Origin: a virus
Reading direction: 5' to 3' (one strand)
Length of the DNA: 55,872 bases
IMG/VR virus record: IMGVR_UViG_3300010158_000084
Location: 1-55,872 of that record
In this document: positions 1-55,872 of the stretch, piece after piece
Layout of the letters: the number at the start of each line of letters is the position of its first letter
Position numbering within the stretch: the stretch's first letter is position 1
Notes under the pieces: model-generated
Database searches by the model: none
Told to the model about the DNA's origin: nothing
What the model saw: only the letters and a program-made list of their open reading frames with translations
Program-made: the position numbers and the translations under genes

Positions 1-918
1 TTAAGTAAAATTGGAACCCCAGAAGATACATGTCCAGTATGTTTGCGTTCTATTTTAGAGCATGATAAAACTACGATTAAAAATGAAATAGATACATTAA
101 AAACTAATATTAATAACGAAAAAATTAACCTAAAAGAAATTGTAACTAAAATAGAGGATGGAAGAAAAAATAAAAAAAATTTAGATTTGGCTATAGAAAA
201 ATTTTCTAAAAAAGTTAATGATTTGGCTTTGGACGAGCAGAATCGAAAAAATATTAAGGATAGAATAACTCAACTAGAGAGTTGGCTTAAACAATTGGAG
301 GAGGATATACAAGAATTGCGTTCTAACACTACAGAATCTGATCCTTATATAGAAAAACAGATTATTATTTTAGAAGAATTGAGGACGAATGTTAATAAAT
401 GTAGATTTAATCTTAATTTAATGGATACTATTAAATTCATAGTATCCGAAGAAGGGGTTAAATCATATATTGTAAAAAAGATATTATTAATGTTTAACGA
501 AAGGATTCGTTATTATCTTTCTTTGTTAGATGCTAATTGCGTGTGTAATTTCAATGAATATTTTGAAGAAGAAATTATCAACGAAAAGAATAAGTTATGT
601 TCATATTTCAACTTTTCCGGAGCAGAACGAAAAAGTATTGATTTTTCCTGTTTATTCACATTCATGGATATGAGGAGAATACAAGGGAATGTAACATACA
701 ATATTAGTATTTACGATGAACTATTTGATAGTTGTTTGGATCAAAAGGGTGTGGAATTGGTTACGAAAGTTATAAAAGAAAGAGTCGATAAATACGATGA
801 ATGTGTATTAGTAATTTCACACAGAAAAGATAGTATAAATGCAGCATCTGGAGATGTGATTTTTCTAGAAAAAAAGGATGGAATTACTACTAAAATAGAC
901 TACAATCCATTTGCTTGA
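1..918 (+). CDS. 46: Recombination nuclease ATPase subunit (T4 gp46/Rad50-like), 5' partial
   Basis: The reading frame is already open at the first base, so the gene starts outside the window. It encodes the C-terminal half of an SMC/Rad50-type ATPase, which with gp47 resects DNA ends for recombination-dependent replication. Codons 11-14 read CPVC, the CxxC zinc hook that joins two coiled coils. A Lys/Glu-rich coiled coil of about 130 residues follows. The C-terminal ATPase lobe has a signature motif FSGAERKSID near codon 205, a Walker B strand ending in YDELFD near codon 237 and a switch histidine in VISHR. The N-terminal Walker A part and any gp47 partner would lie to the left. The stop codon overlaps the TTGACA of the next promoter. 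The family call is firm; only the extent is unknown. Confidence 0.9.
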   Translation, partial: LSKIGTPEDTCPVCLRSILEHDKTTIKNEIDTLKTNINNEKINLKEIVTKIEDGRKNKKNLDLAIEKFSKKVNDLALDEQNRKNIKDRITQLESWLKQLEEDIQELRSNTTESDPYIEKQIIILEELRTNVNKCRFNLNLMDTIKFIVSEEGVKSYIVKKILLMFNERIRYYLSLLDANCVCNFNEYFEEEIINEKNKLCSYFNFSGAERKSIDFSCLFTFMDMRRIQGNVTYNISIYDELFDSCLDQKGVELVTKVIKERVDKYDECVLVISHRKDSINAASGDVIFLEKKDGITTKIDYNPFA

Positions 919-944
919 CATTTTATAGAAATAAAATAAATGAT
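915..944 (+). promoter_or_regulatory. Putative sigma-70-like promoter of the 950 glycosyltransferase gene
   Basis: A perfect TTGACA at 915-920 is followed, after 18 bases, by a weak -10 AATGAT at 939-944. Five bases separate the -10 from the ATG at 950, the same gap seen at other promoters here. The weak -10 keeps confidence moderate. Confidence 0.45.
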
Positions 945-949
945 AGTAA

Positions 950-2161
950 ATGATAACACCATTTACTCCAACTAGACCATTTCAGCAATTTTCTCCGCTG
1001 TTACCGCCTACGGCAAAAAAGCAAGAAGAAGCACCAAAGATAGAATCACCATCAGAAACACACCTCCCAAGGGTTATACAATTCGGGGCAGATCTTAGTG
1101 GATGTGGGCTATACCGTCTAGGATGGGCAAGTCATTTATTGAATTATCAAGGACATATGATGGTAACTGATACCACGGTAATGGTATTAGATCCTCGTTG
1201 GTATGTAAATGTAAAGGCTATCCGTCTGCAACGTCAAGCAACTTCTGCTCAATTAGAATTTGTAAAATTTTTGAAAGACGTTCAAAAGCAAATTGGTTTT
1301 AAAATTATTTATGAAGTGGATGATGTGGTCTTCAGAGAAGATATCCCAGATTATAACAAATTTAAAACTGCATTTACGTCAGATGAAATCCGAAATAATG
1401 TAACAGATATTATAAATCTATGTGACGAAGTTAGTGTAACATGTGATTATATGAAGGATTTATATAGATTACGCACAGGAAAACAAGAAATCACGGTAAT
1501 CCCAAATTTTCCTGCTAAATTTTGGATAGGAAACCATTTTAATCCAAATAGAATAAATGATCTATATGATAAGAATAAAAAGAAGCCTCGTGTCCTTTAT
1601 GCTGGTAGTGGTGCTCATTTTGATGTCGAAAATCGAGTGGGTCAGAAGGATGATTTTGAACATGTCATCAAAGCGATAATTGATAGTAGACATAAATATC
1701 AATGGGTATTTTTGGGTGCATTCCCACCGCCTATTAGACCATATATTGAAAGAGGAGAGATAGAATTTCATCAATGGCAAAGATTGTATGACTATCCACA
1801 AAAAATATATGATTTGGGGGTACAGATGATGGTGGCACCATTGCAAGATAATTCTTTCAATAGAGCAAAGAGTGATTTGAAATATATCGAAGCATGTTCC
1901 TATGGATTACCAGTAGCATGTCAGGATATGTGTACATATAAAGATGCTGACATTAAATTCAAATCTGGCGAAGAAATGCTTTATAAGATGGAATATGAAC
2001 TTAGTAGAGCAGGACACTATAAGAATAGTTCATATAAACGTAGAAGAGTTGCAGAAGATAGATTTTTAGAATTGGATAGAAACTTGGGTTGTTATCAAGA
2101 ATTATTTTTAACTCCTTATGGAGCCAAGGAAAGAGTCAATCTGAAACGATACAATCCTTGA
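950..2161 (+). CDS. GT-B fold glycosyltransferase (GT4/GT1-like)
   Basis: A 403-residue protein with a Pro-rich N-terminal tail (about residues 1-40) and a two-domain glycosyltransferase pattern. The N-terminal Rossmann half contains IIYEVDDVVF and a segment NLCDEVSVTCDYMKDLY typical of group 1 transferases. The nucleotide-sugar-binding half contains RVLYAGSGAHFD and, near residue 305, KSDLKYIEACSYGLPVA, the conserved E-x7-E-like region of GT4 enzymes. It would transfer a sugar from an activated donor. The acceptor is unknown: phage DNA bases, virion protein or host envelope glycan are all possible. It sits between recombination and polymerase genes, which leans weakly towards DNA modification. 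Family confident, substrate not. Confidence 0.75.
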   Translation: MITPFTPTRPFQQFSPLLPPTAKKQEEAPKIESPSETHLPRVIQFGADLSGCGLYRLGWASHLLNYQGHMMVTDTTVMVLDPRWYVNVKAIRLQRQATSAQLEFVKFLKDVQKQIGFKIIYEVDDVVFREDIPDYNKFKTAFTSDEIRNNVTDIINLCDEVSVTCDYMKDLYRLRTGKQEITVIPNFPAKFWIGNHFNPNRINDLYDKNKKKPRVLYAGSGAHFDVENRVGQKDDFEHVIKAIIDSRHKYQWVFLGAFPPPIRPYIERGEIEFHQWQRLYDYPQKIYDLGVQMMVAPLQDNSFNRAKSDLKYIEACSYGLPVACQDMCTYKDADIKFKSGEEMLYKMEYELSRAGHYKNSSYKRRRVAEDRFLELDRNLGCYQELFLTPYGAKERVNLKRYNP

Positions 2162-2186
2162 TTTGTAGATAAATCTGTGTTATGAT
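2158..2186 (+). promoter_or_regulatory. Sigma-70-like promoter of the DNA polymerase gene
   Basis: TTGATT (2158-2163), a 17-base spacer, then TATGAT (2181-2186). The ATG at 2193 follows after 6 bases, so the transcript should start at or next to the start codon. The -35 overlaps the stop codon of the upstream gene. Confidence 0.7.
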
Positions 2187-2192
2187 ATCCTT

Positions 2193-4754
2193 ATGGTAGG
2201 ATATCGTAATGCAATTTACAATTATAAAGAACGAGTTGTAGATATATACACTTGGGATAATGACGGAAAACGGATGGTAACTTCCGTTGAATGTCTTCCA
2301 TATTTTTATTATGAAGATAATGGTGGTCTAGATGTTAGTATATTCAATACAAATTTAAGAAAAAAGCATTTTGGGAATGTTTTTGATAGAACTAAATTCT
2401 TAAAAGAACGAGGACTCAAAAGAGTATTTGATAATTATAATCCAATACAGCAATCATTAATTGATATGTACTGGAATTATAATGATAGCGAAGAATTTAC
2501 GCAATTTCCGTTAAAAATATATTTCGTGGATATCGAAGCTGTTGGAGAAAATGGATTTTCTTCACCGCATGACCCAGCAGACGAAATTAATGTAATTACA
2601 GTATTCGATTCTCTCACAAAAATTTATCATGTATGGGGAACTCATCCATATAATCCTGATAGTGATGATGTAATATATTATTATTGTAAATCCGAATATA
2701 TTTTATTACAGAAATTTTTAGATTTTATGAAGATTGATCCTCCTGATATTCTATCTGGATGGGCTAGTGATAGATACGATGTACCATATATCATAAATAG
2801 ACTAGAAAGAATTTTAGGCAAAGACGAAACTGATACAATATCACCACACGGAAGAAGATATACCAAATTATTTAATGGAAAATTTGGGAAAAAGGAGATC
2901 GTACATAGAATAGATGGTATATCATGTGTAGATTATATGGACATTTACAAGAAATTTTGTCCAGTAAACAGAGAAAGTTATAAACTTGATTATATAGGAC
3001 AGGTAGAATTAGATGAGACTAAAGTAGATTTCGGAGACCAAAGCTTGTTTGAATTAATGTCTAGCGATTGGAAGACATTTGTAGATTATAACATACAAGA
3101 TGTTAGACTGTTAGTAAATCTAGAAAAACGTCTACAGTACATTCAGTTATTAAGAATGCTGTCATATACCGGTTGTACTACATTTGAGTCAGCATTGGGC
3201 ACTGTGGGCGTTGTAACAGGGGCAGCAGGAATAGAAGCTAGGAAACGTAATCAAAGACTTTGTACATTTGTAGTAGAAGATGGAGAACAAAGAGAATTTG
3301 AAGGTGGGTTTGTATTCCATCCAGTTCCGGGGCATCATACATCAATAGTTAGTTTTGATGCGAATTCGTTGTATCCTAATACGATGATTACGTTAAATGC
3401 ATCTCCTGAAACTAAAGTAGGAAAAATTATAGAAATTAATAATGGTAAGGTTTCAATTAGAAATGTAGATGGAGTAATAGTCGATTTTAATATTTCGGAC
3501 TTTAATAAGTACATTAAAAAAGAAAAGATAGCAATATCAAGATCTAAAGTATTATTTTCCCAGAAGAAGAGAGGAATTCTAGCAGATTTGGTAGATCAAT
3601 ATTATAAAAAGAGAGTTAATATTAGATCAGAAATTAAAAAGATAGAATCTAATATATCAAAATTAAATGAAAAGGAAAAAGAACAAGCTGAAATAAAAAT
3701 AACACAGCTAGATACTAAACAACAATCCATAAAAATTTTTATTAATAGTGTATATGGAGCATGTGCGAATGAATATTGTTCGATTGCAGATACGGATATT
3801 GCAGAGTCTATAACTTTAACCGGACAGGCAGTAATTAAAGAATCTAGAGAAATATTTAAAAGATTTGTTAAACAAGAAACTGGAATAACTGATCCTATAC
3901 AGCTAGAAAAGGGTTTGATCGCAGGAGATACAGATAGTATGTATGTATCAATAGATCAATTGATTAGTAATTTTTACGAAAATGGCAAACTATCTAATGA
4001 AGTTTATATAGTTGTAGAAAAACTACAAAAATATATAAACGAACATATCCAAAAATGGGCTGCTAGAACTTTAAATACTAATGATTGTAGATTTGAATTC
4101 AAAAGAGAAAACATTTGTGATGCGGGAATCTTCCTCGAAAAGAAAAGATATGTCTTGCATGTATTAGACAAAGAAGGAAAGCAATGTGATACTTGGAAAT
4201 ATACTGGGGTCGAAGTAGTAAGCACTACAATGCCAAAAGCGGTTAAACCTTATGTAAAAAAAATAATTCAAAACATTATATTAACAAAATCAGAAGAAAG
4301 TACTAATCAGATATTTAAAGAATCTTATAATAAGTTTTTAAATATGGATGTAACCGAAATATCGGTAGTAAAAGGTATTAGAAATTTAGAAAAATATGAA
4401 GCACTATCAGACGAATTTCATACATGCAAAGGAATGCCCGGACATGTAAAATGTGCATACTATTATAATTTGTTATTAGATAAATTACAATTAAATAAAA
4501 AATACGAAAAGATTGTCAGTGGGGATAAATTAAAATATTTCTACGTAGAGACTCCAAATAAATACGGAATAGAAGCTATAGGATTTAAAAATAGATATCC
4601 TAGTGAATTTAATTCTATATTAAAACCTGATATGTATAAAATGTTTGAGAAGGATATGTATTTGTGTGTAGAACGATTCTATAATATAATGAAATGGGTG
4701 CCCAGAAAGCCAACCGAACAATTAAGATGTACTTTAGAGGATCTTTTTAGTTGA
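2193..4754 (+). CDS. 43: Family B DNA polymerase (T4 gp43-like) with 3'-5' exonuclease
   Basis: The replicative polymerase, 853 residues against about 898 in T4. Proofreading motifs are all visible: Exo I with FVDIEAVGENGF near residue 112, Exo II with SGWASDRYDVPYI near 195, and Exo III with YNIQDVRLLVNLE near 300. Polymerase motif A is FDANSLYPNTM near residue 390, motif B is KQQSIKIFINSVYGACAN near 510-525, and motif C is GDTDSMYV near 578 with the catalytic aspartates intact. The start is set by the sigma-70-like promoter 6 bases upstream. No intein or split is seen, unlike some T4-like polymerases. It should work with the clamp at 10058 and the clamp loader at 48847. Confidence 0.97.
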   Translation: MVGYRNAIYNYKERVVDIYTWDNDGKRMVTSVECLPYFYYEDNGGLDVSIFNTNLRKKHFGNVFDRTKFLKERGLKRVFDNYNPIQQSLIDMYWNYNDSEEFTQFPLKIYFVDIEAVGENGFSSPHDPADEINVITVFDSLTKIYHVWGTHPYNPDSDDVIYYYCKSEYILLQKFLDFMKIDPPDILSGWASDRYDVPYIINRLERILGKDETDTISPHGRRYTKLFNGKFGKKEIVHRIDGISCVDYMDIYKKFCPVNRESYKLDYIGQVELDETKVDFGDQSLFELMSSDWKTFVDYNIQDVRLLVNLEKRLQYIQLLRMLSYTGCTTFESALGTVGVVTGAAGIEARKRNQRLCTFVVEDGEQREFEGGFVFHPVPGHHTSIVSFDANSLYPNTMITLNASPETKVGKIIEINNGKVSIRNVDGVIVDFNISDFNKYIKKEKIAISRSKVLFSQKKRGILADLVDQYYKKRVNIRSEIKKIESNISKLNEKEKEQAEIKITQLDTKQQSIKIFINSVYGACANEYCSIADTDIAESITLTGQAVIKESREIFKRFVKQETGITDPIQLEKGLIAGDTDSMYVSIDQLISNFYENGKLSNEVYIVVEKLQKYINEHIQKWAARTLNTNDCRFEFKRENICDAGIFLEKKRYVLHVLDKEGKQCDTWKYTGVEVVSTTMPKAVKPYVKKIIQNIILTKSEESTNQIFKESYNKFLNMDVTEISVVKGIRNLEKYEALSDEFHTCKGMPGHVKCAYYYNLLLDKLQLNKKYEKIVSGDKLKYFYVETPNKYGIEAIGFKNRYPSEFNSILKPDMYKMFEKDMYLCVERFYNIMKWVPRKPTEQLRCTLEDLFS

Positions 4755-4778
4755 TATTTTATAAATATGTGTTAAAAT
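4751..4778 (+). promoter_or_regulatory. Sigma-70-like promoter of the 4790 gene
   Basis: TTGATA (4751-4756), 16 bases, TAAAAT (4773-4778). The ATG at 4790 is 11 bases further on, giving a leader of only a few bases. The element overlaps the end of the polymerase gene. Confidence 0.55.
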
Positions 4779-4789
4779 ATTATCTCAAT

Positions 4790-5140
4790 ATGAATACTAT
4801 CACATTTATTGATTCTATCGGACGGAATATTATGGGAGAAGAACTGGCAAGAACAGATTCCACAATTTCTGTTAAAAATCCTGCAATGATTAATGTCGCA
4901 CAGGCACAAAACGGTCAACTTCAAGTACAGTTGATTCCTTTATTCTTTGCAGAATTTATAGATTCATCCACTCGAACCGAAGGAAGTACTTGGAATTTTA
5001 ATTTAAATCAAATCACCATTGGTACTGTGAATATTGATGGTCGATTACTGGAACAGTATGTTAGAGTAGCTTCTAATCAACCTGTTACGGAAACTACACA
5101 GCCAGATAGTGAAAATGTGGTAAAACTATTTGATGAATAG
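4790..5140 (+). CDS. Conserved small phage protein, possible Sm-like beta barrel
   Basis: A 116-residue protein beginning MNTITFIDSIGRNIMGEE. A longer reading from TTG at 4751 is rejected because that codon is the -35 of the promoter. The pattern of a strand-rich start, then SVKNPAMINVAQAQNGQLQVQ and LIPLFFAEF, resembles small phage proteins with an Sm/Hfq-like barrel, where a short strand with NP and a long strand pair flank a loop. That fold is my inference from memory of similar cyanophage proteins and is not proven. It stands alone between the polymerase gene and a strong terminator. It could be a small nucleic-acid-binding regulator; function unknown. Confidence 0.6.
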   Translation: MNTITFIDSIGRNIMGEELARTDSTISVKNPAMINVAQAQNGQLQVQLIPLFFAEFIDSSTRTEGSTWNFNLNQITIGTVNIDGRLLEQYVRVASNQPVTETTQPDSENVVKLFDE

Positions 5141-5160
5141 ATTTTGGTATAATTAGAAGT

Positions 5161-5191
5161 AAAAAAACCCCTGTTATGCAGGGGTTTTTTT
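5161..5191 (+). terminator. Intrinsic terminator after the 4790 gene
   Basis: Stem CCCCTG (5168-5173) / CAGGGG (5179-5184) with a 5-base loop, flanked by seven A on the left and seven T on the right, so it could act on both strands. It isolates the polymerase unit from uvsX. Confidence 0.85.
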
Positions 5192-5192
5192 G

Positions 5193-5220
5193 TTGATTCT
5201 TATAAAGAATGTGATATAAT
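5193..5220 (+). promoter_or_regulatory. Sigma-70-like promoter of uvsX, leaderless geometry
   Basis: TTGATT (5193-5198), 16 bases, consensus TATAAT (5215-5220), then 5 bases to the ATG at 5226. The expected start of transcription falls on the start codon, and there is no room for a ribosome-binding site. Confidence 0.8.
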
Positions 5221-5225
5221 TAATT

Positions 5226-6335
5226 ATGGATAAAGATATTGTCAAAGCACTAGAGATTTTAGAAGAAGGTAACCCATACGCAGCATTTCTTAAAAATTCA
5301 ACATTGAGTAGAGTGGATAAATGGTTTAGTACTGGTAGTTATGTATTGGATGCTATAATCAGTGGAAAGATGAGAAATGGCGGAGTACCGAGTGGTCGCC
5401 TTACGATGTTTTACGGAGAGAGTATGACATATAAATCGTCTATAGTACAAAAGATTCTGGCGAATGCTCAAAATAATGGAGTAATACCAGTAATATTCGA
5501 TTCTGAAAATGCTATAGATCCGGAAGGAGCAGAACGTCTAGGATTAGATACTGCCAAAATTATGCATGTTCCTATATTTAGTATAGAACAATGCAGAAAC
5601 AGTCTTCATAAGTTTCTTACAAATGTAAAAGAGAAGGGATTAGAAGGGAGATTTATTATAGCTATTGATTCCATAGGAAATTTGGAGAGCGCATTGGAAA
5701 CTGCTAGAATAGAAAAAGATTCATCTAGTATAGATATGGGCACTAGAGCTAGAGCAATTAAATCATTACTGAGAACTTGCACTCAATTATCAGCACAAAC
5801 TAAAACTGCAATTATTATAACAAATCATTTATATGATAATCCGGGAGATCTTCATCCTACCTTGGTTAAGAATATGCCCGGTGGTAAAGCTTGCGTATAT
5901 TTGCCATCAGTTTCAGTACAGTTGATGCGTAAGCCAGTAAAGGAAGATGTCGTAAAATCCGAAACGGGGGGTCTTGCGGTCTCCCAGAGAAATTATGTGG
6001 GGATTATAATTCGTGCATTGACAGCAAAAAATAGGTTTATTAAACAATATCTAGAAGGGGAGATATACGTTTCGTTTGCAGGCGGAGCTGATAAATATCA
6101 CGGATTACTAGAATTGTCGGTTGGACTGGGTATTATAGAACAGACTGGATCTACGTATTCATTTAATGGAGAAAAACTAGGATATGCTAAGTCATTTATA
6201 AGTAATACCAAATTATGGGAAGGTATAATTCCTTTATTAGAAGATAAAATCAAAATTGAATGGGCATATTCTAATGAACAAGCTAAAGAAATCGCTAATT
6301 TAGAAAAGGAAATAGAAAAAGAAGATATAGAATAG
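5226..6335 (+). CDS. uvsX: UvsX/RecA-like strand-exchange recombinase
   Basis: A 369-residue RecA-fold ATPase close in size to T4 UvsX (391). Walker A is GESMTYKSS (about residues 63-71), unusual like T4 UvsX in lacking the standard GxxGxGKT form. Walker B is FIIAIDSIGN near residue 143. A DNA-binding L2-like segment, GDLHPTLVKNMPGGKACVYLP, is followed by a strand with VSVQLMRKP. The C-terminal tail is acidic and Lys/Glu-rich. It would form filaments on gp32-coated ssDNA and drive recombination-dependent replication with gp46/47. It has its own terminator-isolated promoter. The stop codon overlaps the late promoter of the next gene. Confidence 0.93.
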   Translation: MDKDIVKALEILEEGNPYAAFLKNSTLSRVDKWFSTGSYVLDAIISGKMRNGGVPSGRLTMFYGESMTYKSSIVQKILANAQNNGVIPVIFDSENAIDPEGAERLGLDTAKIMHVPIFSIEQCRNSLHKFLTNVKEKGLEGRFIIAIDSIGNLESALETARIEKDSSSIDMGTRARAIKSLLRTCTQLSAQTKTAIIITNHLYDNPGDLHPTLVKNMPGGKACVYLPSVSVQLMRKPVKEDVVKSETGGLAVSQRNYVGIIIRALTAKNRFIKQYLEGEIYVSFAGGADKYHGLLELSVGLGIIEQTGSTYSFNGEKLGYAKSFISNTKLWEGIIPLLEDKIKIEWAYSNEQAKEIANLEKEIEKEDIE

Positions 6336-6341
6336 TAAATA
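6335..6341 (+). promoter_or_regulatory. Late-type promoter core for the 6348 gene
   Basis: GTAAATA overlapping the uvsX stop codon, with 6 bases to the ATG at 6348. Confidence 0.5.
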
Positions 6342-6347
6342 AAAGAT

Positions 6348-6572
6348 ATGAATGATATAAACAGTGTAACTAAATTATTATTTACTGAATTTGCAATGCA
6401 AGGAAAGTATGTTGCAGTTCATGCTGATGGTAATGTACTTTTAGTAAAAGTCGGAGATGCTGATACTCGAATAATGAATTGGGAAACAATGAATCCTTCT
6501 GAAATTTTAAGTATCGCAAAAGGATTAGTATTGAAAGAAAATTATAAACGAAGTATTGTACTTCATGGTTAA
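6348..6572 (+). CDS. Small unknown protein (74 aa)
   Basis: A 74-residue protein, MNDINSVTKLLFTEFAMQG onward, with no family I recognise. The pattern is an amphipathic N-terminal helix, a beta hairpin (YVAVHADGNVLLVKVG) and a second helix (PSEILSIAKGLVLKE), so a small alpha/beta fold is likely. It follows uvsX by 12 bases and ends 2 bases before a palindromic terminator, so it may be co-transcribed with uvsX or driven late by its own promoter core. Codon pattern and compact context support a real gene. Function unknown. Confidence 0.6.
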   Translation: MNDINSVTKLLFTEFAMQGKYVAVHADGNVLLVKVGDADTRIMNWETMNPSEILSIAKGLVLKENYKRSIVLHG

Positions 6573-6574
6573 TA

Positions 6575-6597
6575 AAAAAGCCCCCGGGGGCTTTTTT
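6575..6597. terminator. Bidirectional palindromic terminator between convergent genes
   Basis: A perfect GC palindrome (GCCCCCGGGGGC, 6580-6591) flanked by A-run on the left and T-run on the right. It lies exactly between convergent genes ending at 6572 (+) and 6599 (-) and should stop transcription from either side. Confidence 0.85.
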
Positions 6598-6598
6598 A

Positions 6599-7309
6599 TT
6601 AGAACTTTCCGTATCGTTCTTCTACTATAAATCGATGTTGTCGAGATTTAATATAATTTTCCTTCAACAATTCATTTACAGCTTTGGAGGAAAGTTTTGT
6701 ATTTTCTTTTCTGATTACTTTATTAACTGGAATTTCATTTCGAGGTCTCTGAGATTCACATCTACTACAATTATGTGAATGGTATTCATGTTCCTCTTGT
6801 TCTTCGTCTTGTTCTTCCTCTTGTTCTTCTTGGTGGTTATTAGGTTCTTCCGCTTCTTCGTCTTTAATATTAATGCCGATATCACCCATATCATCAGATG
6901 ATAATTGATCATCATCATCATTATTCGGGTTAGTATCATCTACCTCATTCTGATCATCTACATCTTGATCTGATGGCAGTCCAGAGTCTAATCCTGACAT
7001 CTGATCTTCGGATTCTTGGCGAGCATCGGCAATTCCGCCTTTTAGTTCTGGTTGAAATTTTCCATTAGTTACTTCTTCGTCGTTTGCGATACGGATAATA
7101 TCTTCATCGGCAATATCATTAATGTCTATATCATCGCCCTTTTCTCTTCTTAGAATATCAGCAATTTTGCCAACAGCATAAGTAGGAGAATTCCCCAGAG
7201 AAGTTCTACGGAATAAATTGGTAATTCTATGTTTCAATTCATCAGAATGTAATCTACCTTCATTCACAATGGTGCGATTTGCCCAACCCGGACGGTTTAA
7301 GATGCTCAT
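6599..7309 (-). CDS. Acidic late protein, function unknown
   Basis: A 236-residue minus-strand protein. Residues 1-105 are mixed and start MSILNRPGWANRT. Residues about 106-175 are extremely acidic, dominated by D, E, N and Q with an E/Q-rich block. Then comes HSHNCSRCESQRP, a possible metal-binding CxxC with nearby histidines, and a basic C-terminal helix. Acidic low-complexity proteins in T4-like late regions are often prohead core or scaffold components, so that is one possibility, but no homology is recognised. A late-type promoter core sits 6 bases upstream of the start, and the gene ends at the shared bidirectional terminator. Confidence 0.7.
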   Translation of the reverse strand: MSILNRPGWANRTIVNEGRLHSDELKHRITNLFRRTSLGNSPTYAVGKIADILRREKGDDIDINDIADEDIIRIANDEEVTNGKFQPELKGGIADARQESEDQMSGLDSGLPSDQDVDDQNEVDDTNPNNDDDDQLSSDDMGDIGINIKDEEAEEPNNHQEEQEEEQDEEQEEHEYHSHNCSRCESQRPRNEIPVNKVIRKENTKLSSKAVNELLKENYIKSRQHRFIVEERYGKF

Positions 7310-7315
7310 AATTAT

Positions 7316-7323
7316 TATTTATT
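7316..7323 (-). promoter_or_regulatory. Late-type promoter core for the 7309 minus-strand gene
   Basis: On the minus strand AATAAATA, followed by 6 bases and the ATG at 7309. The divergent gene at 7358 starts just across this 48-base intergenic gap. Confidence 0.55.
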
Positions 7324-7357
7324 GATTTTTTGAGAATTTGATATAAATTTTAATTAA

Positions 7358-8044
7358 ATGATACCGAAAGTAATAATTATATCTTGCACCAGAAAATTAG
7401 AAATAGAAGCGAATCTATTGCCGTTATATCGATCTTGGAAAGATGGATTGAATACCCCGGCATATAAATTAGATATTATATGGGAAAATACAGAAGGTTT
7501 ACCAGTTGCATATAATAGAAAAATTGAGGAATATAAAAACTCTGGTGCAGAATTTATAGTGTTTGTACATGATGATGTATATATAGATGATTTAAAACTT
7601 TATGAAAAGTTAAATCAAGGCTATAAATTAGGGTATAATATTATAGGATTGGCAGGAGGTCTGAATCCCAGATTGACAAATCCAGCCTTGTGGCATATAA
7701 TGACAGAAAGAAACCAGCAAAGGGGACAGGTAGCGCATCCAGCAGGAAACGTAAATCAAAATATGGTAACTCCATTTGGTCCAACACCATCAAGAGTTGC
7801 AATAGCTGATGGATTGTTTATATCAATACATATCCCAACGGTAACAAAAACTAATTGGAAGTTTAATGAAAATTATACATTCCATCATTATGATATAGCT
7901 AGTTGTATAGATGCTAATAGAGAAAAGCTGAAAATTGGAGTTTATCCTATACATGTTATACACAGTTCTCCGGGATTGTTGTCCATACATGATAAAATGT
8001 GGAGTGATAGTAATGAAAAATTCTTAAACGAATATCAACAGTAG
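7358..8044 (+). CDS. GT-A fold glycosyltransferase (family 2-like)
   Basis: A 228-residue protein that looks like the glycosyltransferase-like family 2 type found in phages and bacteria. It starts with a beta strand MIPKVIIISCTRK, has NTEGLPVAYNRKIEEYKNSG, and then FIVFVHDDVYIDD (near residue 70), which fits the acidic metal-binding DxD-like site of GT-A enzymes. Later segments WKFNENYTFHHYDIASCID and YPIHVIHSSPG match the acceptor-side region with catalytic-type acidic and His residues. It is a second glycosyltransferase near the replication genes and unrelated in fold to the one at 950. The acceptor is unknown. An AT-rich element with TATAAA at 7342-7347 precedes it, but I do not see a clear -35. 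Confidence 0.7.
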   Translation: MIPKVIIISCTRKLEIEANLLPLYRSWKDGLNTPAYKLDIIWENTEGLPVAYNRKIEEYKNSGAEFIVFVHDDVYIDDLKLYEKLNQGYKLGYNIIGLAGGLNPRLTNPALWHIMTERNQQRGQVAHPAGNVNQNMVTPFGPTPSRVAIADGLFISIHIPTVTKTNWKFNENYTFHHYDIASCIDANREKLKIGVYPIHVIHSSPGLLSIHDKMWSDSNEKFLNEYQQ

Positions 8045-8076
8045 ATTTTTTATTCATTTACGATAAATGTATAAAG

Positions 8077-8427
8077 ATGGAATCTGATATAGATAAAGAC
8101 GAAAATACTCATAATTTTTTATGTTTCTGTAGTTTAGTATGTATAATAAATGGTAAAAAATTAAATTTACCTAATATATTTTTATTAGTTTTGAAAAACG
8201 AGACCTATAAAAATTTGTTAAAATGTTTATTGTCTATAGACAACGATTACGATTTGTTTAAATTTTTTATAGAATACGATCCTACTATATCAAAAAGTAA
8301 ATATATATCCAAATATTTAAATTCATCACAAGGAATAAAAGTAAAGAAGCATGTATACGGATTTAGAAAAGACCATCTACAACGAGTACCTAAAAGAGTC
8401 AAGAAAATCAAAAAACCAACCGTTTAA
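8077..8427 (+). CDS. Unknown protein (116 aa), overlaps the next gene
   Basis: A 116-residue protein starting MESDIDKDENTHNFLCFCS, hydrophobic in the middle and strongly basic at the end. No family is recognised. Its last 77 bases overlap the next gene in another frame. The N-terminal 90 residues have normal amino-acid composition for this genome and an ATG 32 bases after the upstream gene, so I accept it. The overlapped C-terminal tail, full of Lys and Arg, may be forced by the sequence of the following gene. No clear promoter is seen. Confidence 0.5.
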   Translation: MESDIDKDENTHNFLCFCSLVCIINGKKLNLPNIFLLVLKNETYKNLLKCLLSIDNDYDLFKFFIEYDPTISKSKYISKYLNSSQGIKVKKHVYGFRKDHLQRVPKRVKKIKKPTV

Positions 8428-8641
8428 ATTACGAAAAGATTTTTCAAAATTAGACGAAACTGTTGGAATAGCTCTAAAAAGATTGGCGGTATTATTCGAA
8501 AAGCATAAAGAAATTGCAATTTCAGATTTCTTTAAAGCTCCGTATGCTATATATTCGGAATCCGAAACTTTTTATTTGAAATTTTACACTACACAAAAAG
8601 CAATTACGGTATACAAGATTTATATGGAAGCCAAAAAGTAG
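8351..8641 (+). CDS. Conserved-looking small phage protein (96 aa)
   Basis: A 96-residue protein starting MYTDLEKTIYNEYLKESR. The order of segments, NQPFKLRKDFSKLDE, then a helix ending FEKHKEIAISDFFKAPYAIY, then FYLKFYTTQKAITVYKIYM, is reminiscent of a conserved hypothetical family in T4-like cyanophages; the resemblance is from memory and needs a search. It is placed immediately before the ssDNA-binding gene, whose -35 element begins 2 bases after its stop. It starts 77 bases inside the preceding gene. Function unknown. Confidence 0.65.
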   Translation: MYTDLEKTIYNEYLKESRKSKNQPFKLRKDFSKLDETVGIALKRLAVLFEKHKEIAISDFFKAPYAIYSESETFYLKFYTTQKAITVYKIYMEAKK

Positions 8642-8642
8642 C

Positions 8643-8671
8643 TTGACTTATCTTTTCTTGTATGATAATAT
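8643..8671 (+). promoter_or_regulatory. Sigma-70-like promoter of the ssDNA-binding protein gene
   Basis: TTGACT (8643-8648), 17 bases, TAATAT (8666-8671). Transcription would start near 8678, leaving a leader of about 36 bases, much longer than elsewhere in the window. Confidence 0.65.
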
Positions 8672-8677
8672 GTTAAC

Positions 8678-8713
8678 TCACAAACCAAAAACCAACAAAC
8701 CAAAAACTAAAAT
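8678..8713 (+). promoter_or_regulatory. Guanine-free CA-rich leader, candidate autoregulatory operator of gp32
   Basis: The leader contains only A, C and a few T, with repeated ACCAAAAACCAACAAACC-type units. Without G it cannot form stable hairpins, so it stays single-stranded. T4 gp32 represses its own mRNA by cooperative binding to an unstructured leader next to the start codon. This leader has exactly that property; binding is inferred. Confidence 0.5.
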
Positions 8714-9559
8714 ATGATCACTACATCAATGTTCCAATCTATTAAAGATGCGCTAGCAAAAAGTGAGACTTCCGCTGGAAGTCCTCTGTATAAAGAAATC
8801 CTAAAATTCAAAGAAGGCAATACATATGTATTGAGGCTTCTACCAAATATCAAAGAGCCTAGTAAAACCTTTTATCACTTTTATACTCATGGCTGGAACA
8901 GTTTTTCTACTGGACAGTATGTATCCACACTGAGTCTACAGACCATCGGCCAGCCAGATCCAATTGGTAGGGAACGGTATCGTCTTGCTAAGACTGGTTC
9001 GGAAGAAGAGAAGAAGAAAGTCGAAACTGTGAAATGGCAGGAGCAATGGTATGTAAATGTATATGTTGTGGAGGATCCAGTCAATCCCCAGAACAATGGG
9101 ACAGTTAAAATTTTCCGATATGGGAAAAAACTAGACCAAAAGATTACATCTGCAATCAGTGGAGATGATTCGGATGAATTTGGAGCGAAGGTTTTTGATT
9201 TGTCTTCATCAGGAGTGAACTTCAAACTTAAAGTAGAAAAGAATCAGGGAGGGTTCATTGCCTATGATAGTAGTAGGTTTACGTCACCAATCGATCTGAA
9301 TTTATCTACAGAAAAACAAAAAGAAATTTATGAATCTGTACACGATTTGACTGCGGTGAATCAGATCAAAAATGGAGAGGAATTGATGAAAATGTGGAAT
9401 GTGCATTTTCTATGTACGGCAGAACCTACCAGTCAAACCCAACATACAGCACCATCAGCAGAAGCTAAACCGGCGGCAGTAACAGAGAAATCCAGTTCGG
9501 TTGATGAAAACGAAATCTCAGATGAGATGGTAGCAGAATTGTTGAAAGGGCTAGAATAA
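8714..9559 (+). CDS. 32: Single-stranded DNA-binding protein (T4 gp32-like)
   Basis: A 281-residue protein (T4 gp32: 301). The N-terminal basic segment, MITTSMFQSIKDALAKSE, would give cooperativity. The OB-fold core holds GNTYVLRLLPN, FYHFYTHGWNS, WYVNVYVVEDP and GTVKIFRYGKKL, all matching the gp32 core pattern. The C-terminus is a flexible Ala/Ser/Pro linker ending in an acidic helix (DENEISDEMVAELLKGLE), the usual partner-docking tail. The zinc-binding cysteines of T4 gp32 are absent; the core has no CxxC and only one Cys near the end. Codon use is richer in C and G third positions than in neighbours, as expected for an abundant protein. A terminator follows. Confidence 0.93.
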   Translation: MITTSMFQSIKDALAKSETSAGSPLYKEILKFKEGNTYVLRLLPNIKEPSKTFYHFYTHGWNSFSTGQYVSTLSLQTIGQPDPIGRERYRLAKTGSEEEKKKVETVKWQEQWYVNVYVVEDPVNPQNNGTVKIFRYGKKLDQKITSAISGDDSDEFGAKVFDLSSSGVNFKLKVEKNQGGFIAYDSSRFTSPIDLNLSTEKQKEIYESVHDLTAVNQIKNGEELMKMWNVHFLCTAEPTSQTQHTAPSAEAKPAAVTEKSSSVDENEISDEMVAELLKGLE

Positions 9560-9583
9560 ATTAATTAAATAAGTAATATATAA

Positions 9584-9615
9584 AACCCTGAGTCTAGTAA
9601 ACTCAGGGTTTTTTT
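9584..9615 (+). terminator. Intrinsic terminator after gp32
   Basis: A 10-base-pair stem, AACCCTGAGT (9584-9593) with ACTCAGGGTT (9601-9610), a 7-base loop and a run of T to 9615. Confidence 0.85.
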
Positions 9616-9622
9616 ATAAGTA
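9615..9622 (+). promoter_or_regulatory. Variant late-type promoter core for the 9628 gene
   Basis: TATAAGTA, one mismatch from the T4 late consensus TATAAATA, with exactly 5 bases to the ATG at 9628. It lies just after the gp32 terminator, where a new promoter is needed. An overlapping GTAAATA at 9620-9626 is too close to the start codon to serve. Confidence 0.4.
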
Positions 9623-9627
9623 AATAT

Positions 9628-10080
9628 ATGTCAGAAGAAAACTTTATCTTAGAAAATAGTCAGATAGATCCCAATGAACTGCAAAATATTTTAGTAGGTT
9701 TTTTAGGGCAAACATACGGAGAAGTTGCAAAATATGATAATAATCTAGTTGCGTCTAATCAATATCTTGCTCCTAAAAAACAAGAGTTTCATAGATTAGC
9801 AGAAAAGGTTTTGCAAGAAGCCATTCCACAATCTTTCATAAAGTCAGCAGCGACAAACACAAGACAAAATAGTCTTGCGATACCAAATAATAGTGTACAA
9901 ACACAATTTCCACCGAGGGTAGATTCCGACCAAATGGAATTTAACTTTGATAATAGTATAACAGCTATTACAATAAATAATAAATTAGATGACCTAGAAA
10001 AAAGACTAAAAAGGATGGACACAATCATGCAAAATATGGTATCTTTGTTAGAAAATTATGAAATTAAAAATAAACAATAA
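9628..10080 (+). CDS. Unknown protein with C-terminal coiled coil, upstream of the clamp gene
   Basis: A 150-residue protein starting MSEENFILENSQIDPNELQ. Residues 1-80 are predicted helical; residues 80-105 are Asn/Gln/Ser-rich and look disordered; residues about 110-145 form a heptad-rich helix (KLDDLEKRLKRMDTIMQNMVSLL), a likely short coiled coil. No family is recognised. It overlaps the clamp gene by 23 bases, so the two are translationally linked. The coiled coil suggests an oligomer. Confidence 0.65.
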   Translation: MSEENFILENSQIDPNELQNILVGFLGQTYGEVAKYDNNLVASNQYLAPKKQEFHRLAEKVLQEAIPQSFIKSAATNTRQNSLAIPNNSVQTQFPPRVDSDQMEFNFDNSITAITINNKLDDLEKRLKRMDTIMQNMVSLLENYEIKNKQ

Positions 10081-10798
10081 ATCAGAATTTATTCAAAAGT
10101 TCTTAATTCCCATATCGAGGATTAATGATTTATGTACACTTAAAATTGATAGCAATTCTATTTCAACTTTAAGCAGAACACCAGATAGTAATTTTGTATT
10201 ATATTCTTTATATAAAGATGTAGAAATTATCGATTATACAGCAGAAAGAAGTATTAGCTTTGCAGATATTAAAAAATTTATTAAAGCTTTTGAATGTACG
10301 GAAGGTGATGTGGTGGAACTGATATTAAACGAGAATAATATAGAATATAAATCGTCCAATATTAAATTTAAATTTCACCTTATTAATGATAATATTATTA
10401 AGACACCAAATTTTAATTTAGATAAAATCGAAGCATTAGTTTATGATGTAGAATCTACGATACCAATTAGTGTAATATTGTCTTTAATTAAAAGTAGCAC
10501 ATTTATTACAGATAGTAATAAAATATATATTAAATCTAATGGAACCTCATTAGTAGGAGAATTATCTGATAAAACTAAAGATAATATAGATAGTTTTACA
10601 ACTAAATTATCGGATATATATGTTGGTCCTAACATAGAAACTCCGGTAGTATTAAATTTTGATATTTTTAGAATTATTTCAGCATTAAAGATGCAGGAGA
10701 TTAACATAAGATTGAATACTCAAAGAGGGTTTGTTGCTTTTGACTTATCTGAAGATAAATATAAAATAAAATATATAGCAACAGCTATGGTATCATAA
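10058..10798 (+). CDS. 45: DNA polymerase sliding clamp (T4 gp45-like)
   Basis: A 246-residue protein (T4 gp45: 228) with the two-domain PCNA-like pattern: each half has a beta-alpha-beta-beta-beta arrangement, for example INDLCTLKIDSNSISTLSR and ISFADIKKFIKAF in the first half, and TIPISVILSLIKSSTFIT with FDIFRIISALKMQ in the second. The C-terminus GFVAFDLSEDKYKIKYIATA matches the end of gp45-type clamps. It would tether the polymerase and, as in T4, could activate late promoters of the kind seen here. The start lies inside the upstream gene; the next gene begins one base after its stop. Confidence 0.85.
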   Translation: MKLKINNKSEFIQKFLIPISRINDLCTLKIDSNSISTLSRTPDSNFVLYSLYKDVEIIDYTAERSISFADIKKFIKAFECTEGDVVELILNENNIEYKSSNIKFKFHLINDNIIKTPNFNLDKIEALVYDVESTIPISVILSLIKSSTFITDSNKIYIKSNGTSLVGELSDKTKDNIDSFTTKLSDIYVGPNIETPVVLNFDIFRIISALKMQEINIRLNTQRGFVAFDLSEDKYKIKYIATAMVS

Positions 10799-10799
10799 T

Positions 10800-11162
10800 A
10801 TGATCTTAAACAAAAGACAGCAGAATAAAATTAGAACCCCCGGATACTTTATTAAAAGACTTCGGGATTGTAAATTTGGTGTCTTGAGAGTTTTCCAACA
10901 ATATGGAATTCATGATCATAGACGATGGACTATATTAATAGATCCGGGTGGTAGTTCTATATTTGTAACATGTTATAATAATAGAAGTTTTAATGGAGAG
11001 ATAATGTTTGAATTTAATGATGGGGGTAATTATTTTCCTAAAAACTTTTCTATAAGTACAGAATCGATAGAGGTAATCGTTCAATTATTAATAGATAAAG
11101 GAATACCTACATTAGAAAATAATAATAATTTTTATAAAAATAAACCAAATGACGCAAGATAA
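10800..11162 (+). CDS. Conserved-looking small protein (120 aa) downstream of the clamp
   Basis: A 120-residue protein starting MILNKRQQNKIRTPGYFIKRLRDC. A basic N-terminal helix is followed by YGIHDHRRWTILIDPGG and SSIFVTCYNN, then GEIMFEFNDGG, a compact beta-rich domain. The sequence has the look of a widely conserved T4-like phage hypothetical protein, especially RTPGYFIKRLRD and WTILIDPGG, but I cannot name a function. It starts one base after the clamp gene and overlaps the next gene by 14 bases, so it is part of the clamp operon and may act with the replication or late-transcription machinery. Confidence 0.7.
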   Translation: MILNKRQQNKIRTPGYFIKRLRDCKFGVLRVFQQYGIHDHRRWTILIDPGGSSIFVTCYNNRSFNGEIMFEFNDGGNYFPKNFSISTESIEVIVQLLIDKGIPTLENNNNFYKNKPNDAR

Positions 11163-11514
11163 CGAAGAATCCCCATTAATTCCAAAAAAGAAAAAAGCAA
11201 TTTCTAAAAAAATTATTTCAAAGAAAGATGTAAAACCTAAAGTATCTTCTATATCCACAGAACAAATTCGAAAATTGTTGAGAGAAGCATTACAAAAGAA
11301 TATAGAAGATAAATATTCTAGGAGCGAATTAGAAATGGATGCATTGATAGCTACTATGGAAGAATTTCTCCGATCTTTTATAGTCATAGGATATAATATG
11401 AACAACGAACCATTAGTAATAACAAATGCCAAAACCCAACTAGATGCTGATGCACTATATACATCATTATCTAGATTATTTTTTTCTATGAATGGGGGAG
11501 GATCGTCCTTATGA
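11149..11514 (+). CDS. Lys-rich N-terminus small protein, candidate transcription or replication accessory factor
   Basis: A 121-residue protein. Residues 1-40 are strongly basic (PKKKKAISKKIISKKD) and likely disordered. Residues 35-115 are helical and include EMDALIATMEEFLRSFIVIGY and LDADALYTSLSRLFFSMNGGG. It overlaps both neighbours, the next by the ATGA stop-start. Small proteins beside the clamp in T4-like genomes include the late coactivator gp33, of similar size, which binds clamp and RNA polymerase. Size and position allow that role here, but sequence similarity is not evident, so it is only a hypothesis. Confidence 0.6.
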   Translation: MTQDNEESPLIPKKKKAISKKIISKKDVKPKVSSISTEQIRKLLREALQKNIEDKYSRSELEMDALIATMEEFLRSFIVIGYNMNNEPLVITNAKTQLDADALYTSLSRLFFSMNGGGSSL

Positions 11515-11774
11515 AAGATGATACTCATCCAATAGTAGGTCATTCGTATGCAATTAATACGGGGATGTATGTAGGAGAGATGTTTGTATTTATAGAAGAA
11601 ACCGAAGAATTCTGTTTCATATCAATACCTAAAAATATAAACCGGAAAGTACCAAAAGATAAATTTTATTACGGTATGGATAATAAAATTGTAGAACATG
11701 CTAGTAAAATAACATCTAAAGTATTCAATCTATTAAAGAAACAGTATACATTTAACATAGAAAATACTAAATAA
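11511..11774 (+). CDS. Small unknown protein (87 aa)
   Basis: An 87-residue protein starting MKDDTHPIVGHSYAINTGMY. It reads like a small beta-rich domain (VGHSYAINTGMYVGEMFVFIEE and FCFISIPKNINRKVPKDKF) followed by a helix. A short SH3/Sm-like barrel is possible. It is linked to the upstream gene by an ATGA overlap. The GGAGG 13 bases before its start is part of the upstream Gly-rich codons and is too distant to be a convincing ribosome-binding site. Its stop codon lies inside the late promoter core of the next gene. No function assigned. Confidence 0.6.
   Translation: MKDDTHPIVGHSYAINTGMYVGEMFVFIEETEEFCFISIPKNINRKVPKDKFYYGMDNKIVEHASKITSKVFNLLKKQYTFNIENTK
11767..11773 (+). promoter_or_regulatory. 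Late-type promoter core for the 11779 gene
   Basis: CTAAATA, overlapping the upstream stop codon, with 5 bases to the ATG at 11779. Confidence 0.5.
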
Positions 11775-11778
11775 TAAT

Positions 11779-11982
11779 ATGGAAATCGTAAGACCGATAC
11801 AGATTACTTCACCAATAAGCGGAGAACCAATTCAACCTAAGATTGTAGAACGTCTATATGGAGATAAGATATATGTAGAAGCGCACTGGATAGATTCTAA
11901 GTCAGGAGCATTCATAAGAAAAGGTATGGTCAAAGTTTTAGATGCAGTAACTAAAGAAGATATCACAAATCAGTGTAGATAA
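11779..11982 (+). CDS. Small unknown protein (67 aa), probably late
   Basis: A 67-residue protein, MEIVRPIQITSPISGEPIQP onward, with two segments of short beta strands (PKIVERLYGDKIYVEAHWID and IRKGMVKVLDA). No family is recognised. It may be a small virion or assembly protein because a late-type promoter core precedes it, although neighbours on both sides are replication genes. The primase promoter begins 4 bases after its stop. Confidence 0.6.
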   Translation: MEIVRPIQITSPISGEPIQPKIVERLYGDKIYVEAHWIDSKSGAFIRKGMVKVLDAVTKEDITNQCR

Positions 11983-11985
11983 GTG

Positions 11986-12014
11986 TTGTATTTTGGAAGT
12001 TATATTGGTATACT
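11986..12014 (+). promoter_or_regulatory. Sigma-70-like promoter of the primase gene, leaderless geometry
   Basis: TTGTAT (11986-11991), 17 bases, TATACT (12009-12014), then 6 bases to a GTG at 12021. This spacing selects the GTG rather than the TTG at 12018 as start. Confidence 0.65.
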
Positions 12015-12020
12015 GGATTG

Positions 12021-13010
12021 GTGAAAGTTATACCCGAAGATTATGTAGTATTGAAATTTTTCCAATATGTAGGAGCACCGGAAAAAAATAAATATAACAA
12101 CACATATCAAGGTTCATGCCCGATGTGTAGGGAAGGATCTAGCTGGCTTAAAAAACGAAGGTTCTACTATATCCCCAAGATAAGTAGAACATTTTGCCAT
12201 AATTGTGGATATAGTAAATCTGCTATGTCATGGATCATGGAAATAACTGGATTTTCCATAGCGGAGATTATACACGAATTAGACGACTCTTCGATTGAAT
12301 TAAAATTTGAAGAGGAAAGTCGAGTGAATATACAATCGGAGACTTTACCGAAAGATTGTATAAATCTGATGGATGATACTCAAGTAAATTTCTACAAAAA
12401 TCACAAGGTAGTACAGAAGGCATTAACATTTATAGATAAAAGATTATTAAAAATATCCATAAATAGACCACCGTCATATTACATATCTTTGACAGATAAA
12501 GTTCATAAAAATCGATTAGTAATTCCTTTTTATGATCTTAATAATAAGATAGTATATTATCAATCTAGAACAATATTAGAAACAGATGAAATATACAGAC
12601 CTAGATATTTATCCAAACTAGGAAGCGAAAAAACAATTTTTAATATTGACAGAATTAATACTAATAATGATGTAATCTTTATATTTGAGGGTCCATTAAA
12701 TTCTACATTCGTAGAAAATGGAGTAGCAATAGGAGGGATTCAAGAAAATTCCTATCAATTATTTACTCCAAAACAAAAGGAACAAATAAATAAATATCCA
12801 TTTCATCGGAGAATCTGGGTATTAGATTCTCAATGGAAAGATAAAGCTGCGTTCAATAAAACTAAAAAATTAATGGAATTAAAAGAAAATATATTTCTTT
12901 GGCCGAAAGAATTAGGCAAGAAATATAAAGATTTTAATGACATTGCAATGTCATTAAAAATTAATCAAATTACTCCAGAGTTTATACTAAAGTATGCCAG
13001 TAAAGGTTAG
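12021..13010 (+). CDS. 61: DNA primase with zinc finger and Toprim-like domain (T4 gp61-like)
   Basis: A 329-residue primase. The N-terminal zinc finger uses C33, C36, C59 and C62 (CPMC and CHNC), spaced as in bacterial and phage primases. A Toprim-like core follows: a conserved strand RLVIPFYDLNNKIVYYQSR, then IFIFEGPLNSTF near residue 224 with the catalytic Glu, and RRIWVLDSQWKDKAA near 270 supplying the Asp pair position (DSQ where many have DxD). It ends with LGKKYKDFNDIAMS, a common primase C-terminal motif. It would lay RNA primers for the lagging strand with a gp41-type helicase not present here. It converges on a minus-strand gene 7 bases away with no terminator between. Confidence 0.85.
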   Translation: MKVIPEDYVVLKFFQYVGAPEKNKYNNTYQGSCPMCREGSSWLKKRRFYYIPKISRTFCHNCGYSKSAMSWIMEITGFSIAEIIHELDDSSIELKFEEESRVNIQSETLPKDCINLMDDTQVNFYKNHKVVQKALTFIDKRLLKISINRPPSYYISLTDKVHKNRLVIPFYDLNNKIVYYQSRTILETDEIYRPRYLSKLGSEKTIFNIDRINTNNDVIFIFEGPLNSTFVENGVAIGGIQENSYQLFTPKQKEQINKYPFHRRIWVLDSQWKDKAAFNKTKKLMELKENIFLWPKELGKKYKDFNDIAMSLKINQITPEFILKYASKG

Positions 13011-13017
13011 TGATATA

Positions 13018-13446
13018 CTATACTCCTTTGTATTTAGCGTCCGAAGCACTAGCTAAATATCCTTTCAACATCTCGTTTAACGAGGTTACTTCCATAGATA
13101 CACGAGCGATTTTCTTAGTTTCGGCAACTCTTATTTTGTCGAACAAAGAATCAGGAACGCAATTTTTTAACTTGGATTGCATAGATTCGGGACCAGTTCC
13201 ATTCAAAGAATCTGAAAATTGTTCTAGGCTGTGAATCCAGTTTTGTAGAGAAGATACCATCTGTTGTTGCATCTTAGACGTTGCTGCCATATGATCGGCG
13301 GCAGCACCCCCATCCACATCAAAATCTTGTGGATTAGTGCCTTTATCCAAACTTTGCTCCATAGCTTCAGAATCTGTAAGTTCTGCTGGTAATTCAGGTT
13401 GTTCGCGAAGAACATGCACAAATGCTTTTTCGAAAATATTGCTCAT
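13018..13446 (-). CDS. Late protein of unknown function (142 aa)
   Basis: A 142-residue minus-strand protein starting MSNIFEKAFVHVLREQPELP. The acidic, Gly/Ala-rich segment (residues 20-52) is followed by a Gln/Met-rich helix (MAATSKMQQQMVSSLQNWIHSL) and a helical C-terminus. The N-terminal pattern, M-S-x-x-F-E-K-x-F plus acid, resembles that of the minus-strand protein at 30711 (MSKSLFEKLFEEVM), suggesting a shared virion-incorporation or scaffold signal. Late-type promoter core 5 bases upstream. Codons are richer in G and C than neighbours, hinting at high expression. No family assigned. Confidence 0.65.
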   Translation of the reverse strand: MSNIFEKAFVHVLREQPELPAELTDSEAMEQSLDKGTNPQDFDVDGGAAADHMAATSKMQQQMVSSLQNWIHSLEQFSDSLNGTGPESMQSKLKNCVPDSLFDKIRVAETKKIARVSMEVTSLNEMLKGYLASASDAKYKGV

Positions 13447-13451
13447 GTGAT

Positions 13452-13458
13452 TATTTAG
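13452..13458 (-). promoter_or_regulatory. Late-type promoter core for the 13446 minus-strand gene
   Basis: Minus strand CTAAATA, 5 bases before the ATG at 13446. It is back to back with the + strand core at 13468. Confidence 0.6.
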
Positions 13459-13467
13459 TCGAGAATA

Positions 13468-13474
13468 GTAAATA
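13468..13474 (+). promoter_or_regulatory. Late-type promoter core for the 13481 gene
   Basis: GTAAATA, 6 bases before a GTG start at 13481; the spacing supports that GTG. Confidence 0.55.
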
Positions 13475-13480
13475 ATTATA

Positions 13481-13843
13481 GTGAAACCAAAAAATTTAAG
13501 AGAAGATGTGATGGCAAATTCGGAACGTCAGGTAGCTGGTATTGGACCGGGTGCAACTGATCAACCATTTTATCAAATGGCAATACCTAAACCCGATGAT
13601 GCTCATATAAAAGATGGAAGTATAAATTATCCATTTGAGATTAATCGATTCAAAGATCAGATATTTGATATATTCGAGAAGTTGGTCTTATTAAGACAGC
13701 AATTCGAACATTCACTTAATAATCCTTCGGTGACAGAATCTCAAAAATTAGGATTAAATAAATCAATTAAACGGTTAGATATATTAAATCGAAAATTAAT
13801 ACAAATACCCGATTTTTTAATTATTTTTAGTGTTGATATATAA
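13481..13843 (+). CDS. Unknown late protein (120 aa), GTG start
   Basis: A 120-residue protein starting (GTG) MKPKNLREDVMANSERQVAG. Residues 1-45 are probably extended, including GIGPGATDQPFYQMAIPKP. Residues 55-110 form helices with a repeated hydrophobic pattern (INRFKDQIFDIFEKLVLLRQQFEH). No family is recognised. The internal ATG at codon 11 is a possible alternative start, but the late promoter gap of 6 bases favours the GTG. Divergent from the 13446 gene over a 34-base region. Confidence 0.55.
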   Translation: MKPKNLREDVMANSERQVAGIGPGATDQPFYQMAIPKPDDAHIKDGSINYPFEINRFKDQIFDIFEKLVLLRQQFEHSLNNPSVTESQKLGLNKSIKRLDILNRKLIQIPDFLIIFSVDI

Positions 13844-13860
13844 TAATTATGTGATATAAT
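13832..13860 (+). promoter_or_regulatory. Sigma-70-like promoter of the 13867 gene, leaderless geometry
   Basis: TTGATA (13832-13837), 17 bases, consensus TATAAT (13855-13860), then 6 bases to the ATG at 13867. Confidence 0.75.
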
Positions 13861-13866
13861 ATTGAT

Positions 13867-14289
13867 ATGTGGTTCGAACTTCTAAAGCCATTAGTAATAC
13901 TAATAACGACAAGTATATTGACGGCTATCACTTTTGGTGATAGCACCTTTAATATAATTAAATTATTTGTATTAGCATCGGTTGTACAATTTATTGTTTA
14001 TAATGCATATAAACAATTTTTAATTTTATATGCAGAAAAAATTAAAAACGAAAGAATAAAGGAATTCTCGAAACAAGGCATGGACATAACCTGCCCATGC
14101 TATCTAGAGAAAAAGATGTTTATACCTATCGAATTGAATGGTATAAATTCATTTAATTGTATAGAATGTAAGAAAGATTGCACAGTACAATTAATTGCTA
14201 AAACATATAATAAAACGGAAGTAATAGATCTAGAAGAAGCTGATGCTGCTTTGACTGAAGTATATAAGCAGATACAAAATACTCCGTAA
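13867..14289 (+). CDS. Small membrane protein with cysteine zinc-ribbon-like domain
   Basis: A 140-residue protein. Two hydrophobic helices (about residues 5-24 and 28-48) form a likely membrane hairpin. They are followed by a charged helix and a C-terminal domain with CPC near residue 76 and CIECKKDC near 98, a zinc-ribbon-like arrangement. An acidic tail ends the protein. It could be an inner-membrane-anchored phage factor such as a host take-over protein. The strong sigma-70-like promoter suggests early expression. It leads a three-gene unit ending at 14988. No specific family is recognised. Confidence 0.65.
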   Translation: MWFELLKPLVILITTSILTAITFGDSTFNIIKLFVLASVVQFIVYNAYKQFLILYAEKIKNERIKEFSKQGMDITCPCYLEKKMFIPIELNGINSFNCIECKKDCTVQLIAKTYNKTEVIDLEEADAALTEVYKQIQNTP

Positions 14290-14290
14290 T

Positions 14291-14689
14291 ATGCTAAATT
14301 TTGAATCTAGAGAACTGAATAATGCATCGGAAGTTAATTCTTCCATCACTTATAATAAACCAATTTCTATAAATTTAGAATCTCTAAAGGACGATATCAG
14401 AAATTTGATCTTATCAAAAGATAAAAGCTTAATTAGAGCATATGATTATGGTTCGATGTCCAATATTAGAAATAATTCTGGAAATGATTCATTAAAATCG
14501 ATTATCAATGTAATTAGAGATTACATGTCGCAAAAATATAAAGAAGATAATACTAAAAATTTGACTCTTAGAAAGAATTTAGATATTATAATTCTGGTAT
14601 TAGAAAGTTTATCCATTAATGACATAGATTGCACTTCTCCCGAAATCAGTGCATTGTTATTAGGATTTCTTGGTAAAAATTTCATATGA
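14291..14689 (+). CDS. Unknown protein (132 aa)
   Basis: A 132-residue mostly helical protein starting MLNFESRELNNASEVNSSIT. Residues 1-30 are Asn/Ser-rich and probably disordered. The rest is a helical bundle pattern with SLKDDIRNLILSKDKSLIRAYDYG and LTLRKNLDIIILVLESLSI. No family is recognised. It follows the membrane protein gene by one base and shares an ATGA overlap with the next gene, so all three are translated as one unit. Confidence 0.6.
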   Translation: MLNFESRELNNASEVNSSITYNKPISINLESLKDDIRNLILSKDKSLIRAYDYGSMSNIRNNSGNDSLKSIINVIRDYMSQKYKEDNTKNLTLRKNLDIIILVLESLSINDIDCTSPEISALLLGFLGKNFI

Positions 14690-14988
14690 TAAATAAGATT
14701 TCGGTGACAACAAAATCAAATAAAAAATTTATAATGTCTCTTGAAAACTATACTAGATGGTTGTGTCTAGTAGAAGCTATAGAATTTATAAATCAAAAAG
14801 CTAATGATTCAAAATTAGATTTAGACAAAACAGATTCTTGGATTAAGCCATTAGCTATACAAAAATATATAAAACAAAGATATCCAAGTTTATATCACGA
14901 TTTTAAAATTGAAGAACATTTTGACTTTGATGTAGACAATTTTATGGCAGAAAGATCTAATTATAAATTAAATCAGGCTAATAAATAA
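14686..14988 (+). CDS. Unknown protein (100 aa)
   Basis: A 100-residue protein starting MINKISVTTKSNKKFIMSLENY. Two short strands are followed by helices containing WLCLVEAIEFINQKA and WIKPLAIQKYIKQRYPSLYHDF. The helix pair around KPLAIQKYIKQRYP could be a small nucleic-acid- or protein-binding module, but there is no firm family match. It closes the 13867 operon and converges on the minus-strand propeller gene 8 bases away, without a hairpin between. Confidence 0.6.
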   Translation: MINKISVTTKSNKKFIMSLENYTRWLCLVEAIEFINQKANDSKLDLDKTDSWIKPLAIQKYIKQRYPSLYHDFKIEEHFDFDVDNFMAERSNYKLNQANK

Positions 14989-14996
14989 TTTCTGTA

Positions 14997-17486
14997 TTAA
15001 ATTTTTTTGAATTGTAAAAATGGCGGGATGTTAGTGCCAGTGTATACATCGGTATAATCATTAACCGTAACATTATAAGGGGAAATACCAATATCATTTA
15101 GACATGATAGAACTTGTGAACTTGTAGGACGCACTAAAGAATCTATATAGTATCTACTAATATCAGTCACAGCAGTTATTGATGGATTATATACTTGAGC
15201 AACTCCAAATTCAAATACACTACCATCTAAATCTGTTTTTCCCCATATATTTATATCACATCCAGACAATTTATAAAATAAAAATTTACCGTTTCCATCA
15301 TTTGGACCACCATGATAACCGTCTAAACTATCCCCTATTGGTCCTATTAAACCATAAAACCTACTAATAGATACCGAATTTCCAAATGCATCAATAGTAG
15401 AAGATTTACTAATAGAACTAATATAAAATTGATCTGGAATATTTTGAGTATCAAAAGCTAAAACATACCAACCGTATGCATCCCAAGGAAAATTACCATT
15501 CTTGTCTAGCATAGGATATTTAGTAAAAGTTTTTGGTACATTGACTTCCAAAATGGATTTAGCCATAAAGCCCGTTACCGTTCTAGTACCAGTAGAACCA
15601 ATAGTACCTCCAGTACCTCCAGAGCTGCCAGTTCCGGGTCCAGTGCCCGTACCGGGACCCACAGGAGGAAGCACAGGAACTTTGGGTTTATAATCTATTA
15701 CAACTCCAGATTTATCAACTATGACATCAGTTGGACCCGGAATGGTAACCTTTCCACTAGGATCTGTTATAATTCCTGTTTTAGGATCTATAGTAAGAAT
15801 AGCTGGTAATAGTATTTTTCTTATTCGATTATTTCCATAATCTGCAATAAATAAATTACCCAACAAATCCGAACATAATCCCATAGGAGTATTAAATTTA
15901 GCAGAAAGACTGGAACCATCATCAGTTCCCCTACTAGAACCTGCTATAGTATCTACCTTTCCAGTAGGAAGAATACGCCTAATTCTATGATTCAAAGAAT
16001 CTGATACATAAACTATATTATAAGGTCCTACATTAATTCCCATAGGAAGATTAAATCTTGACATAGTTCCTATACCATCATCATTTCCACTCTTTTCGGC
16101 AAATCCAGCTATAGTACTAACACTTTTAGAAGTAGTATTAATGTAGCGTATAGTATGATTCGAACTATCTGTAATATATAAATTATCAAAGGAATCTACA
16201 TCTATATTATATGGATTATAGAAAGATGCGGAGATTCCGGTTCCATCAGTATAACCTCTAGCAGATCCTGCTAGAGTTGTAACAACACCCAATGGAGTTA
16301 TTTTACGGATTAAATGATTAGCTGTATCGGCAACATAAACATTGCTTAAAGAATCTACTGCTAGATCATGAGGAAAGTTAAATTTAGCAGTTGTACCAGT
16401 ACCATCAACAATTCCGGGAGAATTTGCTGCACCAGCAAGAGTTGAAACATTACCGGCAATTGATATTTTTCTGATAAGATGATTAAGAGTATCTGCTATA
16501 TAAATATTTCCAGAAGAATCAATATCAATACCGGCTGGCTGGAAAAACTTAGCAGAGGTTCTGAATGCATCTGTAGTACCTCTAGTAGATCCAGCATAAG
16601 TGGTAACATCTCCAGTAGAAGTTACCTGTCTTATTCTAGAATTTCCATAATCAGCAACATATAAAATATTAGAACTAGTCATGGTTACTCCACGAGGAGA
16701 ATTAAATTTTGCAGTTAATTTATCACCATCAATAGATCCGACAGTAGTACCAACAAAAGTTCCGGTACTAGTACCAGTACCAGAGTCCGGAAGAGGACCA
16801 GATCCAAAAGTAGTACCAGTTCCAGCATCCCCATCATTCGAAATACCACAAGTCGTATTTCGAATTTGATAGGAAAGAAATACTGTACTAAATGCGATAT
16901 CAGGATCTAATGGAAGGGTAGTAAAAGTAATAACTGTATTGGAAATATTATCTATAGTTATGTTGGAGGATGCTTTGACACTACTAGATATTATAGATAT
17001 AGGTTGAGGGGGATTATTTATATCTCTATCCGGATATCCTCCTAAAAATATTATATCAGGATCAGAAGCGGGATCGGTAATATCTAAATTGTAGGTAACA
17101 CTTTCTCGTAAATTAAATAATTTATCAGATATTACCGGGGGTAAACATAATACGCTCAATTTAACCGATGAAGTATTAGAAGATTTGATTCCATCCGTTA
17201 CAACATATGTAAATTCATCTGGTCCAAAATAATTAGATTTTGGAATATATTGAAAATTTATTTTATTAGAACTTAAATTAACTATACAATTTTTTATAGA
17301 TCGATTATCATAAGTATATACTTCAATTTTTCCAGAAGAATGCGGAAAATAATCGGGATCTAAATCATTTAAAGATATATTTATATCTACTGGTATTCCC
17401 ATAAATGTAGAAGATAATTCACCAACAGATATTGGAGCATAATCATATCTACATCTCATCATAGCTGAAGCATTACCTATTGGCAT
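14997..17486 (-). CDS. NHL beta-propeller tail-associated protein with Ig/cadherin-like N-domain
   Basis: An 829-residue minus-strand protein. Residues about 15-115 contain a cadherin/Big-like domain (NDLDPDYFPHSSGKIEVYTY and YFGPDEFTYVVTDG). Residues about 245-580 are six or so NHL repeats with the pattern DSSGNIYIADTLNHLIRKI and VTTLAGSARGYTDGTG; these fold as a beta-propeller. A linker with repeated Gly-Thr-Gly-Pro (about residues 605-640) precedes a C-terminal domain of about 190 residues that I do not recognise. It is a probable receptor-binding or decorative tail protein. It begins 3 bases after the upstream minus-strand fibre gene with no promoter of its own visible, so it is likely co-transcribed. 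Confidence 0.8.
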   Translation of the reverse strand: MPIGNASAMMRCRYDYAPISVGELSSTFMGIPVDINISLNDLDPDYFPHSSGKIEVYTYDNRSIKNCIVNLSSNKINFQYIPKSNYFGPDEFTYVVTDGIKSSNTSSVKLSVLCLPPVISDKLFNLRESVTYNLDITDPASDPDIIFLGGYPDRDINNPPQPISIISSSVKASSNITIDNISNTVITFTTLPLDPDIAFSTVFLSYQIRNTTCGISNDGDAGTGTTFGSGPLPDSGTGTSTGTFVGTTVGSIDGDKLTAKFNSPRGVTMTSSNILYVADYGNSRIRQVTSTGDVTTYAGSTRGTTDAFRTSAKFFQPAGIDIDSSGNIYIADTLNHLIRKISIAGNVSTLAGAANSPGIVDGTGTTAKFNFPHDLAVDSLSNVYVADTANHLIRKITPLGVVTTLAGSARGYTDGTGISASFYNPYNIDVDSFDNLYITDSSNHTIRYINTTSKSVSTIAGFAEKSGNDDGIGTMSRFNLPMGINVGPYNIVYVSDSLNHRIRRILPTGKVDTIAGSSRGTDDGSSLSAKFNTPMGLCSDLLGNLFIADYGNNRIRKILLPAILTIDPKTGIITDPSGKVTIPGPTDVIVDKSGVVIDYKPKVPVLPPVGPGTGTGPGTGSSGGTGGTIGSTGTRTVTGFMAKSILEVNVPKTFTKYPMLDKNGNFPWDAYGWYVLAFDTQNIPDQFYISSISKSSTIDAFGNSVSISRFYGLIGPIGDSLDGYHGGPNDGNGKFLFYKLSGCDINIWGKTDLDGSVFEFGVAQVYNPSITAVTDISRYYIDSLVRPTSSQVLSCLNDIGISPYNVTVNDYTDVYTGTNIPPFLQFKKI

Positions 17487-17489
17487 AAA

Positions 17490-19088
17490 TTAAAAATTTT
17501 GTCCACCTATAAAACCAAACCAAATGTCTCCGACTTTAGTTAAAGTAATAATATCTACTTTGTTTATAGTATTAGTAATGGTAGGAGAAAATCCAAATGC
17601 CCACCGAACAGATACTCCATTTATAGTCCAATTTGTTATATTAAATGGACCCCAACCTCCCGGAGGAGGATCTATCATAAGTCCCGGAACTGGAGTGGGA
17701 GGAGTAGCACCTTTTTGAGTTATTACTAAAGTTATAGTAAAAGATTCTAAAGGAATGTCAGTTAATGTAAAACCAGTAATATTTCCCATCAAATTAATTG
17801 TAAAGGTATTAGAATTACTCATGGATAATGTCACATTTCCAGAACCAGCTACCGCAGTAATTTTTTCTGAATAATTTTTAAATACTATACCACCTTGCAT
17901 AGTACCTCCCGTAAGAGGTAAAAATGTAGTATCAACATAAGCTTGTTTAGCTAATACACTAGACGTAGCTTGAATAGTATTATCTACATAAATTTTTGTA
18001 ACTAAACTTCTAGGTAATGCTGGATTATCTGAGGGTGCGGTAATATACCCTTCGGTCATAATTCCTCCAGATAGAGATATATATCCTGATAATCTATTAA
18101 TATTAGAATCTACATAATTCTTCGTAGCAGCTTGACGTACATTAGAAATTAAAGTAGGATCAGAATTTAAAATTAAAGGATTTGGGCCAGTCATGCTTCC
18201 ACCAGAAAGATTTAAATAATGGGCATCCGAATAGATTTTAGTAACTAAAACAGAAGAAGCACTACTTACAATAGTATCAACATAATTTTTAGTTGTAGCA
18301 TGATTAGGCGAAATAGGATTTCCTCCTAGAGTTAAGAAACTACTCGGATCCATACTGTCAGTAACTTTTTTTAAATATGTACTATCCGTTATAGATTTAA
18401 TATTACCAGTTTCTGTTAATATTGCTTCGTCTACATATTTTTTATTGCTGGCATGATTGAGATCAACAGGATCTGCATTTAAAAATAAAAATCCGGTCAT
18501 TGTATTGGAAATACCTCCAGACTTAGGAATATAAATAGTACTTAAATTATCAACATATTGTTTATTGGAAGCATGAGACGGATTTGTTGGATTATTAAAT
18601 AGAAATAATGGACCCGTCATTTGGCTAGAAGAACCTCCAGTTAAAGGAACATATATATTCGATAAATTATCTACATAATTTTTAGTTACTGCATCTGATG
18701 TAGATAATGGAGTAGCTAGATTTATTATTCTTTGAGTATTTAAATTTAATATATCATTAAAAGATGACGAACCTGTCACCGTTAATGTTGAATCCACTAA
18801 TAAAGGACCGGACATTTTTTCTAAAGCACCAAAATCAGAACCTTGTTTATCTAATTTCTTTAATATATTTTGATTAGCATTATTAATACTAGTTTGTAGA
18901 ATATTAAGTTGGCTATTAAAATCTCCTGATATATTAGAACTTACTTTACCAGAAATCGTATCTAGAGTCACTTTTTTGGTAGTAAAACTACCTTTATTAG
19001 GATCATGTATATCAAATAAAGTATAATCTTCGTTTTTAATTTCGGTTAACGTAGCTTCTGGTAACTTATTTATAAAAGTATCGGACAT
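17490..19088 (-). CDS. Repeat-built tail fibre protein (YVD/LTGG repeats)
   Basis: A 532-residue protein built from about eight degenerate copies of a 35-45-residue fibre repeat: a helix ending KNYVD or KIYVD, then YVPLTGG or LSLSGG, then MTGPLFL and a PxxPxHA turn. Such TKxYVD...LTGG repeats occur in trimeric phage tail fibres. The N-terminus, MSDTFINKLPEATLTEIKNE, with DYTLFDIHDPNKGSFTTKKV, is a common virion-attachment head. The C-terminal 130 residues form a beta-rich tip with Pro-Gly stretches. A late promoter core lies 5 bases upstream. The downstream propeller gene follows within 3 bases, suggesting that both act at the same fibre. Confidence 0.85.
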   Translation of the reverse strand: MSDTFINKLPEATLTEIKNEDYTLFDIHDPNKGSFTTKKVTLDTISGKVSSNISGDFNSQLNILQTSINNANQNILKKLDKQGSDFGALEKMSGPLLVDSTLTVTGSSSFNDILNLNTQRIINLATPLSTSDAVTKNYVDNLSNIYVPLTGGSSSQMTGPLFLFNNPTNPSHASNKQYVDNLSTIYIPKSGGISNTMTGFLFLNADPVDLNHASNKKYVDEAILTETGNIKSITDSTYLKKVTDSMDPSSFLTLGGNPISPNHATTKNYVDTIVSSASSVLVTKIYSDAHYLNLSGGSMTGPNPLILNSDPTLISNVRQAATKNYVDSNINRLSGYISLSGGIMTEGYITAPSDNPALPRSLVTKIYVDNTIQATSSVLAKQAYVDTTFLPLTGGTMQGGIVFKNYSEKITAVAGSGNVTLSMSNSNTFTINLMGNITGFTLTDIPLESFTITLVITQKGATPPTPVPGLMIDPPPGGWGPFNITNWTINGVSVRWAFGFSPTITNTINKVDIITLTKVGDIWFGFIGGQNF

Positions 19089-19093
19089 ATGAG

Positions 19094-19100
19094 TATTTAG
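19094..19100 (-). promoter_or_regulatory. Late-type promoter core for the 19088 fibre gene
   Basis: Minus strand CTAAATA with 5 bases to the ATG at 19088. Confidence 0.6.
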
Positions 19101-19107
19101 GTAAAAT

Positions 19108-20892
19108 TTAACAAACTAACGAACCTATACTTTTGTTATTATAGGATATGATAAGCGATCCGCTTAATGGTGATTGTAATATAAAACTTGATTTAATATT
19201 ACTTGGAGGTTTTTGAACAAAAGTAGTTTTAGAAATTTTCGAATTACCGTGGAAATGTATATCTTTTAATTTTATTATTACTTTATCATCATCGGATTCT
19301 AATGGAGTCGAATATGAAAATCCTATTTTATATAAATCTGTAATTTTGGGAAGATTTAAATCAGTTTCTATATTAATAATATCATTATAAATATCATTAT
19401 TATCTTTTAAAGCTATGATTAAATTTTTCCCAGAATTAGTAAAATGTATTCGTATAGTATTAAATTGATCATGAGTTTTAACGAATGGATATAACGAATC
19501 AATAATTTTAGAAGTGTAAATGGTTTCGAAATCTTGATTTTTTATAGTTATAGTATTATTACTGGCAAACATAATACCAATTATAGCATCTGTTACTCCA
19601 AAATCAGCTTGATAGGGCGCATATCCCAATCCACTATATCGACCTCCACCAGTTAATGTTGTATTTTTAAAAAGAAATGTAGAAAATCCTCCAGTAGATC
19701 CTTTAATATTTGGAGGAGGTGGTGGTGCTGGTACATTTGGAATGGGTGTGGTAATTAGTTTTGGTATTGATATTTTTCGTATTCTGGAAGAACCTCCATC
19801 AGTAACATATAACGTATCATTAGTATCATCATAACATAATCCTATGGGACTATTAAAAGTAGCAACAGTTAAATCTCCATCAATATTGGATTTCACTCCC
19901 GTAATACCTGCAACGGTAGTAACAATTCCCGTCGAAGTAATTTTACGAATTAACTGGTTTAAATCATCTACCACATAAATATCATCATTATTAGCAACTA
20001 CCAAACCCAAAGGGCCAGAAAATTTAGCAGCAGTGCCTGTAGCATTATTAAAACCTTTGGTAGAACCGGCAAATGTACTAACATTACCATTAGGTTCTAT
20101 TTTACGTATTCTGTGATTATTGGCATCCGCAACATATAAATTTCCCAAGGAATCTATATCAATACCTGCTGGAGAATCAAATCTGGCATTTGCACCAATC
20201 CCATCAGCAGTACCACGAGAACCTTGCACACCCGCAAATACCGATTCCGCACCAGTTGTTATATTGTATTTTATAATACAATGATGTAGATTATCAGTAA
20301 TATAAAATATATTTCCATTAATAACTATATCATAAGGCATCGAAGATGATACACTCCCTATAGGTATAGACGAAACCAAACCATTAAGTTCAATCATTCG
20401 CAGGGTAGAATTCATGGAATCGCAAACAAATATTTTTCCAGAACTATCAACATCCATTCCTTGTGGTTGAGAAAATTGAGCAGCAGTACCTATAGCATCA
20501 TTCCATCCATTTACAGATCCTGCGAAAGTAGCAATAATAGGGTCATCAAAACCAGTAGTAGGAGAAGGAGTTATAGATCTAATTTTATTATTTAAATAAT
20601 CGGCTATATATAATACACCGGAATTTAAAATAATACCGGCAGGACTATTAAATTTTGCTGTTAATTTATCTCCATTAACATCTCCTACGGTAGATCCAGC
20701 AATCGTAGTAACACTTACTACTTGAGTATTGAAATTCTGAACAATCGGGACGGTGATTGGAGAAAATAATACATTACTATCCAATCCAGAAGAATCAGTA
20801 CCTCCTGATACACTATATTGAAAAGACCAAGTTATATCAGAATTAGGATTGAATAATTCGTCTACACAAAAATTAAAAGTTGAATCTCCCAT
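19108..20892 (-). CDS. NHL beta-propeller tail-associated protein
   Basis: A 594-residue minus-strand protein. After an N-terminal segment (MGDSTFNFCVDELFNPNSD) come about six NHL repeats (residues 60-375), with units such as DSSGKIFVCDSMNSTLRMI and DSLGNLYVADANNHRIRKI joined by VSTFAGS-type strands. A proline linker (PAPPPPPNIKG) leads to a lectin-like beta domain of about 190 residues (GLGYAPYQADFG, FETIYTSKI, LKDIHFHGNS) that resembles a concanavalin/LamG-type sandwich by pattern only. The repeats are clearly paralogous to those of the 17486 gene, and a propeller in the 25034 gene is of the same type. Likely host-surface recognition. Confidence 0.8.
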   Translation of the reverse strand: MGDSTFNFCVDELFNPNSDITWSFQYSVSGGTDSSGLDSNVLFSPITVPIVQNFNTQVVSVTTIAGSTVGDVNGDKLTAKFNSPAGIILNSGVLYIADYLNNKIRSITPSPTTGFDDPIIATFAGSVNGWNDAIGTAAQFSQPQGMDVDSSGKIFVCDSMNSTLRMIELNGLVSSIPIGSVSSSMPYDIVINGNIFYITDNLHHCIIKYNITTGAESVFAGVQGSRGTADGIGANARFDSPAGIDIDSLGNLYVADANNHRIRKIEPNGNVSTFAGSTKGFNNATGTAAKFSGPLGLVVANNDDIYVVDDLNQLIRKITSTGIVTTVAGITGVKSNIDGDLTVATFNSPIGLCYDDTNDTLYVTDGGSSRIRKISIPKLITTPIPNVPAPPPPPNIKGSTGGFSTFLFKNTTLTGGGRYSGLGYAPYQADFGVTDAIIGIMFASNNTITIKNQDFETIYTSKIIDSLYPFVKTHDQFNTIRIHFTNSGKNLIIALKDNNDIYNDIINIETDLNLPKITDLYKIGFSYSTPLESDDDKVIIKLKDIHFHGNSKISKTTFVQKPPSNIKSSFILQSPLSGSLIISYNNKSIGSLVC

Positions 20893-20898
20893 TCTAAT

Positions 20899-20905
20899 TA
20901 TTTAG
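20899..20905 (-). promoter_or_regulatory. Late-type promoter core for the 20892 minus-strand gene
   Basis: Minus strand CTAAATA, 6 bases before the ATG at 20892. It is back to back with the + strand core at 20912, only 6 bases apart. Confidence 0.65.
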
Positions 20906-20911
20906 GATACA

Positions 20912-20918
20912 CTAAATA
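20912..20918 (+). promoter_or_regulatory. Late-type promoter core for the 20924 fibre gene
   Basis: CTAAATA, 5 bases before the ATG at 20924. Together with 20899-20905 it forms a 31-base divergent control region for the whole fibre island. Confidence 0.65.
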
Positions 20919-20923
20919 CTTTA

Positions 20924-23848
20924 ATGGCAGGTAATGCACGATTTCATGACAAACTTCATAGAAAGAATCATCATACTACACCCACTATTGGATATCCTGA
21001 TAGCGGTATAGATCCTATTGCTTCGCCCAGCGAACCATTTCAGGGGGATTTTATTATTAATGGAGTACTGAGTGCTAGTTCCGGTATAGATATTCTCTCC
21101 GCAAATGTAAGATATGATGTACATTGTGAAAATTCTTATGTAAGAGATACTACTTATACTAATTTTATATCAGGACAAGGAACTGAAACTATAATAAGCG
21201 ATGGAGGTTTGGTTGGAAATGGGGATAAAACTTTAACTTTAGATTTTAGAACTGGAATTTATGCTAAATCCCCAATGTTTAACATTTTGGGTAGTATTAG
21301 TAGTACTGGTGTTACTTTTTTATCTTCTATCATAGTTGGAAATTCCACAGATTCGATTAGTAATGATCCCAATGCATCATTAAGATTTGTTTCTGCACAT
21401 GCTAAAAATTATATAGAATCCGGAAAAGCCGTTTTAACGGATTCCGCAGCACCATTAGTGTTTACTAGTATGTTTGCTGGTACGGAATGGGCTAGATTCG
21501 ATGAGAATGGTAGATTGGGTATAGGAACATCAACACCATCTAATACATTACATGTATCAGGAGGAATGACTGTTACAAATAATCCTAGCTCGTATATGTA
21601 TGTATATTACGACGACAATGTAAAGGGTCCGTCTATGCAAATGTCTGGACTGTGTGGAGCATATATAGATTTAGCATCATCTTTTAATAATACTGGACCC
21701 GGTGGATTATCTGATTATGTGTTAAGACTTGGTACAAATAATGTTAACGGAGGATTACTTTCTAACACATTTATAGAATCTAACCAGAAAGATTTTAGCA
21801 TAATAACTAATACTTTACCCAGAATGACAATTACTAATTCTGGAAAAGTTGGAATTGGAACTACTTCTCCATCTCAACCACTTACAGTTTCTGGAATAAT
21901 AAGTGGAGATAATAATCTATACTCTGGAGATATCTATATTAATCGAGGTAATACGGATCGAGAAGGTGGACAAATTAATTTTGCAAGACCCTACGATAAT
22001 GCCCCATCATGGGCTATTGATACATATACTGATAATATTGGATCACTTAGTAGTCGTGTAAGATTTATTAATTTACTAGGAAATGCTGAACTTGTAACCT
22101 TGTTAAGCAGTGGTAATTTTGGTATAGGTACTCAGAATCCAACCGAAAAATTACATGTGGAAGGAAATTTATTAGTAACGGGTAATGTAACAGTATTAGG
22201 AGATACTACACAAATAGATACTACGATAACAACCACAAGTGCGATGGTTATTGACACTTCTGGAGTTGTTGATGCATTAAGAATAACACAACGAGGATCT
22301 GGTAATGTATTATTAGTAGAAGATGAAGTAAACGTAGATTCTAGTCCTTTTGTTATAACTAATGTAGGTTATACTGGAATAGGGACTTCTTCCCCTTTGA
22401 CTAAATTGCATGTTAAATCCGAGTATTCTAATCCAATTGGTAGCGGATTAGGAATATCACCATTAATGCTTAGTAATAGTGCAGCAGATTATCCTTGGGT
22501 GCGATTTGGTGTAAGTCTGTATACTGGTGATTATAATCCTATTACACAAATGGGAGACCAAGCAATAATTTTTTCTGGTCAAAGCACTAAATCGGAGTCA
22601 ATATCAGCGAATCTTGTAATAGCTCCATATTCTTCAGCAAGTAATACCGGAATGAGGATTACTTATGATGGAAAAATTGGTATTGGTATTGCAAATCCAA
22701 CTGAAAAATTACATGTTAATGGCAATATAACAACAGATGGTAGTCGTATAAGAGTCGGAAAGGACGGTTCTGGTAGTTTTTGGTTAGCAACATCTTTAAA
22801 TGTAAACGAAGGGACGAATTCAGGAACAGTACAATCAAATAATGGATTGGCATATGGATTTACTACTAACGGAACTTGGACTACATCACAAAATTGGGTT
22901 GTATCTGGTATAACAGCTATGACCTTGACAGAAGGAGGTAGTTTATGCATAGGAACGGGGGATGGTTTACACTATCCTAAAGACAAACTGGAAGTTGCGG
23001 GAAATGTTGGTTCGTATGGATATAGAGTAAAACAAGGAAAGCCAGACGGATCTCCATCGTCCGATACATCTTCAAATGGTTATTCATTCGGTGATGATGG
23101 TGATACTGGTATGTTTTCTCCTTTAAATAATGGAGAATCTGGAAATGCTACAATAGGAAGAATTGGTTGGTATTGTAATAATACAGAAACCGCAAGAACC
23201 TTTGTAAATTCTCAACCAATATTTACAATTGGGGGATTATCAGCAGCATCCGAAACCTATCAAAGGACCACATTAGCAATAGGAGATTCTAATAACGGAG
23301 GATTAATAGAACTTCGTGACGGTGTTGGTGGACATAGTGTTATATATAGAGATTCGTTTACAGATTCTTTATGGCTACAAGGAAGAGGATCTAATTCTAG
23401 TATAAAATTATCTACCAACGGGACGGGAACAATTTCATTTGGAGTATCAGCAACAAATAATGCATTAAGTATATCAAATGACGGAACCGTAACTATACCA
23501 ACTGTTTCGAATACTACAATAACTAGTGAAGTTTTAAAATGTACGAAAACTATGTATGTTCCGGTATCGACAGCATCAGTAACTACCGCAGTAACATTGA
23601 TAATAGCATCTCCTACTTATTTATTTTTTAATGGGGGAGGATCTACTTGCACGGTAACATTACCAGTGGTAACGAGTATAAATAAAGGTTTAACATTCAT
23701 TGTTAAAAATATTTATAATGGAGCAGGAAATTCAGATATTAACATCAATAATAGTTCCTCAGTGCAAATCTGTAATATACCCAAAATTACATACGCACAA
23801 GTTATATACGATGGTACAAATTGGCAATATTTAGGCAATAAACCTTAA
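20924..23848 (+). CDS. Large tail fibre protein with GIGTxxPxxxLHV repeats
   Basis: A 974-residue protein. The N-terminus, MAGNARFHDKLHRKNHHT, with TIGYPDSGIDPIASPSEPFQGDF, looks like an attachment head. Five or more copies of G-K-V-G-I-G-T-x-x-P-x-x-x-L-x-V lie near residues 198, 308, 398, 485 and 585; these are common in long trimeric fibres and often precede a chaperone or tip. Between them are beta-rich segments. The last 120 residues (STCTVTLPVVTSINKGLTFIV and YAQVIYDGTNWQYLGNKP) match a typical fibre tip. No peptidase-type intramolecular chaperone is evident. Long tail fibre or adhesin is the best call. The next gene begins 3 bases after the stop. Confidence 0.85.
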   Translation: MAGNARFHDKLHRKNHHTTPTIGYPDSGIDPIASPSEPFQGDFIINGVLSASSGIDILSANVRYDVHCENSYVRDTTYTNFISGQGTETIISDGGLVGNGDKTLTLDFRTGIYAKSPMFNILGSISSTGVTFLSSIIVGNSTDSISNDPNASLRFVSAHAKNYIESGKAVLTDSAAPLVFTSMFAGTEWARFDENGRLGIGTSTPSNTLHVSGGMTVTNNPSSYMYVYYDDNVKGPSMQMSGLCGAYIDLASSFNNTGPGGLSDYVLRLGTNNVNGGLLSNTFIESNQKDFSIITNTLPRMTITNSGKVGIGTTSPSQPLTVSGIISGDNNLYSGDIYINRGNTDREGGQINFARPYDNAPSWAIDTYTDNIGSLSSRVRFINLLGNAELVTLLSSGNFGIGTQNPTEKLHVEGNLLVTGNVTVLGDTTQIDTTITTTSAMVIDTSGVVDALRITQRGSGNVLLVEDEVNVDSSPFVITNVGYTGIGTSSPLTKLHVKSEYSNPIGSGLGISPLMLSNSAADYPWVRFGVSLYTGDYNPITQMGDQAIIFSGQSTKSESISANLVIAPYSSASNTGMRITYDGKIGIGIANPTEKLHVNGNITTDGSRIRVGKDGSGSFWLATSLNVNEGTNSGTVQSNNGLAYGFTTNGTWTTSQNWVVSGITAMTLTEGGSLCIGTGDGLHYPKDKLEVAGNVGSYGYRVKQGKPDGSPSSDTSSNGYSFGDDGDTGMFSPLNNGESGNATIGRIGWYCNNTETARTFVNSQPIFTIGGLSAASETYQRTTLAIGDSNNGGLIELRDGVGGHSVIYRDSFTDSLWLQGRGSNSSIKLSTNGTGTISFGVSATNNALSISNDGTVTIPTVSNTTITSEVLKCTKTMYVPVSTASVTTAVTLIIASPTYLFFNGGGSTCTVTLPVVTSINKGLTFIVKNIYNGAGNSDININNSSSVQICNIPKITYAQVIYDGTNWQYLGNKP

Positions 23849-23851
23849 GGT

Positions 23852-25018
23852 ATGTATATAAAAAATGGGAGTTTTAGAAAATTTACCCACATAATAGCTT
23901 ATGTGTCTCCAGTTATTGTTATACAACCTGTCGGCGGGAAAAAAAAGCCGGGAGATAGTTTTAATTTTTATATAAAAATTAAAGGGTCTGCACCATTAGT
24001 ATATCAATGGTATAAAAATAGTTTTCCATTATTAGGAGAAATTACGGATACTTTACTATTATCTAGCATCAGGGATACAGATGATGCTACATATTTTTGT
24101 ATAGTAGGAAATAATAAAACTAAAATAAAAAGTAATGTTGTAAAATTGGATGTAATAGAATCTCCTTATTTAGTAACACAACCATTATCAGTATTGTCGG
24201 AAGCGGGAAGCAATATTACCTTTAATATATCATCTATAGGCACTGAACCATTAATATATAAATGGTTTAAAAATAATATACTTATTTCAGGATCTAGTAA
24301 TACTTTGTATATTAATAACATTTATTACAATAACGAAGGAAAATATTATGCTACAGTGACCAATACATTTGGTTCTGTAACTAGTAATGAAGCCGAATTA
24401 AAAATATTAAATACCATTAAAATAAATACACAACCTATAAATGTAATATCTGCTATAGGTGATAATGTATTTATAAATTTATCATGTACCGGAGTATTTC
24501 CTATTACTGCCGAATGGAGAAAAAATAAAATTAATTATACTACACTAATAATTGAGGATACGGGGTTTGTGGAATTAAGTGTATTAAATGTTAGCTTATC
24601 AGATATAGGTTATTACGATTGTATATTATCCAATATATTTCTATCAGTTACTTCTAATAAAGCATATTTATATGTAAACGAAAAACCGGTATTTACATTA
24701 CAACCAGTATCAGCTATAAGAAGTATTGGACAAGGAGTTACTTTTGTTGCAAATACTTCAGGAACAAAGCCTATAACATATCAATGGACTAAAATAGGAA
24801 CAGGAAATATTTTAAATAAGACTAGTAGAACATTATCCATTGATCCTGTAGCACTTTCTGACCAACAATATTACGCATGTATAGCAACTAATGTTGCGGG
24901 AAGTACTACCAGTTTACAAGCTTATTTATCTGTAGTAGGTCAGGAAACCATAATATCTACAGATATACCAGATTACGAATATATACTATTGGATACTGAC
25001 ACATATTGGAAGAGTTAA
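23852..25018 (+). CDS. Four-domain Ig-like virion protein
   Basis: A 388-residue protein made of four I-set-like Ig domains of about 85 residues: roughly 19-101, 102-188, 189-277 and 278-363. Each has the core Trp (YQWYKNS, YKWFKNN, AEWRKNK, YQWTKIG) and the Y-x-C or Y-x-A motif on strand F (ATYFCIVGN, GKYYATVTN, GYYDCILSN, QYYACIATN). Each starts with a QP(L/V)xV strand. The short tail IPDYEYILLDTDTYWKS is unusual. Phage Ig domains decorate heads or tails and bind surface glycans weakly. It sits between two fibre genes, so tail attachment is likely. There is no obvious promoter; it is read through from 20924. Confidence 0.85.
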   Translation: MYIKNGSFRKFTHIIAYVSPVIVIQPVGGKKKPGDSFNFYIKIKGSAPLVYQWYKNSFPLLGEITDTLLLSSIRDTDDATYFCIVGNNKTKIKSNVVKLDVIESPYLVTQPLSVLSEAGSNITFNISSIGTEPLIYKWFKNNILISGSSNTLYINNIYYNNEGKYYATVTNTFGSVTSNEAELKILNTIKINTQPINVISAIGDNVFINLSCTGVFPITAEWRKNKINYTTLIIEDTGFVELSVLNVSLSDIGYYDCILSNIFLSVTSNKAYLYVNEKPVFTLQPVSAIRSIGQGVTFVANTSGTKPITYQWTKIGTGNILNKTSRTLSIDPVALSDQQYYACIATNVAGSTTSLQAYLSVVGQETIISTDIPDYEYILLDTDTYWKS

Positions 25019-25020
25019 CT

Positions 25021-25028
25021 AATAAATA
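25021..25028 (+). promoter_or_regulatory. Late-type promoter core for the 25034 giant fibre gene
   Basis: AATAAATA with 5 bases to the ATG at 25034. Confidence 0.55.
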
Positions 25029-25033
25029 TAATT

Positions 25034-28000
25034 ATGATATACAAAAGAATAACAGATTTTACAAATTATAATGATTTATCAGGATATGATAATCTATTAT
25101 TAGATCACGAGCATGCTACGTTTAAAACTGAATTAAGTTCTGTTAAAGACTATATCATTAGAGAGATCAATATCGATCCGACTGTTATTAAGTTTAGTAC
25201 AGCTACCGTAATAAGTGACGGATCAATAACAAATGAAAAATTAGCATTAACTAGTGTATCAACTGGTAATATTCGAGATAACGCAATTACTGAAGTTAAA
25301 ATAGCAGATTCTAGTATATCAACTTCAAAATTGTCTAGTGCTAGTGTAACTTCTGATAAATTAGCAAATAATAGTGTCACTGTTAATAAAATTAATGACG
25401 GAGCAATTAATTCTTCCAAATTAGGAGAAAACAGTGTAATAGGTAGTAAATTAGCTGATAGTAGTGTATCAACTTCCAAAATTATAAATAATAATGTAAC
25501 AACAGAAAAATTAGCAGATGCCTGTATTACTAACACAAAATTAGGTTTGAGTAGTATAGCTACTAATAATATACAAGATGGTTCTATAACTTTAGAAAAA
25601 TTAGCAGCAGGAATAACAAATAATACAACTAATAATACAATTAATACTATTGATATTGGAAATCGTTCTATTACTACAGACAAAATAGCATTAACTAGTA
25701 TCACTACGGAATTAATAGCTGCTACTGCGGTTACTACAGACAAAATAGCATTAACTAGTATCACTACGGAATTAATAGCTGCTACTGCGGTTACTACCGC
25801 AAAAATTGCGTTGTCTAGTGTTACTACTGCACTATTAGCTAATAGTGCAGTTACTACCGCAAAAATTGCGTTGTCTAGTGTTACTACTGCACTATTAGCT
25901 AGTAGTGCAGTTACTACTGATAAATTAAATAATAGTGCAGTTACTACTGAAAAATTAAATGATAGTGCTGTCACCAATCTTAAATTAGCAGAAAATTCAG
26001 TCAAAAGCGGAAATCTTGACATAGGAGCAGTAACAAATTCAAAAATTGAAGATGCTACTATAAAAATAGGAAAAGTTCATTCAGAATTTGTTAAACCCGA
26101 AGGAGGACTCGAAATAACAACTACTGGACTGCAAATCAAATCTACTAATGTATCTGCTGGTGACACATTAAATTTTTTAAATAGCAAATGGGTATCCGGA
26201 AAGATGAAATTGAGTTCATTGGATAATGTAAATTATAACGAAGGAGCTAGTATTAGTTATAGTAAAACTTTATCTACATGGAGAGCATCAGATCCTCAGA
26301 TAGAAACGGTAACTGAACAAGGATATATTAAACAATTAGCAAAATGTGTGTCTACTCAAAATAATGCAGCAGCAATAACTACAGATAATAAAGTTATTGC
26401 ATGGGGTTTATTAGGAATTGAAAAATTTGGAACCGTAAATGCTTTATATTCCACACCAATAACTAATTATATGAGAGTTCCATTTTGGGTAAAATATGAT
26501 GGGTATAAAAATCCTGCATTATATATCCCATATGGAGGTGATTATTTAGATGAAAATCCAACAGAAGAAATTAAAGAATTATATTGGTCTAGATTTGCAG
26601 GAATGGCATTAGTGGGTCCAACAGGGAAAGAAGATTATGGTTCAGTATGGACTATAGGAACTAATACCGGAATTGCAAGTGCAGTATACGCCGATCCTTC
26701 GGGAGTAGCATTAACTAACGAAGGCGATCTTTTAATTTGTGATACAACTAATAATCAAATATTAAAAATAATTCCAGAAATTGAGAATAGAAGATTTAAT
26801 CAAACTAATATAGTTCTTCCCAAATTTATTATTAATAGTAGTCTACAAGTATTACCACCATCAAATCCTTTCGCAATTCCGTTAGTTGGAAACGGACCTG
26901 ATAATACATATTTTGCAACCGTAACTAATCAAATATGGAAGTATAATGAGTACGGACAAGGGTCTCCATTAAATAGTTCAAATGCGGCGGGTATAGTAGA
27001 TGGATTATCCAGTGTCGGCAGATTTAATCAGCCGTATGGAATCGCATATCATGCTGATGTTATATATGTGGCAGATTATCTCAATCATCGAATTCGTAAA
27101 ATAGATACCGAAGCAAATAACAGATCCATTACTACTATTGCGGGAGCATCAGCAACAATAACAACTAGTCCAGTTGGAAGTAAAGATGGTTCCGGAACTA
27201 ATAGTAGATTTCTTAGTCCAGTTGGTATGGTATATGATTCTGTACGTAATATATTATATGTATCAGAAGCTAGTACTGCGGTTACCGGAACTACTGCTCA
27301 GTGTGCGCATAGAATAAGAAAATTAGTATTTAATAATGCCACCTCTTTATGGGATGTTACTACTATTGCGGGAACTTTTAGTGCAGGATATGCAGATTCT
27401 AGTGTTGGTACTAATGCTAGATTTAAAAATCCAGAAGGATTAGCATTAGATTCTAATGGAGATATATTTGTAGCAGATTATCTCAATCATCGAATTCGTA
27501 AAATCGATAGAACTACATTTGCAGTTACTACATTTTTCGGGAATGGAACTGCTATATCTAAGGATGGTACAGGAATATTGGGTTCTACGAATGGTCCATA
27601 TGGAATAGTTATTAATAAATATAACGACGATATGTATATTTGTGAAAGAGGTGGTGATAAACTTAGAAAAATCACAAAAGCTGGTGTAGGTACAACTTAT
27701 AATAAATTACCAACTAGTACTTTAGGTCTTGGATGTGCTACAGATAAATCTACTGCTGGTTTTATTAAATGTAATATATATGATAAAGATATATTAGGTA
27801 ATACTAATGAAGTTAAATTTAAATCTATAAAAATGATGTCGGATAACGACAATATTACCGGAAATATGTTTGCTGCATTAGATAGCACGGATTCGTTGTG
27901 GGTATGGGGGTCGAGTCCAGATGGATGTTTAGGAATAGGAACAGTAGTGGCTAGTTGTTCATCATCTCCACCAGTAAAAGTGCATCAATTTAAAAATAAT

Positions 28001-28930
28001 GTAAAAGAATATGAATTTTGCAGTGGAGATACATCAAGTACTATATTATCTATAATAACAAAAGATAATAGATTGTATTCAGCGGGAGATAATACTATAG
28101 GTCAATTAGGAAGAGGATATACCGGTGTTGGTACTCAGAATGATACAACTATTTTTAGACCATGTAAAAAATGGACAACATCTAGTTATACAGTATCACA
28201 AGATGTTGATGATGCATATAAATTAGCAAAAACACCGTGGGGAGGATTCCATAATAATATATATATTAATACTTCTGGTAAATTATATTCGATGGGATTT
28301 GCTACATATGGAGTATTAGGAAATATGGATTATAACTTAGTTGGTAAAAATACTACATATAGATTGATTACGGGAGGAAATATAGGATCGGAAGTTTTTA
28401 ATAAAGTATTAATCACTGGATATGATGGAAATACCGTATTTGCATCAACTGATAGCGGAAAATTATATTCATGGGGAATGAACGGAACGACGAAAGGATT
28501 GACTCTAACTAACATTACAAGTTCTGTTTATGTATATACTCCTACTAGATGTTGGGACTATGATACCAAAACATTTGTAAGCAGTGTATGTTCTATATAT
28601 ACTTCAGATTCTTGGAGTTCTAATGTTGATAACTTTCATGCAGTTTCTTATATAGATTCTGATGAATATGCACATATTGGTGGGTATAATACAGATAATA
28701 ATTCACCAGATGATACATTGAATTTACCATATTTTAGAAAGATGCCATTAAAACATATTAAAAATATTATATTAGGCTGTAATACTACAGATATAACAAC
28801 TGGACCACAGCACTATTATACAATATTTCATAAAACTAATGGTACATTATATGGTATTGGAACAAATAATAATTATATATTAACACCTTCTACTGGATTT
28901 GATATTAAATCTGCGACAAAAATGATATAA
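25034..28930 (+). CDS. Giant tail fibre/adhesin with coiled repeats, NHL propeller and RCC1-like repeats
   Basis: A 1298-residue protein. Residues 1-60 are an attachment-like head. Residues about 60-345 are about 25 copies of a 10-residue repeat of the type (S/A)VTTxKLAxx, which stacks as a trimeric stalk; part is a recent DNA-level duplication. Residues about 440-500 begin RCC1-like repeats (VIAWGLLGIEKFG). Residues about 540-890 carry an NHL propeller with the unit VADYLNHRIRKID twice identical. Residues about 930-1298 return to RCC1-like units: LWVWGSSPDGCLGIG, LYSAGDNTIGQLGRG, LYSMGFATYGVLGN, LYSWGMNG. Two types of propeller on one stalk suggests multi-valent host binding. The combination is unusual. 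Confidence 0.85.
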   Translation: MIYKRITDFTNYNDLSGYDNLLLDHEHATFKTELSSVKDYIIREINIDPTVIKFSTATVISDGSITNEKLALTSVSTGNIRDNAITEVKIADSSISTSKLSSASVTSDKLANNSVTVNKINDGAINSSKLGENSVIGSKLADSSVSTSKIINNNVTTEKLADACITNTKLGLSSIATNNIQDGSITLEKLAAGITNNTTNNTINTIDIGNRSITTDKIALTSITTELIAATAVTTDKIALTSITTELIAATAVTTAKIALSSVTTALLANSAVTTAKIALSSVTTALLASSAVTTDKLNNSAVTTEKLNDSAVTNLKLAENSVKSGNLDIGAVTNSKIEDATIKIGKVHSEFVKPEGGLEITTTGLQIKSTNVSAGDTLNFLNSKWVSGKMKLSSLDNVNYNEGASISYSKTLSTWRASDPQIETVTEQGYIKQLAKCVSTQNNAAAITTDNKVIAWGLLGIEKFGTVNALYSTPITNYMRVPFWVKYDGYKNPALYIPYGGDYLDENPTEEIKELYWSRFAGMALVGPTGKEDYGSVWTIGTNTGIASAVYADPSGVALTNEGDLLICDTTNNQILKIIPEIENRRFNQTNIVLPKFIINSSLQVLPPSNPFAIPLVGNGPDNTYFATVTNQIWKYNEYGQGSPLNSSNAAGIVDGLSSVGRFNQPYGIAYHADVIYVADYLNHRIRKIDTEANNRSITTIAGASATITTSPVGSKDGSGTNSRFLSPVGMVYDSVRNILYVSEASTAVTGTTAQCAHRIRKLVFNNATSLWDVTTIAGTFSAGYADSSVGTNARFKNPEGLALDSNGDIFVADYLNHRIRKIDRTTFAVTTFFGNGTAISKDGTGILGSTNGPYGIVINKYNDDMYICERGGDKLRKITKAGVGTTYNKLPTSTLGLGCATDKSTAGFIKCNIYDKDILGNTNEVKFKSIKMMSDNDNITGNMFAALDSTDSLWVWGSSPDGCLGIGTVVASCSSSPPVKVHQFKNNVKEYEFCSGDTSSTILSIITKDNRLYSAGDNTIGQLGRGYTGVGTQNDTTIFRPCKKWTTSSYTVSQDVDDAYKLAKTPWGGFHNNIYINTSGKLYSMGFATYGVLGNMDYNLVGKNTTYRLITGGNIGSEVFNKVLITGYDGNTVFASTDSGKLYSWGMNGTTKGLTLTNITSSVYVYTPTRCWDYDTKTFVSSVCSIYTSDSWSSNVDNFHAVSYIDSDEYAHIGGYNTDNNSPDDTLNLPYFRKMPLKHIKNIILGCNTTDITTGPQHYYTIFHKTNGTLYGIGTNNNYILTPSTGFDIKSATKMI
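25671..25910 (+). repeat. Tandem 60-bp duplications inside the giant fibre gene
   Basis: Two adjacent 60-base units (25671-25730 and 25731-25790) are identical, and the next two (25791-25850 and 25851-25910) differ from each other at one base in the first 58 or so. Each unit encodes two 10-residue stalk repeats. The frame is kept, so copy-number change would alter stalk length. Confidence 0.9.
27071..27102 (+). repeat. 32-bp exact direct repeat in NHL region (second copy 27473-27504)
   Basis: The same 32 bases occur at 27071-27102 and 27473-27504, both encoding ADYLNHRIRK. Flanking NHL repeats differ widely in codons, so exact identity suggests recent conversion or strong constraint. It could support recombination between repeats, losing 402 bases in frame. 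Confidence 0.85.
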
Positions 28931-28934
28931 TATA

Positions 28935-29696
28935 TTAATTATTTAAATCGTATGTCCCATAAACTGACGTATCATTGACACCCATATCAATGATAAATCG
29001 TTTACTATCATTATCGGCACATTCCGAATAGGATTTCGGTGCAGAAGATACTTCATCGGTAATGGTACTGGAAACTTTCCCATAAAAACTATCATCTGTG
29101 ATTTGATCGTTAGCAGTTTCTTGTGGTAAACCGGGTTCCCAGCTATATTCTAATCTTTTAGCAGTAATTTTCCAACCATAATGACCACCTAAAGGATTGA
29201 TACTATCTCCTATATCTTGATCTCGACGTTCTGTTATTTGGAAAAAATTTCCACTCCTTCCTCCTACTCGATCATTTCCATATTCAGTCATACGAAATAC
29301 ATCTCCAGATTTGGGTTCTATAATTTGTTGTATAATATTATATATAGTTTGCCCAGACATCGAATTATAAAAATTATTAAATGCTAAATATCCGACAACT
29401 TCGTCATCAGATTGAAACCCGAACTTGCTTAAAGATAGGCTACTTTCATTTAAGTTTATTATCATTTTCATTGGTATCGGACCTTGATATATGCTAGTAG
29501 GTTCTTCCCCATATATAGTATCTGCACCGGAGGTCGTCGTAGTATTAATCCAATAATCTATTTTTTGTCCCATGCTTTGTACCATCTCTTCTGCTACATT
29601 GGAAAGCACTTGACGATCTGGTTGTAATCTAGTTTTGTCATATAGCTCATAGCATAAGCTACCATTACCAGCACCGGAATAATAACAATTTGACAT
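28935..29696 (-). CDS. 14: Neck protein (T4 gp14-like)
   Basis: A 253-residue minus-strand protein, matching T4 gp14 in length (256). The order of elements fits the gp14 family: an N-terminal helix with EEMVQSMGQKIDYWINTT, then DTIYGEEPTSIYQGPIPMKM, a strand pair FGFQSDDEVVGYLAF, then EPKSGDVFRMTEYGNDR, RSGNFFQITERRD and HYGWKITAKRLEYSWEPG. gp14 with gp13 closes the head and joins it to the tail. The match is by remembered pattern and should be tested with a profile search. It follows the 103-residue gene by one base and shares its promoter. Nearby terminase and sheath genes fit a head-tail joining role. Confidence 0.65.
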   Translation of the reverse strand: MSNCYYSGAGNGSLCYELYDKTRLQPDRQVLSNVAEEMVQSMGQKIDYWINTTTTSGADTIYGEEPTSIYQGPIPMKMIINLNESSLSLSKFGFQSDDEVVGYLAFNNFYNSMSGQTIYNIIQQIIEPKSGDVFRMTEYGNDRVGGRSGNFFQITERRDQDIGDSINPLGGHYGWKITAKRLEYSWEPGLPQETANDQITDDSFYGKVSSTITDEVSSAPKSYSECADNDSKRFIIDMGVNDTSVYGTYDLNN

Positions 29697-29697
29697 A

Positions 29698-30009
29698 TTA
29701 TCGTTTTTCCTTTCGAATTCCTAATGGAGTTTTTACTATTACAAATTTACTTTTACCTAATCTTCTGGCTTTACCCATTGGAATGTTGTCTATATTTATA
29801 TTATATTTGTTAGATATATCTACATTATCTTTAGGATTCATAACTCCTAATTTATGTTCTTTGTCTTTATTAACATAGTTAATATCACTACGATCTTTAT
29901 GTCTTCTGGCAATCAGACCAGTTTTATTAGGATTTATTAAAACGGAATCTCTTCTATGATATGGATTGGCGAGTTCCATCATTAAATAAAAATCTTTAAA
30001 GGTCATCAT
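29698..30009 (-). CDS. Small basic late protein of unknown function (103 aa)
   Basis: A 103-residue, Lys/Arg-rich protein starting MMTFKDFYLMMELANPYHRR. It has a short helix, then an extended basic region (GLIARRHKDRSDINYVNKDKE) and the C-terminus KSKFVIVKTPLGIRKEKR. No family is recognised. The basic, extended character could fit DNA or capsid binding. Two adjacent ATGs (30009 and 30006) are possible starts; the first keeps the 5-base late promoter gap. Operon leader with the neck gene at 29696. Confidence 0.55.
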   Translation of the reverse strand: MMTFKDFYLMMELANPYHRRDSVLINPNKTGLIARRHKDRSDINYVNKDKEHKLGVMNPKDNVDISNKYNINIDNIPMGKARRLGKSKFVIVKTPLGIRKEKR

Positions 30010-30014
30010 ATTAC

Positions 30015-30021
30015 TATTTAG
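30015..30021 (-). promoter_or_regulatory. Late-type promoter core for the 30009/29696 operon
   Basis: Minus strand CTAAATA, 5 bases before the ATG at 30009. It lies directly beside the terminator at 30024-30056 of the upstream minus-strand gene. Confidence 0.6.
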
Positions 30022-30023
30022 TC

Positions 30024-30056
30024 AAAAAATAAAGGGGACTCCGAAGAGTCCCCTTT
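30024..30056 (-). terminator. Strong intrinsic terminator with UUCG loop (minus strand)
   Basis: An 11-base-pair perfect stem (30031-30041 with 30046-30056). On the minus strand the loop is UUCG closed by C-G, the extra-stable tetraloop common in T4 terminators, followed by a T-rich run. It ends the 30711 gene and insulates it from the 30009 promoter. Confidence 0.85.
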
Positions 30057-30081
30057 AAAAGTTTTAAATTTTATTTATATA

Positions 30082-30711
30082 TTAAGGATGGAAAACTGAT
30101 TTTCCAGATCCGCTAACATTAGCAGCCCGTCCATTAGCTTTCATGGACTTTCCATCATCATACTTAGTACTGGCAGGCATGTACTTTTCAGTACCGGGAG
30201 TCTGAGAGGTTTTCTCAGCTTTACCGTGAGCTGAAGTTTTTGCAGCCATAGCTCCAGTTACAGTTTGGTTCTTGTTTCTTAAAGATTCTCCTTTATTTGC
30301 GAAGGGAACATAACCTGATTGGGGAGATTCTTTTAGTTCTCCTTCTTTTTCTTCATCAGTTTCTTCCTTTTCTTGTGCGTCTTCTTCGGCATCCCAGCTT
30401 TCGGAAGATTCGTCACCGAAAGATTCTCCACCACCTTCTTGGCCTTCTTCTGTTCCACCTTCTAGACCTTTTTCTCCATTTCCTTCTTGACCTTCTTCGG
30501 AATTACCTAGTACACCACCAAGCATATCATATAATGCCTGTGCAGTAGCTTTGTCTAATGTTAGTGTTACTTGATCTTCTTGACCTTCTTCGTTTCCGAA
30601 TTCGCCAGAGCCTGAATCGGCACCAGCATCACCAGTAGGATCTATACCTAATGCTTGTTCGTCACTTTCCATTACTTCTTCGAATAGTTTTTCAAATAGA
30701 GATTTGCTCAT
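30082..30711 (-). CDS. Acidic scaffold-like late protein (209 aa)
   Basis: A 209-residue minus-strand protein. A longer reading from 30786 is rejected because the late promoter core is 5 bases before 30711. The N-terminus MSKSLFEKLFEEVMESDEQ is followed by an acidic Gly/Glu-rich region (residues 25-130, e.g. GNSEEGQEGNGEKGLEGG) with an embedded helix VTLTLDKATAQALYDMLGGVLGN. The C-terminal 80 residues are Lys/Ser/Ala-rich and basic. Composition suits a prohead core or virion decoration protein, but no homology is recognised. Its codons use more G/C than neighbours, suggesting abundant product, and a strong private terminator follows. It is divergent from the terminase gene. Confidence 0.7.
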   Translation of the reverse strand: MSKSLFEKLFEEVMESDEQALGIDPTGDAGADSGSGEFGNEEGQEDQVTLTLDKATAQALYDMLGGVLGNSEEGQEGNGEKGLEGGTEEGQEGGGESFGDESSESWDAEEDAQEKEETDEEKEGELKESPQSGYVPFANKGESLRNKNQTVTGAMAAKTSAHGKAEKTSQTPGTEKYMPASTKYDDGKSMKANGRAANVSGSGKSVFHP

Positions 30712-30716
30712 ATTTT

Positions 30717-30723
30717 TATTTAC
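30717..30723 (-). promoter_or_regulatory. Late-type promoter core for the 30711 gene
   Basis: Minus strand GTAAATA, 5 bases before the ATG at 30711. Confidence 0.55.
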
Positions 30724-30772
30724 TCTCGAATGTATTATTTTTTGAAGTTTTTTTAATTTTTTTTCATTTTTG

Positions 30773-30779
30773 TTAAGTA
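30773..30779 (+). promoter_or_regulatory. Variant late-type promoter core for the terminase gene
   Basis: TTAAGTA, one mismatch from TTAAATA, with exactly 5 bases to the ATG at 30785. The mismatch may give low expression, which suits a packaging motor. Confidence 0.4.
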
Positions 30780-30784
30780 TATAC

Positions 30785-32887
30785 ATGCCTAGAATACCAA
30801 AAAAAGAAATTTACATGAATAATCCAGCCCTACCAACAGTAGAGGCTCAGTTCGAATGGACACCAGAAATGGTTGCAGATTTGAAAAAATGTAAAGAAAA
30901 TATTTTACATTTTGCCGAAAATCATTTTTATATTGTCAATGCAGATGACGGAAGAATTAAAATACGATTACATTCTTTTCAAAAAAAAGCACTTAGAATG
31001 ATTAGAGATAATAGATTTAGTTTATTTTTGTTTAGTAGACAGGTAGGTAAAAGTACAATTGCTACTATATTTTTATTATGGGTAGCAATGTTTCAAGATG
31101 ATCAAAGAATATTGCTTGTAGCAAATAAAGAAAATACCGCAAAAGAAATTTTTAGGCGAGTTAGATTTGCATATGAAAATCTTCCGAATTGGTTAAAAGC
31201 ACCAATTCAATATTATGGGCTAGAAGCTATGGAATTAGCAAATGGATCTCGTATATCTATAACTACTACAACAGGAACTGCTGGTAGAGGATCTATGGCT
31301 AATATATTATTTGTCGATGAAGCCGACTGGATAGAACCTAATATGCTCGATGAATTTTGGGCATCGGTATATCCAATTATTTCATCATCGACTAAATCTA
31401 AAATTATTATGGCATCTACTCCAAGAGATACTTCTGGATTATTTTATAAATTATATGATGGATCGGTAAAAGGTACAAACGAATGGGTTCATATGAAGGT
31501 GCTTTGGAATGAAGTTCCCGGACGAGACGAAAAATGGAAAAAACAAACTGTAGGTTCTTTATCAGATATAGGAATGTGGAAGAGGGAATTTGAATGTGTC
31601 GATGGGAAAACCCTCATTACCATACTAAATAGTAATAATGAAGAGCAGCAAATCACAATTGAAGAATTGTACAAATCATTCGAATTAAATAAAAACAATA
31701 TAAAAATATTAACTCCTAATGGATTTGAGCCATTTTCTGGTATTCAAAAATTAACAAAAGATTGTTTAGAATTAATATTAACTACTACATCACTAAAATG
31801 TAGTAAAAATCATAGAGTTTTAACTAAATCTGGTGAATTTAAAATTGCCGAAGAATTAAAAATAAATGATGAAATACAAATAAAAAATGGATTTGATAAT
31901 ATTATCGAAATTAAATGTATTGGATCTTTACAAGTTTATGATTTATTAAATGTAGAATCTAATCAATATTACACAAATGATATCGTATCTCATAATTGCG
32001 AATTTGATGAAGTGGGAGAATCTGCAATAGATGGTGATCTTTTTGATAATATGAAAAGATATACAATGGAACCCATGTTTGTATATGATGATGGGAAATA
32101 TTTATTATGGGAAAGACCAAACGATCAAAAAATTTATGTGGCAGGAGTTGATATAGCAGAAGGAGTAGGAAAAGATGCCTCGGTTATACAGATTTTAGAC
32201 ATCACAGAACCCAAAACAATAAAACAAGTAGCAGTTTATCATAATAATAAAATTACACCATCAGAATTTACTCCAAAATTAAGAGAAATTCTACAACATT
32301 GGGGAGATCCATTAGCAATGATAGAACGAAATAATTGCGGAGGACAAGTTGTAGATAATTTAAAAAAGGATTTTAATTATGATAATATTGTAAATTGGGG
32401 TATTAATAAAGTTGCAAACAGAAAATCTTTGCAATATGGAATAGTAGCTCATACTAATACTAAATACGATGCGGTAATGAATCAAAGATATTGGATTAAT
32501 ACTATGAAATCTATACAGATCAACGATATTAATACAATATTAGAATTAAAAGATTTTGTTAGGCATCCAAATAAAACATGGGGGGCTAAACACGGGGCAC
32601 ATGATGATCGGGTTATGTCTTTAGCATGGGCATTAATGATATTACACGAAGATATAGCCCCAGTATATTTTGATATTATAGAAAAAAACGAAAGTAGTAA
32701 ACCAGTATTAATAAAATCTATGGATTATGGTATAAAATATTTTAACAATCCTTCTTCTATATATAATAACGAAAAAAATGGAATAGGTGGTGATGCATTA
32801 CCTATTATAATAGGAGGTTCTAATGAATCATTGAATCCGGAATATGATGATTTGTTTTCGCAAGGATGGAAACCGTTTTTCACTTAA
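30785..32887 (+). CDS. 17: Large terminase subunit (T4 gp17-like) interrupted by an in-frame mini-intein
   Basis: A 700-residue precursor; 566 residues after removal of the intein, close to T4 gp17 (610). The DNA-packaging ATPase has Walker A SRQVGKST (residues 84-91) and Walker B ILFVDEADW near 174. The RNase H-like nuclease has VAGVDIAEGVGKDA near 453 and HGAHDDRVMSLAWALM near 615. Between them residues 271-404 are an intein, beginning with Cys and ending His-Asn before a Cys. The extein halves rejoin as WKREFE-CEFDEVGESAIDGD, matching the T4 segment that leads into the nuclease. ATG 30785 is chosen over TTG 30770 by promoter spacing; ATG 30815 is an alternative. A complete reading frame supports splicing. 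Confidence 0.95.
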   Translation: MPRIPKKEIYMNNPALPTVEAQFEWTPEMVADLKKCKENILHFAENHFYIVNADDGRIKIRLHSFQKKALRMIRDNRFSLFLFSRQVGKSTIATIFLLWVAMFQDDQRILLVANKENTAKEIFRRVRFAYENLPNWLKAPIQYYGLEAMELANGSRISITTTTGTAGRGSMANILFVDEADWIEPNMLDEFWASVYPIISSSTKSKIIMASTPRDTSGLFYKLYDGSVKGTNEWVHMKVLWNEVPGRDEKWKKQTVGSLSDIGMWKREFECVDGKTLITILNSNNEEQQITIEELYKSFELNKNNIKILTPNGFEPFSGIQKLTKDCLELILTTTSLKCSKNHRVLTKSGEFKIAEELKINDEIQIKNGFDNIIEIKCIGSLQVYDLLNVESNQYYTNDIVSHNCEFDEVGESAIDGDLFDNMKRYTMEPMFVYDDGKYLLWERPNDQKIYVAGVDIAEGVGKDASVIQILDITEPKTIKQVAVYHNNKITPSEFTPKLREILQHWGDPLAMIERNNCGGQVVDNLKKDFNYDNIVNWGINKVANRKSLQYGIVAHTNTKYDAVMNQRYWINTMKSIQINDINTILELKDFVRHPNKTWGAKHGAHDDRVMSLAWALMILHEDIAPVYFDIIEKNESSKPVLIKSMDYGIKYFNNPSSIYNNEKNGIGGDALPIIIGGSNESLNPEYDDLFSQGWKPFFT
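31595..31996 (+). other. Mini-intein (134 residues) in terminase, no homing endonuclease
   Basis: Block A is CVDGKTLITI with the nucleophile Cys1. Block B is SLKCSKNHRVLTKSG with its conserved His. Block F is LQVYDLLNVESNQYYTNDIV and block G is SHN, followed by Cys as the +1 extein residue. These are the splicing motifs of class 1 inteins. There is no LAGLIDADG or HNH segment in only 134 residues, so it can splice but cannot home by itself. This is near the smallest length known for natural inteins (for example 134 for a Methanothermobacter RIR1 intein). Confidence 0.93.
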
Positions 32888-32890
32888 ATA
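32884..32890 (+). promoter_or_regulatory. Late-type promoter core for the 32896 gene
   Basis: TTAAATA overlapping the terminase stop codon, 5 bases before the ATG at 32896. Confidence 0.5.
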
Positions 32891-32895
32891 ATAAC

Positions 32896-33471
32896 ATGAA
32901 TCATTATGACCAATCTATACTGAATAAAAGCAGGAAAGACAAATTTGTATTAACTTTAGTATTACCGAAAGAATTAATACCATATAATAAAAGATTAGAT
33001 AGAAATAATACAAATTTAAATTTAGACACTTTACAATTCTCTATTTATGGAGTGGTAGTACCTAAAAATAATATACCAGCAGAAGAAGTAAGATATACTG
33101 GGAGTACAGTATTCGTTTCATCTCATAACAAACCTTCATATGATCCAGTTTCAGTAAATTTCACTATTGATAATGAATTTAATAATTATTGGGTTATACA
33201 TAAATGGTTAGATTTACTCAGAAATGAGAAAACTGGTATTTACGATGGAACCGAAATTTATAACAAAGATATGGGATTGGGTCGTTATTCTTCTGATATA
33301 ATTTTAACAGCAAAAGACGAATTTCACAATGATATTATACAATGGACTTATAAATCGGCATTTCCAATAACCTTGGGAGAAATAACATACAATTATAGAG
33401 ATGGATCGGAAGTTGAAACAAATTTTGAATTTGTTTTTCGGAGGATCGAAACAAATTTATTAAAAGTATAA
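32896..33471 (+). CDS. Tail-tube-fold protein, first of three
   Basis: A 191-residue protein starting MNHYDQSILNKSRKDKFVLTL. The C-terminal segment, WTYKSAFPITLGEITYNYRD then VETNFEFVFRRIE, follows the gp19-type tube pattern in which an (A/L)xPxxxGE strand leads to the final ExxxFExxFxxxxxE strand. The middle part, FSIYGVVVPKNNIPAEEVRY and DPVSVNFTIDN, also fits tube proteins. The ATG at 32866 in frame is rejected because of the promoter spacing and the overlap with the terminase. It could be a tail terminator, tube initiator or second tube subunit. Position, between terminase and sheath, suits a neck-proximal tail protein such as gp15. Confidence 0.65.
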   Translation: MNHYDQSILNKSRKDKFVLTLVLPKELIPYNKRLDRNNTNLNLDTLQFSIYGVVVPKNNIPAEEVRYTGSTVFVSSHNKPSYDPVSVNFTIDNEFNNYWVIHKWLDLLRNEKTGIYDGTEIYNKDMGLGRYSSDIILTAKDEFHNDIIQWTYKSAFPITLGEITYNYRDGSEVETNFEFVFRRIETNLLKV

Positions 33472-33491
33472 AAAAAATCAAGTAAAAAATA

Positions 33492-33498
33492 CTAAATA
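33492..33498 (+). promoter_or_regulatory. Late-type promoter core for the sheath gene
   Basis: CTAAATA, 5 bases before the ATG at 33504. Confidence 0.65.
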
Positions 33499-33503
33499 TC
33501 TTT

Positions 33504-36485
33504 ATGGCAAGAAGCATACAATCTCCCGGTGTAGAAATCATCGAAAAGGATCTTTCATTATCCCCAGTATTACCAGCAGGTACTAATATATTTATAACTG
33601 GATTCGCAGGTAAAGGCCCAACCGATGAAATTATACAAATAACTTCTATAGAAGAATTAGAACAAGTATATGGAACTCCAACTAATTCGGCGGAAAGATA
33701 CTTTTATTATAGTGCTAGACAGATATTAAACAGCTCTTCTGGTAATTTATATGTAAACAGAATGCCCTATGGTGATGGAGCAGGAGCAGGTTACGGAAGT
33801 GCATATGGAGCATTAGTGTATCCTGTAATGGCAGTGAAAGAGAATTATATAGAAACTTACACTAATACAGTAACAGGAATAGATGCAACAATGTTCAAAT
33901 TGTCTTCTGTAGATTCTAGAATTACTATAAACCGAGAATTGCTAGCTCAAAAAACACATCTTATCACTAGTGGTTTAGATACTTTTGATGTATTTAGTTT
34001 AGCTGCTGGATTAAATTTGATCGAGGGGTTAACCGAATATTATTCTAATAATAATAACAAAATAGGATTTGATGCTACATTGGGATTTGATGTAAGTGCA
34101 TTAGCATTAAGTGCTAGAGATACCGCCGCATTATTTACAAAAAATTCTACAGAAACTAAATCGGAAGTATTTAGAAATGTTGCATTTATACCAAAAGAAA
34201 TGTTCCAATTAACGCAAGTTGTAACAATTATCGATTCGACACCATCATTAGCAGTAATTAAAACCAATTTACAACTTAAAGGTTTGGATTATTACGAAAC
34301 TTTCACGGCATCAGAAGGACAAGCAATAGTAGATGCATTAAATTTAAATTACACCACGAACAAAAATAGTACAAATCCTGTTACACTTCGTTTGGCATTG
34401 AGTGCTAGAATATGTGCAGACTTATTCACAAAAAGTGCCGATACTATAGTAACTACGGATTTAGATAGTGATTTAAAAAACACTTGTACCTATGTATACG
34501 GAGCACCCAAATTTTTCGAACTTAATTACGACCAATATCAGAGTGTATTAGATGGTTCGGCATTTTCTAATACTGGATATTCGTTCTCCCGAAATTCAGC
34601 GGCCTTGAGTGCTATAAACGGTCCTCAAGATTTCGGGAAAGCTGGAATGATAATTTTAAACAAGATTCAATCTACTATTAATAACAGATATGAAGGACAT
34701 TACATAGGTATGGCTGATAATACTGGTATACAACCCAATAGTGATCATACAGCTATAAGATCCATTTATACAAATGGACAAACTGCTGGTAATACTGGAT
34801 TGAAAACCGATGGTACTACTGCCAATACTAGATATATAGAAATACCAATTGCAAAATTAGCATTTCCTTTATCTGCTACTACTGATAGTGGATCAAACCG
34901 AAATTCTGATAGTATTTCGGAAGCTTTGGAAAAAACTGCTGCGGCATTCCCGGATATTAACGGAAATAGTTTTGATGATACTATATCATTTGGCTTGTTC
35001 AAACTTCGTACTAGTCCTTATAATCCAGATGCGGTTAAATTGTCGTTTGGATTCGAAGAAGCTCGTACAGGATCACTAGATTATTATAGACAAATAAACA
35101 ACCAAAATGCTGGTACTCCTTCGAGTTTCTTCTTGGAAAATACGGTAAACAATTCTAATAATATTAATGTATTTGTTAATACATATATAAGTTCTAAAAA
35201 CAGTGGACCTTGGTTAAATTCTGAGAATATTCCAATGAAAAAGGTTAGAATTTACAGTAAGAATGCTGTAAATACGATGATCAGTAATAAAGAAAATACC
35301 GCTTCTAGATTTGGATATCACTTAAGTGATACTAAAACACTTAATAAATATTTATCTTATGCTGATGCATTGTTCCCTATTGGATGTTATTCCTCGTTTA
35401 CTACAACTGGTAAATCTATTGGATTGCTAGGATTCAAAATAGATAGAACTTTAAGAAAGATAGAAAACGACGAATTATTTGATATAGATTTAGTATGTGA
35501 AGCAGGGTTGGGTACAATATATGCAACAGCATGTGCTAACCACGTTTCATACTTTGATGATGCTCAAAGTTCTGATGGATTAGTAGAAGGTATGCAATCC
35601 ATAAGTTTAAATGACGCTACTTCCGTATCTGATGAAAGAAATGATGTTAGAGGAAATTATATAGCTATATATAATATATTCGATAATTTTTGCTCTAAAA
35701 TTAGAAAAGATTGTATGTTTATTGCAGATCCGTTACGTCAAATATTTGTGACAGGTAACAATACTAAAGTATTATCGGATACTAACAAATCATTTTCTCA
35801 GTATATTTATAATCCTCTGAAGCATTTGTACGAAACCGCTAATAGTAGCTATTGTACTACATACGGTAACTGGGTCAAGACCTTAGATTTATTTACAGGA
35901 ATGAAAATATGGCTACCATTTTCCGGATTTGCTGCGGCAGATATGGCAGCAGTAGATAGGGATTTCGAGCCTTGGTATGCCCCCGCTGGGTTCACTAGAG
36001 GTCGTGTAACAAATGTATTGGAAGTTGCTATAGTTCCAAAACAAAAAGAAAGAGACATGCTTTACAAGATATCTATAAATCCCGTTGCATTCTTCCCAAA
36101 TGATGGAATAAATATTTTTGGTCAAAAGACATTATTGCGTCAACCAAGTGCGTTTGATCGTATCAATGTTAGAAGATTGTTTATATATCTACAAAAAGCA
36201 ACTAAAAAGACTACAAAATACTTTGTATTTGAACCTAATACCTCATTTACAAGAAATCGTGTAATTGCCACATTATCTCCAATTTTTAATAGAGCTAAAA
36301 ACACACAAGGATTATACGATTATCAAATTGTTTGCGATCAAAGGAATAATACTCCAGAAATTATAGATCAAAATGAGCTAGTAGTTGATATTTATATTAA
36401 ACCTGTTCGTGCTGCCGAATTTATATTAGTAAATTTCTATGCAACATCAACGGGTGCTAACTTTAGCGAGATAATTGGAGCTTAA
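33504..36485 (+). CDS. 18: Contractile tail sheath protein (T4 gp18-like), oversized
   Basis: A 993-residue sheath subunit, far larger than T4 gp18 (659). The N-terminus, SPGVEIIEKDLSLSPVLPAG and IFITGFAGKGPTDE, is diagnostic of sheath proteins. The C-terminal domain, GRVTNVLEVAIVPKQKERDMLYKI, then KTLLRQPSAFDRINVRRLFIYLQKA and PEIIDQNELVVDIYIKPVRAAEFI, is the conserved handshake region. The extra length is an insertion around residues 125-480 that contains an internal duplication: residues about 157-236 resemble 260-342. Such outward-facing insertions decorate the sheath surface in other phages. The tube gene follows 18 bases later. Confidence 0.93.
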   Translation: MARSIQSPGVEIIEKDLSLSPVLPAGTNIFITGFAGKGPTDEIIQITSIEELEQVYGTPTNSAERYFYYSARQILNSSSGNLYVNRMPYGDGAGAGYGSAYGALVYPVMAVKENYIETYTNTVTGIDATMFKLSSVDSRITINRELLAQKTHLITSGLDTFDVFSLAAGLNLIEGLTEYYSNNNNKIGFDATLGFDVSALALSARDTAALFTKNSTETKSEVFRNVAFIPKEMFQLTQVVTIIDSTPSLAVIKTNLQLKGLDYYETFTASEGQAIVDALNLNYTTNKNSTNPVTLRLALSARICADLFTKSADTIVTTDLDSDLKNTCTYVYGAPKFFELNYDQYQSVLDGSAFSNTGYSFSRNSAALSAINGPQDFGKAGMIILNKIQSTINNRYEGHYIGMADNTGIQPNSDHTAIRSIYTNGQTAGNTGLKTDGTTANTRYIEIPIAKLAFPLSATTDSGSNRNSDSISEALEKTAAAFPDINGNSFDDTISFGLFKLRTSPYNPDAVKLSFGFEEARTGSLDYYRQINNQNAGTPSSFFLENTVNNSNNINVFVNTYISSKNSGPWLNSENIPMKKVRIYSKNAVNTMISNKENTASRFGYHLSDTKTLNKYLSYADALFPIGCYSSFTTTGKSIGLLGFKIDRTLRKIENDELFDIDLVCEAGLGTIYATACANHVSYFDDAQSSDGLVEGMQSISLNDATSVSDERNDVRGNYIAIYNIFDNFCSKIRKDCMFIADPLRQIFVTGNNTKVLSDTNKSFSQYIYNPLKHLYETANSSYCTTYGNWVKTLDLFTGMKIWLPFSGFAAADMAAVDRDFEPWYAPAGFTRGRVTNVLEVAIVPKQKERDMLYKISINPVAFFPNDGINIFGQKTLLRQPSAFDRINVRRLFIYLQKATKKTTKYFVFEPNTSFTRNRVIATLSPIFNRAKNTQGLYDYQIVCDQRNNTPEIIDQNELVVDIYIKPVRAAEFILVNFYATSTGANFSEIIGA

Positions 36486-36487
36486 AA

Positions 36488-36494
36488 CTAAATA
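36488..36494 (+). promoter_or_regulatory. Late-type promoter core for the tube gene
   Basis: CTAAATA, 9 bases before the ATG at 36504. This is the one promoter in the window with a longer gap. Confidence 0.45.
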
Positions 36495-36503
36495 ATAATA
36501 TAT

Positions 36504-37097
36504 ATGCAAACTAATCAAATAATTAATACTTTTTATGATGATGCAGTAGTAAGTGATTTTGCTCGTGATTATTTATTTCGTGTCGAATCTGTGACACTTG
36601 ATGGACTTCGGGGAGCAGCTATGATATTAGATCCAAGAGATATGTTATATGCAAAGACTGCTAAATTGCCGGGACGTACTATAGTAAATCATCCAGTAAA
36701 ATACGCAGGTCAGACTTTTAATATACCGGGATCCGTAGAATATCCCGGAAGCGACAATTACGAAATGGAATTTTATTGTCCAGAAACTTCTGATATTAGA
36801 GAAAGATTGATGAATGAATCTCACAGAACTTTCGGAAATGTTACTGGTACTGCTGGTAGTGGTAGAGGTGGTGGATCTATTACTAATAGATTTTCTACCA
36901 TAACTCTATTACAACTTGATAAACGTCTGGATGTTGTCACTAAATATGAATTGGTTGGATGTTCTATTAGAAATGTAGGAGAAATCTCTTATAGTATAGC
37001 AGAAGGTACTGGAGCAGTGATGTCGTTTAGTGTTGGTATTGCATATCATTTCTTCTCTCGTACTAATTTTAATGGAATTGCAGCTAATAATAGTTAA
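36504..37097 (+). CDS. 19: Tail tube protein (T4 gp19-like)
   Basis: A 197-residue protein, similar to T4 gp19 (163) plus a small insertion. It begins MQTNQIINTFYDDAVVSDFARDYLFRV, typical of gp19 (T4: RAFESGDFARPNLFQVEI). AKTAKLPGRTIVNHPVKYAG matches the CKATALPAG turn. A Gly-rich loop (GTAGSGRGGGS) replaces the T4 insertion region. The C-terminus ELVGCSIRNVGEISYSIAEG then MSFSVGIAYHFF matches the conserved LWPTNVGELxxxW strand pair. Position directly after the sheath gene is as in T4. This is the major tube candidate. Confidence 0.9.
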   Translation: MQTNQIINTFYDDAVVSDFARDYLFRVESVTLDGLRGAAMILDPRDMLYAKTAKLPGRTIVNHPVKYAGQTFNIPGSVEYPGSDNYEMEFYCPETSDIRERLMNESHRTFGNVTGTAGSGRGGGSITNRFSTITLLQLDKRLDVVTKYELVGCSIRNVGEISYSIAEGTGAVMSFSVGIAYHFFSRTNFNGIAANNS

Positions 37098-37104
37098 ACA
37101 CTAG

Positions 37105-37788
37105 ATGCCAGAAGTTACAAGAACGCCGAGTTTAGTAAACCATTTTTTGGATTTACTAGGAACAGATTGGAATTATAATTTTCCTTTAAAAACTCAGTGG
37201 ATTGTATCTATTGAACCAGAAGATGGTTCTAATTTATATTCTACAATTAAAGATTATACTGATATAGATGTACATGGGTTTTATATAGATCCAACAATAC
37301 AGGCTATGCTTTTAAGCGAAAAGAGTCAACCCAACATAGACGGGTTGGCTCTTTATTTTGCACAATCAGTAAAAATGCCAAAAGAGTCATTAACAATAAG
37401 TAGTGCAGGATCTGATGGTATGGGAGGTTATTTGAAAGGAACCATAGCAGGAGATCGATTAGATATGATAGGGAGACATCTCAGTATCGATTTTCTGGAT
37501 ACTAATTTAGATTTTGTACAAACTTTAATTAGACCGTGGATAATAACAGCATCATATAAAGGTTTAATTAATACTAGATCAGAGTCTATAAAAGCTACTA
37601 TTACGGTCAACGAATATACAAGACAAAGTTCAAACTCTGATAAACCGATGAGAATAAGTCACATATTTACTGGGTGTGTACCAATAGATATATCAGAAAA
37701 AGTATTAAAATATGATACAGAAGAAGTAAGTTCAAGCAGTGTGGGATGGACATATAATCAATATACATATAAAGTATATTCTAATTAA
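37105..37788 (+). CDS. Tail-tube-fold protein, third of three (gp54/gp48-like candidate)
   Basis: A 227-residue protein starting MPEVTRTPSLVNHFLDLLG. It has tube-fold signs: FAQSVKMPKESLTISSAG (the ALPxx turn equivalent), LSIDFLDTNLDFVQTLIRPW, and the end HIFTGCVPIDISEKVLKYDT with VGWTYNQYTYKVY. A long N-terminal extension (to about residue 65) distinguishes it from the simple tube. In T4 gp54 and gp48 are tube-like proteins that cap the baseplate, so this may be the tube initiator. It directly follows gp19 by 7 bases with no promoter seen. Confidence 0.65.
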   Translation: MPEVTRTPSLVNHFLDLLGTDWNYNFPLKTQWIVSIEPEDGSNLYSTIKDYTDIDVHGFYIDPTIQAMLLSEKSQPNIDGLALYFAQSVKMPKESLTISSAGSDGMGGYLKGTIAGDRLDMIGRHLSIDFLDTNLDFVQTLIRPWIITASYKGLINTRSESIKATITVNEYTRQSSNSDKPMRISHIFTGCVPIDISEKVLKYDTEEVSSSSVGWTYNQYTYKVYSN

Positions 37789-37797
37789 TTACAAAAT

Positions 37798-38685
37798 ATG
37801 GATACTGGATTTACTAGTAAAATATTTTTACCAATTCTTAAAAAAAATATTAGAATAAAACCTATAACTAATCGTTATTATTTTGATTTAATCAAATATA
37901 TTACTAATAATGACGAGGAGGGTATTTCTACCTATTTTGATTTTATATTAAATGAAATTATTATAGATAATTCTATAATAAAAAATTTATCAAATATTGA
38001 TAAATTTTATATTTTATTAAATGCAAAAGCCTTGTCATCAGGTAATAAGCTTCAATTAATAGGAAAAAATGAAATTAAAACAGAAATTAAAGTATCAGAT
38101 ATAACTAATACAATTTCAATAAAATTAAAAGATATAGATTTAACCAAAATTATATTATATGATCAGATGGAAATAACATTATCAATTCCTACTAATCTTT
38201 ATATAGATAATATTGATCAAATTTATAAAGAAATTATATTTTCTATTAAAATTGGAGATGATATTTTAAATTTTTTTGAGTTGACAGAATTAGAAAAGGA
38301 CAGTATACTAACTCAACTTCCAGTTTCAATGACGGGAGATATATTAAATTATATAAATTCCACACAAAAGAAATTTATTAATATTAATCTTATTAATAAA
38401 AATGAAAAATTGGGTCTAGATGATTTAAATTTGAATGCATTTGATAATACATTATTTTATTTTATAAAATCTTTATTCAATGATAATTTAAGAAATTTTT
38501 ATGAATTACAATTTATATTAATTAATAAAATTAATATGGCATATGATCATTTTTTATCTATAACTCCAAATGATTGCAAGGTTTTTATAAATTTATATAA
38601 CGAAGATATCAAAAGACAACAGGAAGACCAAAAATCCAATTCTCCTAGTATGCCATCCATGCCAACTATGCCTAAATTTAAATAA
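37798..38685 (+). CDS. Baseplate protein of the gp26/gp51 type, first paralogue
   Basis: A 295-residue protein starting MDTGFTSKIFLPILKKNIRIKP. The N-terminal KNIRIKPITNRYYFDLIKYI and LNEIIIDN parallel FKPISVKQQRDLIKSGL and INQIILDN of the next gene, so the two are likely divergent paralogues of the T4 baseplate gp26/gp51 family. The central domain and the Met/Pro-rich tail PSMPSMPTMPKFK are specific to this one. Very AT-rich codons. In T4 gp26 joins the hub and gp51 is a hub assembly factor. It precedes the tape measure, as expected for hub chaperones. Confidence 0.6.
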   Translation: MDTGFTSKIFLPILKKNIRIKPITNRYYFDLIKYITNNDEEGISTYFDFILNEIIIDNSIIKNLSNIDKFYILLNAKALSSGNKLQLIGKNEIKTEIKVSDITNTISIKLKDIDLTKIILYDQMEITLSIPTNLYIDNIDQIYKEIIFSIKIGDDILNFFELTELEKDSILTQLPVSMTGDILNYINSTQKKFININLINKNEKLGLDDLNLNAFDNTLFYFIKSLFNDNLRNFYELQFILINKINMAYDHFLSITPNDCKVFINLYNEDIKRQQEDQKSNSPSMPSMPTMPKFK

Positions 38686-38706
38686 GTTGCAAAATGGTTA
38701 AGTCAG

Positions 38707-38714
38707 TATAAATT
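38707..38714 (+). promoter_or_regulatory. Late-type promoter core (TATAAATT) for the 38720 gene
   Basis: TATAAATT, one mismatch from TATAAATA, with 5 bases to the ATG at 38720. Confidence 0.5.
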
Positions 38715-38719
38715 AATAT

Positions 38720-39469
38720 ATGAATGTTGGAAATATCCTGTCTAAATTAAATGAAATTAATAATGCAAATTTAGTTTCAGTGTATGTACCATCAGCCGCA
38801 AAAGAAGTATCATTTAAACCAATTTCAGTTAAACAGCAACGCGATTTGATAAAGAGCGGGTTAGACGGAACATTATCAGGAATTACTATCAGTAATATAA
38901 TAAATCAGATCATTTTAGACAATTCGGTGGAGGATTTAGAGTTTTTAGTTACGGATAAATATCCAATAATTTTGGCATTACGGAGGCAATCCTTTGGTTC
39001 TGTAGTGAATCTTAAACAAGAGGATAAAGAACAAATTTTTGATTTAGATGTGATATTGTCGGATAAACTAATCTATGATTATCCAACAGAAGTGCAGATC
39101 CCATTAGGAGGGACTTCACTTAAGGCTTATCTGAAGATAGTTTCTTTAGCAAATGACATAAAAATTAATAATATACAGCTAGAAAAGACCAGAAAAAATA
39201 AAAACGAAGAAATTAGTGATACGGTAGGATCACTATTTGTATATGAAATTGTCAAATTTGTATCGAAAATCGAAATAGAAGAAGATAATATAGTAGATAT
39301 GTCAAATATTCCTATTAAAGATCGACTTACTATAATAGAAAATCTACCTGCTACACTGAATAATGAAATTTTAAATTATATTCAAAAGTTCAGAAAACAT
39401 GAATCTGAATATATTACAATAAATGGTGAAGTATTATCTATTGATGCTAGGTTATTCTCTAAAGAATAA
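38720..39469 (+). CDS. 26: Baseplate hub/chaperone protein (T4 gp26-like)
   Basis: A 249-residue protein (T4 gp26: 208). SVYVPSAAKEVSFKPISVKQ leading to QRDLIKSGLDG is the hallmark of the T4 baseplate family: an extended strand, F(K/R)P(L/I)xxxxQ, then a helix. IILDNSVEDLEFLVTDKYPIILALR continues the match. The C-terminal half, IENLPATLNNEILNYIQKF, ends with a helix and short beta hairpin. It precedes the tape measure gene by 20 bases. It probably assists hub assembly or tape-measure binding. Confidence 0.75.
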   Translation: MNVGNILSKLNEINNANLVSVYVPSAAKEVSFKPISVKQQRDLIKSGLDGTLSGITISNIINQIILDNSVEDLEFLVTDKYPIILALRRQSFGSVVNLKQEDKEQIFDLDVILSDKLIYDYPTEVQIPLGGTSLKAYLKIVSLANDIKINNIQLEKTRKNKNEEISDTVGSLFVYEIVKFVSKIEIEEDNIVDMSNIPIKDRLTIIENLPATLNNEILNYIQKFRKHESEYITINGEVLSIDARLFSKE

Positions 39470-39475
39470 TCGAAG

Positions 39476-39483
39476 TATAAATA
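39476..39483 (+). promoter_or_regulatory. Late promoter core (exact T4 consensus) for the tape measure gene
   Basis: TATAAATA is an exact T4 late promoter. A GTG follows after 6 bases at 39490 and opens the long reading frame; no better start lies nearby. Confidence 0.7.
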
Positions 39484-39489
39484 CTATAA

Positions 39490-42400
39490 GTGGATGATAC
39501 TAAATTAATATCTGGTTTAGATGGTATATTAAAACAGTTACAGAAAATTTCTGCAACTATTGGTATATCTGTAGGTATTACAGATAAAGGTGGTAAACCT
39601 AAAGTAAAATCTACACTAGATACCTCAGAAAAAGCTAGAACTAAAGCAATAGCAAAAGAAACCGCCGAAGAATACAAAAAAGTATTGGGTCTTGGATTTA
39701 AAAAGCAAGATGCTAAAGCAACTGCACAAGAATTTGATTCTGTATTAAAATTTACAGATTATTTTAATAAATCTAAAATATCTTTAGATAAAATTAAAGA
39801 TAGTATAGATAATTTGGTGAGAGTATCGAATACTAGTTCATATTCTGCTTATTTTGACAGTATTAAAAACGCTTTATATGTTTTAATAGGAAAACAGAAA
39901 GATTACGAACCATATTTAAATAGAATAGAAACTAGATTAGGCACTCCAGTTCCACAAACTGATTACGGCCCTATATTAAGCAGTATAGACGCTAAGATCG
40001 GTGCCCCCAAACCAGACTATAGTCCTATACTATCATTACTAAATGTAACATTAGATTCTATAAAAAATGCAGTGGAACGTAGTGTTCCTAAGATTACAGA
40101 TACATTACGGACATGGGACATCTTTTTAAGAAAGATGAAATGGGAAGATTTTCGGACATCTATAATAGATTATATAACTAGAGCCGAAATTCACGCAACG
40201 AACTTAAATCAACAATTAACAGATTTAATTCAAGTAAACACAGATATTTTAAATAAAAAACCTGCTATGTCTGGTGGATCTACCGGTGGAACATTATCTA
40301 AATTGGGTAGTATAGCAGGTCTAATGGCATTAGGGACTGGATTGATATTAATAGTAAATGCATTAGTTAACTCAAATTTAATTAATACTGAAAATTTAGT
40401 AAAAGTACTAGGAGTAATCGGAGTAATTGTAGCAATGTTTGTAACCGTTGGGTTATTTGCTAGTAAAATGAAAGATGCTGCGATAGGATTTGGTATATTA
40501 TCGGCAACTATAATGTTCTTGGTGATACCAATGATAGTAGGATTGGCTAGTTTGGGTATAGTAAAAATTACATTGGGTTTATTTAAACTGGGTGCAATCA
40601 TGGCAGGTTGTTTGGGAGTATTAAAACTAATGAGCATGATCAAATCGAGTGATGTGATCGAAAATGTTAAAGGTTTTGCTTTATTTGCATTAACCGTCGG
40701 TTTTCTGATTATACCGCTAATTACTCATATAACATCTATAAACATAGTTCAACTTATAGAAGGATTGATGAAATTGTCATTAGTATTTGGTGCATGTTTA
40801 TTAGCAATGAAAGGGGCAGAACGGATAAAAGGTAGTGATGTTATCAAATCTATGGCAGGGGTTTTAGCACTTTCGCTTATGCTTAAATTTTTGGTCATTC
40901 CGATGTTACTGGATATGGCTAACTTGGACTGGACCATATTATTATCAGGTCTTGCAAATGTTGCAATAGCAATAATTGGCATGGGAACTATTGCATATGC
41001 CATAGGTAAATTGGCAGAAAAGGGCGGAGTCAATATGCTTATAGGAGCAGCAACAATATTAGCATTATCGTTTACCGTTGGTTATTTAGGAGATTCTTTA
41101 TCTAAAATAGCGGGTAAAGATTGGGAAGACATATATAAAGGTCTTGGACTAGCTACATTAGCTATAACTTTATTTGGTTTGGTAGTAGCGGGGATTGGAT
41201 TATTGGTAGCAAACCCATTATCAGTGATTTTATTAGGTGCTGGTAGCATAGCAATAATAGGATTATCTTTTGTTGCTGGTTATTTAGCAGATTCTCTGAG
41301 TAAATTCTCTGATAAAGATTGGGATGAGATCATTAAAGGGCTTCGAGGATCTACGATAGCAATGTGGGAATTCGGAAAAACGGTAGCAAAGATGGGTGCT
41401 TTAGCATTGATTTCGGCACCATTATTAAAAATCGGAGCAGGATATATTGTATATCTTGCTAATGCTGCGGGTTTGGTAGCAGTTAATCTGGAATTGTTTG
41501 CTGATAAGCCGTGGGATAATATTATATTAGGTTTAATGGGCGCAACAATTGGTATGGGTATGTTTGGTGGAGTTGTAGCGGCAATGGGAGCCATAGTAAC
41601 AACATTTGGGGCAGATGTCATTACAACAGGGGCAAGAACCGTAGAATACCTATCTATTATTGCTGGGTATCTAGCGGATCATTTAATGAAATTTGCATAT
41701 CGACCTTGGAATAGTATAACCAAAGGTTTAACACAAGCTACTATAGCAATGTCTAAATTTTCTTTATTTGTGGGTGGGGTTGGGTTGTTTTCTAAGATAA
41801 TAGATAAAGGAATTGGGGTAGTATATGATATATCGGATTTAATCGGGAATATAGCGGATAATTTAATGAAATATGAAGATGTGGATCAAATAAATTTTGA
41901 AAAAATCGGAAGTGGGTTAATTTTTTTGGGAGAAGGACTTAGATCGATGTTTTTCGGATCTTTATCTAATCTGGGTTCGTCAATGATCGATAGTATTACG
42001 GGATTTTTTAATGCAGATCCTGTCAGTTCAATAAAAAAATTCGAAAGTATAAATTCTGAAAAAATATATAAATTAGGATTAGGACTAAAATTTATGGGAG
42101 AAGGTCTTAGGAGTTTAACTACTGATATGGACTTATCAAATTTAATTAAAGATATTACTCTGTTAACTAAGCCAATCATAGATCTGGCATATGGAATATC
42201 ATATTTTTCGGATGCTTATTCTAAATTTGATGCAATAAGAACAGAATCTGATCTTAGTATCATCAAAAATATAAATGTAGATAATGATAATGGCATAAAA
42301 GATGCAATAAAAGAATCTAACCAATTACAATTGGATATCTTAACAGATCAATTAATAGAATTAAGACGAAATAATCAATTATTGGAGGTATTAATCAATA

Positions 42401-42552
42401 ATGGAGGAGGAAATAACAATAATCAAGAAAATCCATCTAATATAATACTAGGACAGTCTAATAAACGGAATACTGTATCCTCTCCATCGTTTGAAACTAA
42501 AGACAATTATCGAAATAATTTAAAATTGACATCTATGTCTATGCAATCTTAA
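39490..42552 (+). CDS. Tape measure protein
   Basis: A 1020-residue protein with the tape measure look: a helical N-terminus (residues 1-130), then IGKQKDYEPYLNRIETRLG, followed by a Gly-rich linker (SGGSTGGTLSKLGSIAG) and a long stretch (about 275-760) of hydrophobic helices rich in Gly, Ala, Ile and Leu, such as LGVIGVIVAMFVTVGLF. The C-terminus is helical and polar, ending in an Asn-rich region. The hydrophobic helices could reach the host membrane during ejection. By the usual 1.5 angstrom per residue rule it would set a tail of about 150 nm; this is an inference. T4 gp29 is 590 residues. Start is GTG. Confidence 0.8.
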   Translation: MDDTKLISGLDGILKQLQKISATIGISVGITDKGGKPKVKSTLDTSEKARTKAIAKETAEEYKKVLGLGFKKQDAKATAQEFDSVLKFTDYFNKSKISLDKIKDSIDNLVRVSNTSSYSAYFDSIKNALYVLIGKQKDYEPYLNRIETRLGTPVPQTDYGPILSSIDAKIGAPKPDYSPILSLLNVTLDSIKNAVERSVPKITDTLRTWDIFLRKMKWEDFRTSIIDYITRAEIHATNLNQQLTDLIQVNTDILNKKPAMSGGSTGGTLSKLGSIAGLMALGTGLILIVNALVNSNLINTENLVKVLGVIGVIVAMFVTVGLFASKMKDAAIGFGILSATIMFLVIPMIVGLASLGIVKITLGLFKLGAIMAGCLGVLKLMSMIKSSDVIENVKGFALFALTVGFLIIPLITHITSINIVQLIEGLMKLSLVFGACLLAMKGAERIKGSDVIKSMAGVLALSLMLKFLVIPMLLDMANLDWTILLSGLANVAIAIIGMGTIAYAIGKLAEKGGVNMLIGAATILALSFTVGYLGDSLSKIAGKDWEDIYKGLGLATLAITLFGLVVAGIGLLVANPLSVILLGAGSIAIIGLSFVAGYLADSLSKFSDKDWDEIIKGLRGSTIAMWEFGKTVAKMGALALISAPLLKIGAGYIVYLANAAGLVAVNLELFADKPWDNIILGLMGATIGMGMFGGVVAAMGAIVTTFGADVITTGARTVEYLSIIAGYLADHLMKFAYRPWNSITKGLTQATIAMSKFSLFVGGVGLFSKIIDKGIGVVYDISDLIGNIADNLMKYEDVDQINFEKIGSGLIFLGEGLRSMFFGSLSNLGSSMIDSITGFFNADPVSSIKKFESINSEKIYKLGLGLKFMGEGLRSLTTDMDLSNLIKDITLLTKPIIDLAYGISYFSDAYSKFDAIRTESDLSIIKNINVDNDNGIKDAIKESNQLQLDILTDQLIELRRNNQLLEVLINNGGGNNNNQENPSNIILGQSNKRNTVSSPSFETKDNYRNNLKLTSMSMQS

Positions 42553-42573
42553 AGTTCTATTTAATTTCATCTG

Positions 42574-42581
42574 ATTAAATA
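42574..42581 (+). promoter_or_regulatory. Late-type promoter core for the 42587 baseplate gene
   Basis: ATTAAATA, 5 bases before the ATG at 42587. Confidence 0.6.
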
Positions 42582-42586
42582 ATTTT

Positions 42587-44047
42587 ATGTCCACTGGCAA
42601 TACTATTAGAGTTGTAAGCAATAGATCTTCGGCCACAGATCCTACGAAATATGCCAAAAGATACAACAATGGGAAATTTGAATATGGAAGTGGATTTTCA
42701 TCTCAAGCGGAAGCAGAGGAATTTTTAAAATCTAAGCCTGATAACGAGAAATTAAAGCAAGCATCGCCATATCAAGAATCAATACCAACTACTCAAGTGG
42801 TGGATATACCAAATAATATTCCATTAGAAAATATAAAGAACATTCCAACTCCAGCATTAGATGATATAATCAATGTAGTAAAAGATTATGATTGGACCTA
42901 TTCTAAAAATAAAATTAAAAAATGGGACGAAATACCATATATAGAAATAAAAGAATTTAAATTAGCAGGTAATTCGTATCTATCCTCTTTGATGACTTCT
43001 GCATTGTTATTTCCAGATGTATTAGAATCCGGATACGGTGAAGGTACATTAGCGAGCAAATTTTATAAAAAATTAGAAACAGAATTCAAAGATAACAGTT
43101 TCGGAAAATTTATGGGAGCTATAGGAGAAAATGCTAATAAAGTTACGCAGAAATTACAAAAGGGAGTAGGAGAATTTGCATCTAGGATTACGGATCAAAT
43201 TAAAAATATAGATACTACCGCAGAAGCATGGAAAAGTATTACAGGTTCTGACGATTTAAAACAAAAATATGCATATTTGTATATAAGAGAATCCACAAAC
43301 AGAAAATATAGATTACCATATTTTGATAAAGGATATATTAATATAGGAAATGAATTTAGTGATACGTATAATAACGAAAACGAATTACAAAAAATGGCAA
43401 AGGGGTTTTCGGATCTTATACAGAAAACCGCAGGAATGGTAAATCTTGCATCTATTACAGAACCCGGAATGTTTATACAAAGACCAAAATTTTACAATTT
43501 TGCCACAAATGAATTTTCTATAGATATTAATTTTTATTTATTTAATACTATATCTCCTGATGCATATATCAAAAATTTGGAATTAATAACCAAATTAGTA
43601 ATACAAAATACTCCACATAGACACAACAGAATATTAGTAGATCCTTCCTGTATATATGAGTTGTTAGTACCGGGCAGAGGATTTTATCCGTATGCCTACA
43701 TATCAAAATTGGAAGTTACTCACGAAGGAACACGAAGAGTCATAGATGTAAAAGCAAGAGAAACTATAGTACCAGAAGCATTCAAAATATCAATTACATT
43801 AAAATCATTAACAAATGATGTTAACAATTTTATGATACCAGAAATGGGAAGAGCTGGGATTGATGTATCTAAAAAATATAATGCATTAAATAATCCTGTA
43901 ACAGATAGTGCAAATAAAACAACAATAGAAGTAACTAGTCCCCAAACTGGATCTTCAGGACCTGTGTCTATAATAGATAAAAGTACGGGAGCTAAAACTA
44001 CAACATTTACACAAGCTGGATTCCTACCAAACGTAAAAACATCATAA
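42587..44047 (+). CDS. Baseplate tube-cap protein (gp48/gp54-like candidate)
   Basis: A 486-residue protein. The N-terminal 30 residues (AKRYNNGKFEYGSGFSSQAE) form a small strand-rich unit. Residues 100-200 include GEGTLASKFYKKLETEFKDN and helices. The C-terminal third, GMFIQRPKFYNFATNEFSID, then PGRGFYPYAYISKLEVTHEG, and PEAFKISITLKSLTNDVNNF is the tube-like terminal domain found in T4-type tail-tube cap proteins. It ends in a Thr/Ser-rich tail. It follows the tape measure and begins a long cluster of baseplate genes. Call is by position and terminal domain pattern. Confidence 0.6.
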   Translation: MSTGNTIRVVSNRSSATDPTKYAKRYNNGKFEYGSGFSSQAEAEEFLKSKPDNEKLKQASPYQESIPTTQVVDIPNNIPLENIKNIPTPALDDIINVVKDYDWTYSKNKIKKWDEIPYIEIKEFKLAGNSYLSSLMTSALLFPDVLESGYGEGTLASKFYKKLETEFKDNSFGKFMGAIGENANKVTQKLQKGVGEFASRITDQIKNIDTTAEAWKSITGSDDLKQKYAYLYIRESTNRKYRLPYFDKGYINIGNEFSDTYNNENELQKMAKGFSDLIQKTAGMVNLASITEPGMFIQRPKFYNFATNEFSIDINFYLFNTISPDAYIKNLELITKLVIQNTPHRHNRILVDPSCIYELLVPGRGFYPYAYISKLEVTHEGTRRVIDVKARETIVPEAFKISITLKSLTNDVNNFMIPEMGRAGIDVSKKYNALNNPVTDSANKTTIEVTSPQTGSSGPVSIIDKSTGAKTTTFTQAGFLPNVKTS

Positions 44048-44048
44048 T

Positions 44049-44399
44049 ATGGAAAAGGTAACTATAACACATCCTCCAGAAAGATATGAAAATATTTTTA
44101 ATATGTATCAATTTGATAATGATAATTCTGACACATATGTATTTTATAATATAGGATCCAAAATTACTTTACCATCAAACTTGGATGAAAGTATTTTTGA
44201 ATATTATATAGTCGAATCAGAAATGCCACTTACTAATTTGAGTTATAAATTTTATAAAACCCAACATTTATGGTGGCTAATATTATTAGCAAACAATATT
44301 AAAAATCCTGTAAAATTAATAAATGCAGGATCAACACTTAAAATAATAAGAAGCGAATATTTATCTATTATATATAATTCAATGAAACAAAAAATTTAA
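44049..44399 (+). CDS. 53: Baseplate wedge protein with LysM-like domain (gp53-like)
   Basis: A 116-residue protein. Residues 28-90 form the LysM-like module: ITLPSNLDESIFEYYIVESE, MPLTNLSYKFYKTQHLWWLI and LLANNIKNP then INAGSTLKIIRSEY. The Y-K-x-Y-K-x-x-x-L-W-W-x-I core and the final G-x-x-L-x-I strand are diagnostic for T4 gp53 and P2 gpX-type proteins. Shorter than T4 gp53 (196). Encoded 1 base after the upstream gene, and its stop (TAA, 44397-44399) shares base 44399 with the ATG of the next gene. Confidence 0.8.
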   Translation: MEKVTITHPPERYENIFNMYQFDNDNSDTYVFYNIGSKITLPSNLDESIFEYYIVESEMPLTNLSYKFYKTQHLWWLILLANNIKNPVKLINAGSTLKIIRSEYLSIIYNSMKQKI

Positions 44400-45943
44400 T
44401 GAGTACAGATCCTTCAAATAGTTTAGATCAAACACATTTCTATGCAAAATATGGAAATGAAGAATTTAATTTTTCTATATATATGCAAAACAACGAAGGA
44501 TATTTTGCGTATTTAAATAGAAATTCATTAATGTATTTAGAAATAGATGATAATATTTTTAATTCATTCCATTCAGCAGTAATGATAATTGCTAATGACC
44601 AGAATGTATTAGAAAAATCGTCATCTCCATATGTTTTTTTGGGTAATGGTAGAGATATAATAAATATAGAAATACTTCCAATCGTAACTGGTAATTTTGA
44701 TAAAGATTCGGAAGATGATAAAAGTAAAGAATTTTTAAAATTACATTTTAATTTTGTAATAATAGAAGCAACGGAAATTGTTTATAATAATACAATATGT
44801 AAAAAATTAGTATTAATTGAATGGGCACAATATGCTTTATCTGAAAATATATGTAATATATTTGGAATGCAAAAAGCTGGAGCAATTGTAGGGAATTATA
44901 TGGAAACAAATTCCGGAAATGGGAAGACTACTGGAGAAATCATAAAATCTATATTATATGAAGTATATAATGATGGAAAGGAAACCGATGATTTATTTTA
45001 CAGAGATAATATATCTAACGATATTATATATGAAGAAGATGGCGAATCTACAATTAATTTAAATCCTTACGGAGTAATGTCATATTCCGAAGTGTTAAAT
45101 TATGTACTATCCTTCCACTCTTTTAAAAAATCTCCATGTATTTTAGAATATGATAGACACCAAAAAAAGTTTTTATTAATTTCTTTGGCAACAGTATTTA
45201 AAAATCATAAAAATAATGTAATAGAAACATTAAAATTTCCAGCACTGAGTCAATCCAATGATAATACTAATTCCAAAAAGGAATCTAGTACCATATCATG
45301 GAATACATTTCCGGTTACTTTCGACGAGTCTAAAATAAATCAATTTTATATTGAATCTCCATCATGTAAAGATAATGTGGTATTAGCTGGAAACAGTGGA
45401 ATATTATCATGTTCTAGATCTTATAAATCTATGGTATATAATTTAAAAACTTTAGATAGTAGTAGCTTTATGGATACATTCTACGAATTATTTGTAAAAC
45501 CTTTTAAAGACGAATTTACTAAAGATGGATCAGCAAAATATGAAGTATTTCCTAATTTTTATCCGAATCCAAATAAAAAAAATAATTATAATACCCACAA
45601 AGGGAATCTTTCACCAGAATTAGATGAAAGAAAATTCTTAAATCAAAAAATGTCGTCGTTGTTATATTTAAATAATACATATCAATTTAAACTTGTAGGT
45701 AAAACTCATAGAAAATCATTAGCATTTATAGATGTAATAAAAACGGGAGAAAACAAAAATGGACAATTTTTTGCCACTAAATATGATTTGAATGTACTAG
45801 GCAGGCATTTAATTACATCGGTTAAACATATTTTTGAATTTAATACATATAGAAATGAAATAGAAACTATAAAACCCTATCGATTAGTAGATGGTACTGA
45901 TAATGGAGTATCATTAAGCGACTTTTTAAAAGAAAAAATATAA
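44399..45943 (+). CDS. 27: Baseplate hub protein (gp27/gpD-like)
   Basis: A 514-residue protein. The early segment FNFSIYMQNNEGYFAYLNRN with LMYLEIDDNIFNSFHSAVMI suits the first hub barrel. The middle contains GVMSYSEVLNYVLSFHSFKK. The C-terminus NTYQFKLVGKTHRKSLAFID and LGRHLITSVKHIFEFNTYRN then EIETIKPYRLV matches the gp27/VgrG-like hub end, where a barrel returns with G-x-x-x-I-T-x-V-x-H. It would form the trimeric platform between tube and spike. It starts within the stop codon of the gp53-like gene. Slightly longer than T4 gp27 (391). Confidence 0.75.
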   Translation: MSTDPSNSLDQTHFYAKYGNEEFNFSIYMQNNEGYFAYLNRNSLMYLEIDDNIFNSFHSAVMIIANDQNVLEKSSSPYVFLGNGRDIINIEILPIVTGNFDKDSEDDKSKEFLKLHFNFVIIEATEIVYNNTICKKLVLIEWAQYALSENICNIFGMQKAGAIVGNYMETNSGNGKTTGEIIKSILYEVYNDGKETDDLFYRDNISNDIIYEEDGESTINLNPYGVMSYSEVLNYVLSFHSFKKSPCILEYDRHQKKFLLISLATVFKNHKNNVIETLKFPALSQSNDNTNSKKESSTISWNTFPVTFDESKINQFYIESPSCKDNVVLAGNSGILSCSRSYKSMVYNLKTLDSSSFMDTFYELFVKPFKDEFTKDGSAKYEVFPNFYPNPNKKNNYNTHKGNLSPELDERKFLNQKMSSLLYLNNTYQFKLVGKTHRKSLAFIDVIKTGENKNGQFFATKYDLNVLGRHLITSVKHIFEFNTYRNEIETIKPYRLVDGTDNGVSLSDFLKEKI

Positions 45944-45944
45944 T

Positions 45945-47852
45945 ATGTTTTACCAGAATACATTCCCAAAATTTTTAGAAGCAATATGCATCGGACCAAA
46001 TCCAGATTTTTTAGAAAAAAATACTAGTTTTTGTGATTATTTGAGTGCTTTTCCACAAGAAGTAGAACTTATGTACGACTGGAAATCCGTAAAAAGATCT
46101 TCTAATCCAATGAATGCATTAAGAAACTTCGCCAAAAAATTTATAGTATATGGTCCAGATTTAGATGTACAAACTTTAACATTTTTTGTCAAAAAGGTTA
46201 AAAATTTTCCAGAATATTACACCGAAACGATACTAAGAGAAGTGGGAGATGCATTTGATGCGGCAAAGGAGATACCAAATCCTACAGATATACCACCTAC
46301 ACAGCAAAATAACACTCCAATACAAGGAAGTTTTATAAACAATAACACTTCAATTCATCAAGATAATAGTTTTTTAAATAAATTAGCACAATTATTAGCT
46401 AGCTGTAAAAGTCCTTGTAATTATTTCAAACCTACATCATCTAGTATAGGAACATTAGCAGATTTCGGAAGAGCTTTGAGTGATAGCGCATCAATGCTAG
46501 CAATAGCAGGAGATGATCTGTTGCATGCACCGGTAAATATATCGACAGGAATAGTTAATAGAATCAAACCAGCGGTTAGAACGGAATTTTTTAAATTAAA
46601 AACTGCTACACAAGAATTATATCGAAGCGGGGTTAAACCATTTTTTACACAATCTGATAAAGATAAAGTCAAAGCAAGTATTTCAGATGGTGGTAGCCCA
46701 GATAAAAATTATAATAGATTGCCACTGACCGGTGATACTGATACATATTATCATGTATCGCAATCACATTCTAAAATTCAGTCTAAAATTAAAGAAAATT
46801 TAGGAGATTGTTATAGAACATTTGAACACGGACAAAGATTTAATCCATATGATCCAGCAATGAATGCTGCGTATGCAAAAAGAAAATATATGGGAGTAAA
46901 GAACGGAAATGTGAGTTCTTTAGTAGATATTACAGGTTCTGCTGCACCAGCAAGTTATGTAACCGAAACTACTTATGAAAATTCTTTAGATTCAGTTAAT
47001 AATCAAGAATATAAAACATACGAAGATGGGAAAAAGGCTTCTCAGTATAATACTTATGACGGTCCTTCAAAAGGAGCAGAAGCCGTAGTAACTGCTGGCG
47101 GATCCAAATCAATAAATCCAGCACAAGCGGCGGGTGCAATACCCCAAGCAGACGCAGGAGCACCAGTACAAGCTGGTGCTGGATTGGAAAATGTACCAAA
47201 TACTGGAAAAGTATATGAGTATGGGTTCGGTGAAGTTAAAATAACTGCATATGGATATATGATGGATGAATGTCCAGACACGGGATCTGAAATGGGTATA
47301 GGACATATGGATAATATGATAATACCCTTAAAAACTATTGCAGTATCGCCAGAATCTATTAAACAAGGGTTAGTAAAATCTGGAGACGTACTAATTATTA
47401 CGGTTACTGATAAAAAGGGAAATACATGGACGGAAAGAAGACAGGTAGGAGATACTTCAGGAGCTGGATTACAAGACGGTAAAATTAAATATAAATTTTT
47501 AATTGACGAATTCTTACCGACCAAAAAAGGGAGTAAAATGGCAAATAGAGCTAGTGAATTGAAACTTACTATTAGAATAGCAGATACTAAAGAAGCTAAA
47601 GCAAAATGGAATGTACAAGAAGCATCAACTTGTGCTCCTATGTTTCTATCCAGAAATGATTGGGAAAGAGCTAAATCCCAAGGATTAAAGAAAGAGGATG
47701 GAACCTTAATGAAAAATATAGCACTTAAAATGAAATCCGGAGAGTATAATCAATACATAAAATGGAATGAGAACGAAACTTTATATCCATCGTTTGTAAA
47801 TCATGGTGGTTGTACAGAATCCACGAAAGCGTGGACGAAACCAAAAGCATAA
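45945..47852 (+). CDS. Baseplate hub-associated protein with C-terminal 3D/double-psi-barrel domain (gp5 position)
   Basis: A 635-residue protein. Residues 1-110, MFYQNTFPKFLEAICIGPN onward, are not recognised. Residues 150-420 are low-complexity linkers, including QTKSDGGSPDKN-like and QAAGAIPQADAGAPVQAGAG. Residues about 428-520 carry VKITAYGYMMDECPDTGSEM, TIAVSPESIKQGLVKSGDVL and VGDTSGAGLQDG then FLIDEFLP, the strand order of the 3D (MltA/RlpA-type) double-psi barrel of murein-cleaving enzymes. Two of the three conserved Asp positions are visible, the first replaced by Ser (AVS). In T4 the hub protein gp5 at this place is a lysozyme, so a tail-associated murein hydrolase is plausible. Confidence 0.7.
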   Translation: MFYQNTFPKFLEAICIGPNPDFLEKNTSFCDYLSAFPQEVELMYDWKSVKRSSNPMNALRNFAKKFIVYGPDLDVQTLTFFVKKVKNFPEYYTETILREVGDAFDAAKEIPNPTDIPPTQQNNTPIQGSFINNNTSIHQDNSFLNKLAQLLASCKSPCNYFKPTSSSIGTLADFGRALSDSASMLAIAGDDLLHAPVNISTGIVNRIKPAVRTEFFKLKTATQELYRSGVKPFFTQSDKDKVKASISDGGSPDKNYNRLPLTGDTDTYYHVSQSHSKIQSKIKENLGDCYRTFEHGQRFNPYDPAMNAAYAKRKYMGVKNGNVSSLVDITGSAAPASYVTETTYENSLDSVNNQEYKTYEDGKKASQYNTYDGPSKGAEAVVTAGGSKSINPAQAAGAIPQADAGAPVQAGAGLENVPNTGKVYEYGFGEVKITAYGYMMDECPDTGSEMGIGHMDNMIIPLKTIAVSPESIKQGLVKSGDVLIITVTDKKGNTWTERRQVGDTSGAGLQDGKIKYKFLIDEFLPTKKGSKMANRASELKLTIRIADTKEAKAKWNVQEASTCAPMFLSRNDWERAKSQGLKKEDGTLMKNIALKMKSGEYNQYIKWNENETLYPSFVNHGGCTESTKAWTKPKA

Positions 47853-47854
47853 TA

Positions 47855-48316
47855 CTATTCGCTAATAGGAGTTATATCTATAACTTTAGATTTATTCATT
47901 AATTGTTTTAATATTTCGTCTCTAGAGGCAAGAAATGTAGTAGAAGCTTTTACTTCTAGTTCTTCGCGTTTACTGGCAACATCCATTTCTTTGATTCTAA
48001 TAGAATTATTAAGTTTTTCTTTATTGATAACAATTTTATTTAAAATTTCTATCGCTCCAGATGTAGATTTTATTAATTCTGCTAAAGAGATAACATCATC
48101 AGCAGTAGGAGCTGCTTGCACATTATCCTTTATATATTCTACGGATTCTGTTGCATTTTCTACTAATCTGCTAGCATATTGTATGACAAATTTCTCTAGA
48201 TTTTCTTTAGTAAGATCTGAAGGCATCGTATTTAGCTTTTTGGCGACAACAGGAACCGTTTTTAATTGATCTAATATGGAATTTACAGTATCATCGAGGT
48301 CGCTATCGTCAGACAT
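47855..48316 (-). CDS. Small terminase-like late protein (gp16 candidate)
   Basis: A 153-residue minus-strand protein. Residues 1-50 are acidic and disordered-looking (MSDDSDLDDTVNSILDQLK). Residues 50-135 form helices: EKFVIQYASRLVENATESVE, AAPTADDVISLAELIKSTSG and AIEILNKIVINKEKLN then KREELEVKASTTFLA. The arrangement, an acidic N-tail, then two helices broken by a Pro turn, matches T4 gp16 (164 residues), where a long helical pair forms the oligomer ring. Similarity is weak, so this is tentative. Late promoter core 5 bases upstream. It converges with the hub gene 2 bases away. Confidence 0.5.
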   Translation of the reverse strand: MSDDSDLDDTVNSILDQLKTVPVVAKKLNTMPSDLTKENLEKFVIQYASRLVENATESVEYIKDNVQAAPTADDVISLAELIKSTSGAIEILNKIVINKEKLNNSIRIKEMDVASKREELEVKASTTFLASRDEILKQLMNKSKVIDITPISE

Positions 48317-48321
48317 AGAAT

Positions 48322-48328
48322 TATTTAG
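48322..48328 (-). promoter_or_regulatory. Late-type promoter core for the 48316 gene
   Basis: Minus strand CTAAATA, 5 bases before the ATG at 48316. Confidence 0.6.
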
Positions 48329-48339
48329 GAGCTTTGGGC

Positions 48340-48368
48340 TTGCTTTCTAGTGCAAAGTATAGTATAGT
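48340..48368 (+). promoter_or_regulatory. Sigma-70-like promoter of the dUTPase/clamp-loader operon
   Basis: TTGCTT (48340-48345), 17 bases, TATAGT (48363-48368). Nine bases separate it from the ATG at 48378, so the leader would be only 3-4 bases. Confidence 0.55.
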
Positions 48369-48377
48369 TGTAAAAAT

Positions 48378-48845
48378 ATGCCATTCGTAGACTCTCAGTT
48401 CCCACATATTAAGATTTGTTTTGTAAAAACTAATGAACATGCTAAATTACCAGAAAGAAATAACAAGGATAACCTAGTAGGTGATACTGGATACGATATT
48501 TATGCGGTAGAAGATGTAACAATCCGTGCGCATAGCACCATTACAGTGCCTATAGGGCTCGACATCGGATATATCCAACCCGGTTATTGGATTCGCATCG
48601 AATCTAGGTCGGGAATGTTCTTCCGAAATGGTATAACGGCATTTCCGGGGGTTATAGATTGTTCCTATAGAGGAAAGCTAGGGGCTGCGTTGATTAATAA
48701 TACAGATATTGAATATCAGGTCAATAAAGGTGATAGGATAGCCCAATTGGTAGTATATAAATTGATAGAACCAGAAATTTGCTGGGTTCAAGATAAGAAT
48801 GAGACGATTCGTGGAGATAAAGGGTTCGGTTCATCAGGAAGATAA
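48378..48845 (+). CDS. dut: dUTPase
   Basis: A 155-residue trimeric-type dUTP pyrophosphatase, converting dUTP to dUMP and pyrophosphate, which keeps uracil out of DNA and feeds thymidylate synthesis. All five motifs are visible: motif 1 GDTGYDIYAV near residue 34, motif 2 ESRSGMFF near 75, motif 3 GVIDCSYRGKLGAAL near 90, motif 4 NKGDRIAQLVV near 116 and the C-terminal motif 5 RGDKGFGSSGR at the very end. In motif 3 the normally Tyr/Asp region is intact. It is expressed with the clamp loader gene that starts one base after its stop. Confidence 0.95.
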   Translation: MPFVDSQFPHIKICFVKTNEHAKLPERNNKDNLVGDTGYDIYAVEDVTIRAHSTITVPIGLDIGYIQPGYWIRIESRSGMFFRNGITAFPGVIDCSYRGKLGAALINNTDIEYQVNKGDRIAQLVVYKLIEPEICWVQDKNETIRGDKGFGSSGR

Positions 48846-48846
48846 T

Positions 48847-49782
48847 ATGGATTTTAATACTCTTTGGTGCGAGAAGTATAGACCAAAAACATTAGAGACG
48901 TTGTGTGTTTCTGATGAAACACGAAGATTACTCGAATCATACAAAAAGAATCTAGATATTCCACATTTATTGTTTGTATCGACTCCGGGAACGGGAAAAA
49001 CTTCTACCGCGAAAATTATAGTAAATGATATATTAAAATGTGATTATTTATATATAAATGCTTCGGATGAAAATGGGATCGATACAATCCGACATAAAAT
49101 TATCGGATTTGCTCAAACTAAATCCTTTGATGGTGGTTTAAAGGTTGTAATTCTGGATGAGGCAGACTCTTTGAGTGGAGATGGTGCCAGAGCACTCAGG
49201 AATGTGATGGAAGACTATTCTAGTACTACTAGATTCATATTAACTGCTAATTATAAGCATAGAATACTAGATGCAATTAGAAGTAGATGTATTATATTGG
49301 ATTTTGATCATAATATATCAGAAGTAGCTAAACATTGCGCTAAAATCCTAGCAAAAGAAGGAGTATCGATCCCACCAGATCAAATTAGTTCATTTAAAAC
49401 CCTGATTAAGACTAGTTTTCCAGATTTTAGAAGAATATTGAACGATTTGCAGAAATATTCTACATCGGGGGTCTTGAATATACGGTCTACTGTAATTTCC
49501 GACGAATTTATTGAGGAATTATATAAATTATTACAAGAAGATGATGTAATTTCCATTCGAGAACATATCATCAAGAACGAAATGGTATTCCAATCTGATT
49601 TTCATGCATTGATGAAATCGTTACTGAACATTTTATACACTAAAAATATAGAATCTATGAGAAAGAAGGAGTCGATATTGACGATTGCTCATCATATGGA
49701 TAGACATTCTCAGGTAATAGATATAGAAATTAATACATTTGCTTGTATGATAAGCTTATCTAAGATATTCCATACCACTTAA
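48847..49782 (+). CDS. 44: Sliding clamp loader ATPase (T4 gp44-like)
   Basis: A 311-residue AAA+ protein (T4 gp44: 319). It starts MDFNTLWCEKYRPKTLETLC, typical of gp44. Walker A is VSTPGTGKTSTAK near residue 40-52, with Ser in place of the usual first Gly. Walker B is VVILDEADSL near residue 95. Sensor 1 is RFILTANYKHRI near 120 and the SRC arginine-finger motif is RSRCIILD near 138. The C-terminal collar helices end EINTFACMISLSKIFHTT. The start at 48847 is chosen over the upstream in-frame 48799 because it lies one base after the dUTPase stop. No gp62 gene is next to it. It overlaps the minus-strand gene at its end by 27 bases. Confidence 0.93.
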   Translation: MDFNTLWCEKYRPKTLETLCVSDETRRLLESYKKNLDIPHLLFVSTPGTGKTSTAKIIVNDILKCDYLYINASDENGIDTIRHKIIGFAQTKSFDGGLKVVILDEADSLSGDGARALRNVMEDYSSTTRFILTANYKHRILDAIRSRCIILDFDHNISEVAKHCAKILAKEGVSIPPDQISSFKTLIKTSFPDFRRILNDLQKYSTSGVLNIRSTVISDEFIEELYKLLQEDDVISIREHIIKNEMVFQSDFHALMKSLLNILYTKNIESMRKKESILTIAHHMDRHSQVIDIEINTFACMISLSKIFHTT

Positions 49783-50325
49783 ATACCCAGAAGTGTAGGA
49801 TTCTTTACGAACCTTCTTACTTTTCTTTTTGGATTTGGGTTTAGAAACTGGAATTTTCGTATTTCCAGTGGGAAGTGAATAAGTAAGACCCTTTTGTCCA
49901 CTTTCTACTTCTCCAAACTCTTTAGGCTGAAGAATTTCTTTGTTATCATAAGAAAATTCTGCTGGAAATGGAGCATAATTAGGATAAAAATCTTTAGTTA
50001 CGCACAAGCACGAAGGAACTAATACATTATAATACCTTCTGCCGCCACCTTGATCAATAGCGACAGATAGAATGACATTTCCCGTCATGGATTCCGGATT
50101 TCCGGGATAACGTAGCGGTTGGGTGTCATTAACACCAATAACACGAAGGTGTAATTTACTATTTACTAATTCGTCTAGATCTTTTTTTACATTGTCATGT
50201 AATCTCTTATATTCTGGATCGGATTGGTAATTTTTAATAATTTCAATATAATCTCCTACTAGAAAACCTCCTCTGGTTGCTCTGGTAATATTAGATTCGA
50301 TTAATTTGATAAACTTCTTTTCCAT
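49756..50325 (-). CDS. Late virion-like protein of unknown function (189 aa)
   Basis: A 189-residue minus-strand protein starting MEKKFIKLIESNITRATRGG. The segment RATRGGFLVGDYIEIIKNYQ then LHLRVIGVNDTQPLRYPGNP and GRRYYNVLVPSCLCVTKDFY reads like a conserved hypothetical of T4-like cyanophages that I associate with virion fractions, although I cannot name it. Its C-terminus is Lys-rich (PVSKPKSKKKSKKVRKE). A late promoter core lies 5 bases upstream. It runs antisense across the last 27 bases of the clamp loader gene. Its short divergent gap with gp25 holds both promoters. Confidence 0.7.
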   Translation of the reverse strand: MEKKFIKLIESNITRATRGGFLVGDYIEIIKNYQSDPEYKRLHDNVKKDLDELVNSKLHLRVIGVNDTQPLRYPGNPESMTGNVILSVAIDQGGGRRYYNVLVPSCLCVTKDFYPNYAPFPAEFSYDNKEILQPKEFGEVESGQKGLTYSLPTGNTKIPVSKPKSKKKSKKVRKESYTSGYLSGMEYLR

Positions 50326-50330
50326 AAGAT

Positions 50331-50337
50331 TATTTAG
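50331..50337 (-). promoter_or_regulatory. Late-type promoter core for the 50325 gene
   Basis: Minus strand CTAAATA, 5 bases before the ATG at 50325. It is divergent from the core at 50345. Confidence 0.65.
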
Positions 50338-50344
50338 TGTGACT

Positions 50345-50352
50345 ATTAAATA
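50345..50352 (+). promoter_or_regulatory. Late-type promoter core for the baseplate wedge operon
   Basis: ATTAAATA, 5 bases before the ATG at 50358 of the gp25 gene. It likely drives gp25, gp6 and the gp7-position gene. Confidence 0.6.
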
Positions 50353-50357
50353 TTTTT

Positions 50358-50837
50358 ATGGGAAAAATCTCTTTAGATAATCTACCATCATCACTGATGG
50401 CTGCGCAGAATTACTTATATGCGGATTTACATCTAGATTTAAAAGACAGTTATAGCATAAATAATCTTTTATATCAAAATAATGAAGTAAAAGATTTGGA
50501 AGTAGATTTTGATGTAAATGCAATCATAAATTCGTTAAGAAATCTGTTTACAACTACACCGGGAGAAAAGATACTAAATCCACTATTTGGATTAGATCTT
50601 CGAAAATATATTTTCGAACCAGCTACTATAGAGGTAGCCGAGAGGATGAGATCGGATATATATATGCAAGTCGGAACCTTCGAACCTAGAGTAAAGCTTA
50701 CAGATGTCAGGATTACCGTATATGAAGATGCAAACGAATTTGATATAGTAATATACTTTAGTATTCCTTCTATAAATATACATAACATATCATTTCTGGG
50801 AACAGTAAATAATAATGGGTATAATTACAAATCATAA
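50358..50837 (+). CDS. 25: Baseplate wedge protein (T4 gp25-like)
   Basis: A 159-residue protein (T4 gp25: 132). The diagnostic run is TTPGEKILNPLFGLDLRKYI then FEPATIEVAERMRSDIY, and later GTFEPRVKLTDVRIT. The EPR motif and GE(K/R)xxxPxFG are conserved across gp25/TssE baseplate proteins. An N-terminal extension of about 40 residues (MGKISLDNLPSSLMAAQNYL) precedes the fold. It joins gp6 and gp53 in the wedge core. The gp6 gene follows by 2 bases. Confidence 0.9.
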   Translation: MGKISLDNLPSSLMAAQNYLYADLHLDLKDSYSINNLLYQNNEVKDLEVDFDVNAIINSLRNLFTTTPGEKILNPLFGLDLRKYIFEPATIEVAERMRSDIYMQVGTFEPRVKLTDVRITVYEDANEFDIVIYFSIPSINIHNISFLGTVNNNGYNYKS

Positions 50838-50839
50838 CA

Positions 50840-52669
50840 ATGAGCACTTCATCCTTTACTGAATTTAAACTACCAAGAAATGCATATGCAGCATTTGATG
50901 CACTAAGTATTAAACAATTAATTACGAATCGTTTAAAAACGATGAATGTATTTCCAGATATAGACTATGAAGGAAGTAATATTAATGGATTAGTGGATGT
51001 AGTAGCATATACATACCATGTATTATTGTTTTATCTTAACCAAACGGCAGCAGATGCTACATTTTCGCAGGCAGAATTGTTCGAAAACATGAATAAGATA
51101 GTATCTTTGATCGGGTATAAGCCTACAGGGAATCATACATCAGCATTGAAAATAAATATGTACGGAACTGTTGGATTGGCAGTAGGATCATACTCCATAC
51201 AAAGATTTTCATATATTATTATCAATAATATATATTATTCATTTAATAAAGATATATCTTTTCAAAAAACCACATATTCCATAGCAGATGAATATATAGA
51301 ATCGGTGGGGATGAATAATCTATTATATCAGGGAACATTCAAAGAATATCCGTTATATTCAGCGATTGGAGAAAATTTTGAAGTATTTACATTGAATATA
51401 AACTATCCATTAGACTCATCGTCTAATAAGATGATAGATCATGATAACATATTTATATATGTACAAGATATAGAAACTGAAAAGTGGACAGAATGGAAAG
51501 AAATAAATAGTTTATACTTATCTGATAATGTATCCAAAGTATTTGAAAAGAAATTGAATGAATATGGTCATTATGAAATTAAATTTGGAGATAATATCAA
51601 TGGTAGACGTTTAAATCCAAGAGATAAAATTGCTATATTCTATTTAGAAAGTGATTCTGCGAATGGAATGGTAGGTGTAAACTCTAGTAAAGAAGGAAAA
51701 ATACAAATATATAAATCTAGTCTATTTGATCAAATATTTAAAGATATAAAAGACGAAAATTCGAATTATTTGACCAGAGACGATTCGTTGACTTTGAAAT
51801 TTGACAATGAATATGCCTCAATTCCTCCTACTACGATGGAAACGGTAGGAGAAATAAGAAAAAATGCCCCATTATTATTCTCATCACAAAATAGAGCCGT
51901 TACTACGTATGATTATGAATCTTATGTAGTAAAAAATTTCGCAAATATCATACAAAGTGTAAAAACTGTATCAAATAAACAATATACTTCCGAATATTTG
52001 TCATATTTTTATGAATTGGGTTTGGAAAGACCTAATTTAGACGACAAAATGCTTTTCAACCAAGTATCATTCAATGATGCGTGTGATTTTAATAATGTAT
52101 ATCTATTTTGTGTTCCAAAATATGGAGCGATACAAAATGAAACAACCCCAATTGATTTATTTTTTGCGCAAAAGCAGATATTAGTAGATAAACTGAACAC
52201 AGTCAAGATGATAAATCATAATATTGTGGTAAGTGATCCAGTCTATGTTGCATTTGATATAGGATTACCGACTTTAAACGAAATTATTACATCAAATATC
52301 AGAAATGAATCTATAATCAGAATCACACGATCTCCTAATCAGGTGATATCAAAAGATCAAGTCAAAAATACAATTTTTAATTTGATAAAACAATTTTTTG
52401 CACAGGAAAACAATGAATTGGGCCAATTATTAAATTTGACAAATTTGAGTTTTAATATATTAAACATCGAAGGTATAAAATCACTAGAAACCGTTCGAAT
52501 GGTGGGAAATGTAGAATATAAGACTCCTAATATAAGTTTTATATATTGGAATCCTCTATACTCTAGTGCAAATATTAATACTACAGCTCAAAATATGAAT
52601 TTGAATTTTTATCAGTTTCCATTTTTTTATGAAATAACAAATTTAATTAATAAAATAGAAATTATATAA
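50840..52669 (+). CDS. 6: Baseplate wedge protein (T4 gp6-like)
   Basis: A 609-residue protein (T4 gp6: 660). The conserved core GEIRKNAPLLFSSQNRAVTT then YDYESYVVKNFANIIQSV near residues 335-375 is diagnostic of gp6/gpJ-type wedge proteins. The N-terminal FPDIDYEGSNINGLVDVVAY then LLFYLNQTAADATFSQAELF also matches. The C-terminus RITRSPNQVISKDQVKNTIF and SLETVRMVGNVEYKTPNISF fits the typical C-terminal domain. It would form the iris that opens when the tail contracts. The next gene starts one base after its stop. Confidence 0.92.
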   Translation: MSTSSFTEFKLPRNAYAAFDALSIKQLITNRLKTMNVFPDIDYEGSNINGLVDVVAYTYHVLLFYLNQTAADATFSQAELFENMNKIVSLIGYKPTGNHTSALKINMYGTVGLAVGSYSIQRFSYIIINNIYYSFNKDISFQKTTYSIADEYIESVGMNNLLYQGTFKEYPLYSAIGENFEVFTLNINYPLDSSSNKMIDHDNIFIYVQDIETEKWTEWKEINSLYLSDNVSKVFEKKLNEYGHYEIKFGDNINGRRLNPRDKIAIFYLESDSANGMVGVNSSKEGKIQIYKSSLFDQIFKDIKDENSNYLTRDDSLTLKFDNEYASIPPTTMETVGEIRKNAPLLFSSQNRAVTTYDYESYVVKNFANIIQSVKTVSNKQYTSEYLSYFYELGLERPNLDDKMLFNQVSFNDACDFNNVYLFCVPKYGAIQNETTPIDLFFAQKQILVDKLNTVKMINHNIVVSDPVYVAFDIGLPTLNEIITSNIRNESIIRITRSPNQVISKDQVKNTIFNLIKQFFAQENNELGQLLNLTNLSFNILNIEGIKSLETVRMVGNVEYKTPNISFIYWNPLYSSANINTTAQNMNLNFYQFPFFYEITNLINKIEII

Positions 52670-52670
52670 A

Positions 52671-55600
52671 ATGGAAAATTATCATAGATATATATATTTT
52701 GCTACATTAGATTATGCAGGGACGCCTACAACTACTGGATATGCACTACCGATTACTCCATTTACTTTTATACCAATATTTGATGACGGGGATAGTGTAG
52801 ATTATTCTAAACAAAATATATTGTGGGATTTTGGAGACGGAACTACATCGAAGACAATTACTGCATCACATTATTACGAATTGCCCGGTTGGTATACAGT
52901 AAAATGTTATATATTAGGAAAAGAAGGAGCTGGATATGTAGATGCATTTTCTCAAAATATATTAATACATGATTATATTTCAGATTCATTAGCAATACAA
53001 GGAGTTAACAGTAAAACAGACTCTGGATCTGACCAAAATCCATTTAAAGTATACCGTTTTAATAGTTTACATACGCATAAAATATTATCATCGGTAGGAT
53101 ATACCATAAATCTACATTCTGACGGCAATGTAGCTCCCATATTAGATATGGAAAAGTATAATAAAGATGTATGGGCACATCTCAAGCCATCCTGTAGATT
53201 TGAATCATACGAAATAAACCAAACAATGGGAACTTACGAGAGAATTCCAGTAAGTAAAATACAAACAGATAATAATACAGATATCTATGCTAGAGTATTT
53301 AATAATAAATTGGAATTGTGTCCTGCATTCTATGACGGAGCATGTTTAGTAGGAACCTCTGGAAGTAAAGTAGTTTATTATATAGATGATATACCGAAAG
53401 ATATTAATATAATAGAAGGAGAACAACCTATTAATATATATGCATCATTTGATACTAAAAAATTTAAGGATTTAGATTCTAATGGTAAGAATTATCCCGA
53501 TAATAGATATTCTATATTGAATAATATATATAATTCCAACGGTCATTATATTATAATACAAAAGATAAATTCCGATCATTTAACCATAACTTCTAATGGT
53601 ATAGATGATGATAATAATGGTAATTTAATAGATAGTTTTAATATATACCCACAGAAATTTATAGGACAAAAAATACCATTTGTAGTTAAAATTAAAGATG
53701 CATTCGAAAAACCTTCAAAATATAATAACATATTACAGTATAATACAAATTCTAATTTAATTTCAGCGCAAATATATTTAGAACTAAGAGATAAAAAAAA
53801 TAAATCTGTACCGAATGTCAAATTTTATTCAAATTATGGTGTATTATCTACTGAAAAATACGGAGGGTATTTCAAAGGTTATCTAATTGTAGACAAACCT
53901 ATATCAGATGTACATATATATGCTAAAGCAGTTCCATCAGTATCTAATAGCACTAATAAAGGATATAGTGTGGATACTACATATAGTCTAATAAATAGTC
54001 CACAAACATATAACATATATAATTTATCAATACGAAACGATGTTAAAAATAAACAAAGAAAAATTATAGAACAAACTACATTTAGTTCCAATGTATTATC
54101 TGGGATATATTCATCTTGTGTAGTATCTAAAAGATTAAATGATGGAAGTAGTATATATTATGCATGGATGGTGGATTCGGATTCGGATAAGATATTAAAA
54201 TATGATATTCTTAATAATACGGTATTGTATGACCAATATGTTTTACCAGAAAATTCATCTCCATCTGATATTTGCAGTGATAGAGATGGAAACGTGTGGG
54301 TAACATTATACGATTCAGTTAGTACAATTAGAATTAATAATCTATCTAATCAAATTGATTATATCATAAAACCTTCAATTGATAATACCGTAACCATAGA
54401 TCATGGAAATACGGTAACTCCAGCATCTATAGATACAGATACAGAAAATAATATATGGATATCATATTCTAATCCAACATTATCATTTATTGAAAAATAT
54501 AAATATGACGGGACATTCTTATTTAAGAATATATTATCTCCTAAATTAGAATCTACGGAAATTGTAACAGATCTGAAAGGAAATGCGTGGGGTATTGGTA
54601 AAGATACAACTACAAATACTAAAAAGTTATCATCATATAATGATAGAATTTATAAAATAGATAAAGATGGAACTTCGTTGATATATTATGCTGGTGCAGG
54701 GAGTTTATGGAATCTAACTATAGACGTATTAGGAAATGTGTGGGTCACTAAAAATATAAACGAGGTAATGAATATAAATTCGAATACCGGACAAATACAA
54801 ACATTTCGATTAAACGATAAAATATCAGATTCATATATAAGTGATTTGGAAGGAATTGCGTGTACAACGGATAATAATATAATTATAGTAGATAATACTA
54901 ATAAGAAACTATATTATTTTGATGCTAATATAGATAAGTATGGATTTCTCTTACAAGAAGTAAAAATAGATACTGAATTATCACCTGATGGTACAGTACC
55001 TAAAATAGAAGCATATGGAGATTGGAACGGATTTAAATATATAAATAAATTCCAAAAAGGAAGAAAACCACCGGATCCTATATATGGGAAAAGTAATACA
55101 TTTAATATATATCCGTCAGACGAAGGAGAATACGAAATAAGAAAAGTTAATGAAAATTTTGATATGAAGAAACAAATGAAATCATATCGATTTCAGGAGT
55201 ATTTATTAAATGCGGATTCTGTATTCGATGGATTCATGGGAACCGCATTAGGAACATTATCATCAGAACCAGAAGAATTAAGTAAAGTAATCTACGAAAA
55301 AATATCCAATTTTAATGATAATTTACAAAATATAGATACATGTAATATCAAAGCATTACAATCAATGTATGAAATGTTAGACGAGAGCTTTCTAACTTTT
55401 AACGATACTAGTTATAATCTACCAGCGAGATTATCTAGATTGGTGGATATATTTTCTATAAAATATTCAAAATTAAAAGGAAGTAAAGATAAATTTTCGG
55501 ATAATTTTGATGACAAAGGATATAATAACAAAGCATTAAGAGAAAACAACCAAGAAATTTATTATGGATTTAATAAAGGTGATAAATTAGATTTTTTTAC

Positions 55601-55872
55601 TGGGATATTGACCGCAGGAAATAATATAATAGCTTTTGAAAAATATAGTGAAACATATAGGGTATTGAATACTGATATTCTAAGTTCTACTATAGGAGGT
55701 ATACAGTATATTGATAATATTAATAGAACGTATAATCTAAGCTCGTATCATCCAAATTGGGGATGGTCTTTGATACTGCCAGATAATTACAACAATAGTC
55801 AAATACCATTATTTTATGATTTCTACGAATATCTAGTAGCATATTCGAACATACAAACAGAAGGAGTTATAA
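52671..55872 (+). CDS. Giant gp7-position baseplate protein with PKD domain and propeller-like repeats, 3' partial
   Basis: An open frame of at least 1067 codons from ATG 52671, checked codon by codon, with no stop up to the right edge. It begins MENYHRYIYFATLDYAGTPT. Residues 30-90 form a PKD-like domain (SKQNILWDFGDGTTSKTITA then HYYELPGWYTVKCYI). Residues about 490-760 hold propeller-like repeats (DICSDRDGNVWVTLYDS, DLKGNAWGIGKD, DVLGNVWVTKNINEV), similar to streptogramin-lyase or NHL units. Residues 835-985 are helical (RFQEYLLNADSVFDGFMGTA). T4 gp7 has the same place and size (1032), and the C-terminal helical part may be its core, so a gp7 role is likely by position. Confidence 0.8.
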   Translation, partial: MENYHRYIYFATLDYAGTPTTTGYALPITPFTFIPIFDDGDSVDYSKQNILWDFGDGTTSKTITASHYYELPGWYTVKCYILGKEGAGYVDAFSQNILIHDYISDSLAIQGVNSKTDSGSDQNPFKVYRFNSLHTHKILSSVGYTINLHSDGNVAPILDMEKYNKDVWAHLKPSCRFESYEINQTMGTYERIPVSKIQTDNNTDIYARVFNNKLELCPAFYDGACLVGTSGSKVVYYIDDIPKDINIIEGEQPINIYASFDTKKFKDLDSNGKNYPDNRYSILNNIYNSNGHYIIIQKINSDHLTITSNGIDDDNNGNLIDSFNIYPQKFIGQKIPFVVKIKDAFEKPSKYNNILQYNTNSNLISAQIYLELRDKKNKSVPNVKFYSNYGVLSTEKYGGYFKGYLIVDKPISDVHIYAKAVPSVSNSTNKGYSVDTTYSLINSPQTYNIYNLSIRNDVKNKQRKIIEQTTFSSNVLSGIYSSCVVSKRLNDGSSIYYAWMVDSDSDKILKYDILNNTVLYDQYVLPENSSPSDICSDRDGNVWVTLYDSVSTIRINNLSNQIDYIIKPSIDNTVTIDHGNTVTPASIDTDTENNIWISYSNPTLSFIEKYKYDGTFLFKNILSPKLESTEIVTDLKGNAWGIGKDTTTNTKKLSSYNDRIYKIDKDGTSLIYYAGAGSLWNLTIDVLGNVWVTKNINEVMNINSNTGQIQTFRLNDKISDSYISDLEGIACTTDNNIIIVDNTNKKLYYFDANIDKYGFLLQEVKIDTELSPDGTVPKIEAYGDWNGFKYINKFQKGRKPPDPIYGKSNTFNIYPSDEGEYEIRKVNENFDMKKQMKSYRFQEYLLNADSVFDGFMGTALGTLSSEPEELSKVIYEKISNFNDNLQNIDTCNIKALQSMYEMLDESFLTFNDTSYNLPARLSRLVDIFSIKYSKLKGSKDKFSDNFDDKGYNNKALRENNQEIYYGFNKGDKLDFFTGILTAGNNIIAFEKYSETYRVLNTDILSSTIGGIQYIDNINRTYNLSSYHPNWGWSLILPDNYNNSQIPLFYDFYEYLVAYSNIQTEGVI

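What the first reader, a model, noticed from the sequence alone, without database searches (positions are those of the whole stretch)
31595..31996. Minimal 134-residue intein in the packaging terminase
Seen: terminase codons 271-404 carry block A with Cys1, block B with its His, blocks F and G ending HN, and a Cys at +1. Extein halves rejoin across the boundary just before the nuclease domain. There is no endonuclease domain. Known: inteins of about this length are the smallest natural ones. Inference: splicing controls when terminase becomes active, or the element is a relic that lost homing. An intein that blocks the ATPase-nuclease hinge would keep packaging off until spliced. I cannot tell whether this insertion site has been described.
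Basis: partly seen in the sequence, partly recalled or inferred. Interest (0 to 1): 0.82.

Follow-up and report, generated by a model that had tools for sequence, protein, structure and literature searches.

The report
Contiguous mini-intein in phage terminase
The DNA-packaging motor gene of an uncultured T4-like phage carries a small self-splicing protein insert at an already described spot; it is the one-piece cousin of a well-known family of two-piece inteins, and it has apparently moved between phages although it carries no homing enzyme of its own.

Summary
Window 31595-31996 encodes a 134-residue class-1 mini-intein (Cys1, block-B His73, His133-Asn134, Cys+1) in a T4-type large terminase (TerL, ATG 30785). 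Close relatives have an empty site at exactly this codon boundary (REFE|CEFDE). The AlphaFold model (pLDDT 94.5) matches solved inteins. The site lies at the end of the ATPase domain. It is not a new site: the consensus atypical split intein "Cat" (from AceL-TerL and GOS-TerL) was solved with the same EFE / CE flanks, and its 30+104-residue halves sum to 134.

At the same site, relatives are empty, split with an intervening putative homing-endonuclease ORF, split with that ORF mostly deleted, or contiguous. The family also occupies Walker A and Walker B regions of TerL; some TerLs carry three inteins. A timing switch is not supported, because close relatives lack the intein. "Relic that lost homing" is too simple: TerL and intein trees conflict (AU p about 1e-79) and synonymous divergence is lower in the intein than in the exteins, so it moved horizontally. 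Homing in trans by a related endonuclease is plausible but not shown. Verdict: a real new member of a known kind with an interesting evolutionary context.

The parts
30785..31594 (+). N-extein of TerL (270 aa): ATPase domain with Walker A (SRQVGK|S) and Walker B (FVDEADWIE|P), both without insert in this window
   Evidence: Pfam PF03237 6e-12; aligns to T4 gp17 3ezk/3cpe and to the ATPase-domain crystal 2o0h
31595..31996 (+). 134-aa contiguous class-1 mini-intein
   Evidence: PDB 6dsl CatC 1e-16; AlphaFold pLDDT 94.5, Foldseek best hit VidaL E=3e-10; empty alleles at the same codon boundary
31595..31684 (+). IntN-equivalent (30 aa, CVDGKTLITILNSNNEEQQITIEELYKSFE); split relatives have a stop codon at this point
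   Evidence: L007/L009 IntN = 30 aa then stop; L035 31 aa then stop; Cat-TerL IntN 30 aa (PMC11766414)
31685..31996 (+). IntC-equivalent (104 aa, LNKNNIKIL...IVSHN); split relatives start a separate gene (MK-LNK...) here
   Evidence: L007/L009 IntC = 106 aa including the start MK; Cat-TerL IntC 104 aa
31595..31597 (+). Cys1, first splicing nucleophile
   Evidence: translation; Cys1 in all full-length homologues of A3
31811..31813 (+). His73, block-B histidine (CSKNH)
   Evidence: invariant in A3, 26 homologues
31991..31996 (+). His133-Asn134, C-terminal splice junction
   Evidence: Asn134 invariant and His133 at least 90% in A3
31997..31999 (+). Cys+1 of the C-extein, second nucleophile
   Evidence: translation; C271 at least 90% conserved in intein-less TerLs as well
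31997..32884 (+). C-extein (296 aa): linker and RNase H-like nuclease domain
   Evidence: Pfam PF17289 3e-9; nuclease-domain crystal 3c6a aligns from TerL position 299 on

Best explanation
The insert is a class-1, cis-splicing mini-intein of the phage TerL intein family that includes the atypically split AceL-TerL, GOS-TerL and Cat inteins; here the 30-aa and 104-aa parts are fused in one frame. Inferred chemistry: after translation the HINT domain folds, Cys1 makes an N-S acyl shift, Cys+1 takes over the N-extein, Asn134 cyclises with help of His133, and a 566-aa TerL is released. The intein is a mobile passenger. It sits in a functionally critical sequence, so only precise loss is tolerated. 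Close relatives at this site exist as split intein genes flanking a putative homing-endonuclease gene. The window's endonuclease-free form was acquired by this TerL lineage from a phage with a different TerL lineage, by ordinary recombination or by repair of a break made in trans by the endonuclease of a related phage. Shown here: anatomy, fold, empty site, family, tree conflict and low synonymous divergence. Inferred: splicing activity, the identity of the intervening ORFs as homing endonucleases of this site, and the route of transfer.
For: Splicing residues and fold. Family and site: PDB 6dsl_A begins EFE + IntN and 6dsl_B ends IVSHA|CE (Ala in place of the terminal Asn), the same flanks as REFE|CEFDE; IntN 30 / IntC 104 in PMC11766414. 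Exact empty alleles: L011-L014, L017-L019, L021, L024, L025 and others. Split forms at the same residue: L007, L035, and L009 with most of the intervening ORF deleted. The intervening ORFs of L007 and L035 at this site are 59% identical to each other, and different ORF families sit at the other sites. At least 70 of 73 further loci found with the intein alignment have a TerL match beside the intein, mostly at three regions: after residue 89, 171-184 and 270. Horizontal movement: window TerL groups with intein-less L012/L014 (100/99) while its intein groups with L003 (100/95); forcing window, L003 and L004 exteins together is rejected, p about 7e-80; synonymous codon differences intein versus extein 17/110 vs 101/283 (window-L004, p 8e-5), 7/129 vs 83/343 (L003-L004, p 7e-7), 26/121 vs 217/414 (L062-L063, p 1e-9), robust to amino-acid matching and to restriction to A/T-ending codons. 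Purifying selection on the intein: dN/dS about 0.1-0.26.
Against: No experiment: splicing is inferred. Pfam and NCBIfam intein models hit below their cut-offs. Intein GC3 (0.13) is lower than extein GC3 (0.18-0.19), which could lower synonymous change; the deep pair L039-L059 shows no difference and the A/T-only control holds, but the confound is not fully removed. No co-conversion tract from an L003-like donor was visible around the site. Direction of split to contiguous change is unresolved (P(split) at the ancestor of window and L007 about 0.2). The site-270 intervening ORFs have no meaningful Pfam or PHROG match, so they are called endonucleases only by position and by analogy with the other sites.
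Confidence: 0.9

Rival explanations
1. Regulatory switch: the intein blocks the ATPase-nuclease hinge and packaging starts only after conditional splicing.
For: The site is at the end of the ATPase domain and splicing is needed to rejoin the domains; mBio 2016 (PMC5050341) argues that TerL inteins in active centres could be regulators.
Against: Most close relatives have no intein (23 empty versus 6 occupied loci at this site in the TerL-query scan), including 87%-identical L012. The same phage group keeps inteins at three different sites in split or contiguous form, which fits passengers better than a tuned switch. The mycobacteriophage TerL inteins that were tested spliced quickly (PMC5050341).
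Confidence: 0.07
2. Inherited relic: an old intein that lost its endonuclease and is passed on vertically until deleted.
For: No endonuclease in the intein or found in the 56-kb window; L009 shows deletion of most of the intervening ORF in a near-identical relative of L007.
Against: Tree conflict and reduced synonymous divergence show movement after the exteins diverged.
Confidence: 0.12
3. Ordinary terminase domain or an alignment artefact.
For: Weak Pfam score taken alone.
Against: Clean empty alleles, splicing residues, HINT fold at pLDDT 94.5 with intein structures as top hits.
Confidence: 0.01

Closest known systems
AceL-TerL / GOS-TerL / Cat (consensus atypical split TerL inteins; PDB 6dsl; PMC11766414)
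   Same: Same insertion site (EFE|C...N|CE), same host protein type, same 30+104 residue architecture, 40% identity to CatC over the structural alignment
   Different: The window intein is one contiguous chain that should splice in cis; those are naturally split and splice in trans; GOS-TerL uses Ser1
Inteins of Vibrio phages 1.244.A and K444 and of Aeromonas phage PX29 TerL (MG592609, OZ196589, NC_023688)
   Same: Same TerL position (ME|C / QEH|C), same family by profile
   Different: Split genes; PX29 is annotated with N-intein, GIY-YIG endonuclease and C-intein; about 26-32% identity
Contiguous TerL inteins of Ackermannviridae (Klebsiella phage Magnus, annotated intein; Salmonella phage Det7)
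   Same: Contiguous, no endonuclease ORF in Magnus, same distant family (28-29% identity)
   Different: In Magnus the site is Walker A GK|T and the intein is 159 aa
Mycobacteriophage TerL inteins a-g (PMC5050341)
   Same: Intein in TerL ATPase domain at functional motifs, including Walker A, Walker B and the end of the ATPase domain (Pham3880-g)
   Different: Other terminase types; two tested there have endonuclease activity; not compared by sequence here
VidaL intein (PDB 6vgv)
   Same: Best structural match (E=3e-10, TM 0.89)
   Different: 22% identity

Membership tests
Class-1 intein (HINT splicing domain) | Nucleophile at residue 1 (Cys/Ser) | tested here: met
   Cys1 at 31595-31597
Class-1 intein (HINT splicing domain) | Block B His, penultimate His, C-terminal Asn, Cys/Ser/Thr at +1 | tested here: met
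   H73, H133, N134, C+1; H73 and N134 invariant and H133 nearly so among 26 homologues
Class-1 intein (HINT splicing domain) | HINT fold | tested here: met
   pLDDT 94.5; top 36 Foldseek hits in the PDB list are inteins
Class-1 intein (HINT splicing domain) | Precise insertion relative to intein-less homologues | tested here: met
   L012, L013, L019 and others
Class-1 intein (HINT splicing domain) | Protein splicing activity | not testable with these tools
   needs expression
AceL-TerL/Cat family of TerL inteins | Sequence homology to the family | tested here: met
   6dsl CatC E=1e-16; CatN 0.006
AceL-TerL/Cat family of TerL inteins | Insertion at EFE|C of a T4-type TerL | tested here: met
   flanks in 6dsl chains; TerL vs gp17
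AceL-TerL/Cat family of TerL inteins | Naturally split after about 25-37 residues | tested here: not met
   Contiguous open frame over the junction in the window; split at residue 30 in L007 and L009 and 31 in L035. So it is homologous to this family but is not a split intein
Full-length mobile intein | Homing-endonuclease domain or gene within the intein | tested here: not met
   134 aa only; endonuclease-like proteins of relatives absent from window
T4-type TerL (gp17) | ATPase plus RNase H-like nuclease domains homologous to gp17 | tested here: met
   A2 profile vs 3ezk E=5e-81

The most novel reading that the evidence does not exclude
Endonuclease-free, contiguous TerL mini-inteins keep spreading among aquatic phages by homing in trans: the endonuclease encoded between the halves of split sibling inteins at the same site cuts empty alleles, and any intein-bearing allele, including the one-piece one, serves as repair template. 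Split and contiguous states thus interconvert within one population at three sites of one motor gene.
Probability: 0.35. Interest if true: 0.65.

Novelty: new member of a known kind. Interest (0 to 1): 0.42.

Why it matters
The locus supplies natural one-piece counterparts of an intein family that is widely used as a split protein-labelling tool, with 30+104 halves that may be useful for engineering. Together with its relatives it gives empty, split with an intervening ORF, split with that ORF deleted, and contiguous states at a single site in closely related phages. That makes the question of how split inteins arise and whether they re-fuse directly testable. It also argues that lack of an endonuclease does not mean that an intein has stopped moving.

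Tried and rejected
Ordinary-domain reading: rejected by empty alleles. Cellular homologues: the intein alignment found none in 84,980 bacterial and archaeal species genomes (pattern-limited). Endonuclease elsewhere in the window: none by tblastn with five relatives' proteins; most of the larger window ORFs were scanned with PHROGs or Pfam without a homing-endonuclease hit. Direction of split/contiguous change: a two-state model needs both directions and does not resolve the ancestor. Co-conversion tract around the insertion: not detected. AlphaFold of the whole precursor: pTM 0.41, too poor to judge steric blocking. The 2009 fractured-genes paper is not held, and the original AceL-TerL paper was reached only through PMC11766414, PMC7891396 and the PDB sequences. 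YN00 dN/dS mostly failed numerically; NG86 used.

Full report
CHECK OF THE OBSERVATION. The ORF at 30770/30785-32887 (+) is a T4-type large terminase: 700 aa from the ATG, with Terminase_6N and Terminase_6C domains and a family profile that matches T4 gp17 (3ezk, E=5e-81). Residues 271-404 (31595-31996) are a 134-aa insert with Cys1, block-B CSKNH73, His133-Asn134 and Cys+1. Pfam Intein_splicing and TIGR01445 give only weak hits below cut-off, but the closest solved proteins are inteins (CatC E=1e-16, VidaL 3e-6, then gp41-1, NrdJ-1, DnaX). An AlphaFold model from 26 homologues has mean pLDDT 94.5 and its best PDB matches are all inteins (VidaL E=3e-10, TM 0.89). Relatives without the insert read ...KREFE|CEFDEVGESA... 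across exactly that boundary.

WHERE IT SITS. TerL residue 270 aligns with the T4 gp17 stretch RQEH|T. The crystal construct of the gp17 ATPase domain (2o0h) ends within a few residues of it, and the nuclease-domain crystal (3c6a) aligns only from TerL position 299. Whether the unspliced intein sterically blocks the motor could not be judged: the precursor model has pTM 0.41.

THE SITE IS KNOWN. PDB 6dsl is the consensus of the atypically split TerL inteins. Its N chain starts EFE followed by IntN and its C chain ends IVSHA|CE (Ala in place of the terminal Asn), the same flanks as here. A 2025 review gives Cat-TerL as IntN 30 + IntC 104 residues, AceL-TerL 25+104 and GOS-TerL 37+115 (PMC11766414); 30+104 is exactly 134. 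Cultured Vibrio phages 1.244.A and K444 and Aeromonas phage PX29 have split inteins at the same TerL position, PX29 with annotated N-intein, GIY-YIG endonuclease and C-intein. [quoted passage not shown]

THE FAMILY. An intein-alignment scan of viral contigs returned 80 loci (156 matched). At least 70 of the 73 new ones have a TerL match beside the intein, mostly at three regions: after residue 89 (Walker A GK|S/T), 171-184 (Walker B) and 270. No relative was found in 84,980 cellular species genomes. Two contigs (L039/L060 and L059) have inteins at all three sites of one TerL; L035 has split inteins at two sites, so its TerL is encoded in three pieces. At site 270, L007 and L035 are split after residue 30/31 with an ORF of about 325 aa in between (59% identical to each other). 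Those at Walker B form another family with a TnsA-like nuclease domain (PHROG 15427 'endonuclease', shared with the E. coli phage HY03 TerL endonuclease), and that at Walker A is a third type, with a weak PHROG 'homing endonuclease' match. The site-270 ORFs themselves have no meaningful database match, so calling them homing endonucleases rests on position and analogy. L009 is near-identical to L007 but has lost most of the ORF while staying split (IntN stop and separate IntC start kept). The window, L003-L005, L059 and L039/L060 are contiguous with no ORF at this site. On a tree of 80 IntC domains the split/contiguous state needs at least 15 changes (20 contiguous, 59 split, 1 unknown). A two-state model requires both directions and does not say which came first in the window's clade.

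MOVEMENT. The window's exteins are closest to L012/L014 (87%, no intein; clade support 100/99), inside a group that is otherwise empty at this site, whereas its intein is sister to that of L003 (100/95), whose exteins lie in another clade and are only 75% identical. Holding window, L003 and L004 exteins together is rejected (AU p about 7e-80). Synonymous differences are fewer in the intein than in the exteins for window-L003 (p 0.004), window-L004 (8e-5), L003-L004 (7e-7) and L062-L063 (1e-9) but not for L039-L059; amino-acid matching and restriction to A/T-ending codons do not remove the effect. So endonuclease-free inteins of this kind have moved or recombined between phages more recently than the exteins diverged. 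No donor-like tract was seen beside the insertion. The route may be ordinary recombination, or homing in trans, a pathway documented in phage T4 for an intron with a defunct endonuclease (PMC2988022); the haloarchaeal intein literature notes that mini-inteins must rely on co-homing if they home at all (PMC10643990).

FUNCTION. Intein dN/dS of about 0.1-0.26 and intact catalytic residues indicate selection for splicing. Dispensability (empty alleles at 87% identity; 23 empty versus 6 occupied loci in the TerL-query scan) argues against an essential packaging switch. My reading is constitutive cis-splicing that yields a 566-aa TerL, with the intein a tolerated mobile passenger lodged where only precise loss is viable. 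Splicing itself is inferred, not shown.

VERDICT. Real, correctly described, and a new member of a known kind: the contiguous counterpart of atypically split TerL inteins at a known site. The added value is the comparative series at one site and the evidence that an endonuclease-free mini-intein has moved horizontally.

Noticed in passing
L039 5271-7055 (same contig as L060) and L059 2286-5390: One TerL gene with inteins at all three sites (Walker A, Walker B, 270); in L039 all three are contiguous in one 982-aa ORF, in L059 the Walker A one is split. L059 comes from a 236-kb contig.
   Followed up: partly
L035 5001-8669: TerL broken into three gene pieces by two split inteins, each with its own intervening endonuclease-like ORF.
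   Followed up: partly
L009 1407-1895 versus L007 420-1729: Near-identical phages differing by deletion of most of the ORF between the intein halves: a snapshot of endonuclease loss from a split intein.
   Followed up: yes
L057 (Campylobacter phage NCTC12673) 4001-5362: The TerL C-half preceded by an IntC has no CDS annotated in NC_015464, and no TerL N-half lies in the fetched 8.3 kb, so the halves may be far apart in the Fletchervirus genome.
   Followed up: no
L048 (Nitratidesulfovibrio phage SRB7757) 3001-3408: Contiguous 136-aa TerL intein at Walker B (FIDE|C) in an unannotated cultured phage record, 37% identical to the window intein.
   Followed up: partly
window 31600-31999: GC dips to 22-24% over the intein against 28-35% in most of the flanking TerL.
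   Followed up: partly
window 32866-33471, 36504-37097, 37105-37788: Three tail-tube-like genes (PHROG 45; the third match weak), one before and two after the tail sheath gene.
   Followed up: no
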